A stretch of DNA of 64,000 nucleotides, from the NCBI RefSeq assembly GCF_001278845.1, contig NZ_CP012590.1, forward strand, positions 2,604,001 through 2,668,000, read 5' to 3'. The DNA is from Actinomyces sp. oral taxon 414. Lineage in GTDB: Bacteria > Actinomycetota > Actinomycetes > Actinomycetales > Actinomycetaceae. Under the pieces are notes generated by a model. That model saw nothing but the letters and a program-made list of their open reading frames with translations. It ran no database searches and had not been told where the DNA came from. Made by a program: the position numbers and the translations under genes. How positions within the stretch are numbered: the first letter of the stretch is position 1; each line of letters starts with the position of its first letter. Below are positions 1-64,000 of the stretch, one piece after another.

Positions 1-3
1 GAA

Positions 4-29
4 CGGTCGGCGGATGATAACGCCGACCG
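4..29. promoter_or_regulatory. Perfect 9-bp-arm palindrome
   Basis: Arms 4-12 and 21-29 are perfectly complementary around an 8-base loop. It could be an operator or a terminator hairpin for a gene outside the window. There is no T run on either side, so the role is open. Confidence 0.3.
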
Positions 30-274
30 ATCGGCGGCGATCACGTCTGAGCACCTCCTTCGGGATCGTCGGGCGGTCGCGGGAGCACGACCGCAGCCCT
101 CCGGACAGGGCGGACCTCCCCCGACTGTACCCAGCCCCTTCGGAGCTCCGGGAATCGCCTGCTGATATCAGGATATTCCGTGCGAATCCGGCGCAAAAGC
201 TCCTGTGCGTGCGTCGTGCGCGGGTCTGCCGACGCAACAATTTGAAATGACGGGCATCACCAATTTACGACCCC

Positions 275-295
275 GACTTAGGACGTAAGTCCCAA
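275..295 (-). promoter_or_regulatory. DosR-box-like dyad
   Basis: Bases 275-291 form GACTTA-5-TAAGTC. Read on the minus strand the block is TTGGGACTTACGTCC followed by TAAGTC, which resembles the mycobacterial DosR/DevR box (TTGGGACT...GTCC). Placement would suit a minus-strand gene off the left edge. Resemblance only: no regulator gene is in the window. Confidence 0.25.
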
Positions 296-540
296 GATGT
301 CGTCGCCGCTAATTAGTTTGATCCGGTCGTCCCGGATGCGCACGGAGGCGGGCCGCGTCAGGTGGGACAGGTGGAGGATCCGGCGGGGCGGCGGGCAGAA
401 ACCGCGTGGCCCCTCGTCGCTCTCGCCGCGCAAGCCCTCCTCGACACCCTCGCTGCGCAGCCAGGGGAGGCCGGGTCGGTAGGTGGCGATGCAGGCCAGT
501 TCGGCGCACCCTCGTCGCACAGCCAGGTGCGCCCCTCGCC

Positions 541-660
541 CTGTAGGAGGAAGGTTATTCCGGGGATGTCTGGGTGCGCCGAATCTTCCTCGTCGGGAAA
601 GGGTTCCGGGAAGGTTATTCTGGGTGTGTCTGAGTGGGGCGTATGGGGCTTGTGGGGCGG
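541..660. repeat. 60-bp tandem duplication with GGAAGGTTATTC motif
   Basis: Bases 541-600 and 601-660 align with the motif GGAAGGTTATTC at 549-560 and 609-620. The same motif recurs inverted in the tails of family A repeats (near 1131 and 33302) and singly near 25239, so it is part of a dispersed repeat rather than a gene. Confidence 0.55.
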
Positions 661-954
661 GGTGTGTCCGAATCTGTTGCACGGGCGCTCCGCGGCGAGG
701 TCGGGGGCGAGCGGGGCCCAGGGCCCGGACCCGATTCTGGCGCCCTGGGAGGATCGTTCGGGCCCCGCCCCGGGTGTGTCCGTCGGTTTCCGCATGATTG
801 CGCGGTTCTGACGGCCTCGCAGTCGGGTGCGCCCCGGAACGATCCTCCCGGGGCGCCATGTTCGGCCCCGGGAGGGGCGGCGAGAAGCGGAACCTGAGAC
901 AGATGGGGCGCGCGGGTCGCGTGGGACCAGTCGGACCCGGTCCGGACCCGGTCC

Positions 955-1076
955 GTGTCCAAATCTGCCACAAAGGCCCCAATCGAGTCGGGGCGCGCAA
1001 GAAGAATCGTTGATATTCCGCGGTTTCCTCCGCGACCTATCCCGGCCCGGGGCGCCTTTGTGGCAGATTTGGACAC
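955..1076. repeat. Family A palindromic element, copy 1
   Basis: An element of about 120 bp bounded by near-perfect inverted ends of about 22 bp (GTGTCCAAATCTGCCAC... and its complement). The core contains AGAATCGTTGATATTCCGCG. A conserved tail to about 1142 ends in an inverted GGAAGGTTATTC motif. The size and termini suggest a MITE-like or REP-like element. Five copies are present in the window. Confidence 0.75.
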
Positions 1077-1157
1077 GACCCCGCCCCGGGTCGCCCCAGG
1101 AGCCCCACCAGTCCCACTCGGACGCCCCAGAATAACCTTCCGGGGTGGGGGCGGCGG

Positions 1158-1340
1158 GGAGGGCGCGTTCTGCGGCCGGTTCGTCGCCCCCGGCCCGTCA
1201 TCCTTCCGCGAGCGCGTAGGTTTCTAGTCGAACGCGTACCTCCCGTCTGCGCGTTCGACTGGAAACCTACACGTTCGCGAAGGGTCGGGGGCGTCCCGGT
1301 GGGGTCCGGGGGTGGGCGAGACCCCCTGGGACCGGTCTGG
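1158..1340. repeat. Family B palindrome with tail, copy 1
   Basis: A long hairpin (1208-1280) has arms based on CGTAGGTTTC and AGTCGAACGCG around a 13-base loop, followed by a conserved tail to about 1340. The 50 bases before the hairpin are conserved too. Copy 2 lies at 18989-19170; its loop is in the opposite orientation although the flanks are not. Confidence 0.7.
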
Positions 1341-1600
1341 GTGGTGGGGTCCTTCCCGGGTCGGCGCTCCCGCGGGCCCGACATCGTGTTCGACCCGCGG
1401 GGGACGACGGTGGTGCCCGGGTCGGCGTTCCCGCGGGCCTGGCGGGGTCGTCGAAGTGGTCGCCGCGGTCGTCGGGCGCCCGAACCGCCCCCGACGGCCG
1501 GCCCTGCCGACCCCGCCATACTCGACCCCCTCCAACACGCCCGGAGGAGACACGGACGGGGTCGTCACGACCGACCCCGCACCCTGCGCTCCGCGCCCCG

Positions 1601-1733
1601 CCCACCGGTCCGACCGCGTCCGCTACGCCCTTTTCCGTCTACTACGCTCCTTCACCCTCCACTGTACGAGAAAAAGGAGCGCAGCAGAGAGTAAAGGAGC
1701 GTAGCAGACGAGAAGAGGCGTAGCAGACGACGG
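1601..1733. repeat. Family C palindromic repeat, copy 1
   Basis: An imperfect dyad is built from short units such as CTACTACGCTCCTT on one side and AAGGAGCGTAGCAGACG on the other. Copy 2 is at 32586-32720. It would fold into a long hairpin. No coding signal. Confidence 0.65.
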
Positions 1734-1873
1734 GTCCTTCCCACCGGATCACCGCAGATGCCCCAGAACGGGGTCACCGCGGCCCGCGGGCCCCGTTCGC
1801 TCGCCGGGGCACCCGCCCCGGCCGCCGCCCGGCCCGCGGACGCCCCTCCCCGGCCGGTCCGCGCCGGGCGGAT

Positions 1874-1993
1874 TGTCCAAATCTGCCACAAAGGCCCGGA
1901 TCGAGCCGGAGGGCGCGAGAAGAATCGTTGATATTCCGCGCTTCTTCTCGCCGCCGATCCCGACCCGGAGCGCCTTTGTGGCAGATTTGGACA
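1874..1993. repeat. Family A palindromic element, copy 2
   Basis: Same termini and core as copy 1. Its conserved tail is interrupted by the IS481-type element at 2024, with tail sequence resuming after 3514, so the IS arrived after this repeat. Confidence 0.75.
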
Positions 1994-2008
1994 CGCCCTC
2001 GCCCCGGA

Positions 2009-2023
2009 CCATCCCACCAGCAC
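2009..2023. repeat. Left 15-bp direct repeat of the IS insertion
   Basis: The 15 bases CCATCCCACCAGCAC immediately before the IS left end are repeated exactly at 3515-3529 after its right end, as expected of a target-site duplication. Confidence 0.7.
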
Positions 2024-3514
2024 TGTTATGTCTCAGGACATGGGTGACGGTTCTGTATCAGGACATCGGTGACGGTTCGGCGGGTCCTGGTGGTGACACT
2101 CGTGGTTTGGGATTGAGGGGTGAGCCCCGATAAGAACCGCAGTGTTGATCCCCGTGTCCGTCTGGCGATCGCCCGATGGCCCGATGACGCGCCCCGCGGG
2201 GCGGTGACGACGTTTGGCGCCGAGCAGGGCATCTGGCGCAAGACGTTCTACGTCTTGCGCCGGCGCGCGCTGGGGGGAGGGGCCCGCGGCGGCGGGCGAG
2301 CCCCGGTCGCGCCGTCCGCGCACCAGCCCGAGCCGCCTGCCCGATCAGGTTCGCGCCCGGGCCCTCGATGTGCGCGCGGCTCCGGGGGCGCTCGGGACTG
2401 GACCACGGTCCGATCAGCGTGCACGACAAGATGGCCGCCATGGGCCTTGAGGCGCCCTCGCCGGCGTGGCTGGCCAGGATCTTCCGTCAGGAGGGGGTGG
2501 CCAGGGCCGAACCGTCCAAGAGACCGAGGGCGGCGTGGCGCCGGTTCGACCTGCCCCGCCCCCAACGCCTGCTGGCAGCTCGACGCCACCGAGTACGTCC
2601 TGGCCGGCGGGCGCAAGGCGGTGATCTTCCAGCTCCAGGACGACCACTGGCGCCTGGCGGTGGCCTGACTGGTCGCCCCGGGCGAGACCAGTCAGGCGGC
2701 CATCGACGTCTTCGACAAGGGCGTAGCCGCCCGGGGCGTGCCCCCGGCGCCCGCGCGGCCGACAACGGCGCGGCCCCGGGCCCCAGCCGGCGCCCAGTCA
2801 CCGGCCGCCCGGCCGGGGCACGTGCGCTCCCTGGGCGTCGAACCCCCCGCCGCCAAAGCCCCTGCAGGCCCACCACCCACGGGCGACAACGAGCGCTTCG
2901 GCCAGACCCTGCTCCGCTACCTGGACCAGCAGCCACTGGCCGACTCCATCGCCGAGCCCCCGGGAGACGGGTCGACCGCTTCGACCACACCCTGCAACAC
3001 CCAGCGCCCCCACCCCGGCCTGCCCGGGCGCATCACCGGGCAGCAGGCCTGGGACGCCACCGAGGTCGCCCGGGCACCCCGACCGGGCCACGACACCGAC
3101 CCCATCACCCCCGGCGGCGAACCCGCGCGCGACGCGCCCGCCGGGCGCCGACCGCCGCACCGGCGCAGGCCCATCGCCCCCAGCGGCGAGCGCGAACTGA
3201 CCATCACCCGCAACGGCACCGTCCACATCGGCGGCATCGCGTTCCTGGTCCGCCGCGCCCTGGCCGGGCACCGAACCACCGCGATCTGGGACGCCACCAC
3301 CATCACCTTCGCCCACGCCCACGGCCGGCATCCTGATCCAGTACAACTGGCCGCCCGAAGGCGTCACCTACGTCTCCCACCACCCGCCCGACCCCACCAA
3401 CCAACGCGCCAGGCCCCAGGCCGCAACAGGCCCCAACCGTCACCGAAGTCCTGACACACCAAACGTCACCGATGTCCTGATACAGAACCGTCACCCATGT
3501 CCTGAGACATCACA
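2024..3514 (+). mobile_element. IS481-family-like insertion sequence (decayed)
   Basis: The element has terminal inverted repeats starting TGT-ATGTCTCAGGACATGG and ending with the complement ACA, in which the arms share ATGTCTCAGGACATGGGTGA. It is flanked by 15-bp direct repeats. IS481 elements are known for TGT...ACA ends and duplications of up to about 15 bp. The single transposase inside is frameshifted. The insertion point is the tail of a family A repeat. Confidence 0.75.
2120..3454 (+). pseudogene. IS481-type transposase, frameshifted
   Basis: The reading frame is broken several times. Piecing frames together gives an N-terminal helix-turn-helix segment (frame from 2120, with GIWRKTFYVLRRRA), a linker with DHGPISVHDKMAAMG, the first catalytic aspartate region (CWQLDATEY, near 2570-2600), a damaged second aspartate region (ADNG near 2760), and the third acidic region (DNERFGQTLLRYLDQQP near 2890). 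RPHPGLPGRITGQQAWDAT follows near 3000. This order is that of the DDE integrase core of IS481/IS3-like transposases. A C-terminal extension ends near the right inverted repeat. Because at least three frame changes are needed, the product is surely inactive. The family assignment rests on motif recognition. Confidence 0.75.
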
Positions 3515-3529
3515 CCATCCCACCAGCAC
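3515..3529. repeat. Right 15-bp direct repeat of the IS insertion
   Basis: Exact copy of 2009-2023. What follows (CCACCAGCACC...) continues the tail of the family A repeat that the IS interrupted. Confidence 0.7.
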
Positions 3530-3610
3530 CACCAGCACCAGAACCCGGGTGCACCCAGAGTAACTTTCGGTGCAGATCTGGTCGGAGATCGGGGGTGGTG
3601 CCGGTCCGGA

Positions 3611-3759
3611 TCGCACGATGTGAGCTCAGCTCGACGAAATCCACCTCAGCTCGCACGATGTGAGCTCAGCTCGACAAAATCCACCTGAGCTCGATTCGTG
3701 CGAGCTCAGCTCGCACAATGTGAGCTGAGGTGACATCACCGAAACGACTCCCCCGGGGG
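3611..3759 (+). repeat. Family D GAGCTC-rich block, copy 1
   Basis: A block built of alternating short units around TGAGCTCAGCTCG and AAATCCACCTGAGCTCG, each nearly self-complementary, closing with GGTGACATCACCGAA and CGACTCCCC. It lies just upstream of menG (start 3830), so it may influence its expression. Five copies are in the window, in alternating orientation. Confidence 0.75.
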
Positions 3760-3829
3760 CAAGTCTCGGCCAAGCCCCCGCGCCGCGACGCGCCGAACGC
3801 CCGGGGTCCGTCCCTGCGATCATGGGACC

Positions 3830-4528
3830 ATGAGCCGAGCCACCCTTGCCAAGGACCCCCGCGAGGTCGCGGGCATGTTCGACGCCGTCGCGCGCCGCTA
3901 CGACCTGACCAACGACGTCATGAGCCTGTGGCAGGTCCGCATGTGGCGGCGGGTCGCCCGAGCCGCCGTCGGGGCCGCGCCGGGCCTGCGGGTCCTCGAC
4001 CTGGCCGCCGGCACCGGCACCTCCGCCGTCGAGTACGCGGCCGACGGCGCCGACGTCGTCGCCTGCGACCTCTCCCCCGGCATGGTCGCCGAGGGCAGGC
4101 GCCGCCACCCGGAGATCGAATTCGTAGTCGGCGACGCCATGGCTCTGCCCTTCGCCGACGCCGACTTCGACGTCGTCACCATCTCCTACGGACTGCGCAA
4201 CGTTCAGGACACCGCGGCGGCCCTGGCCGAAATGGCCCGCGTCACCCGCCCGGGCGGGCGCCTGGTCATCGCCGAGTTCTCCACGCCCGTGCACCGCGCC
4301 CTGCGAGGGCTCTACCGCTTCTACCTGGGCACGGCGCTGCCCGCGGCCGGGCGGCTGATCTCCTCCAACCCCCAGGCCTACGCCTATCTCGGCGAGTCCA
4401 TTGTCGCCTGGCCCGACCAGGAGGCGCTGGCCGCGCTCATGCACGCGGCCGGCTGGCGGGGCGTGGCCTACAAGAACCTGTCCGGGGGCATTGTCGCGAT
4501 CCACCGCGGCACGCGCCCGGAGGACTGA
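3830..4528 (+). CDS. menG: Demethylmenaquinone methyltransferase
   Basis: A 232-residue class I SAM-dependent methyltransferase of the UbiE/MenG family. It is predicted to perform the last step of menaquinone synthesis, C-methylation of demethylmenaquinone. Near the start is [18 protein letters not shown] (24-41), the family's N-terminal signature. SAM motif [12 protein letters not shown] lies at 55-65. Later [19 protein letters not shown] and SYGLRNV fit motif II, the substrate region and the family motif. Length is typical. No strong ribosome binding site precedes the ATG. menC and menA lie elsewhere in the window, so the pathway genes are scattered. The downstream gene is convergent. Confidence 0.93.
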
Positions 4529-4538
4529 GCGCCGCGGC

Positions 4539-4560
4539 GAGGCCCGTGAGAAGCGGCCTC
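4539..4560. terminator. Short hairpin between convergent genes
   Basis: GAGGCC and GGCCTC separated by 10 bases sit between the menG stop and the protease stop. It is a weak bidirectional terminator candidate, without a T run. Confidence 0.3.
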
Positions 4561-6283
4561 AGGAGTCCTTCCGCTCGACGAGGGTGACCTCGATCTCCTT
4601 CTTCTCCCCGTTGCGGATCACCGTGAGCTTCACCGTGTCGCCCGCCGAGTACTGGCGCACGAAGCCGGTCAGCGCGGCGGGCTGGTTCGTCGTCTTGCCG
4701 TCGATCGCGGTGATGACGTCGCCGACCTGGACGCCGGCCTTGGCCGCCGGCGAGTCGGGCTCGACCGCCGTGACCTTGGCCCCCGCGCGCGTCTCGCCGT
4801 CGGCCTTCTCGCTGCCGTTGTCGAGGGCCACCCCCAGGAAGGCGTGCGTCGCCGTTCCGTTCTCGATGAGCTGGTCGGCGACCTTGACGGCGAGGTTGCC
4901 CGGAATGGCGAAGCCGATCCCGATCGAGCCCGAGGCGCTCGAGCCCGAGGAGGACGAGCCCAGGGTGGCGATCGAGCTCGTGATGCCGATCAGCTTGCCG
5001 GTCTCGTCGAAGAGCGGGCCGCCCGAGTTCCCCGGGTTGACCGCCGCGTCGATCTGGATGGCGTTGGTGCAGGTCTTCGTGCTCGACTGCTGGCTGGGCT
5101 GCAGCACGCCCCCGAGCCCGGGCGTGCTCGAGCCCCCGGGGGAGCCGCCCTGGTTCTGGGACTGGTCCGGCTGGTCCTTCTGCTCCGTGACCACCGGACG
5201 GTTGATGGCGGAGACGATACCGGTGGTCACCGTTGAGGACAGGCCCAGCGGATTGCCGATCGCCATGACGTCCTGACCGGTGACGACCTTGCTCGAGTCG
5301 CCGATCTGGGCGACGGTGAGGTCGTCGGGGGCGTTCACGATCTGGACGACGGCGAGGTCGGTGGCCGGGTCCGTGCCGGTCAGCTCGGCGTCATAGATGC
5401 GCCCGTCCGCGAGGGTGATCTGGATCTGACTGGCCGTCCCGACGACGTGGTGGTTGGTGATGATGTGGCCCGAGGCGTCGTAGATGACGCCCGACCCCAT
5501 CTCCGTGCCCTCGGCGGTCTTCACGGTGATGGCGACGACGGAATTGGCGACGGCGTTGGTCACGCTCTCCCAGTCGGGCGCGGTGCCCGCGGAGGTGACG
5601 ATCTGGGTGGTCGCACCGGTGGCCACGCTCGTCGGCACCGCGCTGGCGACGGGCTGGGCCTTCTCGCCGTAGCCGAGGTAGTGCAGGCCGACGACGGTGC
5701 CCCCGGACGCCAGGAGCGCGACCACGACCGCGGTGGCGAGGACGCCGCCCCAGCCCGGCCCGCGGCGGCGACTGTCGCCGTCGGAGGACTTCGGGGGATC
5801 CGACGGCGGGACGTGCGGGGTCCCGCCACCGCCCGCCGGGGGGGAGGTCGAGGGAACCGGGCCGGGGACGGCGCCGGCCGAGGGGCCCGGCCCGTAGCCG
5901 GTGCCGGACGAGGCCGGGGCGGTGCTGGACGAGGCCGGGGCGGTACCGGATGAGGCCGGGGCGGAGTAGGAAGAGCCCGAAGCGGGGTAGGCGGAGTAGG
6001 GGGAGCCGGAGGCGGCCCTGTAGCCGGTGCCGGATTCAGACCCTGTTTCAGGCGCGTCGGCCGAGCGCTGGAAGGAGTAGCCGGGGGGCGTGGCGGGCAC
6101 CGTCGTGTAACGGGCCGTGACGGCCGCCTGAGAGGCCTGGGCGGCGTCGGCGGCGGAATCGCCGTCGAAGGAGCCCGAGGGCCGACCGGAGCGGCTCCAT
6201 CCCGCGGGCGGCTTGAACCGCTCTGAACCATTCGTGGCGCCGCCGCTCGGTGTGGCGCCGGTAACGTCGTCGTGCGAACTCAT
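4559..6283 (-). CDS. htrA: Membrane-anchored HtrA-type serine protease with PDZ domain
   Basis: 574 residues. An N-terminal cytoplasmic region (1-175) is rich in Ser, Ala, Pro and Tyr with short tandem PASSGT-like repeats. One transmembrane helix follows (about 179-200), then a trypsin-like domain with the triad His279 (TNHHV), Asp309 (DPATDLAVV) and Ser420 (NPGNSGGPL), and a C-terminal PDZ domain (about 475-565). This is the actinobacterial PepD/HtrA layout, a surface quality-control protease. The start is fixed by GAGGAGGATGTC before the ATG. A Gln/Ser/Gly-rich insertion of about 40 residues sits before the nucleophile. It is convergent with menG and probably transcribed alone. Confidence 0.93.
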   Translation of the reverse strand: MSSHDDVTGATPSGGATNGSERFKPPAGWSRSGRPSGSFDGDSAADAAQASQAAVTARYTTVPATPPGYSFQRSADAPETGSESGTGYRAASGSPYSAYPASGSSYSAPASSGTAPASSSTAPASSGTGYGPGPSAGAVPGPVPSTSPPAGGGGTPHVPPSDPPKSSDGDSRRRGPGWGGVLATAVVVALLASGGTVVGLHYLGYGEKAQPVASAVPTSVATGATTQIVTSAGTAPDWESVTNAVANSVVAITVKTAEGTEMGSGVIYDASGHIITNHHVVGTASQIQITLADGRIYDAELTGTDPATDLAVVQIVNAPDDLTVAQIGDSSKVVTGQDVMAIGNPLGLSSTVTTGIVSAINRPVVTEQKDQPDQSQNQGGSPGGSSTPGLGGVLQPSQQSSTKTCTNAIQIDAAVNPGNSGGPLFDETGKLIGITSSIATLGSSSSGSSASGSIGIGFAIPGNLAVKVADQLIENGTATHAFLGVALDNGSEKADGETRAGAKVTAVEPDSPAAKAGVQVGDVITAIDGKTTNQPAALTGFVRQYSAGDTVKLTVIRNGEKKEIEVTLVERKDS

Positions 6284-6547
6284 GACATCCTCCTCGGGCT
6301 TGTGGCCCGCTCAATAAACAAACGTAGCGAACACCCGGGTTCTGGGTCGTCTCGGAACCGCTTCTGACACTTTGCTGTGAACAATGCCAATGAAACCACA
6401 TCGAGACCACCGGTCGAACCCCCCATGTGACCCCCACGACGCCCGCGGCCCGGATCCGGCCCGCGCCCGACGGGCGGAGCGGGGTCGGCGGTCGGGGCCG
6501 CGCCCGTCGTCCAGCCGGGCGTCTGCCGTCCAGCCGGGCGTCCGACA

Positions 6548-7660
6548 TCACAGCGGCAACCCCGCGACCGGACTCAACCGGTCGGCCGCCTCCCGCTCGC
6601 GGCGCTCGGTGAGCGCGGCCAGGACGTGCGTCAGGCGCGTGGCCCAGCGCGCGGTGAGGTCGTCGTCGGCCCCGGCGGCGGCGAGCATGGTCTCGGAGAC
6701 GTGGACGGGGCGCAGCGGCAGGACGCCGCGGACGGGCAGGACGGAGGGGATGGCGACGTCGGATGATAGCAGGCCCACCGTGCCCAGGCCGCAGGCGTAT
6801 TCCAGGACGGGCAGGGCGGCGGCCAGCCGGAGCCCGGCGCCGACGCCGACGCTGGTGTCCAGGGCGGAGCACACGACGGCGGGCAGGTCGAGCCTTTCCG
6901 CCAGGACCAGGGCGCGGCGCACCCCGCCGAGCGGGGCGGCCTTGAGCACGACCACGTCGGCGGCCTCCAACCGCCTCACGGCGAGGGGATCGGCGGACAG
7001 CTGCACGGACTCGTCGGCGGCGATGGGCACGTCGAGGCGACGGCGCAGGACGGCGAGATCGGTCACATTCGCGCAGGGCTGCTCGGCGTACTCCAGGCCG
7101 CCGGCGGCCCGGTCCATAAGGGGCAGGGTGCGCAGGGCGGTCTCCAGGTCCCAGGCGCCGCCGATATCGATGCGCACGCGCCCGAACGGCCCCAGGGCGG
7201 ACCGCACGGCGCTCAGGCGCCGCAGGTCGGCGTTGAGCGAGGCCGGGGAGGAGGCGACCCGCACCTCGGCGGTGGCGGCCCCGGACTCGGAGACGAGGGC
7301 GTGCGCCTGGTAGGCGTCGACCTCGGGGACGGCGACGTGGACGGCGATCTGCTCGCGCCGCACGGGCAGGCTCGTCAGGCCGACGGCGGCCTGCTCGATC
7401 CCGGCGGCGAGCCACGGGGCGCAGGCGGCGGCGTCGTAGTCCCAGAAGGGGGCGACCTCGCCCCAGCCGGCGGGGCCGTGGAGGAGGACGCCGTCGCGGT
7501 GGGTCAGGCCGTGCGAACGGGCGCGCACGGGCAGCTCCCAGACGACGGCGCGGTCGATGCGCGCCAGCAGACCGGCGCGGTCGCGGGCACGCAGAGCCGC
7601 CAGGTCGAGCTCGCCGCGGGCGCGCGGCTCGCCCGCCATCCGGACGGCAGGACTCCACAT
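6548..7660 (-). CDS. menC: o-Succinylbenzoate synthase
   Basis: A 370-residue enolase-superfamily protein of the menaquinone pathway, predicted to dehydrate SHCHC to o-succinylbenzoate. The metal ligands are visible: Asp165 in RVRIDIGGAW, Glu193 in YAEQP and Asp216 in IAADESVQL. The second catalytic lysine is Lys240 in VVLKAAPLGG. Odd point: the usual KxK strand reads E-V-R (132-134), so the first catalytic lysine seems replaced by arginine. It lies 45 bases downstream of ornithine carbamoyltransferase on the same strand, so the two may be cotranscribed. Alternative: another enolase-superfamily enzyme, but menG and menA support menC. Confidence 0.85.
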   Translation of the reverse strand: MWSPAVRMAGEPRARGELDLAALRARDRAGLLARIDRAVVWELPVRARSHGLTHRDGVLLHGPAGWGEVAPFWDYDAAACAPWLAAGIEQAAVGLTSLPVRREQIAVHVAVPEVDAYQAHALVSESGAATAEVRVASSPASLNADLRRLSAVRSALGPFGRVRIDIGGAWDLETALRTLPLMDRAAGGLEYAEQPCANVTDLAVLRRRLDVPIAADESVQLSADPLAVRRLEAADVVVLKAAPLGGVRRALVLAERLDLPAVVCSALDTSVGVGAGLRLAAALPVLEYACGLGTVGLLSSDVAIPSVLPVRGVLPLRPVHVSETMLAAAGADDDLTARWATRLTHVLAALTERREREAADRLSPVAGLPL

Positions 7661-7705
7661 GCGCCAAGAATAGTCGGACGGGGCCCCTCTTTCGGGATCC
7701 TCCCG

Positions 7706-8749
7706 TCAATCCCCCAGGGTCGCCACCATGACGGCCTTAATGGTGTGCATGCGGTTCTCGGCCTGGTCGAAGACGATGGAGGCCGGCGACTCGAAGACCT
7801 CGTCGGTGACCTCGACTCCGTCCATGCCGGTGGCCTGGTAGATCTCCTCGCCGATGGTGGTGTTGCGGTCGTGGTAGGAGGGCAGGCAGTGCATGAACTT
7901 GGCCTGCGGGCCGGCGGTCGCCATGAGCGAGACGTTGACCTGGTAGTCGCGCAGCAGGGCGATGCGCTCGTCCCACACCTCCTTGGGCTCGCCCATGGAG
8001 ACCCAGATGTCGGTGTGGACGAAGTCGACCCCGGTCACGCCGTCGGCCACCGACTCGGTCAGGGTGATGCGGGCGCCGGTGGACTGGGCGACGCGGCGGG
8101 CCGCCTCGACGCACTCCTCGTCGGGCCACAGGGACCTGGGGGCGACGATACGCGTATCGGCGCCCAGGAGCGCGCCGTTGACGAGCAGCGAGCGGCCCGT
8201 GTTGAAGCGGGCGTCGCCGACGTAGGCGAAGGAGATCTCGCCGGCGGGCTTGCCCGCGTGCTCCAGCATGGTCAGGGCGTCGCACAGCATCTGGGTGGGG
8301 TGCCACTCGTCGGTCAGGCCGTTCCACACGGGCACGCCCGACAGCTCGGCGAGGGTCTCCACCTTGGCCTGGGAGTCACCGCGGTACTCGATGCCGTCGA
8401 ACATGCGGCCGAGCACCCGGGCGGTGTCGGCCACGGACTCCTTGTGGCCCATCTGGGAGCCCGACGGGTCGAGGTAGGTGGTGTGGGCGCCCTGGTCGTG
8501 GGCGCCGACCTCGAAGGAGCAGCGAGTGCGGGTGGAGGTCTTCTCGAAAACGAGGGCGATGTTCTTGCCGACCAGGCGCCGGTCCTCGCGCCCGGCCCGC
8601 TTGGCGGCCTTGAGCTGGGCGGCGAGCTCAATGAGGGCCATCCACTGCTCGGGGGTGAAGTCGAGCTCGCGCAGAAGGCTGCGGCCCTTGAGGCCCGCCA
8701 GGACGGCGGCGTCGGGGACGGGGAGTGGGTTCGGCTCGGTCATCGTCAT
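7706..8749 (-). CDS. argF: Ornithine carbamoyltransferase
   Basis: 347 residues. It catalyses carbamoyl phosphate + ornithine to citrulline, or runs in reverse in the arginine deiminase pathway. The carbamoyl-phosphate motif STRTR is at 72-76, HPTQ at 150-153 and the ornithine motif HCLP near the C-terminal third. The sequence [14 protein letters not shown] is the long-form (E. coli ArgI/catabolic ArcB) type. AAAGGAATGACG precedes the ATG; a second ATG two codons in is also possible. arcA is 5.3 kb away on the same strand, so a catabolic role (arcB) is as likely as a biosynthetic one. No carbamate kinase gene is in the window. Confidence 0.93.
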
Positions 8750-8782
8750 TCCTTTCTGCGGCGGGCGCGGGGCGCGGCGGGC

Positions 8783-9034
8783 TCAGCCTACCGGCGTCCG
8801 CCGGGGCCCCGTTCCGGCAGCGCACCGGCGCCCGCCAACGGACTCTCCGGACTCGCGGAGGTCGGCGACGACCTCGTCAACCAGTTCGCGCAAACCGGCC
8901 AGCGCGTCCTCCGGGGTCCCGGCGAGCCAGGAGAGCGATGGGAACTCGAGGCAGGTGGCGACGAACTCCTCATCCTCGGGCGACCAGGTGACGGTGAACG
9001 TGTAACGAGCAGTGCTTCCCATGAGTACGGTCAC
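8783..9034 (-). CDS. HicB-like small protein
   Basis: 83 residues. YTFTVTWSPEDEEFVATCLE followed by FPSLSWLAGTPEDALAGL and then an amphipathic helix (LRELVDEVVADLRESGE) is the fold pattern of the HicB/DUF1902 partial-RNase-H antitoxin family. The start is chosen as GTG at 9034: AAGGAGGG lies 7 bases upstream, and the GTGA overlaps the stop of the preceding gene by four bases, implying translational coupling. No HicA toxin is visible next to it. It may be a solitary regulator. The last 18 residues are low complexity. Confidence 0.6.
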   Translation of the reverse strand: MTVLMGSTARYTFTVTWSPEDEEFVATCLEFPSLSWLAGTPEDALAGLRELVDEVVADLRESGESVGGRRCAAGTGPRRTPVG

Positions 9035-10419
9035 TGGAGTCCCTCCTTCTTGTCGATCGCCTTCCCCGCCGGTGAGGTCATGATCTCCCAGGCGGAGGCG
9101 GGGCGCCCGTACAGGCCGGGTTCGCGCCAGGAGTCGTCCGACGGCGCCGTCGGGGCGGATGGGTAGGGCTGCGCCGCGTACGGCGACGGCGTCCTGGCGG
9201 GCGGGCGGTTCGGCGCCGCGGGCTGTGGGGCCGGTATCCCGTACTGAGTCGACGAAGAGGCGGACGGGTGGGCCGGCGCCGTGGGCTGCGACCATGCCGT
9301 CGCCGTCGGGTCGGGGTCGTAGGAGCGCAGGAGGTCGATGCGCTCGCGGGCCAGTTGCAGTGCCGAGGCCTCGTCCCAGGCCATGAGTGAGGCGCCGGCC
9401 AGGGGCACGTCCCGATCGCCGTCCCGGTAGTGCACCTGCGCCCGCCAGCCCCAGCTCCAGGTCCCGCCCCTGCTCAGTCCACCCTTCCCGTTCGGGGGGA
9501 TGGCTCGCGCCTCCAGGTGTCCGCGCACCTGGTCCCAGGACAGGTTCCTTCTCCTCCAGCCGCGCCTGATCCTCAGGCCGGAGGCATCGGCGGTCGTGGT
9601 GTCATCGGGACGCAGCCCGTGAACCTCGAGCATGATCAAGCCCAGACCGAGAACCGCGAGCCCGCCCGCGAAAATGCGTATGGGCGCGTCGGCGTAGTCG
9701 CTCCACCACGCCTGCCACGCCTGTATCAGGAAACCGCATGCAATTCCGAGGTAGAAGAAGCGACTAGCCTCCTTGTCCCTGTGCTCCGTCAGGATGAGCC
9801 CGTCCGGGCGGGGCGGGTCGACGGTGCCGGTCCCGGGGCCCGGGTCGCGGGCCGCAATGGCGGCCATGACCCGCTCCACGTGCCGGCGCGCCCGGAGCTC
9901 GTTGTACGAGCCGCTGATGAGGCAGGGCAGCTCGATCCGCTCGCCCTCCACCGTGATGACGGGCAGAAGGAGCGGCTTCAAGTCGAATTTGATGCCTATA
10001 GGACTTCTGCCGTGCTGCGGGATGATGGCGATGGCGAGATTGCCGCGCACCTGGTCCCAGCCCAGCGTCCGTGACCTCCTCCCCGTGCGGATGCGGAACC
10101 CACCGGCATCCACGCACAGACGCTGACGATGGCGCAGGATGAAGACGATCCCGACGAGGCCGCCGATCACCAGGGGGACGATCTGGACCAGCAGCATGAT
10201 CGTCCCGATGTCAAGCCAGTCGTCGGACATCTCCCTGAAGGACGACAAGTTCTTAAGGGACGAGAAGAACAAAAGGTAAGGAATGGAGAGGTATAGTGAC
10301 AAGAACACCACGCTGAGGACGATCGACCACATCCCCACCCGGGAGTGGATGCCGGTGAAGACGAGGGGCTTGGCGTCGGTCAGGGGCGGTCGCCCGCCGG
10401 AGGGTGGGCCTGCGGTCAT
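9031..10419 (-). CDS. PH-like membrane protein with two TM-PH modules (paralogue 1)
   Basis: 462 residues, function unknown. Two similar modules are visible. Helices at about 29-52 and 71-95 are followed by a beta-rich segment with VDAGGFRIRTGRRSRTLGWD; a second helix pair at about 215-270 is followed by DASGLRIRRGWRRRNLSWDQ. Each soluble part resembles bacterial PH-like domains. The C-terminal 100 residues are Pro/Ser/Ala/Tyr rich. The start follows AAAGGATCGCGAC. It is about 70% similar by eye to the gene at 10991-12385, so the pair arose by tandem duplication. The stop overlaps the HicB-like gene. An earlier in-frame start exists but lacks a binding site. Confidence 0.7.
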   Translation of the reverse strand: MTAGPPSGGRPPLTDAKPLVFTGIHSRVGMWSIVLSVVFLSLYLSIPYLLFFSSLKNLSSFREMSDDWLDIGTIMLLVQIVPLVIGGLVGIVFILRHRQRLCVDAGGFRIRTGRRSRTLGWDQVRGNLAIAIIPQHGRSPIGIKFDLKPLLLPVITVEGERIELPCLISGSYNELRARRHVERVMAAIAARDPGPGTGTVDPPRPDGLILTEHRDKEASRFFYLGIACGFLIQAWQAWWSDYADAPIRIFAGGLAVLGLGLIMLEVHGLRPDDTTTADASGLRIRRGWRRRNLSWDQVRGHLEARAIPPNGKGGLSRGGTWSWGWRAQVHYRDGDRDVPLAGASLMAWDEASALQLARERIDLLRSYDPDPTATAWSQPTAPAHPSASSSTQYGIPAPQPAAPNRPPARTPSPYAAQPYPSAPTAPSDDSWREPGLYGRPASAWEIMTSPAGKAIDKKEGLQ

Positions 10420-10717
10420 GTCGCGATCCTTTCTCCGCGGCGCCGAGGATACCCGGGCGGGGCGCCCCGCCGCGATGGGGCCCGCTCCCCCGCCCCGGAC
10501 GCGGGCCACGGCGAGTGGGTGCCGGCGTCGGGCGGTGGTTCCCGGGCGCGTACTCTCCCGGACGCAGGCTCCACCCTCCCGGGCGTGGGCCGCCGGGGGT
10601 GTGGCCAACCTTGTCGGACTGCTCGCGACATCTACCCTCCCGAGCACGGGCCGCCCCGTTTCGGGTGCGAGTCCCGTCGCACTGTGGACGTTGACGGTCC
10701 GCGGGTGTCATAATGGC

Positions 10718-10750
10718 GGGGACCTACCCGGCTGCAACCGGATGGGTCCC
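10718..10750 (-). terminator. Strong hairpin after candidate small peptide
   Basis: GGGACC...CCCGG loops back to CCGG...GGGTCCC 15 bases after the stop of the small ORF at 10765. The sequence after it on the minus strand is CGCCATTATGAC, similar to the block after the other peptide's hairpin at 18367-18399. Confidence 0.5.
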
Positions 10751-10764
10751 TGAGGTCGGCGGCT

Positions 10765-10845
10765 TCAGAGCCACCGGCCGAGGGCATCCACAAGGACACT
10801 GACGGCCCGGATCAGGCGAGCGATAGCGTTAATGAGTTCGCTCAC
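10765..10845 (-). CDS. Candidate small amphipathic peptide (26 aa)
   Basis: From a GTG at 10845 the frame encodes MSELINAIARLIRAVSVLVD plus six more residues ending GRWL, a good amphipathic helix with a repeated hydrophobic spacing. Upstream in-frame codons (RKDKGTARK) have no start and run back to a stop at 10897. The ORF at 18418-18573 has the same LIRA helix pattern, a similar basic GT-containing segment before it and the same hairpin after it. That makes chance less likely, but the ribosome binding site here is weak. It lies between the two paralogous membrane protein genes. Function unknown. Confidence 0.35.
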   Translation of the reverse strand: MSELINAIARLIRAVSVLVDALGRWL

Positions 10846-10990
10846 CTTCCGGGCCGTTCCCTTGTCCTTGCGGACCTCCGGTGAGGTCGGGCGGGGTCAC
10901 TGCGGCGCGGTCGCGGCGCGGGGCGCGGCAGCCCGGCCTACTGGGTCGAGTCGGGGCGCCACTCGTGCGGATCGGTCCCCGCCGGTGAGG

Positions 10991-12385
10991 TCATGATCTC
11001 CCAGGCGGAGGCGCGGATGTGGGCCGTCCGTACGAGCCGGGTTCGCGCCGGGAGTCGTCCGACGGCGCCCCGTATTGAGCCGGCGGGACGGCGGGTGGGT
11101 AGGCCGGCGCCGTGGGCTGTGAGACCGGCATCCCATACTGAGCCAGCGGGGCGGGCTGCGAAGGCGGTATCCCGTATTGGGCTGGCGGGGCGGACTGCGA
11201 AGGCGGTATCCCGTACTGAGCCGGCGGGGCGGCGGGCGGGTAAGCCGGCGCCCCGTACTGGGCTGGCGCCGCGGGCTGCGAAGGCGGCGCCCCGTACTGG
11301 GCCGGCGGGGCGGACTGCGACCACGGCGTCGTCGGTTCGGGATCGTAGGAGTACAGGAGGCCGATGCGTTCGCAAGCCAGCTGCAATGCCGAGGCCTCAT
11401 CCCAGGCCATGAGTGAGGCGCCGGCCAGGGGCACGTCCCGCTCGCCGTCCCGGTAGTGCACCTGCGCCCGCCAGCCCCAACTCCAGGGCCCGCCCCTGCG
11501 CAGCCCGCCTTTCCCGTTCGGGGGGATGGCGCGTGCCTCCAGATGTCCGCGCGCCTCGTCCCAGGACAGGGATCTTCTCCTCCAGCCGCGTCTGATTCTC
11601 AGGCCGGAGGCGTCGACGGTCGTGACGCCATCGGGACGCAGGTAATAAAAAGCGAACATCATTGCGACCAGACCGAGCACTACGAATATGCCCGTGAAAA
11701 TGTAGCGGATGTCGAAATCGTAGTTGTTCACGGTCTGCCACGCCGACACCCAACAGCTACATGCAGTCCCGAGGAGAACGAAAGCGGTCCCCTTGTCGTC
11801 CCTGTGCTCCGTCAGGACGAGCCCGTCCGGGCGGGACGGGGCGACGGGGCCGGCCCCAGGGCCGGGGTCCCGGGCCGCAATGGCGGCCATGGTCTGCTCC
11901 ACACGCTGATGGGCCCGACGATTGTAGTACGGGTCGCCCATGAGGCAGGACAGCTCGATCCGCTCGCCCTCCACTGTGATGACGGGCAGGAGGAGCGGCT
12001 TCAAGTCGAAGATGCTTACAAGGTTTCGCAGCGGGATGACGGCGATGGCGAGATTGCCGCGCACCTGGTCCCAGTTCAGCGTCCGGGACCTCCTCCCCGT
12101 GCGGATGCGGAACCCACTGGCGTCCACGTACAGGCGCTGACGATGGTACAGAATGAAGACGATCCCGATGAGGCCACTGAGCACCATGGAAACGATCACT
12201 ATGATCATCCCGATGTCGAATCCGTCCGTCAACGGGTTTCTCCCTAGAGGGCGAAGGAGCCATGACGAGAACACCACGCCGAAGACGATCATCCACATCC
12301 CCACCCGGGAGTGGACGCCGGTGAAGACGAGGGGCCTGGCATCAGTCAGGGGCGGTCGCCCGCCGGAGGGTGGGCCTGCGGTCAT
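10991..12385 (-). CDS. PH-like membrane protein with two TM-PH modules (paralogue 2)
   Basis: 464 residues, the tandem paralogue of the gene at 9031-10419, with the same start (MTAGPPSGGRPPLTDARPLV), the same two helix-pair plus PH-like modules and the same GLRIRRGWRRRSLSWDE strand. The C-terminal tail is different: about eight copies of a PAQYG(A/I)P-(P/S)Q unit at DNA level (about 11065-11320), which could expand or contract. AAAGGACGCGAC precedes the ATG. About 570 bases separate it from paralogue 1, holding the small peptide ORF and its hairpin. A role in envelope biology is only a guess from topology. Confidence 0.7.
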   Translation of the reverse strand: MTAGPPSGGRPPLTDARPLVFTGVHSRVGMWMIVFGVVFSSWLLRPLGRNPLTDGFDIGMIIVIVSMVLSGLIGIVFILYHRQRLYVDASGFRIRTGRRSRTLNWDQVRGNLAIAVIPLRNLVSIFDLKPLLLPVITVEGERIELSCLMGDPYYNRRAHQRVEQTMAAIAARDPGPGAGPVAPSRPDGLVLTEHRDDKGTAFVLLGTACSCWVSAWQTVNNYDFDIRYIFTGIFVVLGLVAMMFAFYYLRPDGVTTVDASGLRIRRGWRRRSLSWDEARGHLEARAIPPNGKGGLRRGGPWSWGWRAQVHYRDGERDVPLAGASLMAWDEASALQLACERIGLLYSYDPEPTTPWSQSAPPAQYGAPPSQPAAPAQYGAPAYPPAAPPAQYGIPPSQSAPPAQYGIPPSQPAPLAQYGMPVSQPTAPAYPPAVPPAQYGAPSDDSRREPGSYGRPTSAPPPGRS

Positions 12386-12584
12386 GTCGCGTCCTTTCTC
12401 AGCAGCGCTGAGGGTACCCGAGCAGGGCGCCCCGCCGCGATGGGGCCCGCTCCCCCTCCCCGCAAACCCGGACACCACCGGCTCCGGCCGCGGGCGGAGC
12501 CAGTCGAACAGCTGCGGCCGGTCCAGCACAGGTCCAGCCGCCCCCCGGCCGCGGACAGGCCCGCCGCCGGGCTGCGCCTCGGAT
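12386..12584. other. Short intergenic gap, no feature seen
   Basis: GC-rich spacer between the DUF3800 gene's stop and paralogue 2's start. Nothing recognisable. Confidence 0.4.
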
Positions 12585-13490
12585 TCACTTCCGGACTCTC
12601 CTCTCGGCTATTCCTCGCATTTTCCGGGCAACATCCGGATCGATGCTCTCACCAACATGCTGACCCACCGGTTGTGGATACAATGAGCGATAGCGGCTAA
12701 AAAGACGCGAATGAACAATGTCGTCGACAGACCGTTTATAGAGATGCAATTTCGATTCGTAGGTAAATGCGCCCGACAGGTCCTTCAATAAATCGACATC
12801 CACAATCCATCGGTGTCGCGACGTGCGTACAAGCTGGTAGTCGATTCCTCGGGTAACGCAAGCGGCCACCCAGTCGGCGAACTGGATATTCGAACTCAAT
12901 ACCGAGTCGATATGCATGGGCGGCTCCACGATCCTCCGCATTTCAGGATGCTCGCTGGAACGCCCAAATATGTGACCATACATTCGAGGCAGGCGATCTG
13001 CACGAGTTTTTTCATTGATTTGATCAATCATGACGAGGATGTTGCTATTTCGACCACTTGCATGTCTCGCAAGCCTGTTGAGAGTTTCTTCCATAGCCTG
13101 CATTTCGCGCTGGACAGGATCCAGCCGCGTCTGCTTCGGCGTGCCCTGCGGCTTCTCGTCCGCGTAATAAAACAACGATCCCTCGCGGCGCTTCAGGTAC
13201 CTGACCAGCGAGTTGAAGACTCGCAACTGCTGAGGATACTTCTCCGGGGTGCCCGGTCTGAAAATACTAGCACCCTTGCGCTCCCAGCGCCCAGGATGCT
13301 CTGCCGCCCTTATTTCTGTTGCAAAAACAGTGGCCTTCTCCCGACTGAATCTCACACCAAATTCCCAAGCAGCATCTTCCGGGATCACAAAACCTGCATA
13401 TCCGAACGCCGGACTCGTGCGATACCTCGGATGATCGGGAGAAACATAGGCGCCGGGCTCACCCGTTTCATCAATATATGCCAACAGCAC
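12585..13490 (-). CDS. DUF3800 domain protein
   Basis: 301 residues. The N-terminal strand LLAYIDETGEPG (Asp7, Glu8) and the C-terminal SNIQFADWVAACVTRGIDYQ are the typical ends of DUF3800, a family with an RNase-H-like fold of unknown function, often found near mobile DNA and defence genes. The middle ILVMIDQINEKTRADRLPRM supplies another conserved acidic strand. The start is GTG at 13490 with GAGGAGG eight bases before it. Base composition is clearly lower in GC than the neighbours (for example 12700-13480), suggesting recent transfer. It stands alone. Confidence 0.75.
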   Translation of the reverse strand: MLLAYIDETGEPGAYVSPDHPRYRTSPAFGYAGFVIPEDAAWEFGVRFSREKATVFATEIRAAEHPGRWERKGASIFRPGTPEKYPQQLRVFNSLVRYLKRREGSLFYYADEKPQGTPKQTRLDPVQREMQAMEETLNRLARHASGRNSNILVMIDQINEKTRADRLPRMYGHIFGRSSEHPEMRRIVEPPMHIDSVLSSNIQFADWVAACVTRGIDYQLVRTSRHRWIVDVDLLKDLSGAFTYESKLHLYKRSVDDIVHSRLFSRYRSLYPQPVGQHVGESIDPDVARKMRGIAERRVRK

Positions 13491-14008
13491 GCACTATCCT
13501 CCTCATTAAAATCTTACGAAGAGGCCCCGCACCACGTGCGAGGCCTCCACGAATCGGTGCTCGGAGAACTATCTCATCTCTAGCTGCCACCCATGACGAT
13601 ACAGACGCTTCCGTCTTCCGTCAAGGCGTCAACGTGGCTCGTCGGGGTGTCCATCAGCGGGTCCCGGTGTCTCATCCGGAGAGGCCCAGGGGGCGCGGAG
13701 AGCGGGCTGGCCCGGTACGGACTGGGGCCGGGATCACGGGGAAGGTTGAAGGGGCAGCGAACTCGACTGGCGAACCGCAGCCTCGGCGAACTCCAAGACC
13801 TCCTCATCCGCCCGGCCAAGGACAAGACCAGCCGGCTCCGCCCCGCCCGAACCCCCAAGCGCTCCGACCGACGTCCGCAAGAGCATCCGGGTCAAGAGGG
13901 CCGGACCACCCGAGTCCCACGGACATCCTCAACCGAGGCGCCGAAGAACTTACGCGGGAACCTTGACAAGAAGCACCCCGGACCCGCTCGGGCCGCGGCG
14001 CCGTTAGG
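13491..14008. other. Intergenic, nothing recognised
   Basis: Between the arginine deiminase stop and the DUF3800 gene's start. Several frames are open but overlap and lack motifs, codon periodicity or a binding site. The part nearest 13491 is AT-richer and probably holds the DUF3800 promoter. Confidence 0.45.
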
Positions 14009-15373
14009 CTACACGGCGTCGCGGGTGACTGGGCAGGTCATGCAGTGCGAGCCGCCGCGGCCGCGGACCAGCTCGACCCCGGGGGTCTCGATGACCTCCA
14101 CGCCGGCCTGGCGCAGGGTGTCGTTGGCGGCCTGGTTGTGGGCGTAGCCGATGACGCGCCCCGGGGCGAGGGCGACGACGTTGCAGGAGTCGCGGGCCAG
14201 CTCGCGCAGGGCCTCGGCCTCGTCGGACATGTCCGGGCTGATGATGCGGAAGGAGTCGATCCCGGCGGCCCGCGCCAGGACGGCGTCCATCTCGGCGCCG
14301 TCGTGGACGGTCACGCGCAGGGCGCCGCCGCCCGCCTTGGTCGAGCCGTGGGAGGCGCCGGGCTCGATCTCGACGGTGGTGACGTCGTTGAAGCCGGGGA
14401 AGCGCAGGTAGGTGTCCGGGGAGACCATCGTCATGAGGGTATCCAGGTGCATGACGGCGTCGAGCTCGGTGTAGAAGGCGCGGTCGGGCATGTGGACGCC
14501 GATGACGCGGTCGGCGACGCCGTCGGCGAACAGACGCGTGGCCAGGCGCTCCACGCCGGCGGCGCTGGAGCGGTGGGACAGGCCCATGACCAGGGTGCGG
14601 TTGCCCAGGACCTGGAAATCGCCGCCCTCGACGGTGGCCGGGGAGGCGCCGTGGGGCTCGGACCACAGCAGGCCGCGGCTGGCGAAGGCCGGGTGGTAGC
14701 GGTAGACGGCCTCGTAATTGACGGCCTCCCGGCGGCGCGGGGCCAGGGCCATCGTGTTGACGCTGCGGCCCCCGTAGAGCCAGGCGGAGGTGTCGCGGGT
14801 GAACAGGTGGTTGGGCAGGGGGGTGATGACGAACTGCCCGCCCAAGGTGGACAGGTAGGTGGTGTTGAACAGGGTGGCGGCGTCGTCGGCGCTCAGGCGC
14901 TCGCGCAGCTCGGTGCGGGTGATGCCGGCCAGGAGGACCTCGGCGAGCTCGACGTCGGACAGGCCCTGGAAATAGGCGGTGAGGACCTCCGAGGTGGACA
15001 CGCCGACGGCGTTGGGGCCCACCGTCTCGGCCAGGACGAGCTCGCGCGCCTCGGGCACGGCCAGGGTCTCGACGAGCAGGTCGCGGAAGTCGTGGACGAT
15101 GACGCCCTCGGCGCGCAGGATCGCGGTGAAGGCGTCGTGCTCGGCCTGGGCGCGGCGGATGTTGAGGGCGTCGTCGAAGAGCAGGTCGTTGGCGTTGATG
15201 GGGGTGACCCGGGCGATCTCGCGGCCGGGCCGGTGGACGATGACCTCGCGCAGGGTGCCGGTCTCGGAGTCCACGCGTCCGCCGCCGCGCTCGACGGGGA
15301 TGAAGGTGCGCTGCGCGGCGGCCGGGGCCGTGCCCGCCGCCCCTGTCTCGGTGGTCTGCGTCGTCGGCGTCAT
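14009..15373 (-). CDS. arcA: Arginine deiminase
   Basis: 454 residues. It hydrolyses arginine to citrulline and ammonia, the first step of the ADI pathway. Visible signatures are [76 protein letters not shown] and the C-terminal [10 protein letters not shown], with catalytic Cys444. It is about 40 residues longer than the usual 410, all of it at the N-terminus (Thr/Ala rich), and the chosen ATG has no clear ribosome binding site, so a downstream GTG (near residue 34) is possible. argF lies nearby on the same strand but not adjacent. No arginine/ornithine antiporter or carbamate kinase gene is in the window. Confidence 0.93.
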
Positions 15374-15666
15374 GGGGCCAGGGTAGTCGGGTTGCGCGGG
15401 CCCGGGCTGCGTCGGCGCTGCCCGGGCGGCCGGATCACTCGGGCAGCGGAGACGGCTCCGGCGCACGCCCGCACCCGACGAATTCATTGCCGAACAATCC
15501 CGGAGACGCTCGAAAGAGAGTTTTGAATATCCACGCCGGGCCCGCGACCCTGCGGCCGCGACCGCCGTAGACATCGCTCTGGCGGGAAGTAGTTTACCCC
15601 ATCTGTGAGTTTCGCCATGGTGAAGCCGTGGGTTCCCCATTCCGGACCGATGGGACTCGATGTGAG
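15374..15666. other. arcA upstream region
   Basis: Holds the arcA promoter region; AT-richer around 15480-15530 (AATGAATTC, TTCAAAACTCTC). Half-sites resemble ARG-box arms but no full dyad is present, so no operator is called. Confidence 0.3.
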
Positions 15667-17776
15667 TTATCGGTAGGTGGCGGTGTGGGTGGGAGTCTGG
15701 TTATAGCCGGCGAGGGCGGTGCGGTGGTGGGGCATGAGGAGACCGGGACCGGGTCGGCGTGGAAGATGGGCGATAACGGCGGTTTGGGAGCCGACGGCGG
15801 GACCGGCGGCGAGAGACGACTGTTCGCCCTCCGCCGGTGCGCTATGGGCGCTGGTGAAGTGTTCGGTTGCGGTGATGGGTTGATCATTGGCCGGGTTCTT
15901 CCGGCCGGTGGTGCGGTGTGGTCCTGTTCGCGGGATGTCGAGGGTGCCGACGGTGCGCCAGGTGGCGATCAGGTCGGAGATGAGATGAGGGCGGTCGAGT
16001 TCGGCGGCAACCTCCAGCGCCAGGTCCATGGTCGATTGGGCGTGGGCCCGGAACCACCGTTGACGATCGTCGAGACGATCAAGGCGGAACCGTGATCTGT
16101 CCAGGTACAGTGCCGCCTCGATTGTGAGATTGAGGGACTCCTCCAGCAGGGCGCAGCGCTCGAAGATCGAGTCGATTGCGGCGGCTTTGCGTTTGAGCAC
16201 TCGGGCGAGGGGAACGTTGATCTCCGTCGCCTTTTCGGGGTGCCCCGCCTCCCTATGGAGCTCCTGCGCCTGCTGATAGGCGTCCACTGCGCCGTTGAGA
16301 TCGCCGGTCGCAGATCGGCAGTTCCCGATCAATCTCAAACAGGAGGCTTGATCAGATTTCGTGTGGTCTACGTGTTCGGGGCGCCGGAACACCTCCAGGG
16401 CGCGAGTGAAATGGTCGGGGAATACAGCCTCGTCCAGATTGATCAGACAGGCGCCGATACCTAGCACGCAGCGGGCGCCGGTTCGCTCGGCTTCAATACG
16501 GTCCGCTTCAGGAGTATACTGATCAAGTAGGGTCAGAGCCCGCTTGTAGCGCTCCAGCGCGCCCCGCCAATCACCCAACTCGTCCAGCACAACACCGCTG
16601 TTGTGCAGGCAGTTGGCCTGGTTGCGCTCGCTGCCGGGAATCTCCCGGTACAAAGCCAGAGCCAGCTCGTAGTATTCCAGCGCACCCCGCCAATCACCCA
16701 ACTCGCCCAGCACATTGCCACTGTTGAACAGGCAGTTAGCCTGGTTGCGCTCGCTGCCGGACCCCCCCCGGAACAAAGCCAGAGCCCGCTCATAGCGCTC
16801 CAGCGCACCCCGCAAATCACCCAACTCTCTCAGCGCAACACCACTGTTGCTCAGGCAGTTGGCTTGGTCGTGCTCGCTGCCGGAAACCGCCCGATACAGG
16901 GCCAGAGCCCGCTCATAGCGCTCCAGCGCACCCCGCAAATCACCCAACTCGTCCAGCGCAATACCGCTGCTGCTCAGGCAGTTGGCTTGGTCGTGCTCGC
17001 TGCCGGAAACCGCCCGATACAGGGCCAGAGCCCGCTCATAGCGCTCCAGCGCACCCCGCCAATCACCCAACTCGCCCAGCACATTGCCACTGTTGAACAG
17101 GCAGTTAGCCTGGTTGCGCTCGCTGCCGGAACCCCCCCGGAACAAAGCCAGAGCCCGCTCATAGCGCTCCAGCGCACCCCGCAAATCACCCAACTCTCTC
17201 AGCGCAACACCACTGTTGCTCAGGCAGGCGGCTTGGTCGTGCTCGCTGCCGGAAACCCCCCGATACAGGGCCAGAGCCCGCTCATAGCGCTCCAGCGCAC
17301 CCCGCAAATCACCCAACTTGCCCAGCGCAATACCGCTGCTGCTCAGGCAGTTGGCCTGGTCGTGCTCGCTGCCGGAAACCCCCCGATACAAGGCCAGAGC
17401 CCGCTCATAGCGCTCCAGCGCACCCCGCCAATCACCCAACTCGCCCAGCACAACACCGCTGCTGCTCAGGCAGTTGGCCTGGTCGTGCTCGCTGCCGGAA
17501 CCCCCCCCGATACAGGGCCAGAGCCCGCTCATAGCGCTCCAGCGCACCCCGCCAATCACCCAACTCGCCCAGCACAACACCACTGTTGAACAGGCAGTTG
17601 GCCTGGTTGCGCTCGCTGCCGGAAACCCCCCGATACAAGGCCAGAGCCCGCTCGAAGCGCTCCAGCGCACCCCGCCAATCACCATGTTCATACGCCTCCA
17701 TCCCTGTATTGAACGACTCTTCTGCTCGGCGGCGAAGTTCGTCCTCGGACTCGTCCCTATTCTCGTCGTCGGTCAT
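15667..17776 (-). pseudogene. TPR-repeat protein, interrupted by +1 in a G tract (possibly phase-variable)
   Basis: If one base is removed from the 8-C run at 17501-17508 (8 G on the coding strand), frames join into a protein of about 702 residues. It has an acidic N-terminus (MTDDENRDESEDEL), about nine near-identical 41-residue TPR units (GALERYERALALYRG...QANCL), a less regular TPR region, and a C-terminal helical part (WFRAHAQSTMDLALEVAAEL). As written, translation stops after 114 residues at 17432. Other repeats carry 6, 7 or 8 G in frame at the same point. The arrangement resembles TPR regions of TPR-CHAT proteins, but no CHAT domain is present. It may be a phase-variable gene, a true pseudogene or a sequencing error. 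Confidence 0.7.
16600..17700. repeat. Nine tandem 120-123-bp coding repeats
   Basis: Near-identical DNA units of 120-123 bp (about 41 codons) recur at roughly 16605, 16728, 16852, 16977, 17098, 17222, 17345, 17467 and 17588. High nucleotide identity points to recent unit expansion or gene conversion. Confidence 0.8.
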
Positions 17777-18366
17777 AATCGCGATACCTCTTTCATTCCC
17801 TCGTTACGATTCTCTCATACGAGGGGGAAACAGCCTAGCCCCGTCCTCAGGAGTCGGCGAAGTCGGCGAAGTGGTCTGACGTCCGAGGTCGTCGGCGTGA
17901 TGGGCGGGGGCACGGCGCCCTGCCCGCCGTCCCGGCCCCAGTCGCGGCGGTGATGGCTGGCCGCGACCTCGGTGGCGATCCGGGAGCACACCGGCAACCT
18001 GGCGGACAGGGATCCACCCGACCCGGGAACAGCGCCCGATGCGCCGCCACCGGAGTCCACCATCTGCAGACCGCCACCGCCGCATCCGGCCACGACCACA
18101 CGGCGGACGTGGCCGACGCTCGAGCGCGCATCAACGCCGCTCGGGCCAAGCGCCTGCACATCCTGGAGGTCCAGCGCCTCATCCGCACCATGCCCAAGGT
18201 GGTCATCGCGGTCGTGCCCGACTGGGCGGCGGGCAGGGCGCCGTGCCCCCGACTGGTCGCCGTTCCCCTACTACTTCTGAGCGCTGCTTCTGGGCGCCGC
18301 AGGTTCCGAGCGCTGCGGGGCCGCGATGCGCTGCGGACACGTGCGGGTCCGGAGAGCTATGATGAC
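17777..18366. other. Intergenic with 24-bp inverted repeat
   Basis: Upstream of the TPR gene. A 24-bp sequence (GGGGGCACGGCGCC...) at about 17908-17931 is repeated inverted at 18229-18252. The DNA between could form a stem-loop or mark an old insertion. No gene supported. Confidence 0.35.
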
Positions 18367-18399
18367 GGGGAGCCGCCCGGCGCATCCGGACGGCTCCCC
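18367..18399 (-). terminator. Strong hairpin after candidate 51-aa peptide
   Basis: GGGGAGCCG pairs with CGGCTCCCC (9-bp perfect arms plus CCGG) 18 bases after the peptide stop. On the minus strand it is followed by GTCATCATAGC, as after the hairpin at 10718-10750. Confidence 0.5.
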
Positions 18400-18417
18400 A
18401 GGAAACAAGATGTTGAA

Positions 18418-18573
18418 TCAACAACCTGTCAGGGCTCTGATCAGAGCTGCGAGAGCCCGGATCAACGACGGAAGCTGCTCCAGCAGCGTCTGCCAGATCT
18501 GGTCCCTTTGCGTGCCCATCATCCTCTCGCGCGTCACCGTCCCGCGGCGGCGCCTCCGATTCCTCGACAGCAT
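18418..18573 (-). CDS. Candidate small basic amphipathic peptide (51 aa)
   Basis: The ATG at 18573 is preceded by AAAGGGGACGAGGGG. The first 17 residues are very basic (MLSRNRRRRRGTVTRER). They are followed by an amphipathic helix, DQIWQTLLEQLPSLIRALAA then LIRALTGC. It shares the LIRA helix, the GT-containing basic stretch and the downstream hairpin with the ORF at 10765-10845. It could be a membrane-active peptide, a toxin of a type I system or a small protein of unknown kind; nothing in the sequence decides. It is too short for routine gene calling. Confidence 0.4.
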   Translation of the reverse strand: MLSRNRRRRRGTVTRERMMGTQRDQIWQTLLEQLPSLIRALAALIRALTGC

Positions 18574-18988
18574 CCCCTCGTCCCCTTTCAGTGCGTTCCT
18601 CCAGGGTTAGCCCCTTAGCGTGGTGTTGATTCCCGCGGCCACTCCCCGACGGGCGCGGGCGGGCCTGGGGATACGTCTTCTTCGGATCGAAGCCGGAGAC
18701 CCTCCGGCGGGCGGACCGGTGGCGGGCAGGTCGGGATACTCTCGGGCCGGCTGCGGGGATGTTGCACATCGGAGAGGGACGTCCTCGAGACTCGATGGCG
18801 GGTTTTCCGTATGATTCCGCCGATCCGCCGCCAGCCGGCCCCGGTCGAATGTGCAACACCGCCCAACCCGACCCCGCACATCCAAGCCTGGCCCCGCCCG
18901 CCCCAGACGCACTTCTGGCATCGCCCCCGACCTCACGCCGCACCATCCCCTTTGCGACGATCCCCCGCCCCTGAACCGCATCCTGATG

Positions 18989-19170
18989 AAAAAGGCGCGT
19001 TCTGCGGTCGGTTCGCCGGCCTCCGGCCCGTCGTCCTTCGCGAACGCGTAGGTTTCCAGTCGAACGCGCAGATGAGAGGTACGCGTTCGACTGGAAACCT
19101 ACGCGTTCGCAGAGAACGGGGGCGTCCCGGTGGGACCCGGAGATGGGTGAGACCCCCTGGGACCGGTCCG
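18989..19170. repeat. Family B palindrome with tail, copy 2
   Basis: Hairpin 19039-19110 with the same arms, upstream 50 bases and tail as copy 1. The 13-base loop reads CAGATGAGAGGTA, the reverse complement in form of copy 1's TACCTCCCGTCTG. Confidence 0.7.
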
Positions 19171-19317
19171 GGCGCCGAGATCCTCCTCAGGCTGCGTTCC
19201 CGCGCGCCCGGAGAGGTCATCGGGGTGGGCGCCGGGCCCGGCGGGGTCGTCCAGGCGGGCGCCGCACCCGCCGCCCGACCCGTGGACACCCTCCCCGGCC
19301 GGTCCGAGGGCGCCGAC

Positions 19318-19437
19318 TGTCAAAATCTGCCACAAAGGCCCCGATCGAGCCGGAGCGCACGAAAAGAAACGTTGATATTCCGCGCTTCTGTTCGCCGCCA
19401 ATCCCGCCGCAGGGCGCCTTTGTGGCAGATTTGGACA
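19318..19437. repeat. Family A palindromic element, copy 3
   Basis: Same inverted ends and core; the left end carries one change (TGTCAAAATC). The GC-rich tail follows as in other copies. It lies about 150 bases after family B, as in the first kilobase, but there the order is A before B. Confidence 0.7.
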
Positions 19438-19630
19438 CGCCCCCGCCCCGAACCGCCACAGAAGTCCCACCCGCCCCACCACGACGGCGCTCCGCAGCGA
19501 CAAACCCCGGCGAGGGGGCGGCGACGGCCCGCCAGCGGTCCTTCGCTATTGTTCGAACCGGATATCGGCGTCCCGGAGCCTGAGAATACCGGGCGCCCGG
19601 GCCCGGACGTCGTGCAGCTGGCGAGAGGAC

Positions 19631-20611
19631 TCAGGTGTCGGTGTCGGTGCCGCCGCCAGTCGGCGTCGGGGAGTGGCGGGTGGTCGTGCCGTCGGCGTGG
19701 ACGTCGAAGGCGACCAGGGGCTCCCCCGTCGGCTGGTCGGATCCGCCAGCGGGCTCCCGGGTGATGAAGATCTGCTCCCCGGCCTCGGGCATGAGGTCGA
19801 GGAAGGTGAAGCCGGTCCCCGACTGCGGGTCGTACAGACCCAGTGAGCTCACGGTCTCGCCCTTGCGCAGCCAGACCTGGAGGCTGCCGCCGCGGGCGGC
19901 GTCCATCATCTCCTCCGGCAGGCTCAGCGCCGTCATGCTCATGTCCCGCGACCAGGTGAGAGTCGCGATGTGCCCGTCGGGCATGGTGTCAGTCACGCGC
20001 TGGACGTCCTGGGCCTGGTTGAGGTGGGCGTAGTGCTCGGTGGGGGCCATCGAACTCATCGCCGTCCATCGGCCCACCCCGATGCCGACGCACAGGATGG
20101 CCGCGGCCGCGGCGACCCGCATCCCGATCGCGGACCATCGGCGCCGTCTCGGGCGCAGGGGGACGACGGCGCCCGGCCGGTCGTCAACGGTCCCGCCCCG
20201 CGCTTCGAGTTCGGCGGCCGCAGTCTCGGCCGGCGCGCCCTCGGCGGCCGCGGCGGCGGCCGGCTCGGGACCAACTGGCGCGTCCGCAACAGGCCCGGAC
20301 CGGGGGCTCACGGTCTCCGCCGGCTTCCCCGCCTGCGGCTCATGCGCAATGCGCTCGAGCAGTTCGGAGCGCAGCGAGGCGGGCGGATCGATCGGCTCCA
20401 GGGCCGCTCCGAGCCGGGCGAGGATCTCGTCGGGCGCGTCCTCGGCCGGGCCGCCGCCCGCCAGGCCGCCGTCCGCATGCATCCCGCCGCCCGTCGTCCC
20501 ACCGTCCACCGGACCGCCGCCCGCGAGCGCCCCACTGTCCGCCCGATCGCCGCCCGCCGGGACGGGGCCGAGGGCCTCCCCCGGCCGGCGGCGCCGTTCG
20601 AGATCCGTCAT
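19631..20611 (-). CDS. rskA: Anti-sigma-K factor
   Basis: 326 residues, predicted membrane-bound inhibitor of the adjacent sigma factor. The N-terminal cytoplasmic part (1-155) is low complexity but contains DEILARLGAALEPIDPPASL and LRSELLERI. One helix follows (about 160-182, MRVAAAAAILCVGIGVG). The extracytoplasmic domain has GSLQVWLRKGETVSSLGLYD, the RskA C-terminal domain pattern. The ATG overlaps the sigK stop by four bases, so the two are translationally coupled. In mycobacteria RskA is cleaved by site-2 proteolysis to free SigK; this is family knowledge, not shown here. Confidence 0.88.
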   Translation of the reverse strand: MTDLERRRRPGEALGPVPAGGDRADSGALAGGGPVDGGTTGGGMHADGGLAGGGPAEDAPDEILARLGAALEPIDPPASLRSELLERIAHEPQAGKPAETVSPRSGPVADAPVGPEPAAAAAAEGAPAETAAAELEARGGTVDDRPGAVVPLRPRRRRWSAIGMRVAAAAAILCVGIGVGRWTAMSSMAPTEHYAHLNQAQDVQRVTDTMPDGHIATLTWSRDMSMTALSLPEEMMDAARGGSLQVWLRKGETVSSLGLYDPQSGTGFTFLDLMPEAGEQIFITREPAGGSDQPTGEPLVAFDVHADGTTTRHSPTPTGGGTDTDT

Positions 20612-21168
20612 GATTCCGCCCCCATCTCCTTGCGAAGTCGTGCGATTCCGTTCCTGATCCTGGTCTTGACCGTGCCGAGCGGCACGCCGGTGCGCCGGGC
20701 GATCTCGGCATGGGTCAGACCCGTGAAGTAGGCCATGACCAGGGTGGAGCGCTGCGGCTCGCCGACGGCGTCCAGGGCCCGGCGCACGTCCTCACCGGCG
20801 AGGGAGTCCTCCACGGCCTGGACGGTGAGGTCGACGTCGGGCATGTAGTCGCGCCACTGCTCCTCGCGGTCTCTGGCCGCCTGGGAGGAGCGGACTCTGT
20901 CGATCGCCCGGCGCCGCGCCATGGTCACCACCCAGGCCCGGGCGCTGCCCCGGCTCGGCGAGAAGGAGGCGGCGCTGCGCCATATCTCCAGGAAGACCTC
21001 CTGGAGCACTTCCTCGCTCTGGGCGCGGTCCACCAGGATTCGGACGATGAGGGCGAATAGGCGGCCCGACCAGCGGTCGTAGAACTCGGCGAAGGCGTCG
21101 CGGTCTCCGCCGGCCACCCCGAGAATGAGGGCGTTGTCGCGGTCGCGATCCGGGTCCTCGTCGTGCAC
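20608..21168 (-). CDS. sigK: ECF RNA polymerase sigma factor SigK
   Basis: 186 residues with only regions 2 and 4. Region 2 (about 25-95) has DRWSGRLFALIVRILVDRA and WVVTMARRRAIDRVR. Region 4 (about 125-180) has GLTHAEIARRTGVPLGTVKT. The start is GTG at 21168; an ATG a few bases upstream is out of frame. It sits 69 bases downstream of dipZ and overlaps rskA by four bases, giving an operon dipZ-sigK-rskA. In Mycobacterium tuberculosis SigK controls dipZ and neighbouring secreted antigens, so the linkage supports the assignment. Confidence 0.9.
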   Translation of the reverse strand: MHDEDPDRDRDNALILGVAGGDRDAFAEFYDRWSGRLFALIVRILVDRAQSEEVLQEVFLEIWRSAASFSPSRGSARAWVVTMARRRAIDRVRSSQAARDREEQWRDYMPDVDLTVQAVEDSLAGEDVRRALDAVGEPQRSTLVMAYFTGLTHAEIARRTGVPLGTVKTRIRNGIARLRKEMGAES

Positions 21169-21237
21169 GGTCGCATGGTACGGGGCGCGCCCGGCCAGTC
21201 CCGTCTACCCTCGCTCTGGGCTGCGCGCCCGGCCCGT

Positions 21238-22923
21238 TCACCCGAAGGTGAAGGAGTACAGGGACACACCCTCGCCGACCTCGAGCTCGAGCAGGCCCTC
21301 CCGGGTGTCCTGCGTGCTCACGAGCTCGATCGAGTTGGGGACCCCCGAGACGCGGATCGTGCGTTTTTCACCGTTCGCCGTGTAGGTGATGTCCCCCTCG
21401 CCGGAGACGACCAGGTTGACCTGCCGGCCCTGGTAGCGCAGGCGCAGGCGGGCGGGACCGCCGTCGGGCGAGATGGCCTGCGCGGTCACCTTCCACCGTC
21501 CGTCCAGGGAGAAGGTGTCCGCCGCCTGCTCGGCGGGGAAGTCGTACGACGACGTCCCCTCGCTCAGTCGCCCGCCGGCGAATCCGATGGCGCGGGCGGA
21601 GCCGAGGTAGGTCTCGGGGGTGCGCGGGCCGCTGACGTCGGGCTCGTCGTCGGCGAACACCGGGGCGGGCAGCTGCACGCCGGGGTTGGCCTGGCGCAGG
21701 AGCTCGCGCACGAGCCTCTCGGTGGTGGCCTCGCCGCCCTCGCCGAACTTGACCTGGCGCAATTCGCCGCTGGAGTCGGCGAGGTAGTGCGCGGGCCAGT
21801 AGTGGTTGTCGAAGTTGCGCCAGGTCACCAGGTCGGAGTCGACGGCCACCGGGTAGGTGATGCCGAGGTCGGCGGCGCCGCCGCGGACATTGCCGACCTC
21901 CTTCTCGAAGGCGTACTCCGGGGAGTGGACCCCGATGACCTGCAGGCCCGCGTCCCCGTAGACCTCGTGGAGTTTCTGGATGCCGGGGATGGAGCGCTGG
22001 CAGTTGATGCAGGAGTAGGCCCAGAAATCGACGAGGGTCACCTTGCCGGCGCGGTCGGCGTCGGTCAGGGGCTGCTCGCCGGGGGTGTTGAACCAGGTGG
22101 TGATGCCCTCGATTTGGGGCAGCCGCCCGCAGTGGGCGAGGTCGGAGGCGCCGTCGACGCACCGGCCGCCCTCGCCGGCGCCCGCCCCGCCGCGCAGCGC
22201 GTTGTCGATGCCGGCCTGGAGCGGGGCGGTGTAGTCCGGCAGGGCGCGCTGGAGGACGGCCGGCAGGTTGAGGACGAGCGCCGCCGACAGGGCCAGCATG
22301 AGCGCTCCGGCGCTCACGCGCACGGCCCTCTGTCGGCGTCGGAAGGCCTTGAGCCTCTCGGTGAGCCGGCGTCCGGCCAGGGCGAAGGCGAGCAGCGGGA
22401 CGGCGGTGCCCAGGCCGAAGGCGATGGCGAGGGTGATGGTGTCGGCGCCGATCCGGCCGGTGGAGCCGGCGACGGACACGGCCGCGAGCACCGGACCGGC
22501 GCAGGGCACGTACGCGGCCCCCAGGACCAGGCCCAGGAGGAATCCGTTGGAGGGGCCGGCCGAGCCGGATCGCTGGAAGCGCGCGAAGGGGCGCTCCAGG
22601 ATCTCCATGACCTTGGGGATGATCATTCCGGCGCCGATGAGGGCGAGGAGGACGATTCCGGCCCAGCGGATGACGTCCTGCGGCAGGTGCAAGAGGTTGA
22701 GGAGCGTCGACCCCAGCAGGGTGAAGGCGGTGAAGCTGATGACCAGCCCCGCCACGACGAGATACGGCCGCCACCTGGAGGTGGCCGGCGCCTCGTCCCC
22801 GTCCCGGGCGCGGGCGCCCTGGGCGCCGCCGGACAGGAAGATGACCGGCAGGACCGGAAGAATGCAGGGGGAGATGCCGGTGATGAGGCCACCGAGCAGG
22901 CCGATGAGAACGAGACTGACCAT
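21238..22923 (-). CDS. dipZ: DipZ-like CcdA/thioredoxin fusion protein
   Basis: 561 residues. The N-terminal half is a CcdA/DsbD-type electron-transfer membrane domain with [18 protein letters not shown] and [11 protein letters not shown], the paired cysteines that move reductant across the membrane. The second half is an extracytoplasmic TlpA/thioredoxin domain with the redox motif CINC ([11 protein letters not shown]) and [15 protein letters not shown]-terminal beta domain follows ([20 protein letters not shown]). The start at 22923 is set by AAGGAGGAACGAC; an in-frame ATG nine codons upstream lacks a binding site. Probable role: reduction of exported thiols. A SigK-like promoter is seen upstream. 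Confidence 0.9.
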
Positions 22924-22955
22924 GTCGTTCCTCCTTCGCGATCGAGTCACCCCGT

Positions 22956-22983
22956 ATTCGTCGCCGTCGCCCGTATCGGATGC
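22956..22983 (-). promoter_or_regulatory. Candidate SigK promoter of dipZ
   Basis: On the minus strand GCATCC (22978-22983), 16 bases, then ACGAAT (22956-22961). The mycobacterial SigK consensus is CCATCC with CCGAAT at about this spacing, so each hexamer matches at five of six positions. It lies about 33 bases upstream of the dipZ start. Confidence 0.5.
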
Positions 22984-23018
22984 CCGAACGAGCAGTGATG
23001 GGGCTCACTCGATCCGCC

Positions 23019-23045
23019 CAATCCGCGCCCCCTCCCGCTCCGAAT
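23019..23045 (+). promoter_or_regulatory. Candidate SigK promoter of the MSDG lipoprotein gene
   Basis: CAATCC (23019-23024), 15 bases, then an exact CCGAAT (23040-23045). It would give a leader of roughly 90 bases before the ATG at 23144. Spacing is one shorter than that of the divergent dipZ candidate. Confidence 0.4.
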
Positions 23046-23143
23046 CCCTGATGACGGCGCGCCCACCGGCGCTCCCATCCACATCACCACGGTCGACGAC
23101 GCGTCACCGCGATCGACGGCCCCTCGCATTTCAAGGAGATCCC

Positions 23144-23455
23144 ATGCGTATCCGACGCGTTCTGTCCGCCTCCCTTCTCATCGCCGCCCTCGCGGTCGGC
23201 ACCGCCGCCTGCGGCTCCGCGGACGCCGGGAGGGGCAAGCCGGCCATGCAGCAGACGTCGACGCCCGGCGATGCCATGTCCGACGGCGCGATGTCCCCGA
23301 CGCCCGGCGATGCCATGTCCGACGGCATGAGCGACGGGCGTATGTCCGACGGCGCCGACGACAAGATGAGCGATGCTCCCAGCGGCGCGATGTCCCCGGC
23401 GTCGGGCGGGGCGATGTCCGACGGCGCGAGCAGCAGCGCGTCCAACGGCAAGTGA
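23144..23455 (+). CDS. MSDG-repeat lipoprotein
   Basis: 103 residues. MRIRRVLSASLLIAALAVGT followed by AAC is a lipoprotein signal with Cys23 as the lipid anchor. The mature part is a set of imperfect MSDG/AMSPTPGDAMSDG repeats without cysteine, resembling the pentapeptide MXKDX-repeat lipoproteins seen in other bacteria. AAGGAGATCCC precedes the ATG. It is divergent from dipZ and carries its own SigK-like promoter candidate, so it may be an exported target of SigK. It is a Met/Asp-rich protein; metal binding or oxidant scavenging by methionine is a guess. Confidence 0.75.
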   Translation: MRIRRVLSASLLIAALAVGTAACGSADAGRGKPAMQQTSTPGDAMSDGAMSPTPGDAMSDGMSDGRMSDGADDKMSDAPSGAMSPASGGAMSDGASSSASNGK

Positions 23456-23535
23456 GGCGCCGGCGGCCCGGCGGGTCGCTGCCGGGGCGGCCCGGCGGGC
23501 GAGCTCTTGCGCCGCCGGTCCTCCTCGCGGCTACG

Positions 23536-24441
23536 ATGGGGCTCGTGGAGAGGGAGAGCCTGGAAACCCTTGCGACGGTGCTGGCCGTTACGCGCGTCAA
23601 GGCGCGGCTGCCCCAGCCCGAGCGGGTCCAGGAGCTGCTGGCCGCCGGCGACCCGGGCGAGGTCCTGGATTCCATCTCGCAGCGGACCCTGTTCGACGAC
23701 CCGGTCCTGGAGCGGGCCCGCCGCGACGTCGAGGAGTGGACCGGCCGGGGCATGGGCGTGGTCAGCGTCCTGTCCGAGGCTTACCCGGCGCGCCTGCGCG
23801 ACGTGCGCGAGGCCCCGGCCCTGCTCTACTACGAGGGCTCCCTGGCCGCCGGCGACCAGGGCGTGTGCGTGGTGGGGTCCCGCGACGCCGACGACGCCGC
23901 CCTGCGGGTCGCCTCCCACGTGTCGACCGCGCTGGTCGAGGCGGGCCTGACGGTGGTGTCGGGCCTGGCTACCGGGATCGACGCCGCGGCCCACGCCGCC
24001 GCCCTGAAGGCGGCCGGCCGCACCGTGGCCGTCATGGGCACTGGGCTGGAGCGCACCTACCCGCGCGCCAACGCCCGTCTGCGTGCCGACATCGTCGAGT
24101 CCGGAGGCCTGGTGATGACCCAGTTCGAGCCCGGGGCGGCGGTGAGACGCGCGAATTTCCCCATGCGCAACGCGATTATGAGCGGTTACGGCATCACCAC
24201 CTTCGTCGTGACGGCCGGCGAGCATTCGGGCACTCGTATTCAGGCGGTGAAGGCGGTCGAGCACGGCCGCGGCGTCATCCTGGCCCGCCGCGTTGCGCAG
24301 ACCACGTCATGGGGGCGGGAGATGGCCCGCACGGGCCGCGCGCTGGTCGCCGACGGCACCGACGACATCCTCGCTCAGGTCCACGACCTCCAGGCCGAGC
24401 GCGCCCGGGCGGAGGACCTCCTGCGGGAACTCACCGCATGA
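23536..24441 (+). CDS. DprA-like (SLOG/Rossmann) protein
   Basis: 301 residues. Family signatures of DprA/Smf are present: VVSGLATGIDAAAHAAALKA, MGTGLERTYPRANARL, FEPGAAVRRANFPMRN and TAGEHSGTRIQAVKAVEHGR. It differs from a housekeeping DprA: the residue after FPxRN is Ala instead of Arg, the C-terminal winged helix is missing, and it overlaps a phosphoribosyltransferase gene. The start could be ATG 23536 or GTG 23545; neither has a good binding site. It begins 80 bases after the lipoprotein gene. A DNA-uptake role is possible; a nucleotide-sensing partner of the next gene is the alternative I favour. Confidence 0.8.
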   Translation: MGLVERESLETLATVLAVTRVKARLPQPERVQELLAAGDPGEVLDSISQRTLFDDPVLERARRDVEEWTGRGMGVVSVLSEAYPARLRDVREAPALLYYEGSLAAGDQGVCVVGSRDADDAALRVASHVSTALVEAGLTVVSGLATGIDAAAHAAALKAAGRTVAVMGTGLERTYPRANARLRADIVESGGLVMTQFEPGAAVRRANFPMRNAIMSGYGITTFVVTAGEHSGTRIQAVKAVEHGRGVILARRVAQTTSWGREMARTGRALVADGTDDILAQVHDLQAERARAEDLLRELTA

Positions 24442-25169
24442 CCGGCCCCCTGCCGGACTACTACCGGGCCGCCGTCGTCCCCGGGCAGCTGCGCGCGAGC
24501 CTGTGCGAACTATGCAGAACCCCGACCGGCGATCAGTACAGGTTCTGCTTCAAATGCCACGATTCTTTTGCTCGCCCGAATGCTGCGGGTTTCGCCTGCT
24601 ACGCCATCGGCGGCGATCAGTCCGGGACGGATATGCGCCGGTACAAGGCTTTTCCTCCAGGCGCGCAGGCGCTCGACAATATCCGACTCCTCCTGGAACA
24701 CTGCGTCAATCACCTGGGCTGCGCCGGGCGTCTCGTCGGCGCTGGCATCGACGCGGTGGCAGTCGTACCCAGCCGCACCCACTACGCACCTGGCGCGCCA
24801 AGCCCACTCCAATTCCTGTGCACTAGAATCCTGCCGAGATACTTGCGTCGAATCGATCTGCGTCCTGCCCCCGGCTCGACCTCCGACCGGCGGGTGCACA
24901 CCGATGCCTTCACCGCCCCCGAATGCCGGGATCTGTCGCACGTGCTGGTCGTTGACGACACCTGGGCCAGCGGAGCCACCATGCTGTCCGCGGTGACGAC
25001 GATACAGGCTCGCGGCGCACAATTCACATCGACTCTGGCCCTCGCCCGCTGGTTGAACCCGCAATACTCGCTGACGCACGAACTCATCGTCAACGTTGAG
25101 CGGGTCGACGACTGGAAGAAACCGGAACAGGCATGCCCGTTTACCCTCGACGGCACCTGTCCGACATGA
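24438..25169 (+). CDS. Zinc-ribbon phosphoribosyltransferase-fold protein
   Basis: 243 residues. The N-terminus has two CxxC pairs (Cys23/26 and Cys37/40, CELC and CFKC), a likely zinc ribbon. The rest is a type I phosphoribosyltransferase fold with VAVVPSRTHYAPG and the PRPP-binding loop HVLVVDDTWASGATM. The layout is that of ComF. The ATG overlaps the DprA-like stop by four bases, so the proteins are made together. Base composition (many A/T third positions around 24530-25130) is lower in GC than the neighbours, hinting at transfer. A defence or nucleotide-signalling function is inference. Confidence 0.75.
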   Translation: MTGPLPDYYRAAVVPGQLRASLCELCRTPTGDQYRFCFKCHDSFARPNAAGFACYAIGGDQSGTDMRRYKAFPPGAQALDNIRLLLEHCVNHLGCAGRLVGAGIDAVAVVPSRTHYAPGAPSPLQFLCTRILPRYLRRIDLRPAPGSTSDRRVHTDAFTAPECRDLSHVLVVDDTWASGATMLSAVTTIQARGAQFTSTLALARWLNPQYSLTHELIVNVERVDDWKKPEQACPFTLDGTCPT

Positions 25170-25354
25170 TCACGGCGATCTCAGCATTCCGAATTCGTTG
25201 CAGATATTCGGACCCCGTCAGCGTCAAGACGATCGCTGGAAGGTTATTCGGCGGGCGGTGATGCGGACGCAGGGTGCGGGGCCGGCGTCGTCACGACGTG
25301 CGAGACGCCGTCCCACCATGCGGGGCTAGAGCGACGCAACCGCCCCGCCGCGCC
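25170..25354. other. Intergenic gap with GGAAGGTTATTC motif
   Basis: Convergent gap. It holds one copy of GGAAGGTTATTC at about 25238-25249, the motif found in family A tails. No gene. Confidence 0.4.
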
Positions 25355-25984
25355 TCACAGGTGCAGGTCGGCGTGGGTCAGGTACCCCTGCCCCAGGGCC
25401 CAGGCGAGGATGCCGTCGCGGTCGGCCTCGGCGCGCTCGAGCGCGCGGTCGGAGAAGCCGACCCGGGTCGTGCCGGGCACATACGCCCGGCGCCGACCGC
25501 CGGGGCCGATAACGGTCACGCACGCCCCCCTCGTCCCCCGGGCACCGGCCCACGCCCGGGTTCCGAGAGCGCCGGGCACCTCCCGCCACGGCAGGCGGCG
25601 CCGCGTGAACAGCGTGCGCACCGCCAGCCCGTCGGCGTCGGCGCGGGTGCGCCCCGCGAGCGCGTTGAGGACGGTGGCGCACAGGAGGAGGCCGACGCCG
25701 CCGGTCAGCAGCATCCACCAGCAGGCGCCGCCCTCGATCAGGCCCATGACGGTCCCCAGGAGCATCGCCGCACCCACAGGGGCGCACAGGAGGAACGTGA
25801 GCAGCCACGACGGCGTCCGCCAGAACCGCCAGGTGAAGGACTCCCGCCCAAGGAGGCCGTTGGGGACGACGGCGGTCGGACCGATCCGCGCACACGTGCC
25901 GGGCGGTATGGAGTACCCGGCCGGGTTGGCGGCGTCGGTGGCCGGGTCCGGGGCCGTCGGGGGCGGTTCCCTGCGGTGGTCCAC
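25355..25984 (-). CDS. PH-like two-helix membrane protein
   Basis: 209 residues. Two adjacent helices (about 55-75 and 80-100: FLLCAPVGAAMLLGTVMGL, WMLLTGGVGLLLCATVLNAL) precede a PH-like domain with RADADGLAVRTLFTRRRLPW and a C-terminal helix ending ILAWALGQGYLTH. This matches bacterial PH_6 proteins such as mycobacterial low-molecular-weight antigen 6. The GTG start at 25984 has AGGGGGA seven bases upstream and lies 11 bases after the menA stop, so it is probably in one operon with menA. Function unknown. Confidence 0.7.
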   Translation of the reverse strand: MDHRREPPPTAPDPATDAANPAGYSIPPGTCARIGPTAVVPNGLLGRESFTWRFWRTPSWLLTFLLCAPVGAAMLLGTVMGLIEGGACWWMLLTGGVGLLLCATVLNALAGRTRADADGLAVRTLFTRRRLPWREVPGALGTRAWAGARGTRGACVTVIGPGGRRRAYVPGTTRVGFSDRALERAEADRDGILAWALGQGYLTHADLHL

Positions 25985-25995
25985 GACTCGTCCCC

Positions 25996-26949
25996 CTATC
26001 TGCTCGCCAGGACGAGCGCCGCGGCCAGGGCGACGCCGTAGAGGAGCTCGTACAGGCCCGCGTCGCGCAGCGCCGGGATGAGCGCCCGGCCGGTGGCGCC
26101 GGCCAGGACGGTGCCACCGGCGCGCGCCGCCGCCGCGCCGAGGGCCGCGATGACGACGGCGAGGGCGACGAGCCAGACGGTCCCCGACCCGCCCAGGGCC
26201 CGGTGCGCCCAGACGATCGCCACCGCCCCCGCGGCCACGGGGACCCACAGCATGGCGATGAAGGCGGCGCGGGCGCGCCCGGCGCCCAGCCGCACCGCCA
26301 GGGTGCGCTTGCCCGCCGCCGGGTCGGTGTCGATGTCGCGCAGGTTGTTGACCATGAGCAGGGAGCAGGCGATGAGGCCGACGCCGCCCGCGGCCGCCCA
26401 CAGCCAGCCCGGGGTGGTCCCGCCCTGGACGTAGGCGGTGCCCGCGGTGGCGACCAACCCGAAGAACACGAACACGAAGACCTCGCCCAGGCCCGCGTAG
26501 CCGTAGGGGCGGGGCCCGCCGGTGTAGAACCAGGCGGCGGCGATCGCGGCGGCGCCCACCGCGAGCAGCCACCACTGGCCGCTGAGCACGACGAGGACCA
26601 GGCCGAACAGCCCGCCGACGCCGAAGCAGCCGAAGGCCGCGAGCTTGACCGTGCGGGGGGCGACGGCGCCGGAGGCGGTCAGCCGCGGCGGGCCGGTGCG
26701 CTCGTCGTCGGCGCCGCGCACGCCGTCGGAGTAGTCGTTGGCCAGGTTGCAGCCGATCTGCAGGGCCAGGGCGACGCCGGCGGCGAGCAGGCTGCGCACC
26801 GGGGAGAAGGCCCCTAGGGCCGCGGCGGCGCCCGCCCCCAGGATGACGGGGGCGACGGCCGCCGGCAGGGTCCGCAGGCGCACGACCTCCGCCCAGCTGG
26901 TGGCGCGCGGGCCCGCACCGGACCGCTGCGCGGTTCCGCTGGCGCTCAT
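25996..26949 (-). CDS. menA: 1,4-Dihydroxy-2-naphthoate polyprenyltransferase
   Basis: 317 residues, an integral membrane UbiA-superfamily prenyltransferase that joins the isoprenoid tail to DHNA in menaquinone synthesis. The first Asp-rich motif is CNLANDYSDGVRGADDERTG (about 87-106) and the second is VNNLRDIDTDPAAGKRTLAV. About eight helices are visible. Length is typical of actinobacterial MenA. Bases before the ATG contain GGAAGAGG. It forms a likely operon with the PH-like gene downstream. Confidence 0.93.
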   Translation of the reverse strand: MSASGTAQRSGAGPRATSWAEVVRLRTLPAAVAPVILGAGAAAALGAFSPVRSLLAAGVALALQIGCNLANDYSDGVRGADDERTGPPRLTASGAVAPRTVKLAAFGCFGVGGLFGLVLVVLSGQWWLLAVGAAAIAAAWFYTGGPRPYGYAGLGEVFVFVFFGLVATAGTAYVQGGTTPGWLWAAAGGVGLIACSLLMVNNLRDIDTDPAAGKRTLAVRLGAGRARAAFIAMLWVPVAAGAVAIVWAHRALGGSGTVWLVALAVVIAALGAAAARAGGTVLAGATGRALIPALRDAGLYELLYGVALAAALVLASR

Positions 26950-27000
26950 GAGAACCTCTTCCTCGGGACTGGGGCGGAGCCTACTACGCTGGGGCGGGTC

Positions 27001-27699
27001 TCAGATCAGTCCGTGGCGCCGCTCCTGCTCCCGGCGCTGGAGCTGGAGCTGGAGCCTCTTGCGCGGGCCGTGCAGCTCGGTGTAGCGCCCCGTCTCCCGG
27101 GTGTAGCCGCGCGCGACGGCCCAGGCCCAGATCCTGTCGAGCTCCGCCATACCCTTGGCCTCGAGCCGCCTCAACGAGAGTCCCATCCAGGACAGGCTAT
27201 GGATGCCGACCGCCCCGCCCTCGGGGGTCACCAGCATGGCGCTGGCACCGCTGATGATGACCATGACTATTCCCCTGTAACGGCGCACGAAGAAACCGGT
27301 GCGCGAGGCCGGCCAGGGGTGGTCCCTGGTGCCGAGCAGGCTGCTCGTATGGATACCGCCGGCGTCCAGGGTGGTGCGCATGCTCAGCAGGACCGCCCCG
27401 AAGGCGAGGTGGGCCAGGCCCAGAAGACACACGATGAGACCGCCGGCGAACTTCCCGTCGACTAAGACGAGGACGCCCACTGCAAGGAGCAGCAGCCCGA
27501 AACTCCCGCTCAGGATCATGGTGAGGACGTAGTGCGGGGTGGCGGAGGCGCGGATGACGAGCGCCTCCTGCGAGATTGGAATCGGATAGCCCTCCAGCGG
27601 CAAACCGTCGTAGACGTCGGGGTCGGCGAAGACGGCGGGAGGCGCGTTGCGGTAACCGGGGCTCTGGTCCGGAAAGGCCTGCTGCGACATGTGCGACAT
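27001..27699 (-). CDS. PH-like membrane protein, RGYTRETGRYTEL type (paralogue 1)
   Basis: 232 residues, function unknown. Helices lie at about 57-77 (MILSGSFGLLLLAVGVLVLV) and 83-105. A PH-like beta domain follows with TTLDAGGIHTSSLLGTRDHP and VTPEGGAVGIH, then the C-terminal helix LDRIWAWAVARGYTRETGRY and a Gln/Arg-rich tail. It is clearly paralogous to 27840-28706: the C-terminal half is near-identical. Both start with MSQQ/Pro-rich N-termini. A second ATG three codons in is possible. Same broad class as 25355-25984. Confidence 0.7.
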   Translation of the reverse strand: MSHMSQQAFPDQSPGYRNAPPAVFADPDVYDGLPLEGYPIPISQEALVIRASATPHYVLTMILSGSFGLLLLAVGVLVLVDGKFAGGLIVCLLGLAHLAFGAVLLSMRTTLDAGGIHTSSLLGTRDHPWPASRTGFFVRRYRGIVMVIISGASAMLVTPEGGAVGIHSLSWMGLSLRRLEAKGMAELDRIWAWAVARGYTRETGRYTELHGPRKRLQLQLQRREQERRHGLI

Positions 27700-27839
27700 G
27701 GTCGAGTTCTCTCAGTGTGATGCGGATCTTCTGATCGGGGGTTGAGGGCGGCGGGACGAGGCGCCGTGGGCGTCAAGTCCCAGGATCCCCGCGCCCCTCA
27801 GACCCGACGCCGAGGCCGTCTGCTCCCCCGTCTCCCTCA

Positions 27840-28706
27840 CTACTGGTCGCGCAGCTCGGTGTAGCGCCCCGTCTCCCGGGTGTAGCCGCGCGCGACGGCC
27901 CAGGCCCAGATCCTGTCGAGATCCCGCGTCCCCTTGGCCTCGAGTCGTCTTCTCAAGAACCCCACCCGGGTCGGGTCGGTGAGGCGAACCGTCCTGCCCT
28001 CGGGAGTCACCATGACGATCTTGGCCCTCTTGACGATCAGGAACGCGGCTACGACCATGACGATGACGACCAGGCACCCGATCCCATCCGCCGCCTCCAA
28101 CAGGTCCACGAGGATCACGCTGCTGGTCGCGTGCACGTGGAGGCTCCTGCGCGAGGCCGGCCAGGGGTGGTCACTGCTACCGAACACGCCGCGCACATGG
28201 ATCCCGCGGGCGTCCAGGACGGTGCGCCTGCTCAGCATGAACGGCACGGCGGCGAGGAGGAGCAGGTAGGGCAGGCCCAGGAGGAGGACGCTGACGATCC
28301 TGAGGGAGTGGCCGATGCCACTCCCGCCGCTCGTGAGGCGCGAGAGACTCCACACGAGGAGGAGAACCCCGGTCGCTATGATCACGATCACGATGAAGGC
28401 GGTGGTGAACGCGGAGGAGGGTGTGGACCACCTACGAAGGACGATCGCCTCCTGCGCCACGGAGATCGGGCCGTCCCCGGGCGGCAGGCCCGCAGAGACG
28501 GGGCCCGCGGGGACCGGGCCCGCGGGGGCGAAGCCCGCAGGGACCGGCGCGGAGGCGGGAACGGGGGTTGCGCGGGCGGGGACCGGCGCGGAGGCGGGAA
28601 CGGGGGTTGCGCGGGCGGGGACCGGCGCGGAGGCGGGCGGGACGCCGTAGTAGCCGGGGCGCCCGGAATATCCGGGGTTCTGGTTCGGGAGGGACTGCTG
28701 CGACAT
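27840..28706 (-). CDS. PH-like membrane protein, RGYTRETGRYTEL type (paralogue 2)
   Basis: 288 residues. The N-terminal 85 residues are Pro/Ala/Val rich with tandem copies of APVPARATPVPAS from a 39-bp DNA repeat. Two helices follow (AFIVIVIIATGVLLLVWSL; VSVLLLGLPYLLLLAAVPFM), then a PH-like region with TVLDARGIHVRGVFGSSDHP, a third hydrophobic stretch (LVVIVMVVAAFLIV) and the end RIWAWAVARGYTRETGRYTE shared with paralogue 1. Gap to paralogue 1 is 140 bases. The tandem pair repeats the pattern seen at 9-12 kb with a different subfamily. Confidence 0.7.
   Translation of the reverse strand: MSQQSLPNQNPGYSGRPGYYGVPPASAPVPARATPVPASAPVPARATPVPASAPVPAGFAPAGPVPAGPVSAGLPPGDGPISVAQEAIVLRRWSTPSSAFTTAFIVIVIIATGVLLLVWSLSRLTSGGSGIGHSLRIVSVLLLGLPYLLLLAAVPFMLSRRTVLDARGIHVRGVFGSSDHPWPASRRSLHVHATSSVILVDLLEAADGIGCLVVIVMVVAAFLIVKRAKIVMVTPEGRTVRLTDPTRVGFLRRRLEAKGTRDLDRIWAWAVARGYTRETGRYTELRDQ
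28541..28636. repeat. 39-bp coding tandem repeat
   Basis: Two complete and one partial copy of a 39-bp unit (28541-28579, 28580-28618, 28619 on) inside the N-terminal part of the gene at 27840-28706. In-frame unit change would only alter the linker length. Confidence 0.75.
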
Positions 28707-28870
28707 GGACGGGACGCTGTTTCCTGGTGGCGGTGGGCGGATCAGCGCCAGGCTAGTGGTGACGGGGCTGCGCTGGTACGGGGATCTCGCCCCATGGCGC
28801 GCCCGCCCGGCGGCCCGTCCTCGACGACCCGTCCGCCGGGGCGCGCGCGGTCTGCGGATAGGATGCGCCC

Positions 28871-29314
28871 ATGCGTGCCGCCCTTCCGATCCTGCTCCTG
28901 GCGCTGACGATCTACGCCCTCCTCGACTGCGCCCGCACGCCGGAGGAGCTGATGCCGGCCCGCATGCCCAAGCTCGTGTGGATCTTCCTCATTGTGGTCG
29001 CCATAGGCATCGGCCCGATCGCGTGGATCATTGTCAGCCGGGTCAAGGCGGCCGAGGAGCGCGGCGGCGTCGTCGAGCCGACGGTGTGGTCCTCCAAGGA
29101 GGGCACGCAGTTCCGCCGCCCCGAGCGGCCGCGCCCGGTGGCGCCCGACGACGACCCGGAGTTCCTGCGGAGCCTGGAGCGCGACATCCGCCGCAAGCGC
29201 CGTCGCGAGGACCGGGACGGGGACGACGTCGGAAACGCCGATGCCGGAGACGCCGGCGCCGGCGGCGCGGAGGGCACCGGCTCCGCCGCCGACTCCCCCG
29301 AGGACGGGGCCTGA
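28871..29314 (+). CDS. PLDc_N-domain membrane protein
   Basis: 147 residues. Two helices (PILLLALTIYALLDCAR; KLVWIFLIVVAIGIGPIAWI) with the Cys-Ala-Arg and PxAWI spacing of the phospholipase D N-terminal (PLDc_N) family. No nuclease domain follows. The C-terminal half is charged, then Ala/Gly/Asp rich. AGGA precedes the ATG by eight bases. It is divergent from the PH-like gene at 27840-28706 and convergent with 29397-30110. The last codons and stop are repeated 54 bases downstream. Role unknown. Confidence 0.7.
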   Translation: MRAALPILLLALTIYALLDCARTPEELMPARMPKLVWIFLIVVAIGIGPIAWIIVSRVKAAEERGGVVEPTVWSSKEGTQFRRPERPRPVAPDDDPEFLRSLERDIRRKRRREDRDGDDVGNADAGDAGAGGAEGTGSAADSPEDGA

Positions 29315-29377
29315 GCCGGCCCGGGCCCGCATGGCCGGGTCGGCGCGGCCCGACTCCCCCGAGGACGGGGCGTGAGC
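29296..29377. repeat. Duplicated 3' end of the PLDc_N gene
   Basis: The last about 25 bases of the gene including stop (GACTCCCCCGAGGACGGGGC then TGAGC) recur 54 bases downstream with one change, a tandem duplication covering the stop codon. Confidence 0.65.
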
Positions 29378-29396
29378 GTCCGCGCGGGCAGTCGGG

Positions 29397-30110
29397 TCAG
29401 CGCAGTTCCGGCGGGATGAGGCGCGGCCAGGCGGAGGTGTCGACGTCGTAGCCGTGGGCGGCGGCGTGGACGAACCAGTCCCCCGGCAGCCAGGTGCGCC
29501 CGGCGACCTGCGGGTGCTCGGGCAGGTAGCGCGCCGACCACAGGACGAGGACGAGTTCGGCCCACTGCCCCCGCAGCTTCCAGCGCGCCGAGCCGTTGGC
29601 GTTGGCGGCCGCCATGACGACCTCGCCGGTGCCGGTGAGCTGGACCTCCTGGACGTCGGCGAAGGAGATCGGCATGATGCCCTCGCCCGTGCCCAGGTAG
29701 ATCCCGTGGGTGGACACGGTCAGGCGGGCATTGGCCAGGTGGCGCCACTTTTCGACGGCGTCGGCCCGCGCGGCCCGACGGCGGCGGGAGTTGAGGTAGG
29801 CCTGGCCGCCGAAGAAGGCGGCCGTCAGCGCCAGGCCCACGGGCCCGCCGGCGAGGAAGAAGCCGCGCGAGGGGTTGTAGACGGCGTCGCCACGGCGCCA
29901 CACGAGCAGTTCGGCGTCGCAGGTGGCGAGCATGGTCTCGTCGGCGGCGAAGGCGCGGCGCACCGGGTCGATGACGGGCGAGACGGGGTTGGGGCGCCGG
30001 CCGCGCGCCAGGGCGGTGAGCACCCCGGCCGTGTTCCACCACACGAAGTCCTGCCCGGTCCACTCCCGCCGGACGGCGGGCCGGGCGGGGACGATTTCGG
30101 CGCCGGTCAC
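29397..30110 (-). CDS. PH-like/uncharacterised protein, translationally coupled to phosphatase
   Basis: 237 residues. A single short hydrophobic segment (about 98-115, GFFLAGGPVGLALTAAFFGG) is followed by a PH-like beta region (ARLTVSTHGIYLGTGEGIMP, ISFADVQEVQLTGTGEVV) and a C-terminal helix region. The GTG start at 30110 overlaps the TGA of the phosphoglycerate-mutase-family gene by four bases and has GGGGGAGG upstream, so the two are coupled. It resembles other PH-like proteins here but is more distant. Function unknown. Confidence 0.65.
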   Translation of the reverse strand: MTGAEIVPARPAVRREWTGQDFVWWNTAGVLTALARGRRPNPVSPVIDPVRRAFAADETMLATCDAELLVWRRGDAVYNPSRGFFLAGGPVGLALTAAFFGGQAYLNSRRRRAARADAVEKWRHLANARLTVSTHGIYLGTGEGIMPISFADVQEVQLTGTGEVVMAAANANGSARWKLRGQWAELVLVLWSARYLPEHPQVAGRTWLPGDWFVHAAAHGYDVDTSAWPRLIPPELR

Positions 30111-30850
30111 GCCGTGGCCTCCCCCGGTCCGGTCTCCCCCGCCCCGGCCCGACCCGGCGCCGCCTCCCCCGCCCCGGCCCGCCCGACCTTCTCGGCGGCG
30201 GCGGAGGTCCCGGGGACCATGTCCTCGGCCCGGCGCAGCAGGTCCCCGGCCGGCTCCCAGTAGGACAGGCCCACGAGGGTGGCGTCGTCGAAGGTGAGCG
30301 AGGTCAGCGAGGCCAGGGAGCACTGGCGGCGCCGGGGGTCGTGGGTGAGCGGGCGGCCCTCCAGCCACAGGCGGGTCGCCCAGATGGGCAGCTGGTGGGA
30401 CACGAGGAGCGCCTCGTGCCCGGCGAAGCGCGCGCGGGCGTCGCGCACGGCGGCGGACACGCGCACGACGAGGTCGGCGTAGGGCTCCCCCCAGCTCGGG
30501 CGCAGGGGGTTGAGGTAGTACGCCCAGTACCTGGGGTGGGCCAGCAGCCAGCGGTTGCGGTTGACGGGCACGCCCTCGAAGCGGTTGTCGGCCTCGGTGA
30601 GCCTGGCGTCGGCGTCCGCCCGCAGGCCGAAGGCGGCGGCCGTGGGGGCCCCGGTCTCGACGGCGCGCTCGAGGGGGGAGGTGACGACGCCGACGACGTC
30701 GTGCCCGGAGGCGGACAGGACGTCGGCGACCTGGGCGGCCATCTCGCGGCCGAGGTCGGACAGGTGGTAGCCGGGCAGGCGACCGTAGAGGACGCCCTCG
30801 GGGTTGTGGACCTCGCCGTGCCGCATGAGATGGATCGTGGTGCGCGCCAT
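30107..30850 (-). CDS. Histidine phosphatase (phosphoglycerate mutase) family protein
   Basis: 247 residues. The catalytic motif LMRHGE has the phosphorylated histidine at about residue 10. [28 protein letters not shown] and [10 protein letters not shown] supply the other conserved Arg, Arg/Glu and His. Substrate cannot be read from sequence; actinobacterial members include sugar-phosphate phosphatases. The C-terminal 40 residues are low complexity. It is divergent from dapD by 71 bases and coupled to the downstream gene by a GTGA overlap. Confidence 0.85.
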
Positions 30851-30921
30851 GGGCCGATTCTCGCATGACCGCGATCCGGGAAGGACGGCGCGCGCGAGCC
30901 CGGTCCCGTAAGGTGGGCGCC

Positions 30922-31905
30922 ATGACGACTCGTAGCGCATGGGCCCTCGGTCTGGCGACCGTGACCGACGACGGCAACACCCTCGATGTCTGGTACCCCC
31001 GGCCGATCCTGGGCGACGCGCCCGACGACGGCGACGCCGAACTGCTGGCGCGGCTGACCTCCATGGAAACCAAGGACGCGGCCCGCGGGGTGCACACGAG
31101 CGTGGTGCGCACCTGGGCGGACCTCGACGACGCCCCCCAGACGGTGGCGGGCGCCTACCTGCGCCTGCACGTCCTGTCCCACCGGCTGGTCGAGCCGAAC
31201 ACGGTCAACCTGGACGGGATCTTCTCCCGCCTGCCCAATGTGGTGTGGACCTCGGTCGGGCCCTGCGCCGCGGAGGACTTCGAGACCACACGCACGCGTC
31301 TGCGCGCCGCCCTGGGCCGCTCGGTCCAGGTCAATTCGGTGGACAAGTTCCCCCGCATGACCGACTACGTCCTGCCCTCGGGGGTGCGCATCGGCAATGC
31401 CGCGCACGTGCGCCTGGGCGCCTACCTGGCGGAGGGCACCACGGTCATGCACGCCGGCTTCGTCAACTACAACGCCGGCACGCTGGGGCGTTCCATGGTG
31501 GAGGGGCGGATCTCGCAGGGCGTGGTCATCGGGGACGGGTCCGACGTCGGCGGCGGCGCCTCGACGATGGGCATGCTCTCGGGTGGCGGGCGCCAGCGGG
31601 TCGCCCTGGGCGAGCGCTGCCTGCTGGGGGCCAACTCCGGCCTGGGGATCCCGCTGGGCGACGACTGCGTCGTCGAGGCGGGCCTGTACCTGACGGCCGG
31701 CACGAAGGTGTCCCTGCTGCCCTCGGGCGGCGTCATCCCCGGGCCGCACGGGCTGTTCAAGGAGCCGCGGGTCGTCTCGGCGCGCGAGCTGGCGGGCGCC
31801 TCGAACGTGCTCTTCCGCCGCAACTCGCAGTCGGGCGCCGTGGAGGCGCTGGCGCGCGGCGGCAAGGGCATCGAGCTCAACGCGGACCTGCACGGCAACC
31901 AGTGA
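30922..31905 (+). CDS. dapD: Tetrahydrodipicolinate N-succinyltransferase (actinobacterial type)
   Basis: 327 residues. It makes N-succinyl-2-amino-6-ketopimelate in the succinylase branch of lysine/diaminopimelate synthesis. An N-terminal alpha/beta part (to about 155, [19 protein letters not shown]) precedes a left-handed beta-helix of hexapeptide repeats (about 165-285: [60 protein letters not shown]). This is the long actinobacterial DapD. The partner aminotransferase dapC is 14 kb away. Confidence 0.93.
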
Positions 31906-32030
31906 GCCGCCCCGGCGCCGCCGGTAAGACCGGCTCCGGCGCCCTTCGCACCGGCACCGGCTCCGAACCGCCCCGGCTCCGCCGGTAAGACCGCCCGCCA
32001 CGCGCCGTCCGCCTGCGCGTCCCGCCGGCC

Positions 32031-32190
32031 CCGGGGGAGTCGATTCGGTGATGTCACCTCAGCTCACATTGTGCGAGCTCAGCTCACGCGAATTGAGCTC
32101 AGGTGGATTCTGTCAAGCTGAGCTCACATCGTGCGAGCCAGAATGGATTCTGTTGAGCAGACCTGGATTCGTGCGAGCCAGGCTCAACAC
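32031..32190 (-). repeat. Family D GAGCTC-rich block, copy 2 (inverted)
   Basis: Reverse-complement orientation relative to copy 1. It shares private variants with copy 3 (GACAGAATCCACCTGAGCTC, GGCCGGCGGGACGCG), so copies 2 and 3 form a cognate inverted pair about 1.1 kb apart. Confidence 0.75.
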
Positions 32191-32421
32191 GCTTCGGAGG
32201 CGCGTCTTTTAGCGTGGCGACAATTCCCGCGGGGCTCCTCCCGGCGGCCCGCCCCGACTCCGGCCGGCTCGCCCCGACTCCGGCTGACCCGCGAGATCGC
32301 CGGGTGACCGTCGAGGCGGTGGTCTGTGGGCCCGGATCGACGCGGTGAGAGGGATGGGTGGGCATGTGGTGGTACTGGTGAGGCTGGTGGGATGTTCCGG
32401 GGCGGGGTCATGTCCCAGGGG

Positions 32422-32500
32422 GCCGGTCGCGGCCATCGCGGACCGCGGCAACGGAACCGCCCCGGAGTATCTCCAGTGGCCCGGTGAGAAAGGGCTCACC
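32422..32500 (+). repeat. Family G repeat, copy 1
   Basis: GCGGCCATCGCGGACCGCGG, then CTCCAGTGG, then GGTGAGAAAGGGCTCACC (itself a hairpin). A similar block is inverted at 48322-48400. Confidence 0.55.
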
Positions 32501-32585
32501 ATGAGACACGTCGGGACAAGAGGAGCACCGACTGGAAGGCGAGAAGCGGGCGTCGGCCACCTTTTTTGAGCCACCGGGTCACCCC

Positions 32586-32720
32586 GCCTACCGGTCCGGC
32601 CGTGTCTGCTACGCCCTTTTCCGTCTACTACGCCCCTTCACCCTCTGCTACGCTCCTTTTTATCGTACAGTAGAGGGTAAAAGGGCGTAGCAGACGAAAA
32701 GAGGCGTAGGAGACAACGGG
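32586..32720. repeat. Family C palindromic repeat, copy 2
   Basis: Same units as 1601-1733 (TCTGCTACGCCCTTTTCCG, AAAGGGCGTAGCAGACG), able to form a long hairpin. Confidence 0.65.
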
Positions 32721-32840
32721 AAAAGCTCATTGTCGGTTTCGGATGGGTCTTCCTCGCCCGAGTGTTCGGGGGCGTTCGGATGCGTCTGCCGGGTGTGATG
32801 CGCGGGGTCGTTGAGGGCGGCGGGGGAGCAGCGCCCTGGT

Positions 32841-32956
32841 CCGCGAGATCGCCGGGTAACCCTCGAGATCGTCACTTAACCGCCGAGATCGCCGGGTAAC
32901 CCGCGAGATCGTCTGCTAGAGGTACGTTCTCGTGGGTTAAGTGGCGATCTCGCGGA
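32841..32956. repeat. Family E repeat, copy 1
   Basis: Repeated units GAGATCGCCGGGTAACC on the left and GGTTAAGTGGCGATCTCGCG on the right, around CTGCTAGAGGTACGTT. An imperfect stem of about 30 bp is possible. Copy 2 at 47892-47987 is in the opposite orientation. Confidence 0.65.
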
Positions 32957-33129
32957 TTGGGGCGCCTGCGCGCGGGCCGGGCGGGGCTCGGGCGGGGCCG
33001 GCGCGGTCGAACGGGGCGCTCGCCCGGTCTGCGACCGCCCTCCGCGCGGGTGTCCGCGCCGGTGTTGACGTCATGGACCTCGCCGAGGCGAGCAACCGCC
33101 CTCCCCACAGGGCCCGCGGCGGCGCCAGT

Positions 33130-33249
33130 TGTCCAAATCTGCCACAAAGGCCCCCATCGAGCCGAAACACCGGAAGAGAATCGTTAATATTCCGCGCTTT
33201 TCTTCGCGGCCGATCCCGGCCCGGAGCGCCTTTGTGGCAGATTTGGACA
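33130..33249. repeat. Family A palindromic element, copy 4
   Basis: Inverted ends and core as in other copies, followed by the GC-rich tail and inverted GGAAGGTTATTC motif, then family D copy 3 after 70 bases: the compound unit A-tail-D. Confidence 0.75.
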
Positions 33250-33319
33250 CGACCCCACCCCGGGTCGCCACAGGAGCCCCACCCGCACCACTCGGACGAT
33301 CCCAGAATAACCTTCCAGG

Positions 33320-33470
33320 CCTGCTCAACAGAATCCATCCTGGCTCGCACGATGTGAGCTGAGCTTGACAGAATCCACCTGAGCTCAATTCGCGTGAGCT
33401 GAGCTCGCACAATGTGAGCTGAGGTGACATCACCGAATCGACTCCCCGGGGCCGGCGGGACGCGGGTGCG
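33320..33470 (+). repeat. Family D GAGCTC-rich block, copy 3
   Basis: Same orientation as copy 1 and inverted relative to copy 2. It ends GGTGACATCACCGAATCG and ACTCCCC, then GGGCCGGCGGGACGCG shared with copy 2. Confidence 0.75.
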
Positions 33471-33823
33471 CGCCATGGGCGAGTGGGTCGGCAACGACGA
33501 CTCCCCCGAGGGTGTGCCGCGGGAGTTCTCGCCGAGGACGATGCCAATGACCGGGCCAAGGGCCGGGGCGCCGGCTTCTCGGGGCCGCGCCCGCCGTACC
33601 GGCCCAGCAGATCCTGACCGGGCTCGGCTGGCGCCGGACGACCCGCTCCCCCGTGGACGGCCCGGCCTGCCGCGACCAGCTGGCCCAGTGGGAGTAGGAC
33701 GGCCCGCTCCCCCGTGGACGGCGCGCCCTCCATGGATGGAAGACGGCTCGGTTCGGCGGGCGCCGTGGTCGGTGAGGTGCGGCCCGCCCCCATGGACGGA
33801 GGCCAGATGTGAGACGACCGGGC

Positions 33824-33849
33824 TCACACTGTGAAACAGAACGTTCACA
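33824..33849 (+). promoter_or_regulatory. Nested dyads upstream of sdhC
   Basis: TCACA-C-TGTGA (33824-33834) is followed by TTCACA, so that TGTGAA (33830-33835) also pairs with TTCACA (33844-33849). The half-site TGTGA/TCACA is the CRP/GlxR type, but the spacing is not the usual six bases, so the regulator is uncertain. It lies about 70 bases before the sdhC start. Confidence 0.35.
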
Positions 33850-33918
33850 CCCCGTGTCGTCATCGCGATGTTCGTTACCATGGTGGTGGGTCGTTCTTCA
33901 CTGGCGAGAGGAGGCCCA

Positions 33919-34701
33919 ATGACGACGACGTCCACCGCCCCCCGGGCCCCCGAGACCACCCGCCCCGCCGGGGACGCGCTGCCTGCCCGGCGCAGGCGCC
34001 GCACCCCCGTGTGGGCCTCCTACCGCGTCCTGAAGGCGACCATGGCCGTCACGGGCACGATCATGGCCCTGTTCGTCGTGGTCCACATGATCGGCAATCT
34101 CAAGGTCTTCATGGGCCCAGAGGCCTTCAACGGCTACGCCGCCTGGCTGCGGGAAGTCGCCTACCCGCTCCTGCCGCACGAGGGCCTCCTGTGGATTATG
34201 CGCATGGCGCTGGGCGCGTGCATAGTGCTGCACGTGGCCGCGGGGATCGCGCTGTGGCGGCGCGGAAGGGGCGCGCGCGGGGCCTTCCGACGACGCTCCC
34301 TGCCCGCCCGCACCATTGGCGCCCGCTCTATGATCCTCACCGGCGCCCTCATCGGCGTCTTCGTCCTGGTCCACCTCCTCGACCTGACTATCGGCCGTCT
34401 CGTCGCCTCCGAGAGTTTCCAAGCGCCCACGACCTCGGGCGGCGAGCTGCAGGTCAGCGCCTACCACAACCTCGTGGCGAGCCTGTCGCGCCCGGGCATG
34501 GCGGTCTTCTACAGCCTGATCATGCTGGCGCTGTCCCTTCACCTGGCGCAGGGCCTGTGGAACGTGGTCATCGACCTGGGCGGCACCGGCCCGAGGCTGC
34601 GCAGGGTGTGCCGCGCCCTCGCCCTGGCCGTGGCCCTGGCCATCGCCGTCGTCAACGGCCTGCTGCCCGTACTCATCTGCACGGGGGTGATCGGAGGATG
34701 A
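33919..34701 (+). CDS. sdhC: Succinate dehydrogenase/fumarate reductase cytochrome b subunit
   Basis: 260 residues with five hydrophobic helices (about 38-58, 92-115, 138-158, 195-215, 230-252), the single-subunit membrane anchor of the Bacillus/actinobacterial type. It carries haem b and reacts with menaquinone. Conserved histidines are visible in VVVHMIGNLKVF, CIVLHVAAG, VLVHLLDL, YHNLVASLS and LSLHLAQGLWN. GAGAGGAGGCCCA precedes the ATG; the earlier in-frame start lacks one. The stop overlaps the sdhA ATG (ATGA). First gene of the operon sdhCAB. Confidence 0.92.
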   Translation: MTTTSTAPRAPETTRPAGDALPARRRRRTPVWASYRVLKATMAVTGTIMALFVVVHMIGNLKVFMGPEAFNGYAAWLREVAYPLLPHEGLLWIMRMALGACIVLHVAAGIALWRRGRGARGAFRRRSLPARTIGARSMILTGALIGVFVLVHLLDLTIGRLVASESFQAPTTSGGELQVSAYHNLVASLSRPGMAVFYSLIMLALSLHLAQGLWNVVIDLGGTGPRLRRVCRALALAVALAIAVVNGLLPVLICTGVIGG

Positions 34702-36659
34702 GCGCGAGCGTGCCGCCCGCCGTCGGCGGCCTGTACGACGTCGGACCCGACCTGGACGCGCACCTGCCCGACTGCCCGCCCGAGCAGGCCTGGGGGCGGC
34801 GGCGCGACGAGTACCGCCTGGTCAACCCCGCCAACCGCCGCAAACTGACCGTCATCGTGGTGGGCGCGGGCCTGGCCGGCTCCGGGGCGGCCGCGACCCT
34901 GGGGCGACTGGGCTACCGGGTGGAGTGTTTCAGCCTGCACGATGCCCCGCGCCGCGCCCACTCGGTGGCCGCGCAGGGGGGCATTAACGCCGCCCGGGCC
35001 CGCAAGGTCGACGGCGACTCCCTGGCCAGGTTCGTCAAGGACACCGTCAAGGGCGGGGACTACCGGGGCCGGGAGGCCGACGTCGTGCGCCTGGGGCTGG
35101 AGTCCGGGCGGGTCATCGACCACATGGAGGCCATCGGGGCGCCCTTCGCCCGCGAGTACGGCGGCCAGCTCGCCACCCGGTCCTTCGGTGGGGTGCAGGT
35201 CTCGCGCACCTACTACACGCGCGGGCAGACCGGCCAGCAGCTGGAGATCGCCTGCGCCCAGGCCCTCCAGGAGCAGATCGCCGCCGGGACCGTCCACATG
35301 CACACCCGCACCGAGATGCTCGACCTCATTGTGGCCGACTCGCGCGCCCAGGGCATCGTCGCCCGGGACCTGCTCACCGGCGAGGTGCGCGCCCACACCG
35401 CCCACGCCGTCGTGCTGGCCACCGGCGGCTACGGCAGCGTCTACCACTACTCGACCCTGGCCATGGCCTCCAACGCCACCGCCACCTGGCGGGCCCACCG
35501 GCGCGGGGCCGCCTTCGCCTCCGCCTGCATGGTCCAGTTCCACCCCACGGCCCTGCCGGTGAGCTCCCACTGGCAGTCCAAGACCACGCTCATGAGCGAG
35601 TCCCTGCGCAACGACGGGCGCATCTGGGTGCCCGTGCGTCCCGGGGACGACCGCCCGCCCAACGACATCCCCGAAGACGAGCGCGACTACTACCTGGAGC
35701 GCAAGTATCCGGCCTTCGGCAATCTCACCCCGCGCGACGTCGCCTCGCGCAACGCCCGCGAGCAGATCGTCTCCGGCCGCGGCGTCGGGCCGCTGCATAA
35801 CTCCGTCTACCTCGACTTCCGCGACGCCCTGGAGCGGCTGGGGCGGGAGACCATCGCCTCGCGCTACGGCAACCTGTTCGAGATGTACCTCGACGCCACC
35901 GGCGAGGACCCCTACGAGGTGCCCATGCGCATCGCCCCCGGCGCCCACTTCACCATGGGCGGGCTGTGGGTGGACTTCGACCAGATGTCCACCATCCCGG
36001 GGCTGTTCGTGGGCGGAGAGGCCTCCAACAACTACCACGGCGCCAACCGCCTGGGGGCGAACTCGCTGCTGAGCGCCAGCGTGGACGGCTGGTTCGTGCT
36101 GCCGCTGGCCGTGCCGAACTACCTGGCCGGGTTGGTGGGCTCCAGGCCCCTGAGCCCCGACGCCCCGCAGGCGCTGGCGGCCGTGGCCGACACCCGCAAG
36201 CGCATCGAGTCGCTGACGGCCGTGGGCGGGACCCACCGGCCCGTGTGGTTCCACCGCCGCCTGGGCGAGATCCTCTACGCCGGCTGCGGGGTCAGCCGCT
36301 CCGAGGCGGGGCTGCGCCGCGCCCTGGAGGAGGTGCGCGAGCTGCGCGCGGAGTTCTGGGCCGACGTCAAGATCGTCGGCGGCCAGGAGCGCCTCAACCA
36401 GGAGCTGGAGAAGGCGCTGCGGGTCGCCGACTTCCTGGAACTGGCGGAGGTCATGGTCCTCGACGCCCTGGACCGGCGCGAGTCCGCCGGCGCCCACTTC
36501 CGCGAGGAGTACGCCACGCCGGGCGGGGAGGCCAAGCGGAACGACGGCCTCTGGTGCTCCGTGTCGGCCTGGCAGACGGCGCCCGACGGCGGGCACACGC
36601 GCCGGTCCGAGCCGCTGGGGTTCTCGATGGTGCCGATGCAGGTGAGGGACTACCGATGA
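34698..36659 (+). CDS. sdhA: Succinate dehydrogenase/fumarate reductase flavoprotein
   Basis: 653 residues. The FAD-binding motif VIVVGAGLAGSGAAA is at about 51-65 and the covalent-FAD histidine region is RRAHSVAAQGGINAAR. Catalytic-domain motifs follow: FHPTALP, ERKYPAFGNLTPRDVASR, GAHFTMGGLWVDFDQMSTIP, and the second FAD motif GLFVGGEASNNYHGANRLGA. It oxidises succinate or, in fermenting actinomycetes, reduces fumarate, with electrons through SdhB and SdhC. It starts at an ATGA overlap with sdhC (GGAGG just before) and ends at an ATGA overlap with sdhB. Confidence 0.95.
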   Translation: MSASVPPAVGGLYDVGPDLDAHLPDCPPEQAWGRRRDEYRLVNPANRRKLTVIVVGAGLAGSGAAATLGRLGYRVECFSLHDAPRRAHSVAAQGGINAARARKVDGDSLARFVKDTVKGGDYRGREADVVRLGLESGRVIDHMEAIGAPFAREYGGQLATRSFGGVQVSRTYYTRGQTGQQLEIACAQALQEQIAAGTVHMHTRTEMLDLIVADSRAQGIVARDLLTGEVRAHTAHAVVLATGGYGSVYHYSTLAMASNATATWRAHRRGAAFASACMVQFHPTALPVSSHWQSKTTLMSESLRNDGRIWVPVRPGDDRPPNDIPEDERDYYLERKYPAFGNLTPRDVASRNAREQIVSGRGVGPLHNSVYLDFRDALERLGRETIASRYGNLFEMYLDATGEDPYEVPMRIAPGAHFTMGGLWVDFDQMSTIPGLFVGGEASNNYHGANRLGANSLLSASVDGWFVLPLAVPNYLAGLVGSRPLSPDAPQALAAVADTRKRIESLTAVGGTHRPVWFHRRLGEILYAGCGVSRSEAGLRRALEEVRELRAEFWADVKIVGGQERLNQELEKALRVADFLELAEVMVLDALDRRESAGAHFREEYATPGGEAKRNDGLWCSVSAWQTAPDGGHTRRSEPLGFSMVPMQVRDYR

Positions 36660-37411
36660 GAGTCGAGCTGGAGATCTGGCGGCAGGACGGGCCGCGGGCG
36701 CGGGGCTTCTTCGAGAGCCACGTGGTGGAGGACGCCGAGCCGCAGATGAGCCTGCTCGAGCTGCTCGACCGCCTCAACGACCAGATCATCGAATCCGGCG
36801 GCGAGCCGGTGGTCTTCGAGTCGGACTGCCGGGAGGGGGTGTGCGGGGCCTGCGGCTTCCTGGTCAACGGGGTGCCCCACGGGCCGCTGGACACGACCCC
36901 GGCCTGCCGCCAGCACCTGCGGGCCTTCCCCGGGGTGACGCACTTCCGGCTGGAGCCGTGGAGGTCGGCGGCCTTCCCGGTCATCCGGGACCTGGCGGTG
37001 GACCGCACGGCCCTGGACGAGCTCATCCGCGCCGGGGGGACCGTGGACGTGGCGGCGGGGACCGCCCCGGACGCCGACGACGTCGCCCAGGGGCACCTGC
37101 AGGCCGAGCGGGCGCTGGACTTCGCCGCCTGCATCGGCTGCGGGGCCTGCGTGGCGGCCTGCCCGAACGGGGCGGCGGCGCTGTTCGCGGGGGCGAAGCT
37201 GGCGCACCTGTCGCTCATGCCGCAGGGCCGTCACGAGCGGGGGCGGCGGGCCCGGGCGATGACGCGGGCGCTGGACGAGTTCTTCGGGCCGTGCTCGGTG
37301 TACGGCGAGTGCGTGCCGGCGTGCCCGGCGGGGATCCCGATCGAGGCGATCGCGCGGCTCAACCGGGAGGTGCTGCGCGCCGGGCTGCGCGGGTCGACCC
37401 GCGACGACTGA
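36656..37411 (+). CDS. sdhB: Succinate dehydrogenase/fumarate reductase iron-sulfur subunit
   Basis: 251 residues. The [2Fe-2S] domain has CREGVCGACGFLVNG plus a later Cys (TTPACRQHL). The C-terminal domain has the [4Fe-4S] ligands CIGCGACVAACPN and the [3Fe-4S] set CSVYGECVPACPAGIP. It transfers electrons between SdhA and SdhC. It starts at an ATGA overlap with sdhA. Last gene of the operon; a strong hairpin (family F) follows 89 bases after the stop. Confidence 0.95.
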   Translation: MRVELEIWRQDGPRARGFFESHVVEDAEPQMSLLELLDRLNDQIIESGGEPVVFESDCREGVCGACGFLVNGVPHGPLDTTPACRQHLRAFPGVTHFRLEPWRSAAFPVIRDLAVDRTALDELIRAGGTVDVAAGTAPDADDVAQGHLQAERALDFAACIGCGACVAACPNGAAALFAGAKLAHLSLMPQGRHERGRRARAMTRALDEFFGPCSVYGECVPACPAGIPIEAIARLNREVLRAGLRGSTRDD

Positions 37412-37460
37412 ACCGGCGGGGACTGGTCCCCTTCTCGCCCTCCGTGCCCTTGCCTTCTTC

Positions 37461-37574
37461 GCCGAGAGGTGCACTTCGCACTCGAGACGTGCATTTTGTC
37501 GCCGAGACGTGCACTTCGCATTCGAGCGGGCAGTTCTGACCGTCATTCTCGAGTGCAAAGTGCACGTCTCGGCG
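37461..37574. repeat. Family F hairpin repeat, copy 1 (after sdhB)
   Basis: Arms 37500-37526 and 37548-37574 (CGCCGAGACGTGCACTTCG and complement) form a stem of about 27 bp with two mismatches. A partial extra arm precedes it. It lies between convergent genes and may act as a bidirectional terminator. A second copy is at 48409-48482. Confidence 0.7.
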
Positions 37575-37619
37575 TCCAGGGCGGCGGGCGACGGCGCGGC
37601 GGGTGGTGGCGGCCGCGGG

Positions 37620-38471
37620 TCAGGCCCCGGGCGCGGCCTCCTCGGGCGCAGTCCTGGCCCCGGCCTCGGGCTTGTGGGCGACCAGGGCGATGCCCACCAT
37701 GTCCTTCTCGTAGCGGGTGAAGGTGCGCCGCATCTGCATGATCCGGGCGCGCAGCTCCTTGTCCCGCATGACGTTCCACATGATCCGCGCGGCGCCGCCC
37801 AGTCCCTCGTCGCGCAGGTTGCGGCTCATCTTGAGCAGCGCCATGGGGGCGGTGTCCACCCAGTCGACGACCAGCCCGGCGTCCTCGAGCAGCTTCCGCC
37901 ACGCGGCGGCGGTCATGGGGCGGGCGTTGACGTGGATGGCGCGGGCGAGGTCGCGGCGCAGCTGCGTGTAGTGCTCCTCGTCGATGTCGTCGGGGGCCAC
38001 GCCGAGCTCGTGGATCGCGTAGCGCCCGCCGGGCCGCAGCACGCGGGCGGCCTCGGCGACGATCGCCGCCTTGGACTTGTCCCCCTGCATGGTGAGCATG
38101 GCCTCGCCGACGACGACGTCGGCGCACTCGTCGTCCAGCCCGGTGTCGGCGGCCTCCCCCTGGCGGACGGTGCCGCGATCCCCGACGACGGCGGCGACCC
38201 GCGCCGCGGCCTGCGGGTCGCGGTCGATGGCGGTGTAGGAGGCGGGGCGGGCGGCGACGATCTCGGCGGCGGTGCGCCCGAGCCCAGGGGCGAGCTCGAC
38301 GACGTCGGATCCGGGCAGACGGGCGTGGTCGAGCATGGCGGCGGTCAGCGCCGCGCCACCGGGTCGCAGCACGCGCTTGCCTGCGCGGGCGAGGACCCAG
38401 TGGCCGGGGGCCGTGGCGACCGGCCTGTCAGCGTAGGGCAGAGGGATGTCAGAGGGCGGATTCTCGCTCAT
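37620..38471 (-). CDS. Class I SAM-dependent methyltransferase
   Basis: 283 residues. SAM motif I VVELAPGLGRTAAEI is at about 57-71, followed by YTAIDRDPQAA (acidic loop), ADVVVGEAMLTMQGD and RVLRPGGRYAIHELGV. A C-terminal helical part of about 120 residues (ARIMWNVMRDKELRARIMQM) may bind the substrate. The substrate is not recognisable. It is convergent with sdhB and its start lies 115 bases from the small membrane protein gene's stop. The start ATG has a modest AGG upstream. Confidence 0.8.
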   Translation of the reverse strand: MSENPPSDIPLPYADRPVATAPGHWVLARAGKRVLRPGGAALTAAMLDHARLPGSDVVELAPGLGRTAAEIVAARPASYTAIDRDPQAAARVAAVVGDRGTVRQGEAADTGLDDECADVVVGEAMLTMQGDKSKAAIVAEAARVLRPGGRYAIHELGVAPDDIDEEHYTQLRRDLARAIHVNARPMTAAAWRKLLEDAGLVVDWVDTAPMALLKMSRNLRDEGLGGAARIMWNVMRDKELRARIMQMRRTFTRYEKDMVGIALVAHKPEAGARTAPEEAAPGA

Positions 38472-38586
38472 GAGGGGAGCCTAACCCGAGAGGGCGCGCC
38501 CACCGCGAGTGATCTTGAGCGGGGCCCGGGGCCGGGGCGCTCGCGAAAGACCCGGCGCCATCCCCGGCAGGAGAGGTTCGACGCGC

Positions 38587-38796
38587 CTACAGGTTCGCGG
38601 CGCTTCCCGACCGTCGCCGCCGGTCGCGACGATCGTCGACGACGGCGGCGACGACTCCGGCGGTGTTGAGGACCGTCAGGGCACCCAGGACGATGACGGG
38701 CCACAGCGGCGGGACGCGGGTCAGCCAGATCGCCGCCTGGACGCCGGTGACGATGGCCGTGGTGCCCATGATCCATATCTGCGTGCGGGTGCTCAT
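38587..38796 (-). CDS. Small two-helix membrane protein
   Basis: 69 residues: helix 1 IWIMGTTAIVTGVQAAIWL, helix 2 WPVIVLGALTVLNTAGVVAA, then an Arg-rich C-terminus. AAGGAGATGCCTC precedes the ATG, a good binding site that selects this start over an upstream in-frame one. Function unknown. It lies between the methyltransferase and the CRISPR array. Confidence 0.6.
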   Translation of the reverse strand: MSTRTQIWIMGTTAIVTGVQAAIWLTRVPPLWPVIVLGALTVLNTAGVVAAVVDDRRDRRRRSGSAANL

Positions 38797-38825
38797 GAGG
38801 CATCTCCTTCCCGGTCCCCGGCGCC

Positions 38826-39518
38826 GTCTCAATGGCACCGACAGGTGCGCGGCGCGCCCTGACGCCCCGCCTCGACAGACTAGCAGCCCCACCAGACAGC
38901 ACCTCCATGCACCTACAGGTGCGTGGTGCTCCCTGACATATGTGTGGTTCTTGCTCGGGCAGGATACCGAGCTGTCTCAATGCACCTACAGGTGCGTGGT
39001 GCTCCCTGACCCGACTTGAGGTGGGCTCCTGGCGGCGCCGCCTCGGTCTCAATGCACCTACAGGTGCGTGGTGCTCCCTGACGGCCATGATCATCCGCCT
39101 CGCCCTGTTCCCGATGAGGTCTCAATGCACCTACAGGTGCGTGGTGCTCCCTGACCGCTCCTGGACCAGGTGGCTAAGGAACGAGAAGAAGAGTCTCAAT
39201 GCACCTACAGGTGCGTGGTGCTCCCTGACTAGCCACCCACCGCAGAGCGAGAACGGGGCATAGCGTCTCAATGCACCTACAGGTGCGTGGTGCTCCCTGA
39301 CGCCATCGCCGTCGGCGTCGCCGCCATCGTCGGCGCGTCTCAATGCACCTACAGGTGCGTGGTGCTCCCTGGCTTGCGGCCACGGCCGCAGCTACATCCT
39401 TGACGGGGTCTCAATGCACCTACAGGTGCGTGGTGCTCCCTGACGTAGCGGATGTTTGTCCATCGGGGCGCGCCGTCCCACGTCTCAATGCACCTACAGG
39501 TGCGTGGTGCTCCCTGAC
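38826..39518 (-). CRISPR. Orphan CRISPR array, 10 repeats of 37 bp
   Basis: Repeats (37 bp) start at 38826 (degenerate, 38 bp), 38901 (3-4 changes), 38974, 39046, 39119, 39193, 39265, 39337 (last bases changed), 39408 and 39482. Nine spacers are 34-37 bp. The repeat contains the stem GCACCT-AC-AGGTGC. On the minus strand it ends in ATTGAGAC, resembling the 8-base 5' handle of type I/III crRNAs. The decayed repeats at the low-coordinate end mark the trailer, so the leader should lie just above 39518 and transcription run on the minus strand. No cas gene is in the window. Confidence 0.95.
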
Positions 39519-40061
39519 CCCTGCCCTCGGGAGCGGCGGTATGACGCCACTTCGAGGGCCCGGAGCGCCACCGGCCCCGGGAGCACCCCTCCGGACCGGC
39601 CAGCACCAGACCCAGAGTAGCACATAATGGCGGAATCACGCCAAGCGCCACCGACGGCCCCCAGAGCCCTCCGCGCGCCGACTTCCAACCAGGTCATGCG
39701 GAAAGGTAGGCGTTTGAGGTCCTTGCAGCAAACGTGTAACGTGACACCCTGTTCGCCATACCGCCCCACCGGCCACAGCAGCACCTCCAGCACCAGCTGG
39801 TTCGACCCCGACCGGACCCGCAGAGGGCCTCCCGCACCCGACTGAGTCTGCCGAGACCGCCCCGCGCCCAACCGGGACGAGCACGGTTCCCGACCATTCC
39901 GGCAGACCCGGATGAGACCGCCGTCGGATATCCTGCACGCCGGGAAGATTATTCCCGGAACGTCAGAGCGAAAAGAGCGGCGCCCCGGCGCGGCCACCGC
40001 CTCAGACCCGGGTGACGTGGTCCAGGCGGAGCCGCGGTGGGCGAGGACCGCATCGCCCCGA
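39519..40061. other. Presumed CRISPR leader side and gltA 3' region
   Basis: No gene supported: the open frames lack motifs. The first about 100 bases next to the last repeat are the expected leader position. On the minus strand TGCTACTCT near 39612 could be an extended -10, weak evidence. A GGAAGATTATTC-like motif occurs near 39947. Confidence 0.35.

Positions 40062-40090
<29 letters not shown>
40002..40090. repeat. Duplicated 3' end of gltA
   Basis: The 28 bases covering the last codons and stop of gltA (40062-40090) are repeated exactly 60 bases downstream of themselves (40002-40030) with three changes. Confidence 0.65.
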
Positions 40091-41468
<1,378 letters not shown>

Positions 41469-41661
41469 GGTGCCTCCTTGCGGGTCGACGTCGGGCCCTC
41501 GCCGTCCGCGGCGGGCGGGCGGCCCGCCGGGCCCGGGCCCTTTCCACCGGCCACTCTACGGCCCGGGACGTTACCGCCCGGACACGGGCGGCGGCCGGCT
41601 TGCCACTGCCACGGTACCGACTCGCCACACTGCATCGTCGGCCGCGACGGGCCCCACCGAT

Positions 41662-41916
41662 TCAATAGTGATAGCGGGCCTGGAGGATGACGACGTCGTC
41701 GCCGTCGACGAAGTAGACGAGGCGGTGCTCGTCGGTGATGCGCCGCGACCACGCGCCCGGAGCCCCGTACTTGAGGCGCTCGGGCTTGCCGACACCGGCG
41801 AAGGGATCGCGCAGACAGGCGTCGATGAGCGTATTGATGCGCTTGAGGACCCGGCGGTCCGCCGTCTGCCAGTACTTGTAGTCACCCCAGGCGGACGGGT
41901 CCCACACGAGCCTCAC
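41662..41916 (-). CDS. yoeB: YoeB-type mRNA endonuclease toxin
   Basis: 84 residues. VWDPSAWGDYKYWQTADRRV, the basic GKPERLKYGAPGAWSRRITD and the C-terminal HRLVYFVDGDDVVILQARYH fit the YoeB/Txe ribosome-dependent RNase of the RelE superfamily; the closing H-Y is the family's usual end and the conserved Glu, Arg and His residues are present. It overlaps the antitoxin stop by four bases (ATGA), giving the classic antitoxin-first order. GltA lies downstream. Confidence 0.9.
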   Translation of the reverse strand: MRLVWDPSAWGDYKYWQTADRRVLKRINTLIDACLRDPFAGVGKPERLKYGAPGAWSRRITDEHRLVYFVDGDDVVILQARYHY

Positions 41917-42167
41917 TCAGTCCCCCGATCGAGCTCGTGAACCTCGGTCTGGCCCGCGCGCGCCCGCTCGTAGGCGTCGAGAAGCCTGCGGGCGTTGGCG
42001 GGAGAGCGGAACAGGTAGGCGGTCTCGCGCCAGGCCGCGTACTCCTCGGCGGACATGAGGACGGCACTGCCCTTGCGCGAAACGATCTCGACGACGTCGC
42101 GGTCGTTGTTGACCTGCTCGATGAGCGGGAACAACGTCTTGCGCGCCTGACTGGCACTCACGGACAC
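41913..42167 (-). CDS. yefM: YefM-type antitoxin
   Basis: 84 residues from a GTG at 42167 with AAGGAG eight bases upstream. The Phd/YefM fold is visible: VSVSASQARKTLFPLIEQVN, VVEIVSRKGSAVLMSAEEYA, then ETAYLFRSPANARRLLDAYE, the toxin-binding tail. It should neutralise YoeB and repress its own promoter. The intergenic region before it (42168-42308) contains GTACCAGAACATAGTACCAC, a GTAC-rich stretch that could be the operator. Confidence 0.9.
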   Translation of the reverse strand: MSVSASQARKTLFPLIEQVNNDRDVVEIVSRKGSAVLMSAEEYAAWRETAYLFRSPANARRLLDAYERARAGQTEVHELDRGTE

Positions 42168-42308
42168 GGCTTCATCTCCTTCACCCCAATGACTCGTACC
42201 AGAACATAGTACCACTTAGGGTCAGAGGCCTGTGCGCCGACGACGCTCCATCTTCGGCGCTCGACGCGTTCGACACCGGCGCCGCACGGGAGGCGGCGGG
42301 GTGACGCG

Positions 42309-44135
<1,827 letters not shown>

Positions 44136-45842
44136 GTGTACGACGTCGTCCAACGGGCCCTGAGCGCCATCGCCGCCGGTCAGACGCCGGACAGCCAGGA
44201 GAGCGCGCACCTCGACTTCAAGGAGGACCCCGCGCGGGCAGCGCACCCACGCGGTAACCCCGAGGCCCATCGCCTGCAGATCCTGCTCGACGCGGCGATC
44301 TGCTTCGCCAACGCCGACGGCGAGTCCTTCATCGTCCTGGGACTGCGCGACAAGGCCCGGGGGCCAGAGGCCTTCACCGGGACGGACGCCTCCCCCCAGG
44401 ACATCGCCTCCAAGATCTTCAACCGAACCCGCCCCAACCTCACGGTCGAGGCGCGCGCCGAGGAGTTCGCGGGCCGCCGCCTGGTCATTATCCGAGTGCC
44501 CCAGGGACTGGCCCTCTACAGCCGCACGGACGGCGCCGCCGCCCGGCGGACCGGCACCAGCTGCATCCCCCTGAGCGACGGGGCTCGCCAGCAGATCAGG
44601 TTCTCCCGCGCCAATCCGGACCGCACAGCGGCTCCGACGGCGCTGGACACCGGCGACCTCGACGGCATCGCCCTGGCGGAGGGGATCCGCCGATTCAACT
44701 CCCGGCATCCCGACGACGTCATCGTCTCCTCCGACGAGCTCCTACGGCGACTGGGGCTGCGCAACCACGACGGCGGGCTCCTGAGCGCCGCGGTCGTCCT
44801 TTTCGGCCATCCTCTGGGCGTCCAGCCGAGCGCCCAGCACCTGTGGCGCCCGGCCCCGGGCGCCGAACCCGAACGCAACGACCTGGACGACCCGCTCATT
44901 CTGGCGATCCCCCAGGCGCTCCAGCGCATCCGCTCCCATTCCAACGCCGAGCTGGAACGGATCGAACTGCCCACCGGCCAGGAGCGTCAGATCCGCGACT
45001 TCCCCGAACGCGCCGTCGACGAGGCGGTTCTCAACGCCTTCGCCCACCGCGACTGGACTCTCGGGCGACCCATTGTCATCGACCAGTCCCCCGTCATTCT
45101 GAGCGTCGACTCCCCGGGCGGCCTGCCCGTCGGCGTCCGCCTCGACCGCCTGCTCACCACGTCCTCCGCGCCACCCAACCCGGCCCTCATGCGCGCCCTG
45201 CACCGACTGGGGCTGGTCGAGGAGACCTCCCGCGGCTTCGATCGAATGTGGATCGCCATGCTCGGTTCCGGCCGGGAGGCCCCCGAAGTGGAGGCGGACG
45301 AGTCCCATGTGCGCGTCGCCTTCGCGGCCCCGGTGGACAGCCCGGGGATGGTCCGGGCCCTGTCGCTCCTGACGGACGTCATCGGCGCCACCGCCACCAC
45401 CAATCTCAACGTGCTGCTGGCGCTCAGGCACCTGGCGCGGGCGAGCGCCCTGACCGAGGCCGGGGCGGCCGCGCTCTTCCAGCTCAGTCGGGCCGAATGC
45501 CGCGCCGTCCTGGCCTGGCTCGTCGGCATTGGACTGCTGACGGCGGATCGGCAGGCCCGTTCGTGGAGCCTGGCGCCCAGCGTGCGCTCGATCCTGCGGG
45601 CCCAGCGGGTGCCCGCCCCGGCCGACGGCGGCATCGAGGCGGCGGTCATTGACCTGCTCGCCTCCGGACCGGTGACCAACCGGCGCATCGCCTCCGCGAC
45701 GGGGGCGCCCGCGCCCGTAGTCACCGAGGTCCTGCGCCGTTTGGCGAGCCGGGGTGTGATCGAGAAGGATCCCGACGGGCCCGCGAGAGGACCCGCGGTC
45801 AGATGGCGCGCGAGCGGAACGGCGCCGCCCGAGGAGAAGTGA
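44136..45842 (+). CDS. AlbA_2 (Schlafen-like) domain regulator
   Basis: 568 residues from GTG 44136. The N-terminal AlbA_2/Schlafen AAA_4-type domain (about 15-140) has ESAHLDFKEDPARA, CFANADGESFIVLGL and RRLVIIRVPQ. A middle ATP-binding-like part has ERAVDEAVLNAFAHRDW (about 290-306) and ILSVDSPGGLPVG, as in putative transcriptional regulators with an HATPase-like domain. The C-terminal 130 residues contain two winged-helix-like segments (LFQLSRAECRAVLAWLVGIG; RRIASATGAPAPVVTEVLRR). Likely a DNA-binding regulator; autoregulation through the palindrome in its promoter is inference. An earlier GTG (44067) is less likely. Confidence 0.75.
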   Translation: MYDVVQRALSAIAAGQTPDSQESAHLDFKEDPARAAHPRGNPEAHRLQILLDAAICFANADGESFIVLGLRDKARGPEAFTGTDASPQDIASKIFNRTRPNLTVEARAEEFAGRRLVIIRVPQGLALYSRTDGAAARRTGTSCIPLSDGARQQIRFSRANPDRTAAPTALDTGDLDGIALAEGIRRFNSRHPDDVIVSSDELLRRLGLRNHDGGLLSAAVVLFGHPLGVQPSAQHLWRPAPGAEPERNDLDDPLILAIPQALQRIRSHSNAELERIELPTGQERQIRDFPERAVDEAVLNAFAHRDWTLGRPIVIDQSPVILSVDSPGGLPVGVRLDRLLTTSSAPPNPALMRALHRLGLVEETSRGFDRMWIAMLGSGREAPEVEADESHVRVAFAAPVDSPGMVRALSLLTDVIGATATTNLNVLLALRHLARASALTEAGAAALFQLSRAECRAVLAWLVGIGLLTADRQARSWSLAPSVRSILRAQRVPAPADGGIEAAVIDLLASGPVTNRRIASATGAPAPVVTEVLRRLASRGVIEKDPDGPARGPAVRWRASGTAPPEEK

Positions 45843-45939
45843 GGCGCGGCCGGCGTCGGGCCCCGACGGCCCCGGCGGGGTCTTGGCGCCGGCGTCGGCG
45901 GCGGCCCACCGGATCGACGTCCCGGCGGCCCGCCGCCGG

Positions 45940-47127
45940 TCAGCGGCGGAACAGGTCGGTGGCCCGCAGCCGCTGATAGGCGGCGGCCACCCGCTCGTCG
46001 GTGCCGGTCAGGCTCATGCGCACGCGCCCGGCCCCGGCCGCGCCGTAGAAGTCCCCGGGGGCGACGACAATGCCGAGCTCGGCGAAGGCGCCCACCAGGT
46101 CGAGGGCGCTCATGTCCTCCGGGCCGCTCAGCCACAGGTAGAGGCCGGCCGCGGAGGCGGGGTCGTTCGCCAGCCCGGCCTCGGCCGTGGCCGCCAGCAG
46201 CGCCTCGCGGCGGGCCCGGTAGGCCTCCCGCTGGGCGACGACGTGCTCGTCGTCGGCCAGCACGGCCACCATGACGGCCTGGACGGGGGCCGGCACGAGG
46301 AGCCCGGAGTGCTTGCGGATCTCGGTGACGGCGCCGACGAGAGCCGGGTCGCCGGCGAGGAGGGCGGCCCGGTAGCCGGCGAGGTTGGACTGCTTGGACA
46401 GGGAGTACAGGGCCAGGAGCCCGGTCAGGTCGGGGGCGCCGTCGGGGCCGGTGCCGCTGGCGCGCGCGTCCAGGAGGCTGGGGACGCCCTCGGTGGCCCA
46501 GGGCTCGGCCCAGGCGAGTTCGGCGTAGCACTCGTCGGAGGCGACGACGGCGCCGCGGCGGCGCGCCCAGGCCACAATGCGGGCGAGCTGGGGGACGCTG
46601 AGGACGTGGCCGTCGGGGTTGCCGGGGCTGTTGAGCCACACGAGGGCGACGGGGGCGCCGTCGGGCAGCTCCCAGGTGGCGGGGTCGGCGTCGGTGTCGA
46701 CGGGGACGGGGGTGGCGCCGGCGATGCGGGCGCCGACGTCGTAGGTGGGGTAGGCGGCGCGCGGGTGGAGGACGAGGTCGCCGGGGCGCACCCCGAGCTG
46801 GAGGGGCAGGAGGGCGACGGACTCCTTGGAGCCGATGGTGGGGATGACGGCGTCCTCGCCCAGGCCGCTCACGCCGCGGCGCCGCCTCATCCAGTCGATA
46901 ATGGCGGCGCGCAGGGTGTGGGTGCCGACGGCGGCCGGGTAGCCGGGGGCGTCGGAGGCGGCGGCGAGGGCGTCGCGGGCCACGGCGGGCGTCGGGTCGA
47001 CGGGGGCGCCGACGGCGAGGTCGACGACGCCGTCGGGGTGCTGCGCGGCGCGGGCCCGGTAGGGGCGCAGGGAGTCCCAGGGGAAGTCGGGCAGCGCGAG
47101 CGGTCGGGGCAGGATCGAGGCGGTCAT
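45940..47127 (-). CDS. dapC: Succinyldiaminopimelate transaminase
   Basis: 395 residues, a class I PLP aminotransferase. VDLAVGAPVDPTP, YPAAVGTHTLRAAI, GSKESVALLPLQLGVRPGD, LVWLNSPGNPDGHVLS, SDECYAEL and the PLP lysine in LYSLSKQSNLAGYR match the DapC family of actinobacteria. It acts after DapD (30922-31905) in diaminopimelate synthesis. GGAGGATCAGCCC before the ATG is the binding site. That site is the first of three tandem 34-bp repeats. In many actinobacteria fdxA lies next to dapC; here it is 4 kb away behind the repeat nest. Confidence 0.9.
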   Translation of the reverse strand: MTASILPRPLALPDFPWDSLRPYRARAAQHPDGVVDLAVGAPVDPTPAVARDALAAASDAPGYPAAVGTHTLRAAIIDWMRRRRGVSGLGEDAVIPTIGSKESVALLPLQLGVRPGDLVLHPRAAYPTYDVGARIAGATPVPVDTDADPATWELPDGAPVALVWLNSPGNPDGHVLSVPQLARIVAWARRRGAVVASDECYAELAWAEPWATEGVPSLLDARASGTGPDGAPDLTGLLALYSLSKQSNLAGYRAALLAGDPALVGAVTEIRKHSGLLVPAPVQAVMVAVLADDEHVVAQREAYRARREALLAATAEAGLANDPASAAGLYLWLSGPEDMSALDLVGAFAELGIVVAPGDFYGAAGAGRVRMSLTGTDERVAAAYQRLRATDLFRR

Positions 47128-47132
47128 GGGCT

Positions 47133-47234
47133 GATCCTCCCACCGCCCGGCCCTCGCCGCTCCTGCGATCCTCCCACCGCCCGGCCCTCGCCGCTCCTGC
47201 GATCCTCCCACCGCCCGGCCCTCGCCGCTCCTGC
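47133..47234. repeat. Three 34-bp tandem repeats carrying the dapC Shine-Dalgarno
   Basis: Exact copies at 47133-47166, 47167-47200 and 47201-47234. Each contains GATCCTCC, the complement of GGAGGATC, so the dapC ribosome binding site is triplicated at 34-base spacing. Confidence 0.85.
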
Positions 47235-47479
47235 CCAGCTTCTCCAGCCTTTTCGTCGGCCCTTTATCGGCCCGTATCGCCCGGCGGCGCCCGGCGGCCG
47301 GCGCCCGGCGGCGCCCCGGTCCCCCGCACACCTGCCACCCGGCGCCGCGACGGCCGCACCCCGCCCCGAACGGCCCGGCACACCCACGCCCCACCACCCA
47401 GCGGCCTCTTAGCAACTCCTCCGCTGCCCAACTGCCCGTACTCTTCCCGACCCGACCTGCGGCCACACGGCTCTTGGCG

Positions 47480-47856
47480 GGGAGGAGCTTCGGTGTCGGG
47501 CGGGCTCCGGTCTTCTGTGCGTCTCCGTCCCTCGGGAGGGGAGCCGGCCGGCGAGTAGTCCCAGCCGGCCGGATCGGAGTCCTGCGCCCCTCGGGAGAAG
47601 AGCCGACGCCGGTGCCCACGAGCCCGTCCACACAACCCGTCCACGAGCCCGTCCACGATGGCCTGGGCGTCTCCGCCCGCCCCCTGGGGGAGTCGATTCG
47701 GTGATGTCATCTGGGCTCACATTGTGCGAGCTGAGCTCGCACGAATCGAGCTCAGGTGGATTTCGTCAAGCTGAGCTCACATGGCGCGAGCTGAGCTCAC
47801 ATCATGCGAGCTGAGATGGATCTTGTCGAGCTGAGCTCGCATGGCGCGAGCCGGAC
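47480..47856 (-). repeat. Left arm of a long (about 350 bp) inverted repeat
   Basis: Almost identical in reverse complement to 50314-50660, apart from an extra segment of about 60 bases here and about 23 bases there. It includes family D copy 4 at 47690-47856 and CCACGAGCCCGTCCACGATG units. It flanks the decayed IS110-type gene. Confidence 0.75.
47690..47856 (-). repeat. Family D GAGCTC-rich block, copy 4 (inverted)
   Basis: Shares private variants with copy 5 (GCGCCATGTGAGCTC; CCCCCTGGGGGAGTCG), making the pair cognate, as copies 2 and 3 are. Confidence 0.75.
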
Positions 47857-47891
47857 TCAACACACTCCAGCCCCGGACCGCCCCGGCCGGT

Positions 47892-47987
47892 CCACGAGAA
47901 CGCCACTTGACCCACGAGAACGCCGGGTAACCCACAAGAACGTACCTCTAGCAGACGATCTCGACGGTTACCCGGCGATCTCGCGGG
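47892..47987. repeat. Family E repeat, copy 2
   Basis: CACGAGAACGCCGGGTAACC units, then CGTACCTCTAGCAGACGATC, then TTACCCGGCGATCTCGCG. Reverse orientation relative to copy 1 at 32841-32956. Confidence 0.6.
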
Positions 47988-48321
47988 CAGGACGGCAGCG
48001 CGACTCCCCGAGGCTCCTGCCCCGGCGGCCCCGAACCGGGGCGCCCTCACCCACGCCCACGACCGGGACTCCCCCTCGGCCCCGCCCGCAAGACCGACAC
48101 GAACAAGCACACCGACGCCGGGACGAGGACCCGCACAAACACCGCCCGGGCGGACGCCCCCGACGTCATTGCGCGGACCTCGCTCGAAAACCCGCACGGA
48201 CGCGACCCAGACCCCGGCGGCAGGGACGACGAACCCGCGATCCGAAACACACCACCGACCTCGGACCAGCACGAACCCGACCAACACGAACCGAACCGAA
48301 GCATGCCCAGCCCGACTCGCA

Positions 48322-48400
48322 CATTGAGCCTTTCTCATCAGATCACTGGAGATGTCCCAGGGCGATCGCCGCCGCGGTCCGCGATGGCCGCGGCCGGGCC
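48322..48400 (-). repeat. Family G repeat, copy 2 (inverted)
   Basis: Reverse complement of the block at 32422-32500 with about 80% identity by eye (GAGCCTTTCTCATC, ACTGGAGAT, CCGCGGTCCGCGATGGCCGC). Confidence 0.5.
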
Positions 48401-48408
48401 CATCCTGG

Positions 48409-48482
48409 TCGAGACGTGCACTTCGCACTCGAGAACGACGGTTGGAGCTGCACTTTCGAGTACGAAGTGCACGTTTGGGCGT
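48409..48482. repeat. Family F hairpin repeat, copy 2
   Basis: CGAGACGTGCACTTCGCACTCGAG pairs imperfectly with CGAGTACGAAGTGCACGTTT. It is shorter than copy 1 and just downstream of the IS110-type gene's 3' end. Confidence 0.6.
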
Positions 48483-48568
48483 CAGGGGGCGCCCGCCCCG
48501 GCCGCCAGCTGGCCCGCGGCGGCCCTCTCGGAGGTCCGCGGCGGCGCGGGTTGATGCTCCTATTGGTG

Positions 48569-49840
48569 TCAAGCGGTGTGGGTCTGTGGTTGTTGGGTGT
48601 TGAGCCATTGGCGGTATGCTGCGGTGAGGGTGGTGTCGGGGCGTGTGCCGCGTTCGAGTTCGCTGATCCGGGCCGGGTGGGTGTTCAGGTGGTGGGCGGC
48701 TTGGGTGAGGGTGAGTCCTCGTTCGTGGCGCCCTCGGCGCAGGTCGTCGGTGCGGGGTGCGGGTTGGGGGTGGGTCAGCAGGTGCCATGCTTCGCGGGCG
48801 ATGGCGCGTTTGAGGCAGCGCAGTATCTCTTTGCAGTTCTTGCCCGTGGCGGTGAGGCGGGCGGCGTAGGCCTTGGTGCGCGGGTCGCTGGACAGGCGGA
48901 CCAGGGCGATCTGGTGCAGCGCCCAGTTGGCCTGTCGGTCGCCGCCGCGGTTGAGTCGGTGGCGGTTGGTCTTCCCGGAGCTGGCGGGGATCGGGGCGGC
49001 GCCGCACAGGGCGGCGAAGGAGGCCTCGGTGCGGATTCGGTCGGGGTTGTCGCCGGCGGTGACGAGCAGGGTGGCGGTGGTGATGACGCCGTAGCCCTTG
49101 GTGGCGAGCATCGTCGGGGCGGCGCGGGCGGTCAGTGCGCGCAGCTCGGTGTCGATGTCGGTGATCTCGTCGGTCAGGATCTGGTGGCGGCGGGCCAGGC
49201 GGCGCAGCGCTCGCGCGGTCGCCGATGCGGGGGTGTCGGTGGCCGGGGCGGGGCGCGTGCGGGCCAGGGCGTTGATGAGCTCCCCGCCGCTGAGGCGGGC
49301 GAAGCGGGTGCGCACGGCGTCGGGGGCGGTGGTCAGCAGGGCGGTGATCTGCCGGTGGGCGACGGGCGCGGGCCTTCATCGCGCTGCGGCGCCAGGCCGG
49401 GAGCACCCGGATCTGTTCGCAGGGGCCGGTGCCGGTCTTGGCCACGGGCAGGGCGTCGGCCTCGGCCAGTGCTCTGCCGGCGGCGGCTCAGGCGTCGATC
49501 GGATCGGACTTGCCGCGGCGACGCTGGGAGCGCTTGGGACGGATGACCCCTGGGGTCGGCGCGCCGGCGGCCCCCCGGGGCGCGGGCCAGGCCCGCCCCG
49601 TAGGAGCCGGTGCCCTCGATGCCGATCATCCGGATGCGCCCGCGGGAGCGGACGAAGTCGCGGGGCTGGTCGTAGCCCGCCGGGGTCGCGGGGACCTGCA
49701 TATCGCCCAGCCCTGCGCCGGTCGCCGCGCTGCCGGCCGCGACGTGGTGGGTGTCCTTGTGGGTGTCGACCCCCGCGACGACCCCCGGCCCGTCGCCCGG
49801 GTCGGTCCCGGGTGCGCGTCCCGGCGGTGTCTGTCATCAT
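48569..49840 (-). pseudogene. IS110-family transposase with C-terminal helix-turn-helix, frameshifted
   Basis: The N-terminal DEDD-type part is split over frames near 49376-49840: GVDTHKDTH-like (first Asp) and RIRMIGIEGTGSYGAGLARA (Glu). The C-terminal half from 49315 is intact: LTARAAPTMLATKGYGVITT, SFAALCGAAPIPASSGKTNR, NRGGDRQANWALHQIALVRL. This is the IS110/IS116/IS902 catalytic-serine domain. It ends in a helix-turn-helix (RGLTLTQAAHHLNTHPARIS). Several frameshifts around 49315-49700 mean it is inactive. It lies inside the long inverted repeat; element ends are not identifiable. Confidence 0.75.
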
Positions 49841-50066
49841 GATGATGCGCCTTCCTCGTGGTGGGCGCGCCGGTCGGGGCCCAGCGGATCAGGACGTTGA
49901 CGGGGCTCACCCGAGCTCGTATCAGGTCACGTGGGGCCTCGACCGGCGCCGGTGTGTCGCCGGCCGGCCGGGACGCGGACAGGACCGCGACCAGGGCAGA
50001 CCCCCGGGGCCGCCAGTCAAATTCCGGGTCACACGCCCCCGCCGGACAGGCACTTACATTCTCCAC

Positions 50067-50185
50067 GTCCAAATCTGCCACAAAGGCCCCAATCGCGCCG
50101 GAGCGCGCGAGAAGAATCGTTGATATTACGCGCTTTTCTTCGCGATCGATCCCGCCGCGGGGCGCCTTTGTGGCAGATTTGGACA
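50067..50185. repeat. Family A palindromic element, copy 5
   Basis: Ends and core as in other copies (left end lacks the first T). The tail GGAGCCCCACCAGCACCACC follows and family D copy 5 begins 128 bases later, again giving the A-tail-D unit. Confidence 0.75.
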
Positions 50186-50313
50186 CGACCCCGACCCGGA
50201 CCGCCCCAGGAGCCCCACCAGCACCACCACGCGCCCGCCCATCCCTCTTGCCGCGCCGACTCGGATCTACGGACCCGGACCCACGGACCGCCATTCCCGG
50301 CAAGAAAGGCTCA

Positions 50314-50660
50314 ATGCGAGCTCAGCTCGACAAAATCCATCTCAGCTCGCATGATGTGAGCTCAGCTCGCGCCATGTGAGCTCAGCTTGACGAAATCCAC
50401 CTGAGCTCGATTCGTGCGAGCTCAGCTCGCACAATGTGAGCCCAGGTGACATCACCGAATCGACTCCCCCAGGGGGCGGGCGGAGACGTGCAGGCCATCG
50501 TGGACGGGCTCGTGGACGGGCTCGTGGGTGAGGCCGTGGACGGGTTGTGTGGACGGGTTCGTGGGCACCGGCGTCGGCTCCCCTCCCAAGGGGCGGAGAC
50601 GCACAGAAGACCGGAGCCCGCCCGACACCGAAGCCCCCTGCCAAGAGCCGCACCTCGAAG
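50314..50660 (+). repeat. Right arm of the long inverted repeat, with family D copy 5
   Basis: Family D copy 5 spans 50314-50476. The rest (GGCCATCGTGGACGGGCTCG onward to GACACCGAAG) matches the reverse complement of 47480-47690. Recombination between the arms would invert the 2.4 kb between them. Confidence 0.75.
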
Positions 50661-51044
50661 ACCCAGGACTCTCCCAGCGAGAAAGGCTCGTCAGGGTTCA
50701 TAGGTCCGGATATCGGCGTCCGAACTTGAATATCTGACGCCCGGACCCGGATACCCGACGCCCGGATCCGGATGCGGAGCGGCCAGACGCGGTCGGACGG
50801 TCCATCACTTGGGCGAGGATGGTCTTGAGAGCCGCTGGAGCGCCCGGGCCCGGCCGGACGGTCGCGCCAGGCCGCGCACCGGCATCCGGACGGTCGGTCC
50901 CGCTCATCAGCGAGCCCACCCGGTTATCCACAGGTCGTGCGTTTTCCGCCGGTCTCGTGTGTCGTTTCCGCCGGTTTCGCGTGCATTTTCCGCCGGTTTC
51001 GGCGAAGAGGGGGGGAGGGAGGGGAGGAGCGGGGAGGGCGGCCC

Positions 51045-51398
51045 TCACTCGTAGCCGTTGGCTTCCTTCCACTCGTCGTTCTGCGGCGGCAGGGCGGCGA
51101 CCATGGGGTCGTCGTAGGGCTGCGGCCCGACCGCCTGGGCGCCGCCCGGCGACCCCAGGCCCTTGAGGTCGAAGAAGTCAATATTGGCGCGGGTGTAGTC
51201 GGCCCACTCGTCGGGGACGTCGTCCTCGTAGAAGATCGCCTCCGTGGGGCACACCGGCTCGCAGGCACCGCAGTCCACGCACTCCTCGGCGTTGATGTAC
51301 AGGCTGCGTTCGCCCTCGTAGATGCAATCCACCGGACACTCGTCCACGCACGCACGGTCCTTGACGTCGACACAGGGCTGGGCGATGACGTAGGTCAT
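51045..51398 (-). CDS. fdxA: Seven-iron ferredoxin
   Basis: 117 residues. N-terminal cluster ligands are in QPCVDVKDRACVDECPVDCI ([3Fe-4S] plus one [4Fe-4S] Cys) and CVDCGACEPVCPTEAI. This is the FdxA/FdxC type of actinobacteria, a small soluble electron carrier. GAGGAGAGGAGACGCGC before the ATG is the binding site; the longer in-frame form has none. The C-terminal extension (DFFDLKGLGSPGGAQ...) is typical. A 21-bp direct repeat lies upstream. Confidence 0.93.
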   Translation of the reverse strand: MTYVIAQPCVDVKDRACVDECPVDCIYEGERSLYINAEECVDCGACEPVCPTEAIFYEDDVPDEWADYTRANIDFFDLKGLGSPGGAQAVGPQPYDDPMVAALPPQNDEWKEANGYE

Positions 51399-51546
51399 GC
51401 GCGTCTCCTCTCCTCGTCGGTCAAGCCGCAGGCGCGGCCGCATGCACGATCCCAGTATCGTCCGACGGCGCCCGCCGCCCAAGACGGCGCCGACGTGGGC
51501 CTGGGCACGCGGTCCGCCGGTCGGGACGAGCACGTTTTTTCGTCAC

Positions 51547-51623
51547 GACCGGCGTCCGCATACGCGCGGCCTCGCACGCCGGCCCACCCCGGTTAGAGGC
51601 GGGACCGGCGTCCGCATACGCGC
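51547..51623. repeat. 21-bp direct repeat between fdxA and the VanW gene
   Basis: GACCGGCGTCCGCATACGCG plus C at 51547-51567 and again at 51603-51623, 56 bases apart. The spacing is about five helical turns. It lies 150-225 bases upstream of fdxA and just after the VanW-gene stop; possible paired operator sites or a chance duplication. Confidence 0.4.
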
Positions 51624-51642
51624 CCCCCGACCGCGCCCCGAC

Positions 51643-54600
51643 TCAGCCGCAGGTGATGGGGTTGTCCGAGTCGTAGGAGGTGGTCAGGACGTCGTCGGGC
51701 AGCTTCTGACCGTCCGGCTTGGTCCGCGAACGGGTAACGGTGATGTCGAACCCCTGCGCACCGCCCTCGTAGGGGACGCAGTTCGCGCCGCTCTGACGCT
51801 GAGTCCGGTAGGCGCGGTAGTTGTGGGGGGTGCCGTTGTCGATGCTCACCCGGTAGTACGGGGTGCCCCACAGGCGCACGTGCACCTCGCCGTCGACGGC
51901 CCAGGCCTGGACCAGGACGGCGGTGGGCGTGGAGTTGCCGAACTTGACGTCCAGGTTGCCGGTCCACAGGGTGGCCTCGCGGCCCGCCGGGTAGCGGGTG
52001 AACCAGTAGTTGTGCGGCGTGTGCTCGACGTCGTCCATGCCGGCCTCGAAGCCCGCGTTGAAGACGGTCGTGGCGACCTGCGAGAGTCCGCCGCCCATGG
52101 CGTCGGTGTGCTGGCCGTTGGTGACCACGCCGGCGGAGGCGAAGCCGTGCTCCTCATCGATCTGCCCGAGGGCCTCGGTGAGCGAGAACTGCCCGCCCGG
52201 CATGACGACGGTGCCGTTGATGGCCTCGGTGCCGGCCACGAGGTTCTGGGTGCGGGCGGCGTCGGGGTAGTAGGGCGTGGAGTACTCGCCGATGATCTGG
52301 TTAATGCCCCAGTCGGCGGCGGGCGTGGTGACCGTGGGGGTCTGGTCGATCACGCTCAGCGCGACGCGGCGATCCCCCGCCCCGTCGTCCTGGGTGGCGG
52401 CGGTCAGGGCATCGGCGGCGAGGGCGTCGGCGTCGACGACGGTTCCGCCGTGCGCCTCGACGTAGACGGGCTTCGCGTCGGCCCGGCCCTCGATGGTCCA
52501 GGTGGCATCCTGCGCCGGGGCCTCGATCTGCGGGCCCATGACGGCGAGCACGGCCTCGCGCAGCCCCTGGGGGTCCAGGGAGGCGGTGATGTCGCCACCC
52601 GCCGTGCCGATCCTGATCAGTCCGGCGAGCTGCTCCGGCGTCAGCACGACGGTGGGCTGCAGGGCCCTGTCGGCGGCGGTTCCCTCGGCCGTGATGGTGA
52701 GGTTGCCGGACAGCAGCGGGGTGAGGACCTTGTCGATGAGGGTCTGCGCCTCCTCGTCGGTGACGGCGGGCTTGGCCTCGCCGTTGGGCAGCTCGATGGT
52801 CTCCCGTCCGAGCGGCCAGTTCTCGCTCAGAGTGGCGACGGCCGAGTCGACGTCGAGCCCGGTGCCCGTAGTCGCGGGGGACAGGACGGGCCTCGTCCCG
52901 TTGAGAGTCACGCCGGCGTTGGTGGCGCCCACGGCCAGGATATTCAGGCGGGCGTCGAGGGCCGTGGTCAGGGAGTAGACGTCGACCCGCGTGACGGCGT
53001 CGACGTCGGCACCGCGCAGGCGCTCGACGAGGGTGAGCGGATTGAGGGTGAAGCCCGTGAGCCGCTCGACGCTGGCCCGGGCGTCCACGCTCACACCGGA
53101 CTCGGCAGGCACGAGCATGTCGGTGGCGTCGCCGACGACGAGGGTGACCGGCTGGCCGAGCTGGGCCCCGATGGCTTCGCTGACCGCGCTCTCCGCCTGC
53201 GCGGGGCTCATATTGCCGACGGCGACGCCGGAGACGGTGGAGCCGGCGAAGATGTGTCGGGTCGTGGCGAAGGCGATCGCGCCCCAGATGAGGACGAGCA
53301 GCACGGCGGCGGCGCCGAGGATGAGGGGGAGCCGACGGCGGCGGGCGGGCGCCGCGGCCTCGGACTTCTTCTGCTCGTCCGGGGCCGGTTCGGCGCAGAC
53401 CTGCGCGTCCCGGGCCTCCTCGGACTCGTCGTCGGCGACCTCGGACGCAGCAGCGACCCCGGACTCGTCGTCGGCGGTCTCCTCCGCCTCGCTGCCGGCC
53501 GAGGCCCGGCCAGTCGTGCCGATCGTGCCGGCAGCCTCTTCGGACGCGTCGTCCTTCTCGGGCTTCCGCGCGGCGATCGGCACGCTGGGAGGCAGCGGCA
53601 TATCGGCCATCTCAGCGCCAGCGGGGTGTTCAATCGTCTTCGACGGCGCGCCGGCCGCGGATTCGTCGCCGGTCGCGGGCTCGACGGCGGTGGCGGGCGT
53701 GGGCGCGCTGAGCGAGAATCTCGGCCGCAGCGGAGGGTGGGCCACGTTCGCGCCGGCGGCGGTCGCCTCCGATGCCCGCTCGGTGGGCGGCGCGCCGGCG
53801 GACGGCGGGGCCGGGGTCGATTCGTCAACGGCTTCCTGCGCGGACTGCCCCTCGATGGCGGGCTCAGCGGACTGAGCCTCCTCCGCAGCGGTTCCCGACC
53901 CGGCGGCAGCCTCCTCCGCGGCGCCCGACTCGACGACGGCGTCCACGGACTCGACCGACTCAACGGACTCGTTCGGCTCCCCCGGCTCGACGGCCTCCAC
54001 TGAGCCGGCAGCCTCGACAACGGTCTCCGACCCGAAGGATTCCTGCTCGGCAGCGGGTTCAGCAGCATCCGACTCGGCAGCAGAATCCGCAGGTTCAACC
54101 AGCTCAGGCTCGACGGCGGGCTCAGCGGACTGAGTCTCCGCGGCTTCTGACTCGGTCAGCTCCGCAGCCTCTGCGGGCTGCGCCTTCTGGGCGGGCGCCT
54201 CGGCCCCGGCAGCAGTCTTCTCAGCGGCGTCCGCCTCGCTCTGCTCGGCAACGGGCCGCGCGGACTCAGTGGACTCCTCTGACTCGGCCAGTTCCGCAGC
54301 CTTTGCAGGCTCCTCCTCCTGGGCGGGCTCCTCGACCCCGACAGCAGTCTCCTCCGCAGCATCCGCCTCCTCGACGGACTCCGACTCGACAAACCGAGCG
54401 GTCTCAGTCTCAGCCTCAGCGGACTCGGCGACGATTCCCGTTTCGACGGCGGCGGGCTGCGCGGGCTCTTCGGCCTCCGCGGTTTCCGACTCGATCTCGG
54501 CGGACAGCGCGGGCTCCGGCTCGACGGGCTCCTCGGCGACGTCCTTCTCCGGCTTCCGGTCGGCGGACGTCGTCGGCTCGGCGGACGGTGCGGACTCGAC

Positions 54601-54831
54601 GGGCCGGGCCTCGGCCCCGGGCTGTGCCGGCCCGGCCCCGGGCTGTGCCGGCCCGACCCCGGGCTGTGCCGGCCCGACCCCGGGCTGTGCCGGCCCGGCC
54701 CCGGGCTGCGCGGGCCCGGCCTCGGGCGGCGCCACGACGGGCCCCTCCTGCGGCGGGGCGGACGACTCCGCGACCGCCCCGAGGTCTTCGGGCGCGTCGT
54801 CGGAGTCGAGCAGGGGAATAGTGCCACTCAT
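51643..54831 (-). CDS. VanW-family cell-wall-associated protein with long acidic N-terminus
   Basis: 1062 residues. Residues 1-495 are a low-complexity cytoplasmic region dominated by Glu, Ala, Ser, Pro and Val, starting with five GPAQPG(A/V) units. A helix (about 497-520, LPLILGAAAVLLVLIWGAIA) anchors it. Outside follow two PG_binding_4-like domains (GVAVGNMSPAQAESAVSEAI; LVGDATDML-type strands) and a VanW domain (about 854-1000: AINGTVVMPGGQFSLTEALG, GGGLSQVATTVFNAGFEAGM, HNYWFTRYPAGREATLW). It probably acts at the cell wall; VanW function is unknown. GGAGAGGATCGCCGC precedes the ATG. It is unlinked to the convergent-like fdxA. Confidence 0.88.
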   Translation of the reverse strand: MSGTIPLLDSDDAPEDLGAVAESSAPPQEGPVVAPPEAGPAQPGAGPAQPGVGPAQPGVGPAQPGAGPAQPGAEARPVESAPSAEPTTSADRKPEKDVAEEPVEPEPALSAEIESETAEAEEPAQPAAVETGIVAESAEAETETARFVESESVEEADAAEETAVGVEEPAQEEEPAKAAELAESEESTESARPVAEQSEADAAEKTAAGAEAPAQKAQPAEAAELTESEAAETQSAEPAVEPELVEPADSAAESDAAEPAAEQESFGSETVVEAAGSVEAVEPGEPNESVESVESVDAVVESGAAEEAAAGSGTAAEEAQSAEPAIEGQSAQEAVDESTPAPPSAGAPPTERASEATAAGANVAHPPLRPRFSLSAPTPATAVEPATGDESAAGAPSKTIEHPAGAEMADMPLPPSVPIAARKPEKDDASEEAAGTIGTTGRASAGSEAEETADDESGVAAASEVADDESEEARDAQVCAEPAPDEQKKSEAAAPARRRRLPLILGAAAVLLVLIWGAIAFATTRHIFAGSTVSGVAVGNMSPAQAESAVSEAIGAQLGQPVTLVVGDATDMLVPAESGVSVDARASVERLTGFTLNPLTLVERLRGADVDAVTRVDVYSLTTALDARLNILAVGATNAGVTLNGTRPVLSPATTGTGLDVDSAVATLSENWPLGRETIELPNGEAKPAVTDEEAQTLIDKVLTPLLSGNLTITAEGTAADRALQPTVVLTPEQLAGLIRIGTAGGDITASLDPQGLREAVLAVMGPQIEAPAQDATWTIEGRADAKPVYVEAHGGTVVDADALAADALTAATQDDGAGDRRVALSVIDQTPTVTTPAADWGINQIIGEYSTPYYPDAARTQNLVAGTEAINGTVVMPGGQFSLTEALGQIDEEHGFASAGVVTNGQHTDAMGGGLSQVATTVFNAGFEAGMDDVEHTPHNYWFTRYPAGREATLWTGNLDVKFGNSTPTAVLVQAWAVDGEVHVRLWGTPYYRVSIDNGTPHNYRAYRTQRQSGANCVPYEGGAQGFDITVTRSRTKPDGQKLPDDVLTTSYDSDNPITCG
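54615..54719. repeat. Five 21-bp coding repeats
   Basis: Five copies of a 21-bp unit (encoding GPAQPGA/V) in the 5' part of the VanW-family gene. In-frame unit loss or gain would change only repeat number. Confidence 0.8.
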
Positions 54832-54901
54832 GCGGCGATCCTCTCCGTGAAGACCGGTTCCTGGGTATGGGGGAACCTGGGTATGGGGAAATCTATGGGG
54901 G

Positions 54902-56824
54902 TCAGGCCTGCGCCCGACGACGCCGGGCGGCGTCCTTGAAGCGCTCCTGGGAGTCGAGGATGACCTTGCGGATGCGCACGGCGTCGGGGGTGACCTCGAC
55001 GCACTCGTCGTCGGAGGCGAATTCGAGGGCCTCCTCCAGGGTAAGGCGGCGCGGCGGCACGAGCCCCTCGAAAACGTCGGCCGTGGAGGAGCGCATATTC
55101 GTCTGCTGCTTCTCGCGCACGACATTGACGTCCATGTCCTCGTTGCGCGGGTTCTCGCCCACGACCTGGCCCTCGTAGGTCTCCTGCCCGGGCTCGACGA
55201 AGAAGGTGCCGCGGTCCTCCAGGCGGATGAGGGCGTAGGCGGTGACGGCCCCGGCGCGGTCGGACACGAGCGAGCCGGTGGTGCGCGAGACGATCCGGCC
55301 GGCCCAGGGCTCGTAGCCCTCCGCAATGGAGGAGGCGATGCCGGTGCCGCGCGTCTCGGTGAGGAACTGGGTGCGCAGGCCGATGGTGCCGCGGGCCGGG
55401 ATGAGGAACTCCATGCGGACCCAGCCGGTGCCGTGGTTGGTCATGGTCTCCATGCGGCCCTTGCGAGCGGCCATGAGCTGGGTGACGGCGCCCAGGTACT
55501 CCTCGGGCACGTCAATGGTCATGCGCTCGATGGGCTCGTGGCGCCTGCCGTCGATGGTGCGGGTGACCACCTGCGGCTTGCCCACGGTCAGCTCGAAGCC
55601 CTCGCGGCGCATCTGCTCCACCAGGATCGCCAGCGCCAGTTCGCCGCGCCCCTGGACCTCCCAGGCGTCGGGGCGGGGCGTGGGCAGCACGCGCAGGGAC
55701 ACGTTGCCCACCAGCTCGCGGTCCAGGCGGTCCTTGACCTGGCGGGCGGTGACCTTGGCGCCCTTGGTGCGCCCGGCCATGGGCGAGGTATTGATGCCGA
55801 TGGTCATGGAGATGGCGGGATCGTCGACCTTGATCAGCGGCAGCGGCCGGGGGTCGTCGGGATCGACGAGGGACTCGCCGATGGTGATGCCCTCGATGCC
55901 GGCGACGGCGACGATGTCGCCGGCGTGCGCCTCCTCGGCGGGTTTGCGCTCCAGCCCCTCGGTGACCAGGAGCTCGGAGACGCGGGCCGAGGTCAGCGTG
56001 CCGTCGTGGCGGGCCCAGGCCACCGACTGGCCCTTGCGCAGGGTGCCATTGTGAATGCGCAGCAGCGCCAGGCGCCCCAGGAAGGGCGAGGCGTCCAGGT
56101 TGGTCACGTGGGCCTGCAGCGGCGCATCCTCGTCGTAGGTCGGGCCGGGGATGCGCTCGATAATGGTGCGGAAGAGGGGCTCGAGGTCGCCGTTGGCGGG
56201 CAGCTCGCCGTCGGCGGGGGCGGTCATGTCCGCCCGACGGGCCTTGGCGGAGGCGTAGACGACGGGCACGTCCAGGACGGCGTCCAGGTCGATGTCGGGG
56301 TGCTCGTCGGCCAGGTCGGCGGCCAGCGACAGGAGCAGGTCGGTGGTCTCGGAGACGACCTCGTCGATGCGCGAGTCGGGGCGGTCGACCTTGTTGACCA
56401 CGAGGATGACCGGCAGGTTCGCGGCCAGGGCCTTGCGCAGCACGAAGCGGGTCTGGGGCAGGGGCCCCTCGGAGGCGTCAACGAGCAGGACGACGCCGTC
56501 GACCATGGACAGGCCGCGCTCGACCTCCCCGCCGAAGTCGGCGTGACCGGGGGTGTCGATGACGTTAATGGTGATGCCCTCGGGGTGCCCGGCGGCCGCG
56601 GCGGCGGGCCCGGCGTAGTGGACGGCCGTGTTCTTGGCCAGGATGGTGATGCCCTTCTCGCGCTCCAGTTCGCCGGTGTCCATGACGCGCTCGCCAGTGG
56701 CCTCGCGCGTGGCCCGGGCGCCGAAGGCCCCCGCCTCCCAGAGCATGGCGTCGACGAGGGTGGTCTTGCCGTGGTCGACGTGGGCGACGATGGCGACGTT
56801 GCGCAGGTCCTGGCGCACGGTCAT
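54902..56824 (-). CDS. typA: Ribosome-binding GTPase TypA/BipA
   Basis: 640 residues of the translational GTPase family. G1 [11 protein letters not shown] (about 14-24), G2 region [19 protein letters not shown]3 [17 protein letters not shown]4 [13 protein letters not shown]-like domains follow, then the TypA C-terminal domain with [20 protein letters not shown]. It is linked to stress, cold and ribosome assembly in other bacteria. AAGAAGAGC precedes the ATG at 56824; the longer in-frame start is unsupported. Confidence 0.95.
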
Positions 56825-56979
56825 ATGGAGCTCTTCTTCCGTCCGGGAGGGCGCGCCCGAGGGTGCCGTGGACCTGTGGGCGGGCGCTGCGGCGCCGGGC
56901 GCGCAGCGGATCAAGGGTAGGGGCGCCCCGGGCTCGGCGCCATGACGGGGATGACACGGCCCCTGTGCGGCCGCTCACC

Positions 56980-57708
56980 TCATAGCAGGAGGGTCGTGGC
57001 GACGACGCCGGCGACCGCGAGCGCGGCCGCCGCGACCGGCGCGGCGTCCCACCGGCCCGACCACGGCCGGCCGTCGGCGGGCGGGGCGGGCTCCTGCGCC
57101 GGGACCCTGCCCATGCGCCGGGCGCGGCGCCGCAGCCGGTCCGTCAGCGCCATGTGCTCCGCGCGGGCGGCGCGGTAGAGGTCCAGCAGGTAGCCGGCGT
57201 CGTCGCAGTTCATGTGGGTGCGGTAGAGGCGGGGCGGGGCCGTCTCGTCCGGGGAGGGCGTCACGTACTCCTCCCCGACGCCGGGCTCGCGGTCGCGGCG
57301 TGCCAGCGCGGCGAGTACGCCGCTGCGCTGGCACGCCGCGACCGCCACGCGCCTGGTCGTCCCCGCACCGCCGGAGCCCGCGTCGGCGTCGTCGCCGGCA
57401 CCGGCGTCGGCGTCGGCGAGCACCAGGACGAGCCCCCACCGGGACTGCACGTCGGTCACGGCGTCCCATGCCACCCGGTGGGAGCGGAAGGCGTTGCGCA
57501 CGCGGATCGACTCCTGATCGAGGCGCATGAGCGGCCGCCACCACAGCAGCCAGGCGGCGACCGTCACGGCGAAGGCCGCGGACAGGGCCTGGAGCCCGTG
57601 CCCGTAGCCGTCGGCGAGCCAGATGACCGCGACCGGGTACAGGCCGATCAGGCCGACGACGGCAACGCCGAGGCGGCCGAGGAGCGAGCGCAGGACGATG
57701 GTGGGCAC
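56980..57708 (-). CDS. PH-like two-helix membrane protein
   Basis: 242 residues. Helices at about 14-33 (VAVVGLIGLYPVAVIWLAD) and 40-57 precede a bacterial PH-like domain (SIRVRNAFRSHRVAWDAVTD, WGLVLVLADADAG). A low-complexity loop follows, and a terminal helix (VAAAALAVAGVVATTLLL) ends the protein. Same class as the proteins at 25355, 27001 and 27840. The GTG start has GAGGAC just before it. It is last in line after the ABC transporter genes, 52 bases beyond the substrate-binding gene's stop, possibly cotranscribed. Function unknown. Confidence 0.65.
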   Translation of the reverse strand: MPTIVLRSLLGRLGVAVVGLIGLYPVAVIWLADGYGHGLQALSAAFAVTVAAWLLWWRPLMRLDQESIRVRNAFRSHRVAWDAVTDVQSRWGLVLVLADADAGAGDDADAGSGGAGTTRRVAVAACQRSGVLAALARRDREPGVGEEYVTPSPDETAPPRLYRTHMNCDDAGYLLDLYRAARAEHMALTDRLRRRARRMGRVPAQEPAPPADGRPWSGRWDAAPVAAAALAVAGVVATTLLL

Positions 57709-57759
57709 GTCCTCACCCCGCCCCGCCCGGATGCGCGGGGCGCACGGCGCCGCTGCGAG

Positions 57760-59454
57760 TCACTGCGGCATGTAGCCGATGTTCTCGTAGCCGACCGTGG
57801 ACAGCCCGAAGGACCCGAAGTTGGCGAGGGTCTTCGGCACCGCGTTGTAGTCGGCGCGCGAGTAGATCGGGATGATGGCCGCGAGGTTCCAGATCTCCTT
57901 GTCGGCCTGGTTGGCCAGCTCGATGCGCTTGTCGGGGTCGGGCTCGACGGCGATCTTGGAGATGAGGTCCTCCAGCGCCTCGGACCAGACGTGGGAGCGG
58001 TTGGAGGCCGAGTCCTTGCCGAAGAGCTGCCCGATGTTCGCCAGCGGGTAGGGGGTGCCGATCCAGGCGTAGGTGACGATCTCGAACTTCCCCGGGGAGA
58101 CCCGCTCGGGGAAGAAGTCGTCGTCGTTGGTGTCGTCCATGACGATCTCGACGCCGATGTCCTTCATATTGGCCTGGAGGATCTTGCCCTCGGTGGCCGA
58201 GGTCGCGGTGTCGGGCAGGCGCAGGTACTTGATGGACAGGGTCTGGCCGTCCTTCTCGCGGAACTCCTTGCCCTCGGGCAGCACCCAGCCGAGCTCCTCG
58301 AGCTCCTTGATCGCCTGGTCCTTGTTGAAGGTCAGGTCGCCGGAGTTGTCCTGGTACCCCTTCTGCTGGGGCATGAACAGGTGGTTGCCGAGGAGCAGCT
58401 GGCTCGCCGGGACCGGCAGCCCCTGGAGGTCGGCCTGGGCCACCGTGAGGCGGTCGATCCCCTTGACCAGGGCCTGGCGCAGCTTCTGGTCCGCGAGGAT
58501 GCCGCTCGAGCCGTTCATCGTGTAGTGGCGCCACTGGGTGCCGTAGGCCTGCCGGATCACGGCGTCGGCCCGCTTCTGGCACTGCTGGTAGGTGGAGGCG
58601 TCGATAATGCTGTTGGCGACGTCGATCTCGTTGTTGGCGAAGGCGGTGCCGATCTGGCTGGTGTCGATGACCTTGAGGGTGACCTTGTCGAGCAGCGCCT
58701 CCTCGCCCCACCAGCCGGGGTTGCGCTCCAGGGTGAGGAACTGGCCGGTCGAGTCCGCCGCGGTCACAATGAAGGGGCCGGTCCAGTGGGCCGTGACGCT
58801 CCCGTCGGTCCAGGACGCGAAGGCGCTCGCGTCCTTCGTCAGGGCCGCGGGCACGATGAAGCCCGACAGGATGTTGGACCAGTCGGGGAAGGTGGACTTG
58901 AAGGTCGTGATCATCTCGAACTGGTCGGCGCCCTGCTCGATGGACTCGATGCTGTTCCAGCCGTCGGTCGAGGCCACCATCTCGGTGAAGGTCGGGTCGT
59001 CCCCGTTGCAGGCCTTCCACACGCCCTGGTAGTCGGCCACCTGGATCGGCTCCCCGCTGTTCCACTTGGCCTTGGGGTTCAGGTGCATGGTGACGACCGT
59101 CTTGCCGTCCTTCTCCTCCGCGTTGTAGTCGAGGCAGAACTCGGTGCGCACGGTGAAGGACGCGTCCTCGGCGTAGATCCAATTCTGGACGCCCACGAAG
59201 TACTGCAGGATGGAGCCGTTGTCACCGACGTTCCCGTCGAGGTGGAGCGGGTTGTAATTGGGGATCATCGCCGAGATCGGAATCCGCAGCTCGCCCCCCT
59301 TCTGCAGGGCGGAGCGGTCCTGCGGATTGATGTCCGAGGCGGTGAGGGCGACGGGGGAATCCGAGCCGGGCTTGGACGAGCCGCACGCGGCGAGGGCGGC
59401 GAGGGCGGCGAGGGATGCGGTGCCTCCGAGGAAGAGGCGGCGGTTGATCATCAT
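57760..59454 (-). CDS. Peptide/nickel-type ABC transporter substrate-binding lipoprotein
   Basis: 564 residues, SBP family 5 (OppA/DppA). NRRLFLGGTASLAALAALAA plus Cys24 combines a twin-arginine-like signal with a lipobox. MHLNPKAKWNSGEPIQVADY is the family signature (about 120-140), and PDWSNILSGFIVPAALT and VLPEGKEFREKDGQ follow. It should bind peptides outside the membrane for the permeases encoded upstream. GGAG lies six bases before the ATG. Operon order on this strand: permease B, permease C, ATPase, binding protein. Confidence 0.93.
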   Translation of the reverse strand: MMINRRLFLGGTASLAALAALAACGSSKPGSDSPVALTASDINPQDRSALQKGGELRIPISAMIPNYNPLHLDGNVGDNGSILQYFVGVQNWIYAEDASFTVRTEFCLDYNAEEKDGKTVVTMHLNPKAKWNSGEPIQVADYQGVWKACNGDDPTFTEMVASTDGWNSIESIEQGADQFEMITTFKSTFPDWSNILSGFIVPAALTKDASAFASWTDGSVTAHWTGPFIVTAADSTGQFLTLERNPGWWGEEALLDKVTLKVIDTSQIGTAFANNEIDVANSIIDASTYQQCQKRADAVIRQAYGTQWRHYTMNGSSGILADQKLRQALVKGIDRLTVAQADLQGLPVPASQLLLGNHLFMPQQKGYQDNSGDLTFNKDQAIKELEELGWVLPEGKEFREKDGQTLSIKYLRLPDTATSATEGKILQANMKDIGVEIVMDDTNDDDFFPERVSPGKFEIVTYAWIGTPYPLANIGQLFGKDSASNRSHVWSEALEDLISKIAVEPDPDKRIELANQADKEIWNLAAIIPIYSRADYNAVPKTLANFGSFGLSTVGYENIGYMPQ

Positions 59455-59554
59455 GGGAGCTCCAATCGAGTGAGGGCGGAATGGAAGCGGGTGAGGAGCG
59501 CGCGGCTCGGAGCGTCAGCCCGGCTCGGCGGCGAACCGCGCGGAGAAATCGCGC

Positions 59555-61720
59555 TCAGAACACATTCGCGTGCTCGGGATAGTAGCAGGCCGCGCCGTGA
59601 TCGGCGCCCAGCGAGGAGGGGGCCGGCATCGCCTCGACGCACGCCAGGCGTTCGTCGTCGGTGAGGTCATTGGCGAACTTCGGGCAGCGGGTCCGGAACG
59701 GGCACCCCGACGGCGGATTGGCGGGGCTGGGCAGGTCGCCCTTGAGGATGATCCTGGAGCGCGTGCGCTCCTTGGCGGGGTCCGGGATCGGGATCGCGGA
59801 CAGCAGCGCCTGGGTGTAGGGGTGGGCGGGCGCGTCGAAGACGGCGTCGACGTCCCCGATCTCGACGATCCTGCCCAGGTACATCACCGCCACCCGGTCG
59901 GCGATGTGGCGCACCACCGACAGGTCGTGGGCGACGAAGAGGTAGCTCAGCCCCAGGGTGGCGCGCAGCTCGTCGAGCAGGTTGATGACGCCGGCCTGGA
60001 TGGACACGTCCAGGGCGGAGACGGGTTCGTCCAGGACCAGGAGGCTCGGGTTCAGGGCCAGGGCCCGGGCGATGCCGATGCGCTGGCGCTGGCCGCCGGA
60101 GAAGTTCCGGGCGTAGCGGTTGGCGTGGCTCGGCTCGAGCCCGACCAGCTCCATGAGCTCGTCGACCCTCGGCGCGATATCGGCCCTCCTCCAGCCGTTG
60201 GCGCGCAGCGGCTCGGCGATGAGGTCGAAGACGGGCAGACGCGGGTCCAGGGACGCCATGGGGTCCTGGAAGACGATCTGGATGTCGCGGCGCATGGCGC
60301 GGCGCTGGGAGCGCGAGATCCCGGCCGTGTCCTTGGACAGGACCACGATGCTGCCGGACTGGGGCGCCTTGAGGTCGAGGACCTCCAGCAGCGTCGTCGT
60401 CTTGCCGCAGCCGGACTCTCCCACCAGGGCGAGGGTCTCGCCCTTGCGGACGTCGAAGGAGATGCCCGATACGGCGTGAACCGTGCCCACGCGCCGCTTG
60501 AAGACGGCCCCCTTCATGAGCGGGAACTCCTTGACCAGATCCGTGACGCGCAGGACCTCTTCGCGCTGCTCGTGCGGAAGATCGAGCTCCTCGGGGGTCT
60601 TGAGCTTGGGCAGGGGGTAGATGTCCTGGTAGCCCAGGCCCTCCGCCTCGATCCGCGGGAAACGGCGGCAGGCCGAGTGCTGCGGGCCGGCGGGCGCATC
60701 GCCGAGGGCGCCGGGGGCGTCGTCGGGGCGCACCCGGGTCAGTGCGGGTTCGCCGTCGAGGCACTCGTCCTCGGTCATCGGGCAGCGCGGGGCGAAGGGG
60801 CATCCCGTCGGCTCGGTCAGCAGCGACGGGGGGTTGCCGTCGAGGGTGGCCAGCGCCGAGTCCTTCTTGGAGTCCAGGCGCGGCAGGGCGCCGAGGAGTC
60901 CGATCGTGTACGGCATCCGGGGGCGGTAGAAGATGTCGTCGACGTCCCCGGACTCCACGATGCGCCCGGCGTACATGACGGCGACGCGGTCGGCCATGCC
61001 CGCCACGACCCCCAGGTCGTGGGTGATCATAATGACCCCGGCGCCGGTCTCCTGCTTGGCCGCGCGCAGCACGTCGAGGATCTGGGCCTGGATGGTCACG
61101 TCCAGGGCCGTGGTGGGCTCGTCGGCGATAATGAGATCGGGGTCGTTGGCGATGGCGATGGCGATGACGGCGCGCTGGCGCATGCCGCCGGAGAACTCGT
61201 GGGGGTAGGCGTTGATCCGCACCTCCGGGTTGGGGATGCCCACGAGGTCGAGCAGCTCGACGGCGCGCTTGCGCGCGTCCTTGTCGCCGATGCCGCGCCG
61301 GTGGATCTTGAGCGCTTCGATGATCTGTTGGCCCACCGTGTACACGGGGGTGAGCGCGGACAGCGGGTCCTGGAAGACCATGGCGATCTGGGAGCCGCGG
61401 AGCTGGGACATGTAGGAGTCGGAGCGGCCGAGGAGCTCGGTGCCGTGGAGCCTGACCGACCCGGAGACCGAGGCCGTCTCGTCGAGCAGTCCCATGACCG
61501 CCGTCGAGGTGACGGATTTGCCCGAGCCGGACTCGCCGACCAGGGCGAGGACCTCGCCGCGGCGCACATCGAGGTCGACTCCGCGCACCGCGTGGACGCG
61601 GCCGTTCTCGGAGGGGAAGGTGACTGCGAGGCCGCGGACCTGGAGGAGGGGCGCGTCCGAGGCTGGGTCCGGCTGGGCGTCGGAGTCGAATCGGAGGGTT
61701 TCCTGCTTGAAGCGGCTCAT
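59555..61720 (-). CDS. Fused dual-domain peptide ABC transporter ATPase (OppD-OppF)
   Basis: 721 residues with two complete ABC ATPase domains in one chain. Domain 1: Walker [18 protein letters not shown] (about 58-74), signature EFSGGMRQR, Walker B DLIIADEP, and the oligopeptide motif [14 protein letters not shown]. Domain 2: [35 protein letters not shown], then [12 protein letters not shown]. Separate genes (oppD, oppF) are the usual form. The ATG overlaps the upstream permease stop (ATGA) with GGAGG nearby. It powers uptake with the permeases and binding protein of the operon. Confidence 0.95.
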
Positions 61721-62703
61721 GCCCGGCCTCCGGACTTGGACGAGGAGTCGAACGCGTCGCGCACGCCGTCGCCGATGAGGTTGACGCACACCAGCAGGAT
61801 GACCAGGACGAGGGCGGGGTAGACGAAGGTCCACGGGAAGACCGCGACGTCGCCCTGCGACTGGGCGATGAGAGTGCCCAGTGAGGTCTGCGGCGGTTTG
61901 ACGCCGAAGCCGAAGTAGGACAGGGACGTCTCCGACATGACGGCGACGGCCACGCCCAGGGTGCCGTCGATAATGATGTAGGAGGCGATGTTCGGCAGGA
62001 TGTGACGGCCGATGATTGTGGGCGCCCTGACCCCCATGTACTTCGCCGCCGTCACGTACTCCATGTTGCGCACGCTCAGCGTCATCGAGCGGATGACGCG
62101 CGCCGACAGCATCCAGCCGAAGATCGCCAGGAGGAGGATGAAGGCCGGGATCGAGCCCTTGGACTGCGCCGAGATGCTCTGGCTGACGATGGCGATGAGC
62201 AGGAAGGAGGGAACCACCAGGAGCAGGTCGATGACCCACAGGGCGACCCGGTCGAACCAGCCGCCGAAGTACGCGGCCGCACTGCCGACGACGGCGGCGA
62301 CGGCGACCTGTATGCCGGCGACGCTCAGCCCGATGACGAGCGACTTGCGCAGCCCCTCGACGGTCATGGCGAAGACGTCGGAGCCGTCCTTGGTGGTGCC
62401 CAGCCAGTGGTTGGCGCTGGGCGGGGAGTTGAAGGCCAGGAAGTCGGACTCGGTGTAGTCGTACTGGGAGATGTGGGGGCCCACGATCGCGAAGGCCACA
62501 ATGAAGATGAAGCCGACCAGGCCGAGGACGGCGCTCCGGTTGCGCAGGAAGCGGCGGCGGAAGATCTGCCCGCGGGTCAGGCGCCTGGCGTCGGTCGCCT
62601 TCTTGGCCGCGACGATGGCGTGCTCGCCCGCGCCCTGGCCGATGGTCGGCCGGTCGACGGGGCGCGAACCGGGGCTGCCCTGGTTCATCTCGACATTGCT
62701 CAT
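61717..62703 (-). CDS. Peptide ABC transporter permease (DppC/OppC type)
   Basis: 328 residues. An N-terminal cytoplasmic stretch (to about 55) is followed by helix [20 protein letters not shown] and five more helices. The [20 protein letters not shown] motif is the OppC periplasmic signature. [20 protein letters not shown] is the EAA loop that contacts the ATPase. It starts just after the DppB-type permease stop (3-base gap) and overlaps the ATPase gene by four bases. Confidence 0.94.
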
Positions 62704-62706
62704 GAT

Positions 62707-63666
62707 TCAGCTCACCCTCACGCGCGGGTCGATAACGGCGACCAGGACGTCCGACAGCAGCGCGCCGATGAGCGTCATCGTGCCGGAGAAGGCGACGACG
62801 GCGACGGTGCCGTTGATGTCCGCCGTACTGATCGAGGTGATGGAGTACTCCCCCAGTCCGTGCCAGGTGAAGACCGTCTCGGTGATGGCCGCGCCGGTGA
62901 ACAGGCCCGTCAGGGCGAAGGCGAAGAAGGTGCCCATGGGGATCAGTGCCGTGCGCAGCGCGTGGCGGGTGATCGCCTTGCGCTTGATCAGGCCCTTGGC
63001 CCGGGCGGTGCGGACATAGTCGGCCCCCAGGGTGTCGAGCATGAGGTTGCGCTGATAGCGGGAGTAGGAGGCGATTCCGTTGAGCGACATGGATATCGTC
63101 GGCAGCAGCAGGTGCTGGGCGCGCCCCAGGACGCCCGAGCCCTCGCCCACGAACTCGAAGTACTGCCCGCCGAGCAGCTGGTTGGCCTCAATGGCGCCGA
63201 GCTTGAGGAAGAGCGCGAGGACCATGACCGGGGTGGAGATGACGACGAGGGACAGGAAAGTGGCGACGCGGTCGGAGATCGAGTACTGCTTGGTGGCGGT
63301 CCAGGCGCCCAGTGCGGTTCCCAGCCCCATGCCGACGAAGGATCCCAGGAAGACCAGGCGGACCGAGACCCACATGCGGCGGGAGATGATCTCGCCGACG
63401 TCCTCGCCCTTGGGGGTCTTGCCCCAGTCCCAGTGGGTGAGGACTCCCGTGGCCCAGACGCGGAAGCGGTCCATCACCGGATCGTTGGGGTTGATGTTGT
63501 AGGACGTCAGCGTGGCGTATATGCCGTCCCAGTTGAGCTTGGTGTTGCCCGGGTCGTAGAGGCGGAGCGGATTGAGCTGGGTGGCGGCGAGGAAGTACGC
63601 CAAGACGGTGGCGATCACCAGTAGGAGCGCGTAGTTCGCGATCCTGCGCACTAGGTAGGGGAGCAT
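62707..63666 (-). CDS. Peptide ABC transporter permease (DppB/OppB type)
   Basis: 319 residues. It starts [20 protein letters not shown], the typical OppB beginning with a first helix; five further helices follow, and [20 protein letters not shown] is the EAA loop. A longer in-frame start at 63837 would add 57 residues with no motif, so the ATG at 63666 is preferred. First gene of the operon; the promoter region is 63667-63900. Pore partner of the OppC-type permease. Confidence 0.93.
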
Positions 63667-63940
63667 TCGGTCGGTCTTCTCTTCCGGAGGCCCGAGCGGA
63701 GCCGCGCGGCCGCGCGGGTGCGGCGGCGGACCCGTCCGGTTACGGACATCTCCGCGCCCACCCGGAACACCCGGAAGATGACACCGTGTGGCGCGGACTG
63801 GGCACACGATACCCGAATCCCGAAACGCGTCCGACACGTCGCCGCCGCCCGCCCCGCCGCGAAGGCCCGGGCGGGGCGGGCGCCGCCGGACGATCCGCCG
63901 CCGGCCCGCGCCGGCGCCCCGGGCCCGCGCCGCCGGGAGG
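63667..63940. other. Transporter operon upstream region
   Basis: Non-coding. A plausible promoter patch is the AT-richer part around 63770-63825 (ACACCGTGTGG, ACACGATAC). The rest is very GC rich with no feature. Confidence 0.35.
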
Positions 63941-64000
63941 TCAGCGCGCCGGAACCGCGCCGTCGCCGTACAGGGGGATGGAGGCCCCCGGTACGGCCTC
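63941..64000 (-). CDS. Partial gene, C-terminus only
   Basis: The minus-strand frame entering from the right edge reads EAVPGASIPLYGDGAVPAR and stops at 63941-63943. It is open to the window edge and looks like the tail of a gene that continues beyond. Nineteen residues are too few for a family call. Confidence 0.4.
   Translation of the reverse strand, partial: EAVPGASIPLYGDGAVPAR

What the first reader, a model, noticed from the sequence alone, without database searches (positions are those of the whole stretch)
23536..25169. DprA-like protein translationally coupled to a zinc-ribbon phosphoribosyltransferase
Seen: a shortened DprA-like protein (no C-terminal winged helix; FPxRN followed by Ala instead of Arg) overlaps by ATGA with a ComF-like protein having CxxC pairs and an intact PRPP loop. 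The second gene is lower in GC. Known: DprA has a SLOG-type Rossmann fold proposed to bind nucleotides or ssDNA. Inference: a two-gene nucleotide-sensing or defence module rather than a competence pair. This is my best candidate for an undescribed system.
Basis: partly seen in the sequence, partly recalled or inferred. Interest (0 to 1): 0.75.

Follow-up and report, generated by a model that had tools for sequence, protein, structure and literature searches.

The report
ShosTA-like DprA–ComF toxin–antitoxin cassette
Two overlapping genes in an Actinomyces chromosome form a small mobile cassette that most likely works as an anti-phage toxin–antitoxin pair of the already known ShosTA kind, here with a ComF-like enzyme as the probable toxin.

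Summary
A short DprA-like gene (23536/23545-24441) overlaps by ATGA a zinc-ribbon phosphoribosyltransferase gene (PRTase, 24438-25169). It is not the housekeeping dprA: the genome has a winged-helix dprA elsewhere. Both genes lie in a 1,855-bp segment that a sister species lacks between the same flanking genes. The DprA-like protein belongs to a well-supported clade separate from housekeeping DprA, and most members sit directly beside a PRTase, in actinobacteria, Firmicutes, plasmids and phages. Where only one gene of a pair is damaged it is the PRTase (8 loci against 0 among those judged), as expected of toxin and antitoxin. Two Actinomyces remnants lie beside defence genes. The predicted PRTase fold (pLDDT 95.7) is nearest to ComF and ShosT. 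ShosTA, a DprA-like antitoxin with a PRTase toxin, is a published anti-phage system, so 'defence module' is supported and 'undescribed system' is not. New here: a ComF-like, zinc-ribbon, HAD-free PRTase that library ShosT models miss, with an RN(A) motif in its partner. I call it a new variant of a known kind. Toxicity, neutralisation and phage protection are inferred, not shown.

The parts
23490..25344 (.). Inserted segment (cassette) holding the two genes
   Evidence: Sister genome G021 lacks it: window 20548-23489 matches L099 103-3046 (94% identity) and 25345-27233 matches L099 3050-4938 (96%)
23532..23537 (+). Putative -10 element TACGAT of a leaderless promoter
   Evidence: TACNAT + 7 nt + [AG]TGGAG in window, G015 and G027; the sigma-70 scan found no site; inference
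23536..24441 (+). DprA-like (ShosA-type) gene, probable antitoxin/sensor; probable true start GTG 23545
   Evidence: PADLOC ShosA PDLC03961 4e-61; Pfam DNA_processg_A 3.5e-54; clade in tree
23746..24345 (+). SLOG/Rossmann (DNA_processg_A) domain, residues 71-270
24157..24174 (+). FPMRNA motif (housekeeping DprA has RNR here)
24438..24441 (+). ATGA stop/start overlap (translational coupling)
24438..25169 (+). ComF-like zinc-ribbon phosphoribosyltransferase, 243 aa, probable toxin/effector
24504..24557 (+). CxxC...CxxC zinc ribbon (C23, C26, C37, C40)
   Evidence: nearly invariant in 15 aligned rows, this one included
24948..24980 (+). PRPP-binding loop VVDDTWASGAT
   Evidence: D174, W176 and G179 invariant in 15 aligned rows
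25134..25160 (+). C-terminal CPFTLDGTC motif (C233...C241)
   Evidence: C233 invariant, C241 nearly so in 15 aligned rows
21238..22950 (-). Left flank: DipZ-like thiol-disulfide exchange protein
   Evidence: Pfam Thioredoxin_10, DsbD_TM; found in many genomes of the genus
23144..23455 (+). Left flank: small repeat-rich lipoprotein ending just before the cassette
   Evidence: flank aligned
25355..25996 (-). Right flank: bacterial PH-domain protein, convergent with the cassette
   Evidence: Pfam bPH_6
25996..26949 (-). Right flank: menA-like UbiA prenyltransferase
   Evidence: Pfam UbiA; in 58 of 59 relatives searched

Best explanation
A ShosTA-like toxin-antitoxin / abortive-infection cassette. 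The ComF-like PRTase is the toxin: with its zinc ribbon and intact Mg-PRPP site it would transfer phosphoribosyl groups to (or drain PRPP for) purines or nucleic acid, damaging nucleotide pools or DNA. The DprA-like protein, made first and coupled translationally, would bind the PRTase and/or ssDNA or repair intermediates and hold the toxin in check. Phage replication or shut-off of host expression would tip the balance, releasing the PRTase and stopping the infected cell. Shown here: the genes, the coupling, the conserved linkage, the mobility, defence neighbours of two remnants, the intact active site, the predicted fold, and one-sided decay. Inferred from ShosTA and RqlHI: toxicity, neutralisation, trigger and phage protection.
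Against: No experiment. The window PRTase matches no ShosT model at E<=1, only PsyrT at 0.026. E. coli ShosA (phage 10W, the solved-structure type) falls outside the clade on a long branch. The ShosA model also hits the genome's housekeeping DprA at 8.6e-43, so the model name alone proves little. Three of 18 PRTase loci have no DprA of their own, and G206 has a ShosA-type DprA with no PRTase found. [quoted passage not shown] This copy does not lie among defence genes in the flanks checked. Some frameshifts may be assembly errors, and loci found through the DprA query could hardly show the reverse damage.
Confidence: 0.75

Rival explanations
1. A nucleotide-signalling immune pair: the PRTase makes a modified nucleotide on infection and the SLOG (DprA-like) protein is its receptor/effector.
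For: SLOG domains bind nucleotide signals in ThsA (PMC11204291, abstract in search listings). A related PRTase sits beside a ThsA-like SIR2 protein in G148.
Against: The DprA-like protein has no attached effector domain found by Pfam. Loss falls on the PRTase while DprA is kept, the opposite of what a harmless signal-maker with a lethal receptor predicts. ShosA and RqlI are described as antitoxin-like (PMC9122126, PMC4670107, passages).
Confidence: 0.12
2. A selfish addiction module that stabilises itself or its carrier element, without a role against phages.
For: Found on plasmids and phages; PMC10482375 (one passage read) reports ShosTA as tending to be plasmid-encoded in Actinobacteria.
Against: Remnants among restriction and DISARM/Druantia-like genes; the P2-borne DprA-PRTase pair protects against T7 and lambda (PMC9122126, passage read).
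Confidence: 0.2
3. An accessory competence / ssDNA-handling pair (DprA plus ComFC) acting in DNA uptake or recombination.
For: The fold and zinc ribbon of gene 2 are nearest to H. pylori ComF, and ComFC handles incoming ssDNA in transformation (PMC9005727, passages read). The genome has a ComEC homologue.
Against: Separate housekeeping dprA with winged helix; sporadic presence, whole window-type copies in 3 of 37 Actinomyces genomes; carried by phages; winged helix and RNR motif missing; loss of the PRTase rather than of DprA.
Confidence: 0.07

Closest known systems
ShosTA (E. coli / P2-like phages; PADLOC ShosA PDLC03961 and PDLC02997, ShosT PDLC03962 and PDLC03012)
   Same: Adjacent DprA-like and PRTase genes, DprA first in the phage loci read; carried by phages and plasmids; PRTase fold with PRPP site; ShosT is the second-best fold match.
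   Different: The window PRTase has an N-terminal zinc ribbon and a DDTW loop, lacks the HAD domain of the 424-aa ShosT of phage 10W and is missed by both ShosT models. The DprA-like partner has RNA where ShosA of 10W keeps RNR, and that ShosA falls outside its clade.
PsyrTA / RqlHI
   Same: DprA-like protein beside a PRTase; the PRTase domain is required for toxicity when the DprA-like protein is missing (PMC4670107).
   Different: There the PRTase is fused to a RecQ-like helicase and the toxin gene comes first (PMC4670107, section read). Here there is no helicase and DprA comes first.
Competence DprA and ComFC
   Same: SLOG domain; zinc finger plus PRTase, with H. pylori ComF the best fold match.
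   Different: No DprA winged helix, RNA instead of RNR, coupled in one mobile cassette, and present in addition to a housekeeping dprA.

Membership tests
ShosTA | DprA-like partner matched by a ShosA model | tested here: met
   PDLC03961 4e-61; note that the same model hits the genome's housekeeping DprA at 8.6e-43
ShosTA | DprA-like partner in one clade with ShosA, apart from housekeeping DprA | tested here: inconclusive
   Groups with ShosA-type proteins of phages Mana and Riah (99/98), but ShosA of phage 10W lies elsewhere on a branch of length 3.64
ShosTA | PRTase partner matched by a ShosT model | tested here: not met
   No ShosT hit at E<=1; at E<=0.1, 10 of 15 aligned rows (not the window's own) hit PDLC03962 and 12 of 15 hit PsyrT, best 1e-7 and 1.1e-4
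ShosTA | PRTase fold like solved ShosT | tested here: met
ShosTA | Second (HAD/pyrophosphatase) domain of E. coli-type ShosT | tested here: not met
   243 aa, no HAD match; the short 225-aa ShosT of phage Mana has no HAD match either
ShosTA | Toxin neutralised by DprA-like partner; phage protection | not testable with these tools
   Needs expression; only one-sided gene decay was seen
PsyrTA / RqlHI | RecQ-type helicase fused to the PRTase | tested here: not met
   243-aa PRTase with no helicase domain; the genome has a separate PsyrT-like RecQ-PRTase at about C1:988 kb
Housekeeping/competence DprA | C-terminal winged helix | tested here: not met
   No PF17782 hit at E<=1, against 20.7 bits in the genome's own dprA
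Housekeeping/competence DprA | RNR motif and no linked PRTase | tested here: not met
   17 of 18 housekeeping loci show RNR (one gave no motif match) and 0 of 18 have a PRTase profile hit within 2 kb; the window gene has RNA and a PRTase
ComFC | Four-Cys zinc finger plus PRTase domain | tested here: met
ComFC | Role in DNA uptake | not testable with these tools

The most novel reading that the evidence does not exclude
A distinct immune type built from competence parts: a DprA-like ssDNA sensor that lacks the winged helix and the RNR arginine holds a ComF-type, zinc-ribbon PRTase inactive, and on seeing phage DNA lets it modify nucleic acid or bases directly, by a chemistry different from the PRTase-plus-pyrophosphatase chemistry reported for ShosT.
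Probability: 0.25. Interest if true: 0.6.

Novelty: new variant of a known kind. Interest (0 to 1): 0.4.

Why it matters
It extends the ShosTA theme to a family spread through actinobacteria with a ComF-like probable toxin that library ShosT models miss or barely reach, so some DprA genes annotated as competence genes on phages and plasmids are probably antitoxins (inference). It also offers a minimal, HAD-free and helicase-free PRTase with which to ask what PRTase toxins do to DNA or nucleotides.

Tried and rejected
Rejected: 'only dprA of the genome' (one search shows two). Rejected: linkage as chance. Insertion by a visible transposon: no shared 8-mer in direct orientation between the segment's ends, and no annotated or recognised transposase in it, which holds only the two genes; the imperfect inverted repeat at 23452-23480/25330-25358 overlaps the ends of the two convergent flanking genes and is partly present in the site of the sister. 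A G068 PRTase flagged with a stop was not counted as damage, because a single ORF covers profile positions 3-245. Lower GC of gene 2 as proof of separate origin: not pursued; in the other pairs the difference is smaller, and gene 2 evolves faster (dN 0.43 against 0.17 for window versus G015).

Weak or empty: profile comparison of the PRTase alignment with the short-ShosT alignment gave probability 93, E 3.3e-7 over 108 columns, and with ShosT of phage 10W probability 82, E 1e-5 over 50 columns, the PRTase core in both. PDB sequence search with the PRTase profile gave only weak PRTases, best 0.027. Two IMG/VR scans gave one further contig with the pair (L122) and one weak PRTase match (L123). 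No paper describing this ComF-like variant turned up in the nine paper searches. Pu et al. 2025 on ShosTA was not seen itself, only as cited in a review. A second short DprA of an Actinomyces relative (G013, L124) turned out not to be of this type: other motif, no PRTase hit in 6.5 kb.

Rows dropped: the table has 46 rows, which are 46 distinct loci (Frankia counts twice; G060 and M. crocinum are one). By my cut-offs (DprA profile from <=13 to >=290 of 307, PRTase from <=25 to >=240 of 251, each in one ORF) these are 22 whole, 8 with only the PRTase damaged or missing, 2 with both damaged (G056, G008), 3 cut by a contig or record end or without PRTase (C. atrinae, G127, G206), and 11 with divergent PRTase types not judged (B. 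haikouensis, Clostridiaceae, UBA5473, Mana, 10W, G252, G214, G276, phiOH2, Riah, Streptomyces NBC_00829). G252 has a DprA match starting late; counted as the reverse case it would give p 0.039. G016 (fragment only) was not in that table. An earlier count said '15 genomes' and '18 of 18 RNR'; the recounts are 16 genomes and 17 of 18.

Full report
What is there. The window lies in a 3.84-Mb genome held as one contig. The genus is taken as Actinomyces because G015, listed as same genus, has a 61,226-base contig equal in length to the named record of Actinomyces sp. S28M_Sa_3 that carries the same hit. Two + strand genes overlap by ATGA: a DprA-like gene ending at 24441 and a 243-aa PRTase gene at 24438-25169. 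The likely DprA start is GTG 23545, because TACNAT, 7 nt and [AG]TGGAG are shared with two Actinomyces relatives, as in a leaderless transcript (inference; the sigma-70 scan found no site).

The DprA-like protein. It carries the DNA_processg_A/SLOG domain (3.5e-54) and no winged helix. The genome's other DprA has a winged helix and sits in what I read as the usual rnhB-comM-dprA-xerC-rpsB neighbourhood (gene names mine, from the translations). FPMRN is followed by Ala. In 17 of 18 housekeeping DprA loci the motif is RNR (one gave no motif match), and none of the 18 has a PRTase profile hit within 2 kb; 14 of those loci carry only 1.5-kb flanks. The other DprA-like proteins mostly have RN[A/V/T/G/S/K/E], but ShosA of E. 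coli phage 10W keeps RNR. A maximum-likelihood tree of 58 rows (41 non-housekeeping, chosen by me for a PRTase or its remains nearby, except G206; 17 housekeeping) puts 40 of the 41 in one clade (99/98) and the window's protein with G015 and G027 (100/99). The exception is ShosA of 10W on a very long branch.

Mobility. Both flanks (dipZ-like and menA-like) are 97% identical at protein level in G021. There the DNA on each side runs through with 3 bases between the two matches, while the 1,855 bp with both genes are missing; gain here or loss there is not decided by this alone. By the coordinates, 22 other Actinomyces genomes have dipZ and menA within 10 kb of each other (one with only part of dipZ); none shows a match to either gene at that place. 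Among 37 genomes of the genus including this one, whole window-type DprA genes (70% identity or more) occur in 3 (G000, G015, G027), fragments in G008 and G016, and the PRTase in 2. Elsewhere such pairs are on phages (Gordonia phages Bosnia and Vasanti; ShosT-type or other PRTases on Burkholderia phage Mana, Pseudomonas phage Riah and phage phiOH2) and on actinobacterial plasmids.

Linkage. The DprA query against 84,980 species genomes gave 8 loci, close relatives only: one housekeeping DprA, and seven of this type, of which six have a PRTase profile hit beside them (Frankia twice over) and one (Clostridiaceae) a decayed partner by my reading. In 296 Actinomycetes genomes, the 17 best ShosA-model matches have an adjacent PRTase profile hit in 14 (four of these PRTases are damaged); of the rest, one is cut by a contig end, one has a PRTase broken after its start, and one has none. 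PRTase hits with E<1e-16 make 18 loci in 16 genomes; 15 have a ShosA-type DprA of their own beside them, and three (the second ones in G229 and G068, and G148) do not. Weaker hits I did not examine, apart from those beside a DprA-like gene. The start of gene 2 lies between -53 and +11 nt of the DprA stop in 12 of 12 pairs measured.

Polarity of loss. In G027 the DprA-like ORF is whole, but the PRTase stops resembling its relatives after about eight codons. Over 46 distinct loci: 22 pairs whole, 8 with a whole DprA and a damaged or missing PRTase (G027, G309, G236, G224, G149, G074, the M. crocinum plasmid, which is G060 by its identical length, and the Ca. M. methanotrophicum plasmid, whose PRTase is in three pieces), 0 the other way, 2 with both damaged, 14 not judged. 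This fits PRTase as the dangerous and DprA as the tolerated partner. The caveats are assembly frameshifts and search bias: a damaged DprA is hard to find with a DprA query. dN/dS (NG86) is 0.2-0.3 for three DprA pairs and 0.5 for one PRTase pair, so both look constrained and the PRTase evolves faster.

Defence context. Beside the G027 remnant lie a PADLOC candidate (PDC-S59, 1.4e-173) and a type IIG restriction enzyme. The G016 fragment lies between a DrmD-like/type IIG pair and a DruE-like helicase. In this window the flanking genes checked are ordinary chromosomal ones.

Known work. PMC9122126 (Cell Host Microbe 2022; passages read) reports a P2-borne DprA plus PRTase pair protecting against T7 and lambda, and names shosTA, syrTA and rqlHI as toxin-antitoxin precedents. 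Russell and Mulvey 2015 (PMC4670107; abstract, one section and passages read) show that RqlH is genotoxic through its PRTase domain without RqlI, that PRPP-pocket mutants lose toxicity, and that the two proteins interact; [quoted passage not shown] A 2025 review (PMC12593503, one passage) summarises Pu et al. 2025: ShosT is a PRTase and pyrophosphatase disturbing purines, ShosA binds DNA, and T7 Gp0.7 is a trigger. PMC5512222 (passages) discusses PRTases of selfish elements and the helicase-PRTase/DprA coupling. PMC10482375 and PMC10023795 (one passage each) report ShosTA in actinobacterial plasmids and prophages; whether their detections include this ComF-like type I could not tell.

Verdict. 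The system is not undescribed in kind. It is best called a ShosTA-like module with a ComF-type toxin; I do not file it as ShosTA proper because the ShosT model test and the HAD feature were not met.

Noticed in passing
L121 2380-3939 (G000:C1 about 987.9-989.4 kb): The same genome carries a RecQ-type helicase with a C-terminal PRTase (PsyrT/RqlH-like, PADLOC 1.1e-79 for the part read). The DprA searches found only the housekeeping dprA and the window copy, neither near it, so it seems to be an orphan RqlH as reported for Gram-positives.
   Followed up: partly
L084 3426-5757 (G148): A zinc-ribbon PRTase of the same broad family overlaps a ThsA-like SIR2 protein (PADLOC ThsA1 1.3e-58) instead of a DprA: a possible partner swap.
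   Followed up: partly
L040 45-14796 (G016): A fragment of the DprA-like gene lies between a DrmD-like helicase plus type IIG restriction-methylase and a DruE/DpdJ-like helicase, inside an apparent defence island.
   Followed up: partly
L046 3986-8861 and L125 (Ca. Mycobacterium methanotrophicum plasmid): The PRTase appears split: an N-terminal piece beside the DprA-like gene and the rest, in two frames, about 4 kb on, with vsr, a GIY-YIG nuclease and a cytosine methylase in between.
   Followed up: partly
L124 2533-3432 (G013): Another short (299-aa) DprA without RNR or RNA motif and without PRTase, next to what reads like a DNA adenine methylase: a different extra DprA in an accessory region of an Actinomyces relative.
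   Followed up: partly
L028 5437-9466 (Frankia sp. AgB1.9): Two diverged copies of the DprA-PRTase pair stand divergently on opposite strands.
   Followed up: no
L092 1469-3956 (G073): Reversed order, PRTase first then a long-branch DprA-like protein: a possible separate subtype.
   Followed up: no
L081 3135-4067 (G229): A second, convergent PRTase of the family lies next to a complete pair, without its own DprA.
   Followed up: no
window 23144-23455: Small predicted lipoprotein whose mature part is mostly degenerate AMSDG/MSDG-type repeats, next to the dipZ-like gene.
   Followed up: no
L111 3761-4963 (phage phiOH2): The Firmicute version has a longer PRTase partner with a C-terminal Top1-type zinc ribbon (Pfam 3.7e-5, below cut-off), so zinc ribbons may occur at either end of these probable toxins.
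   Followed up: no
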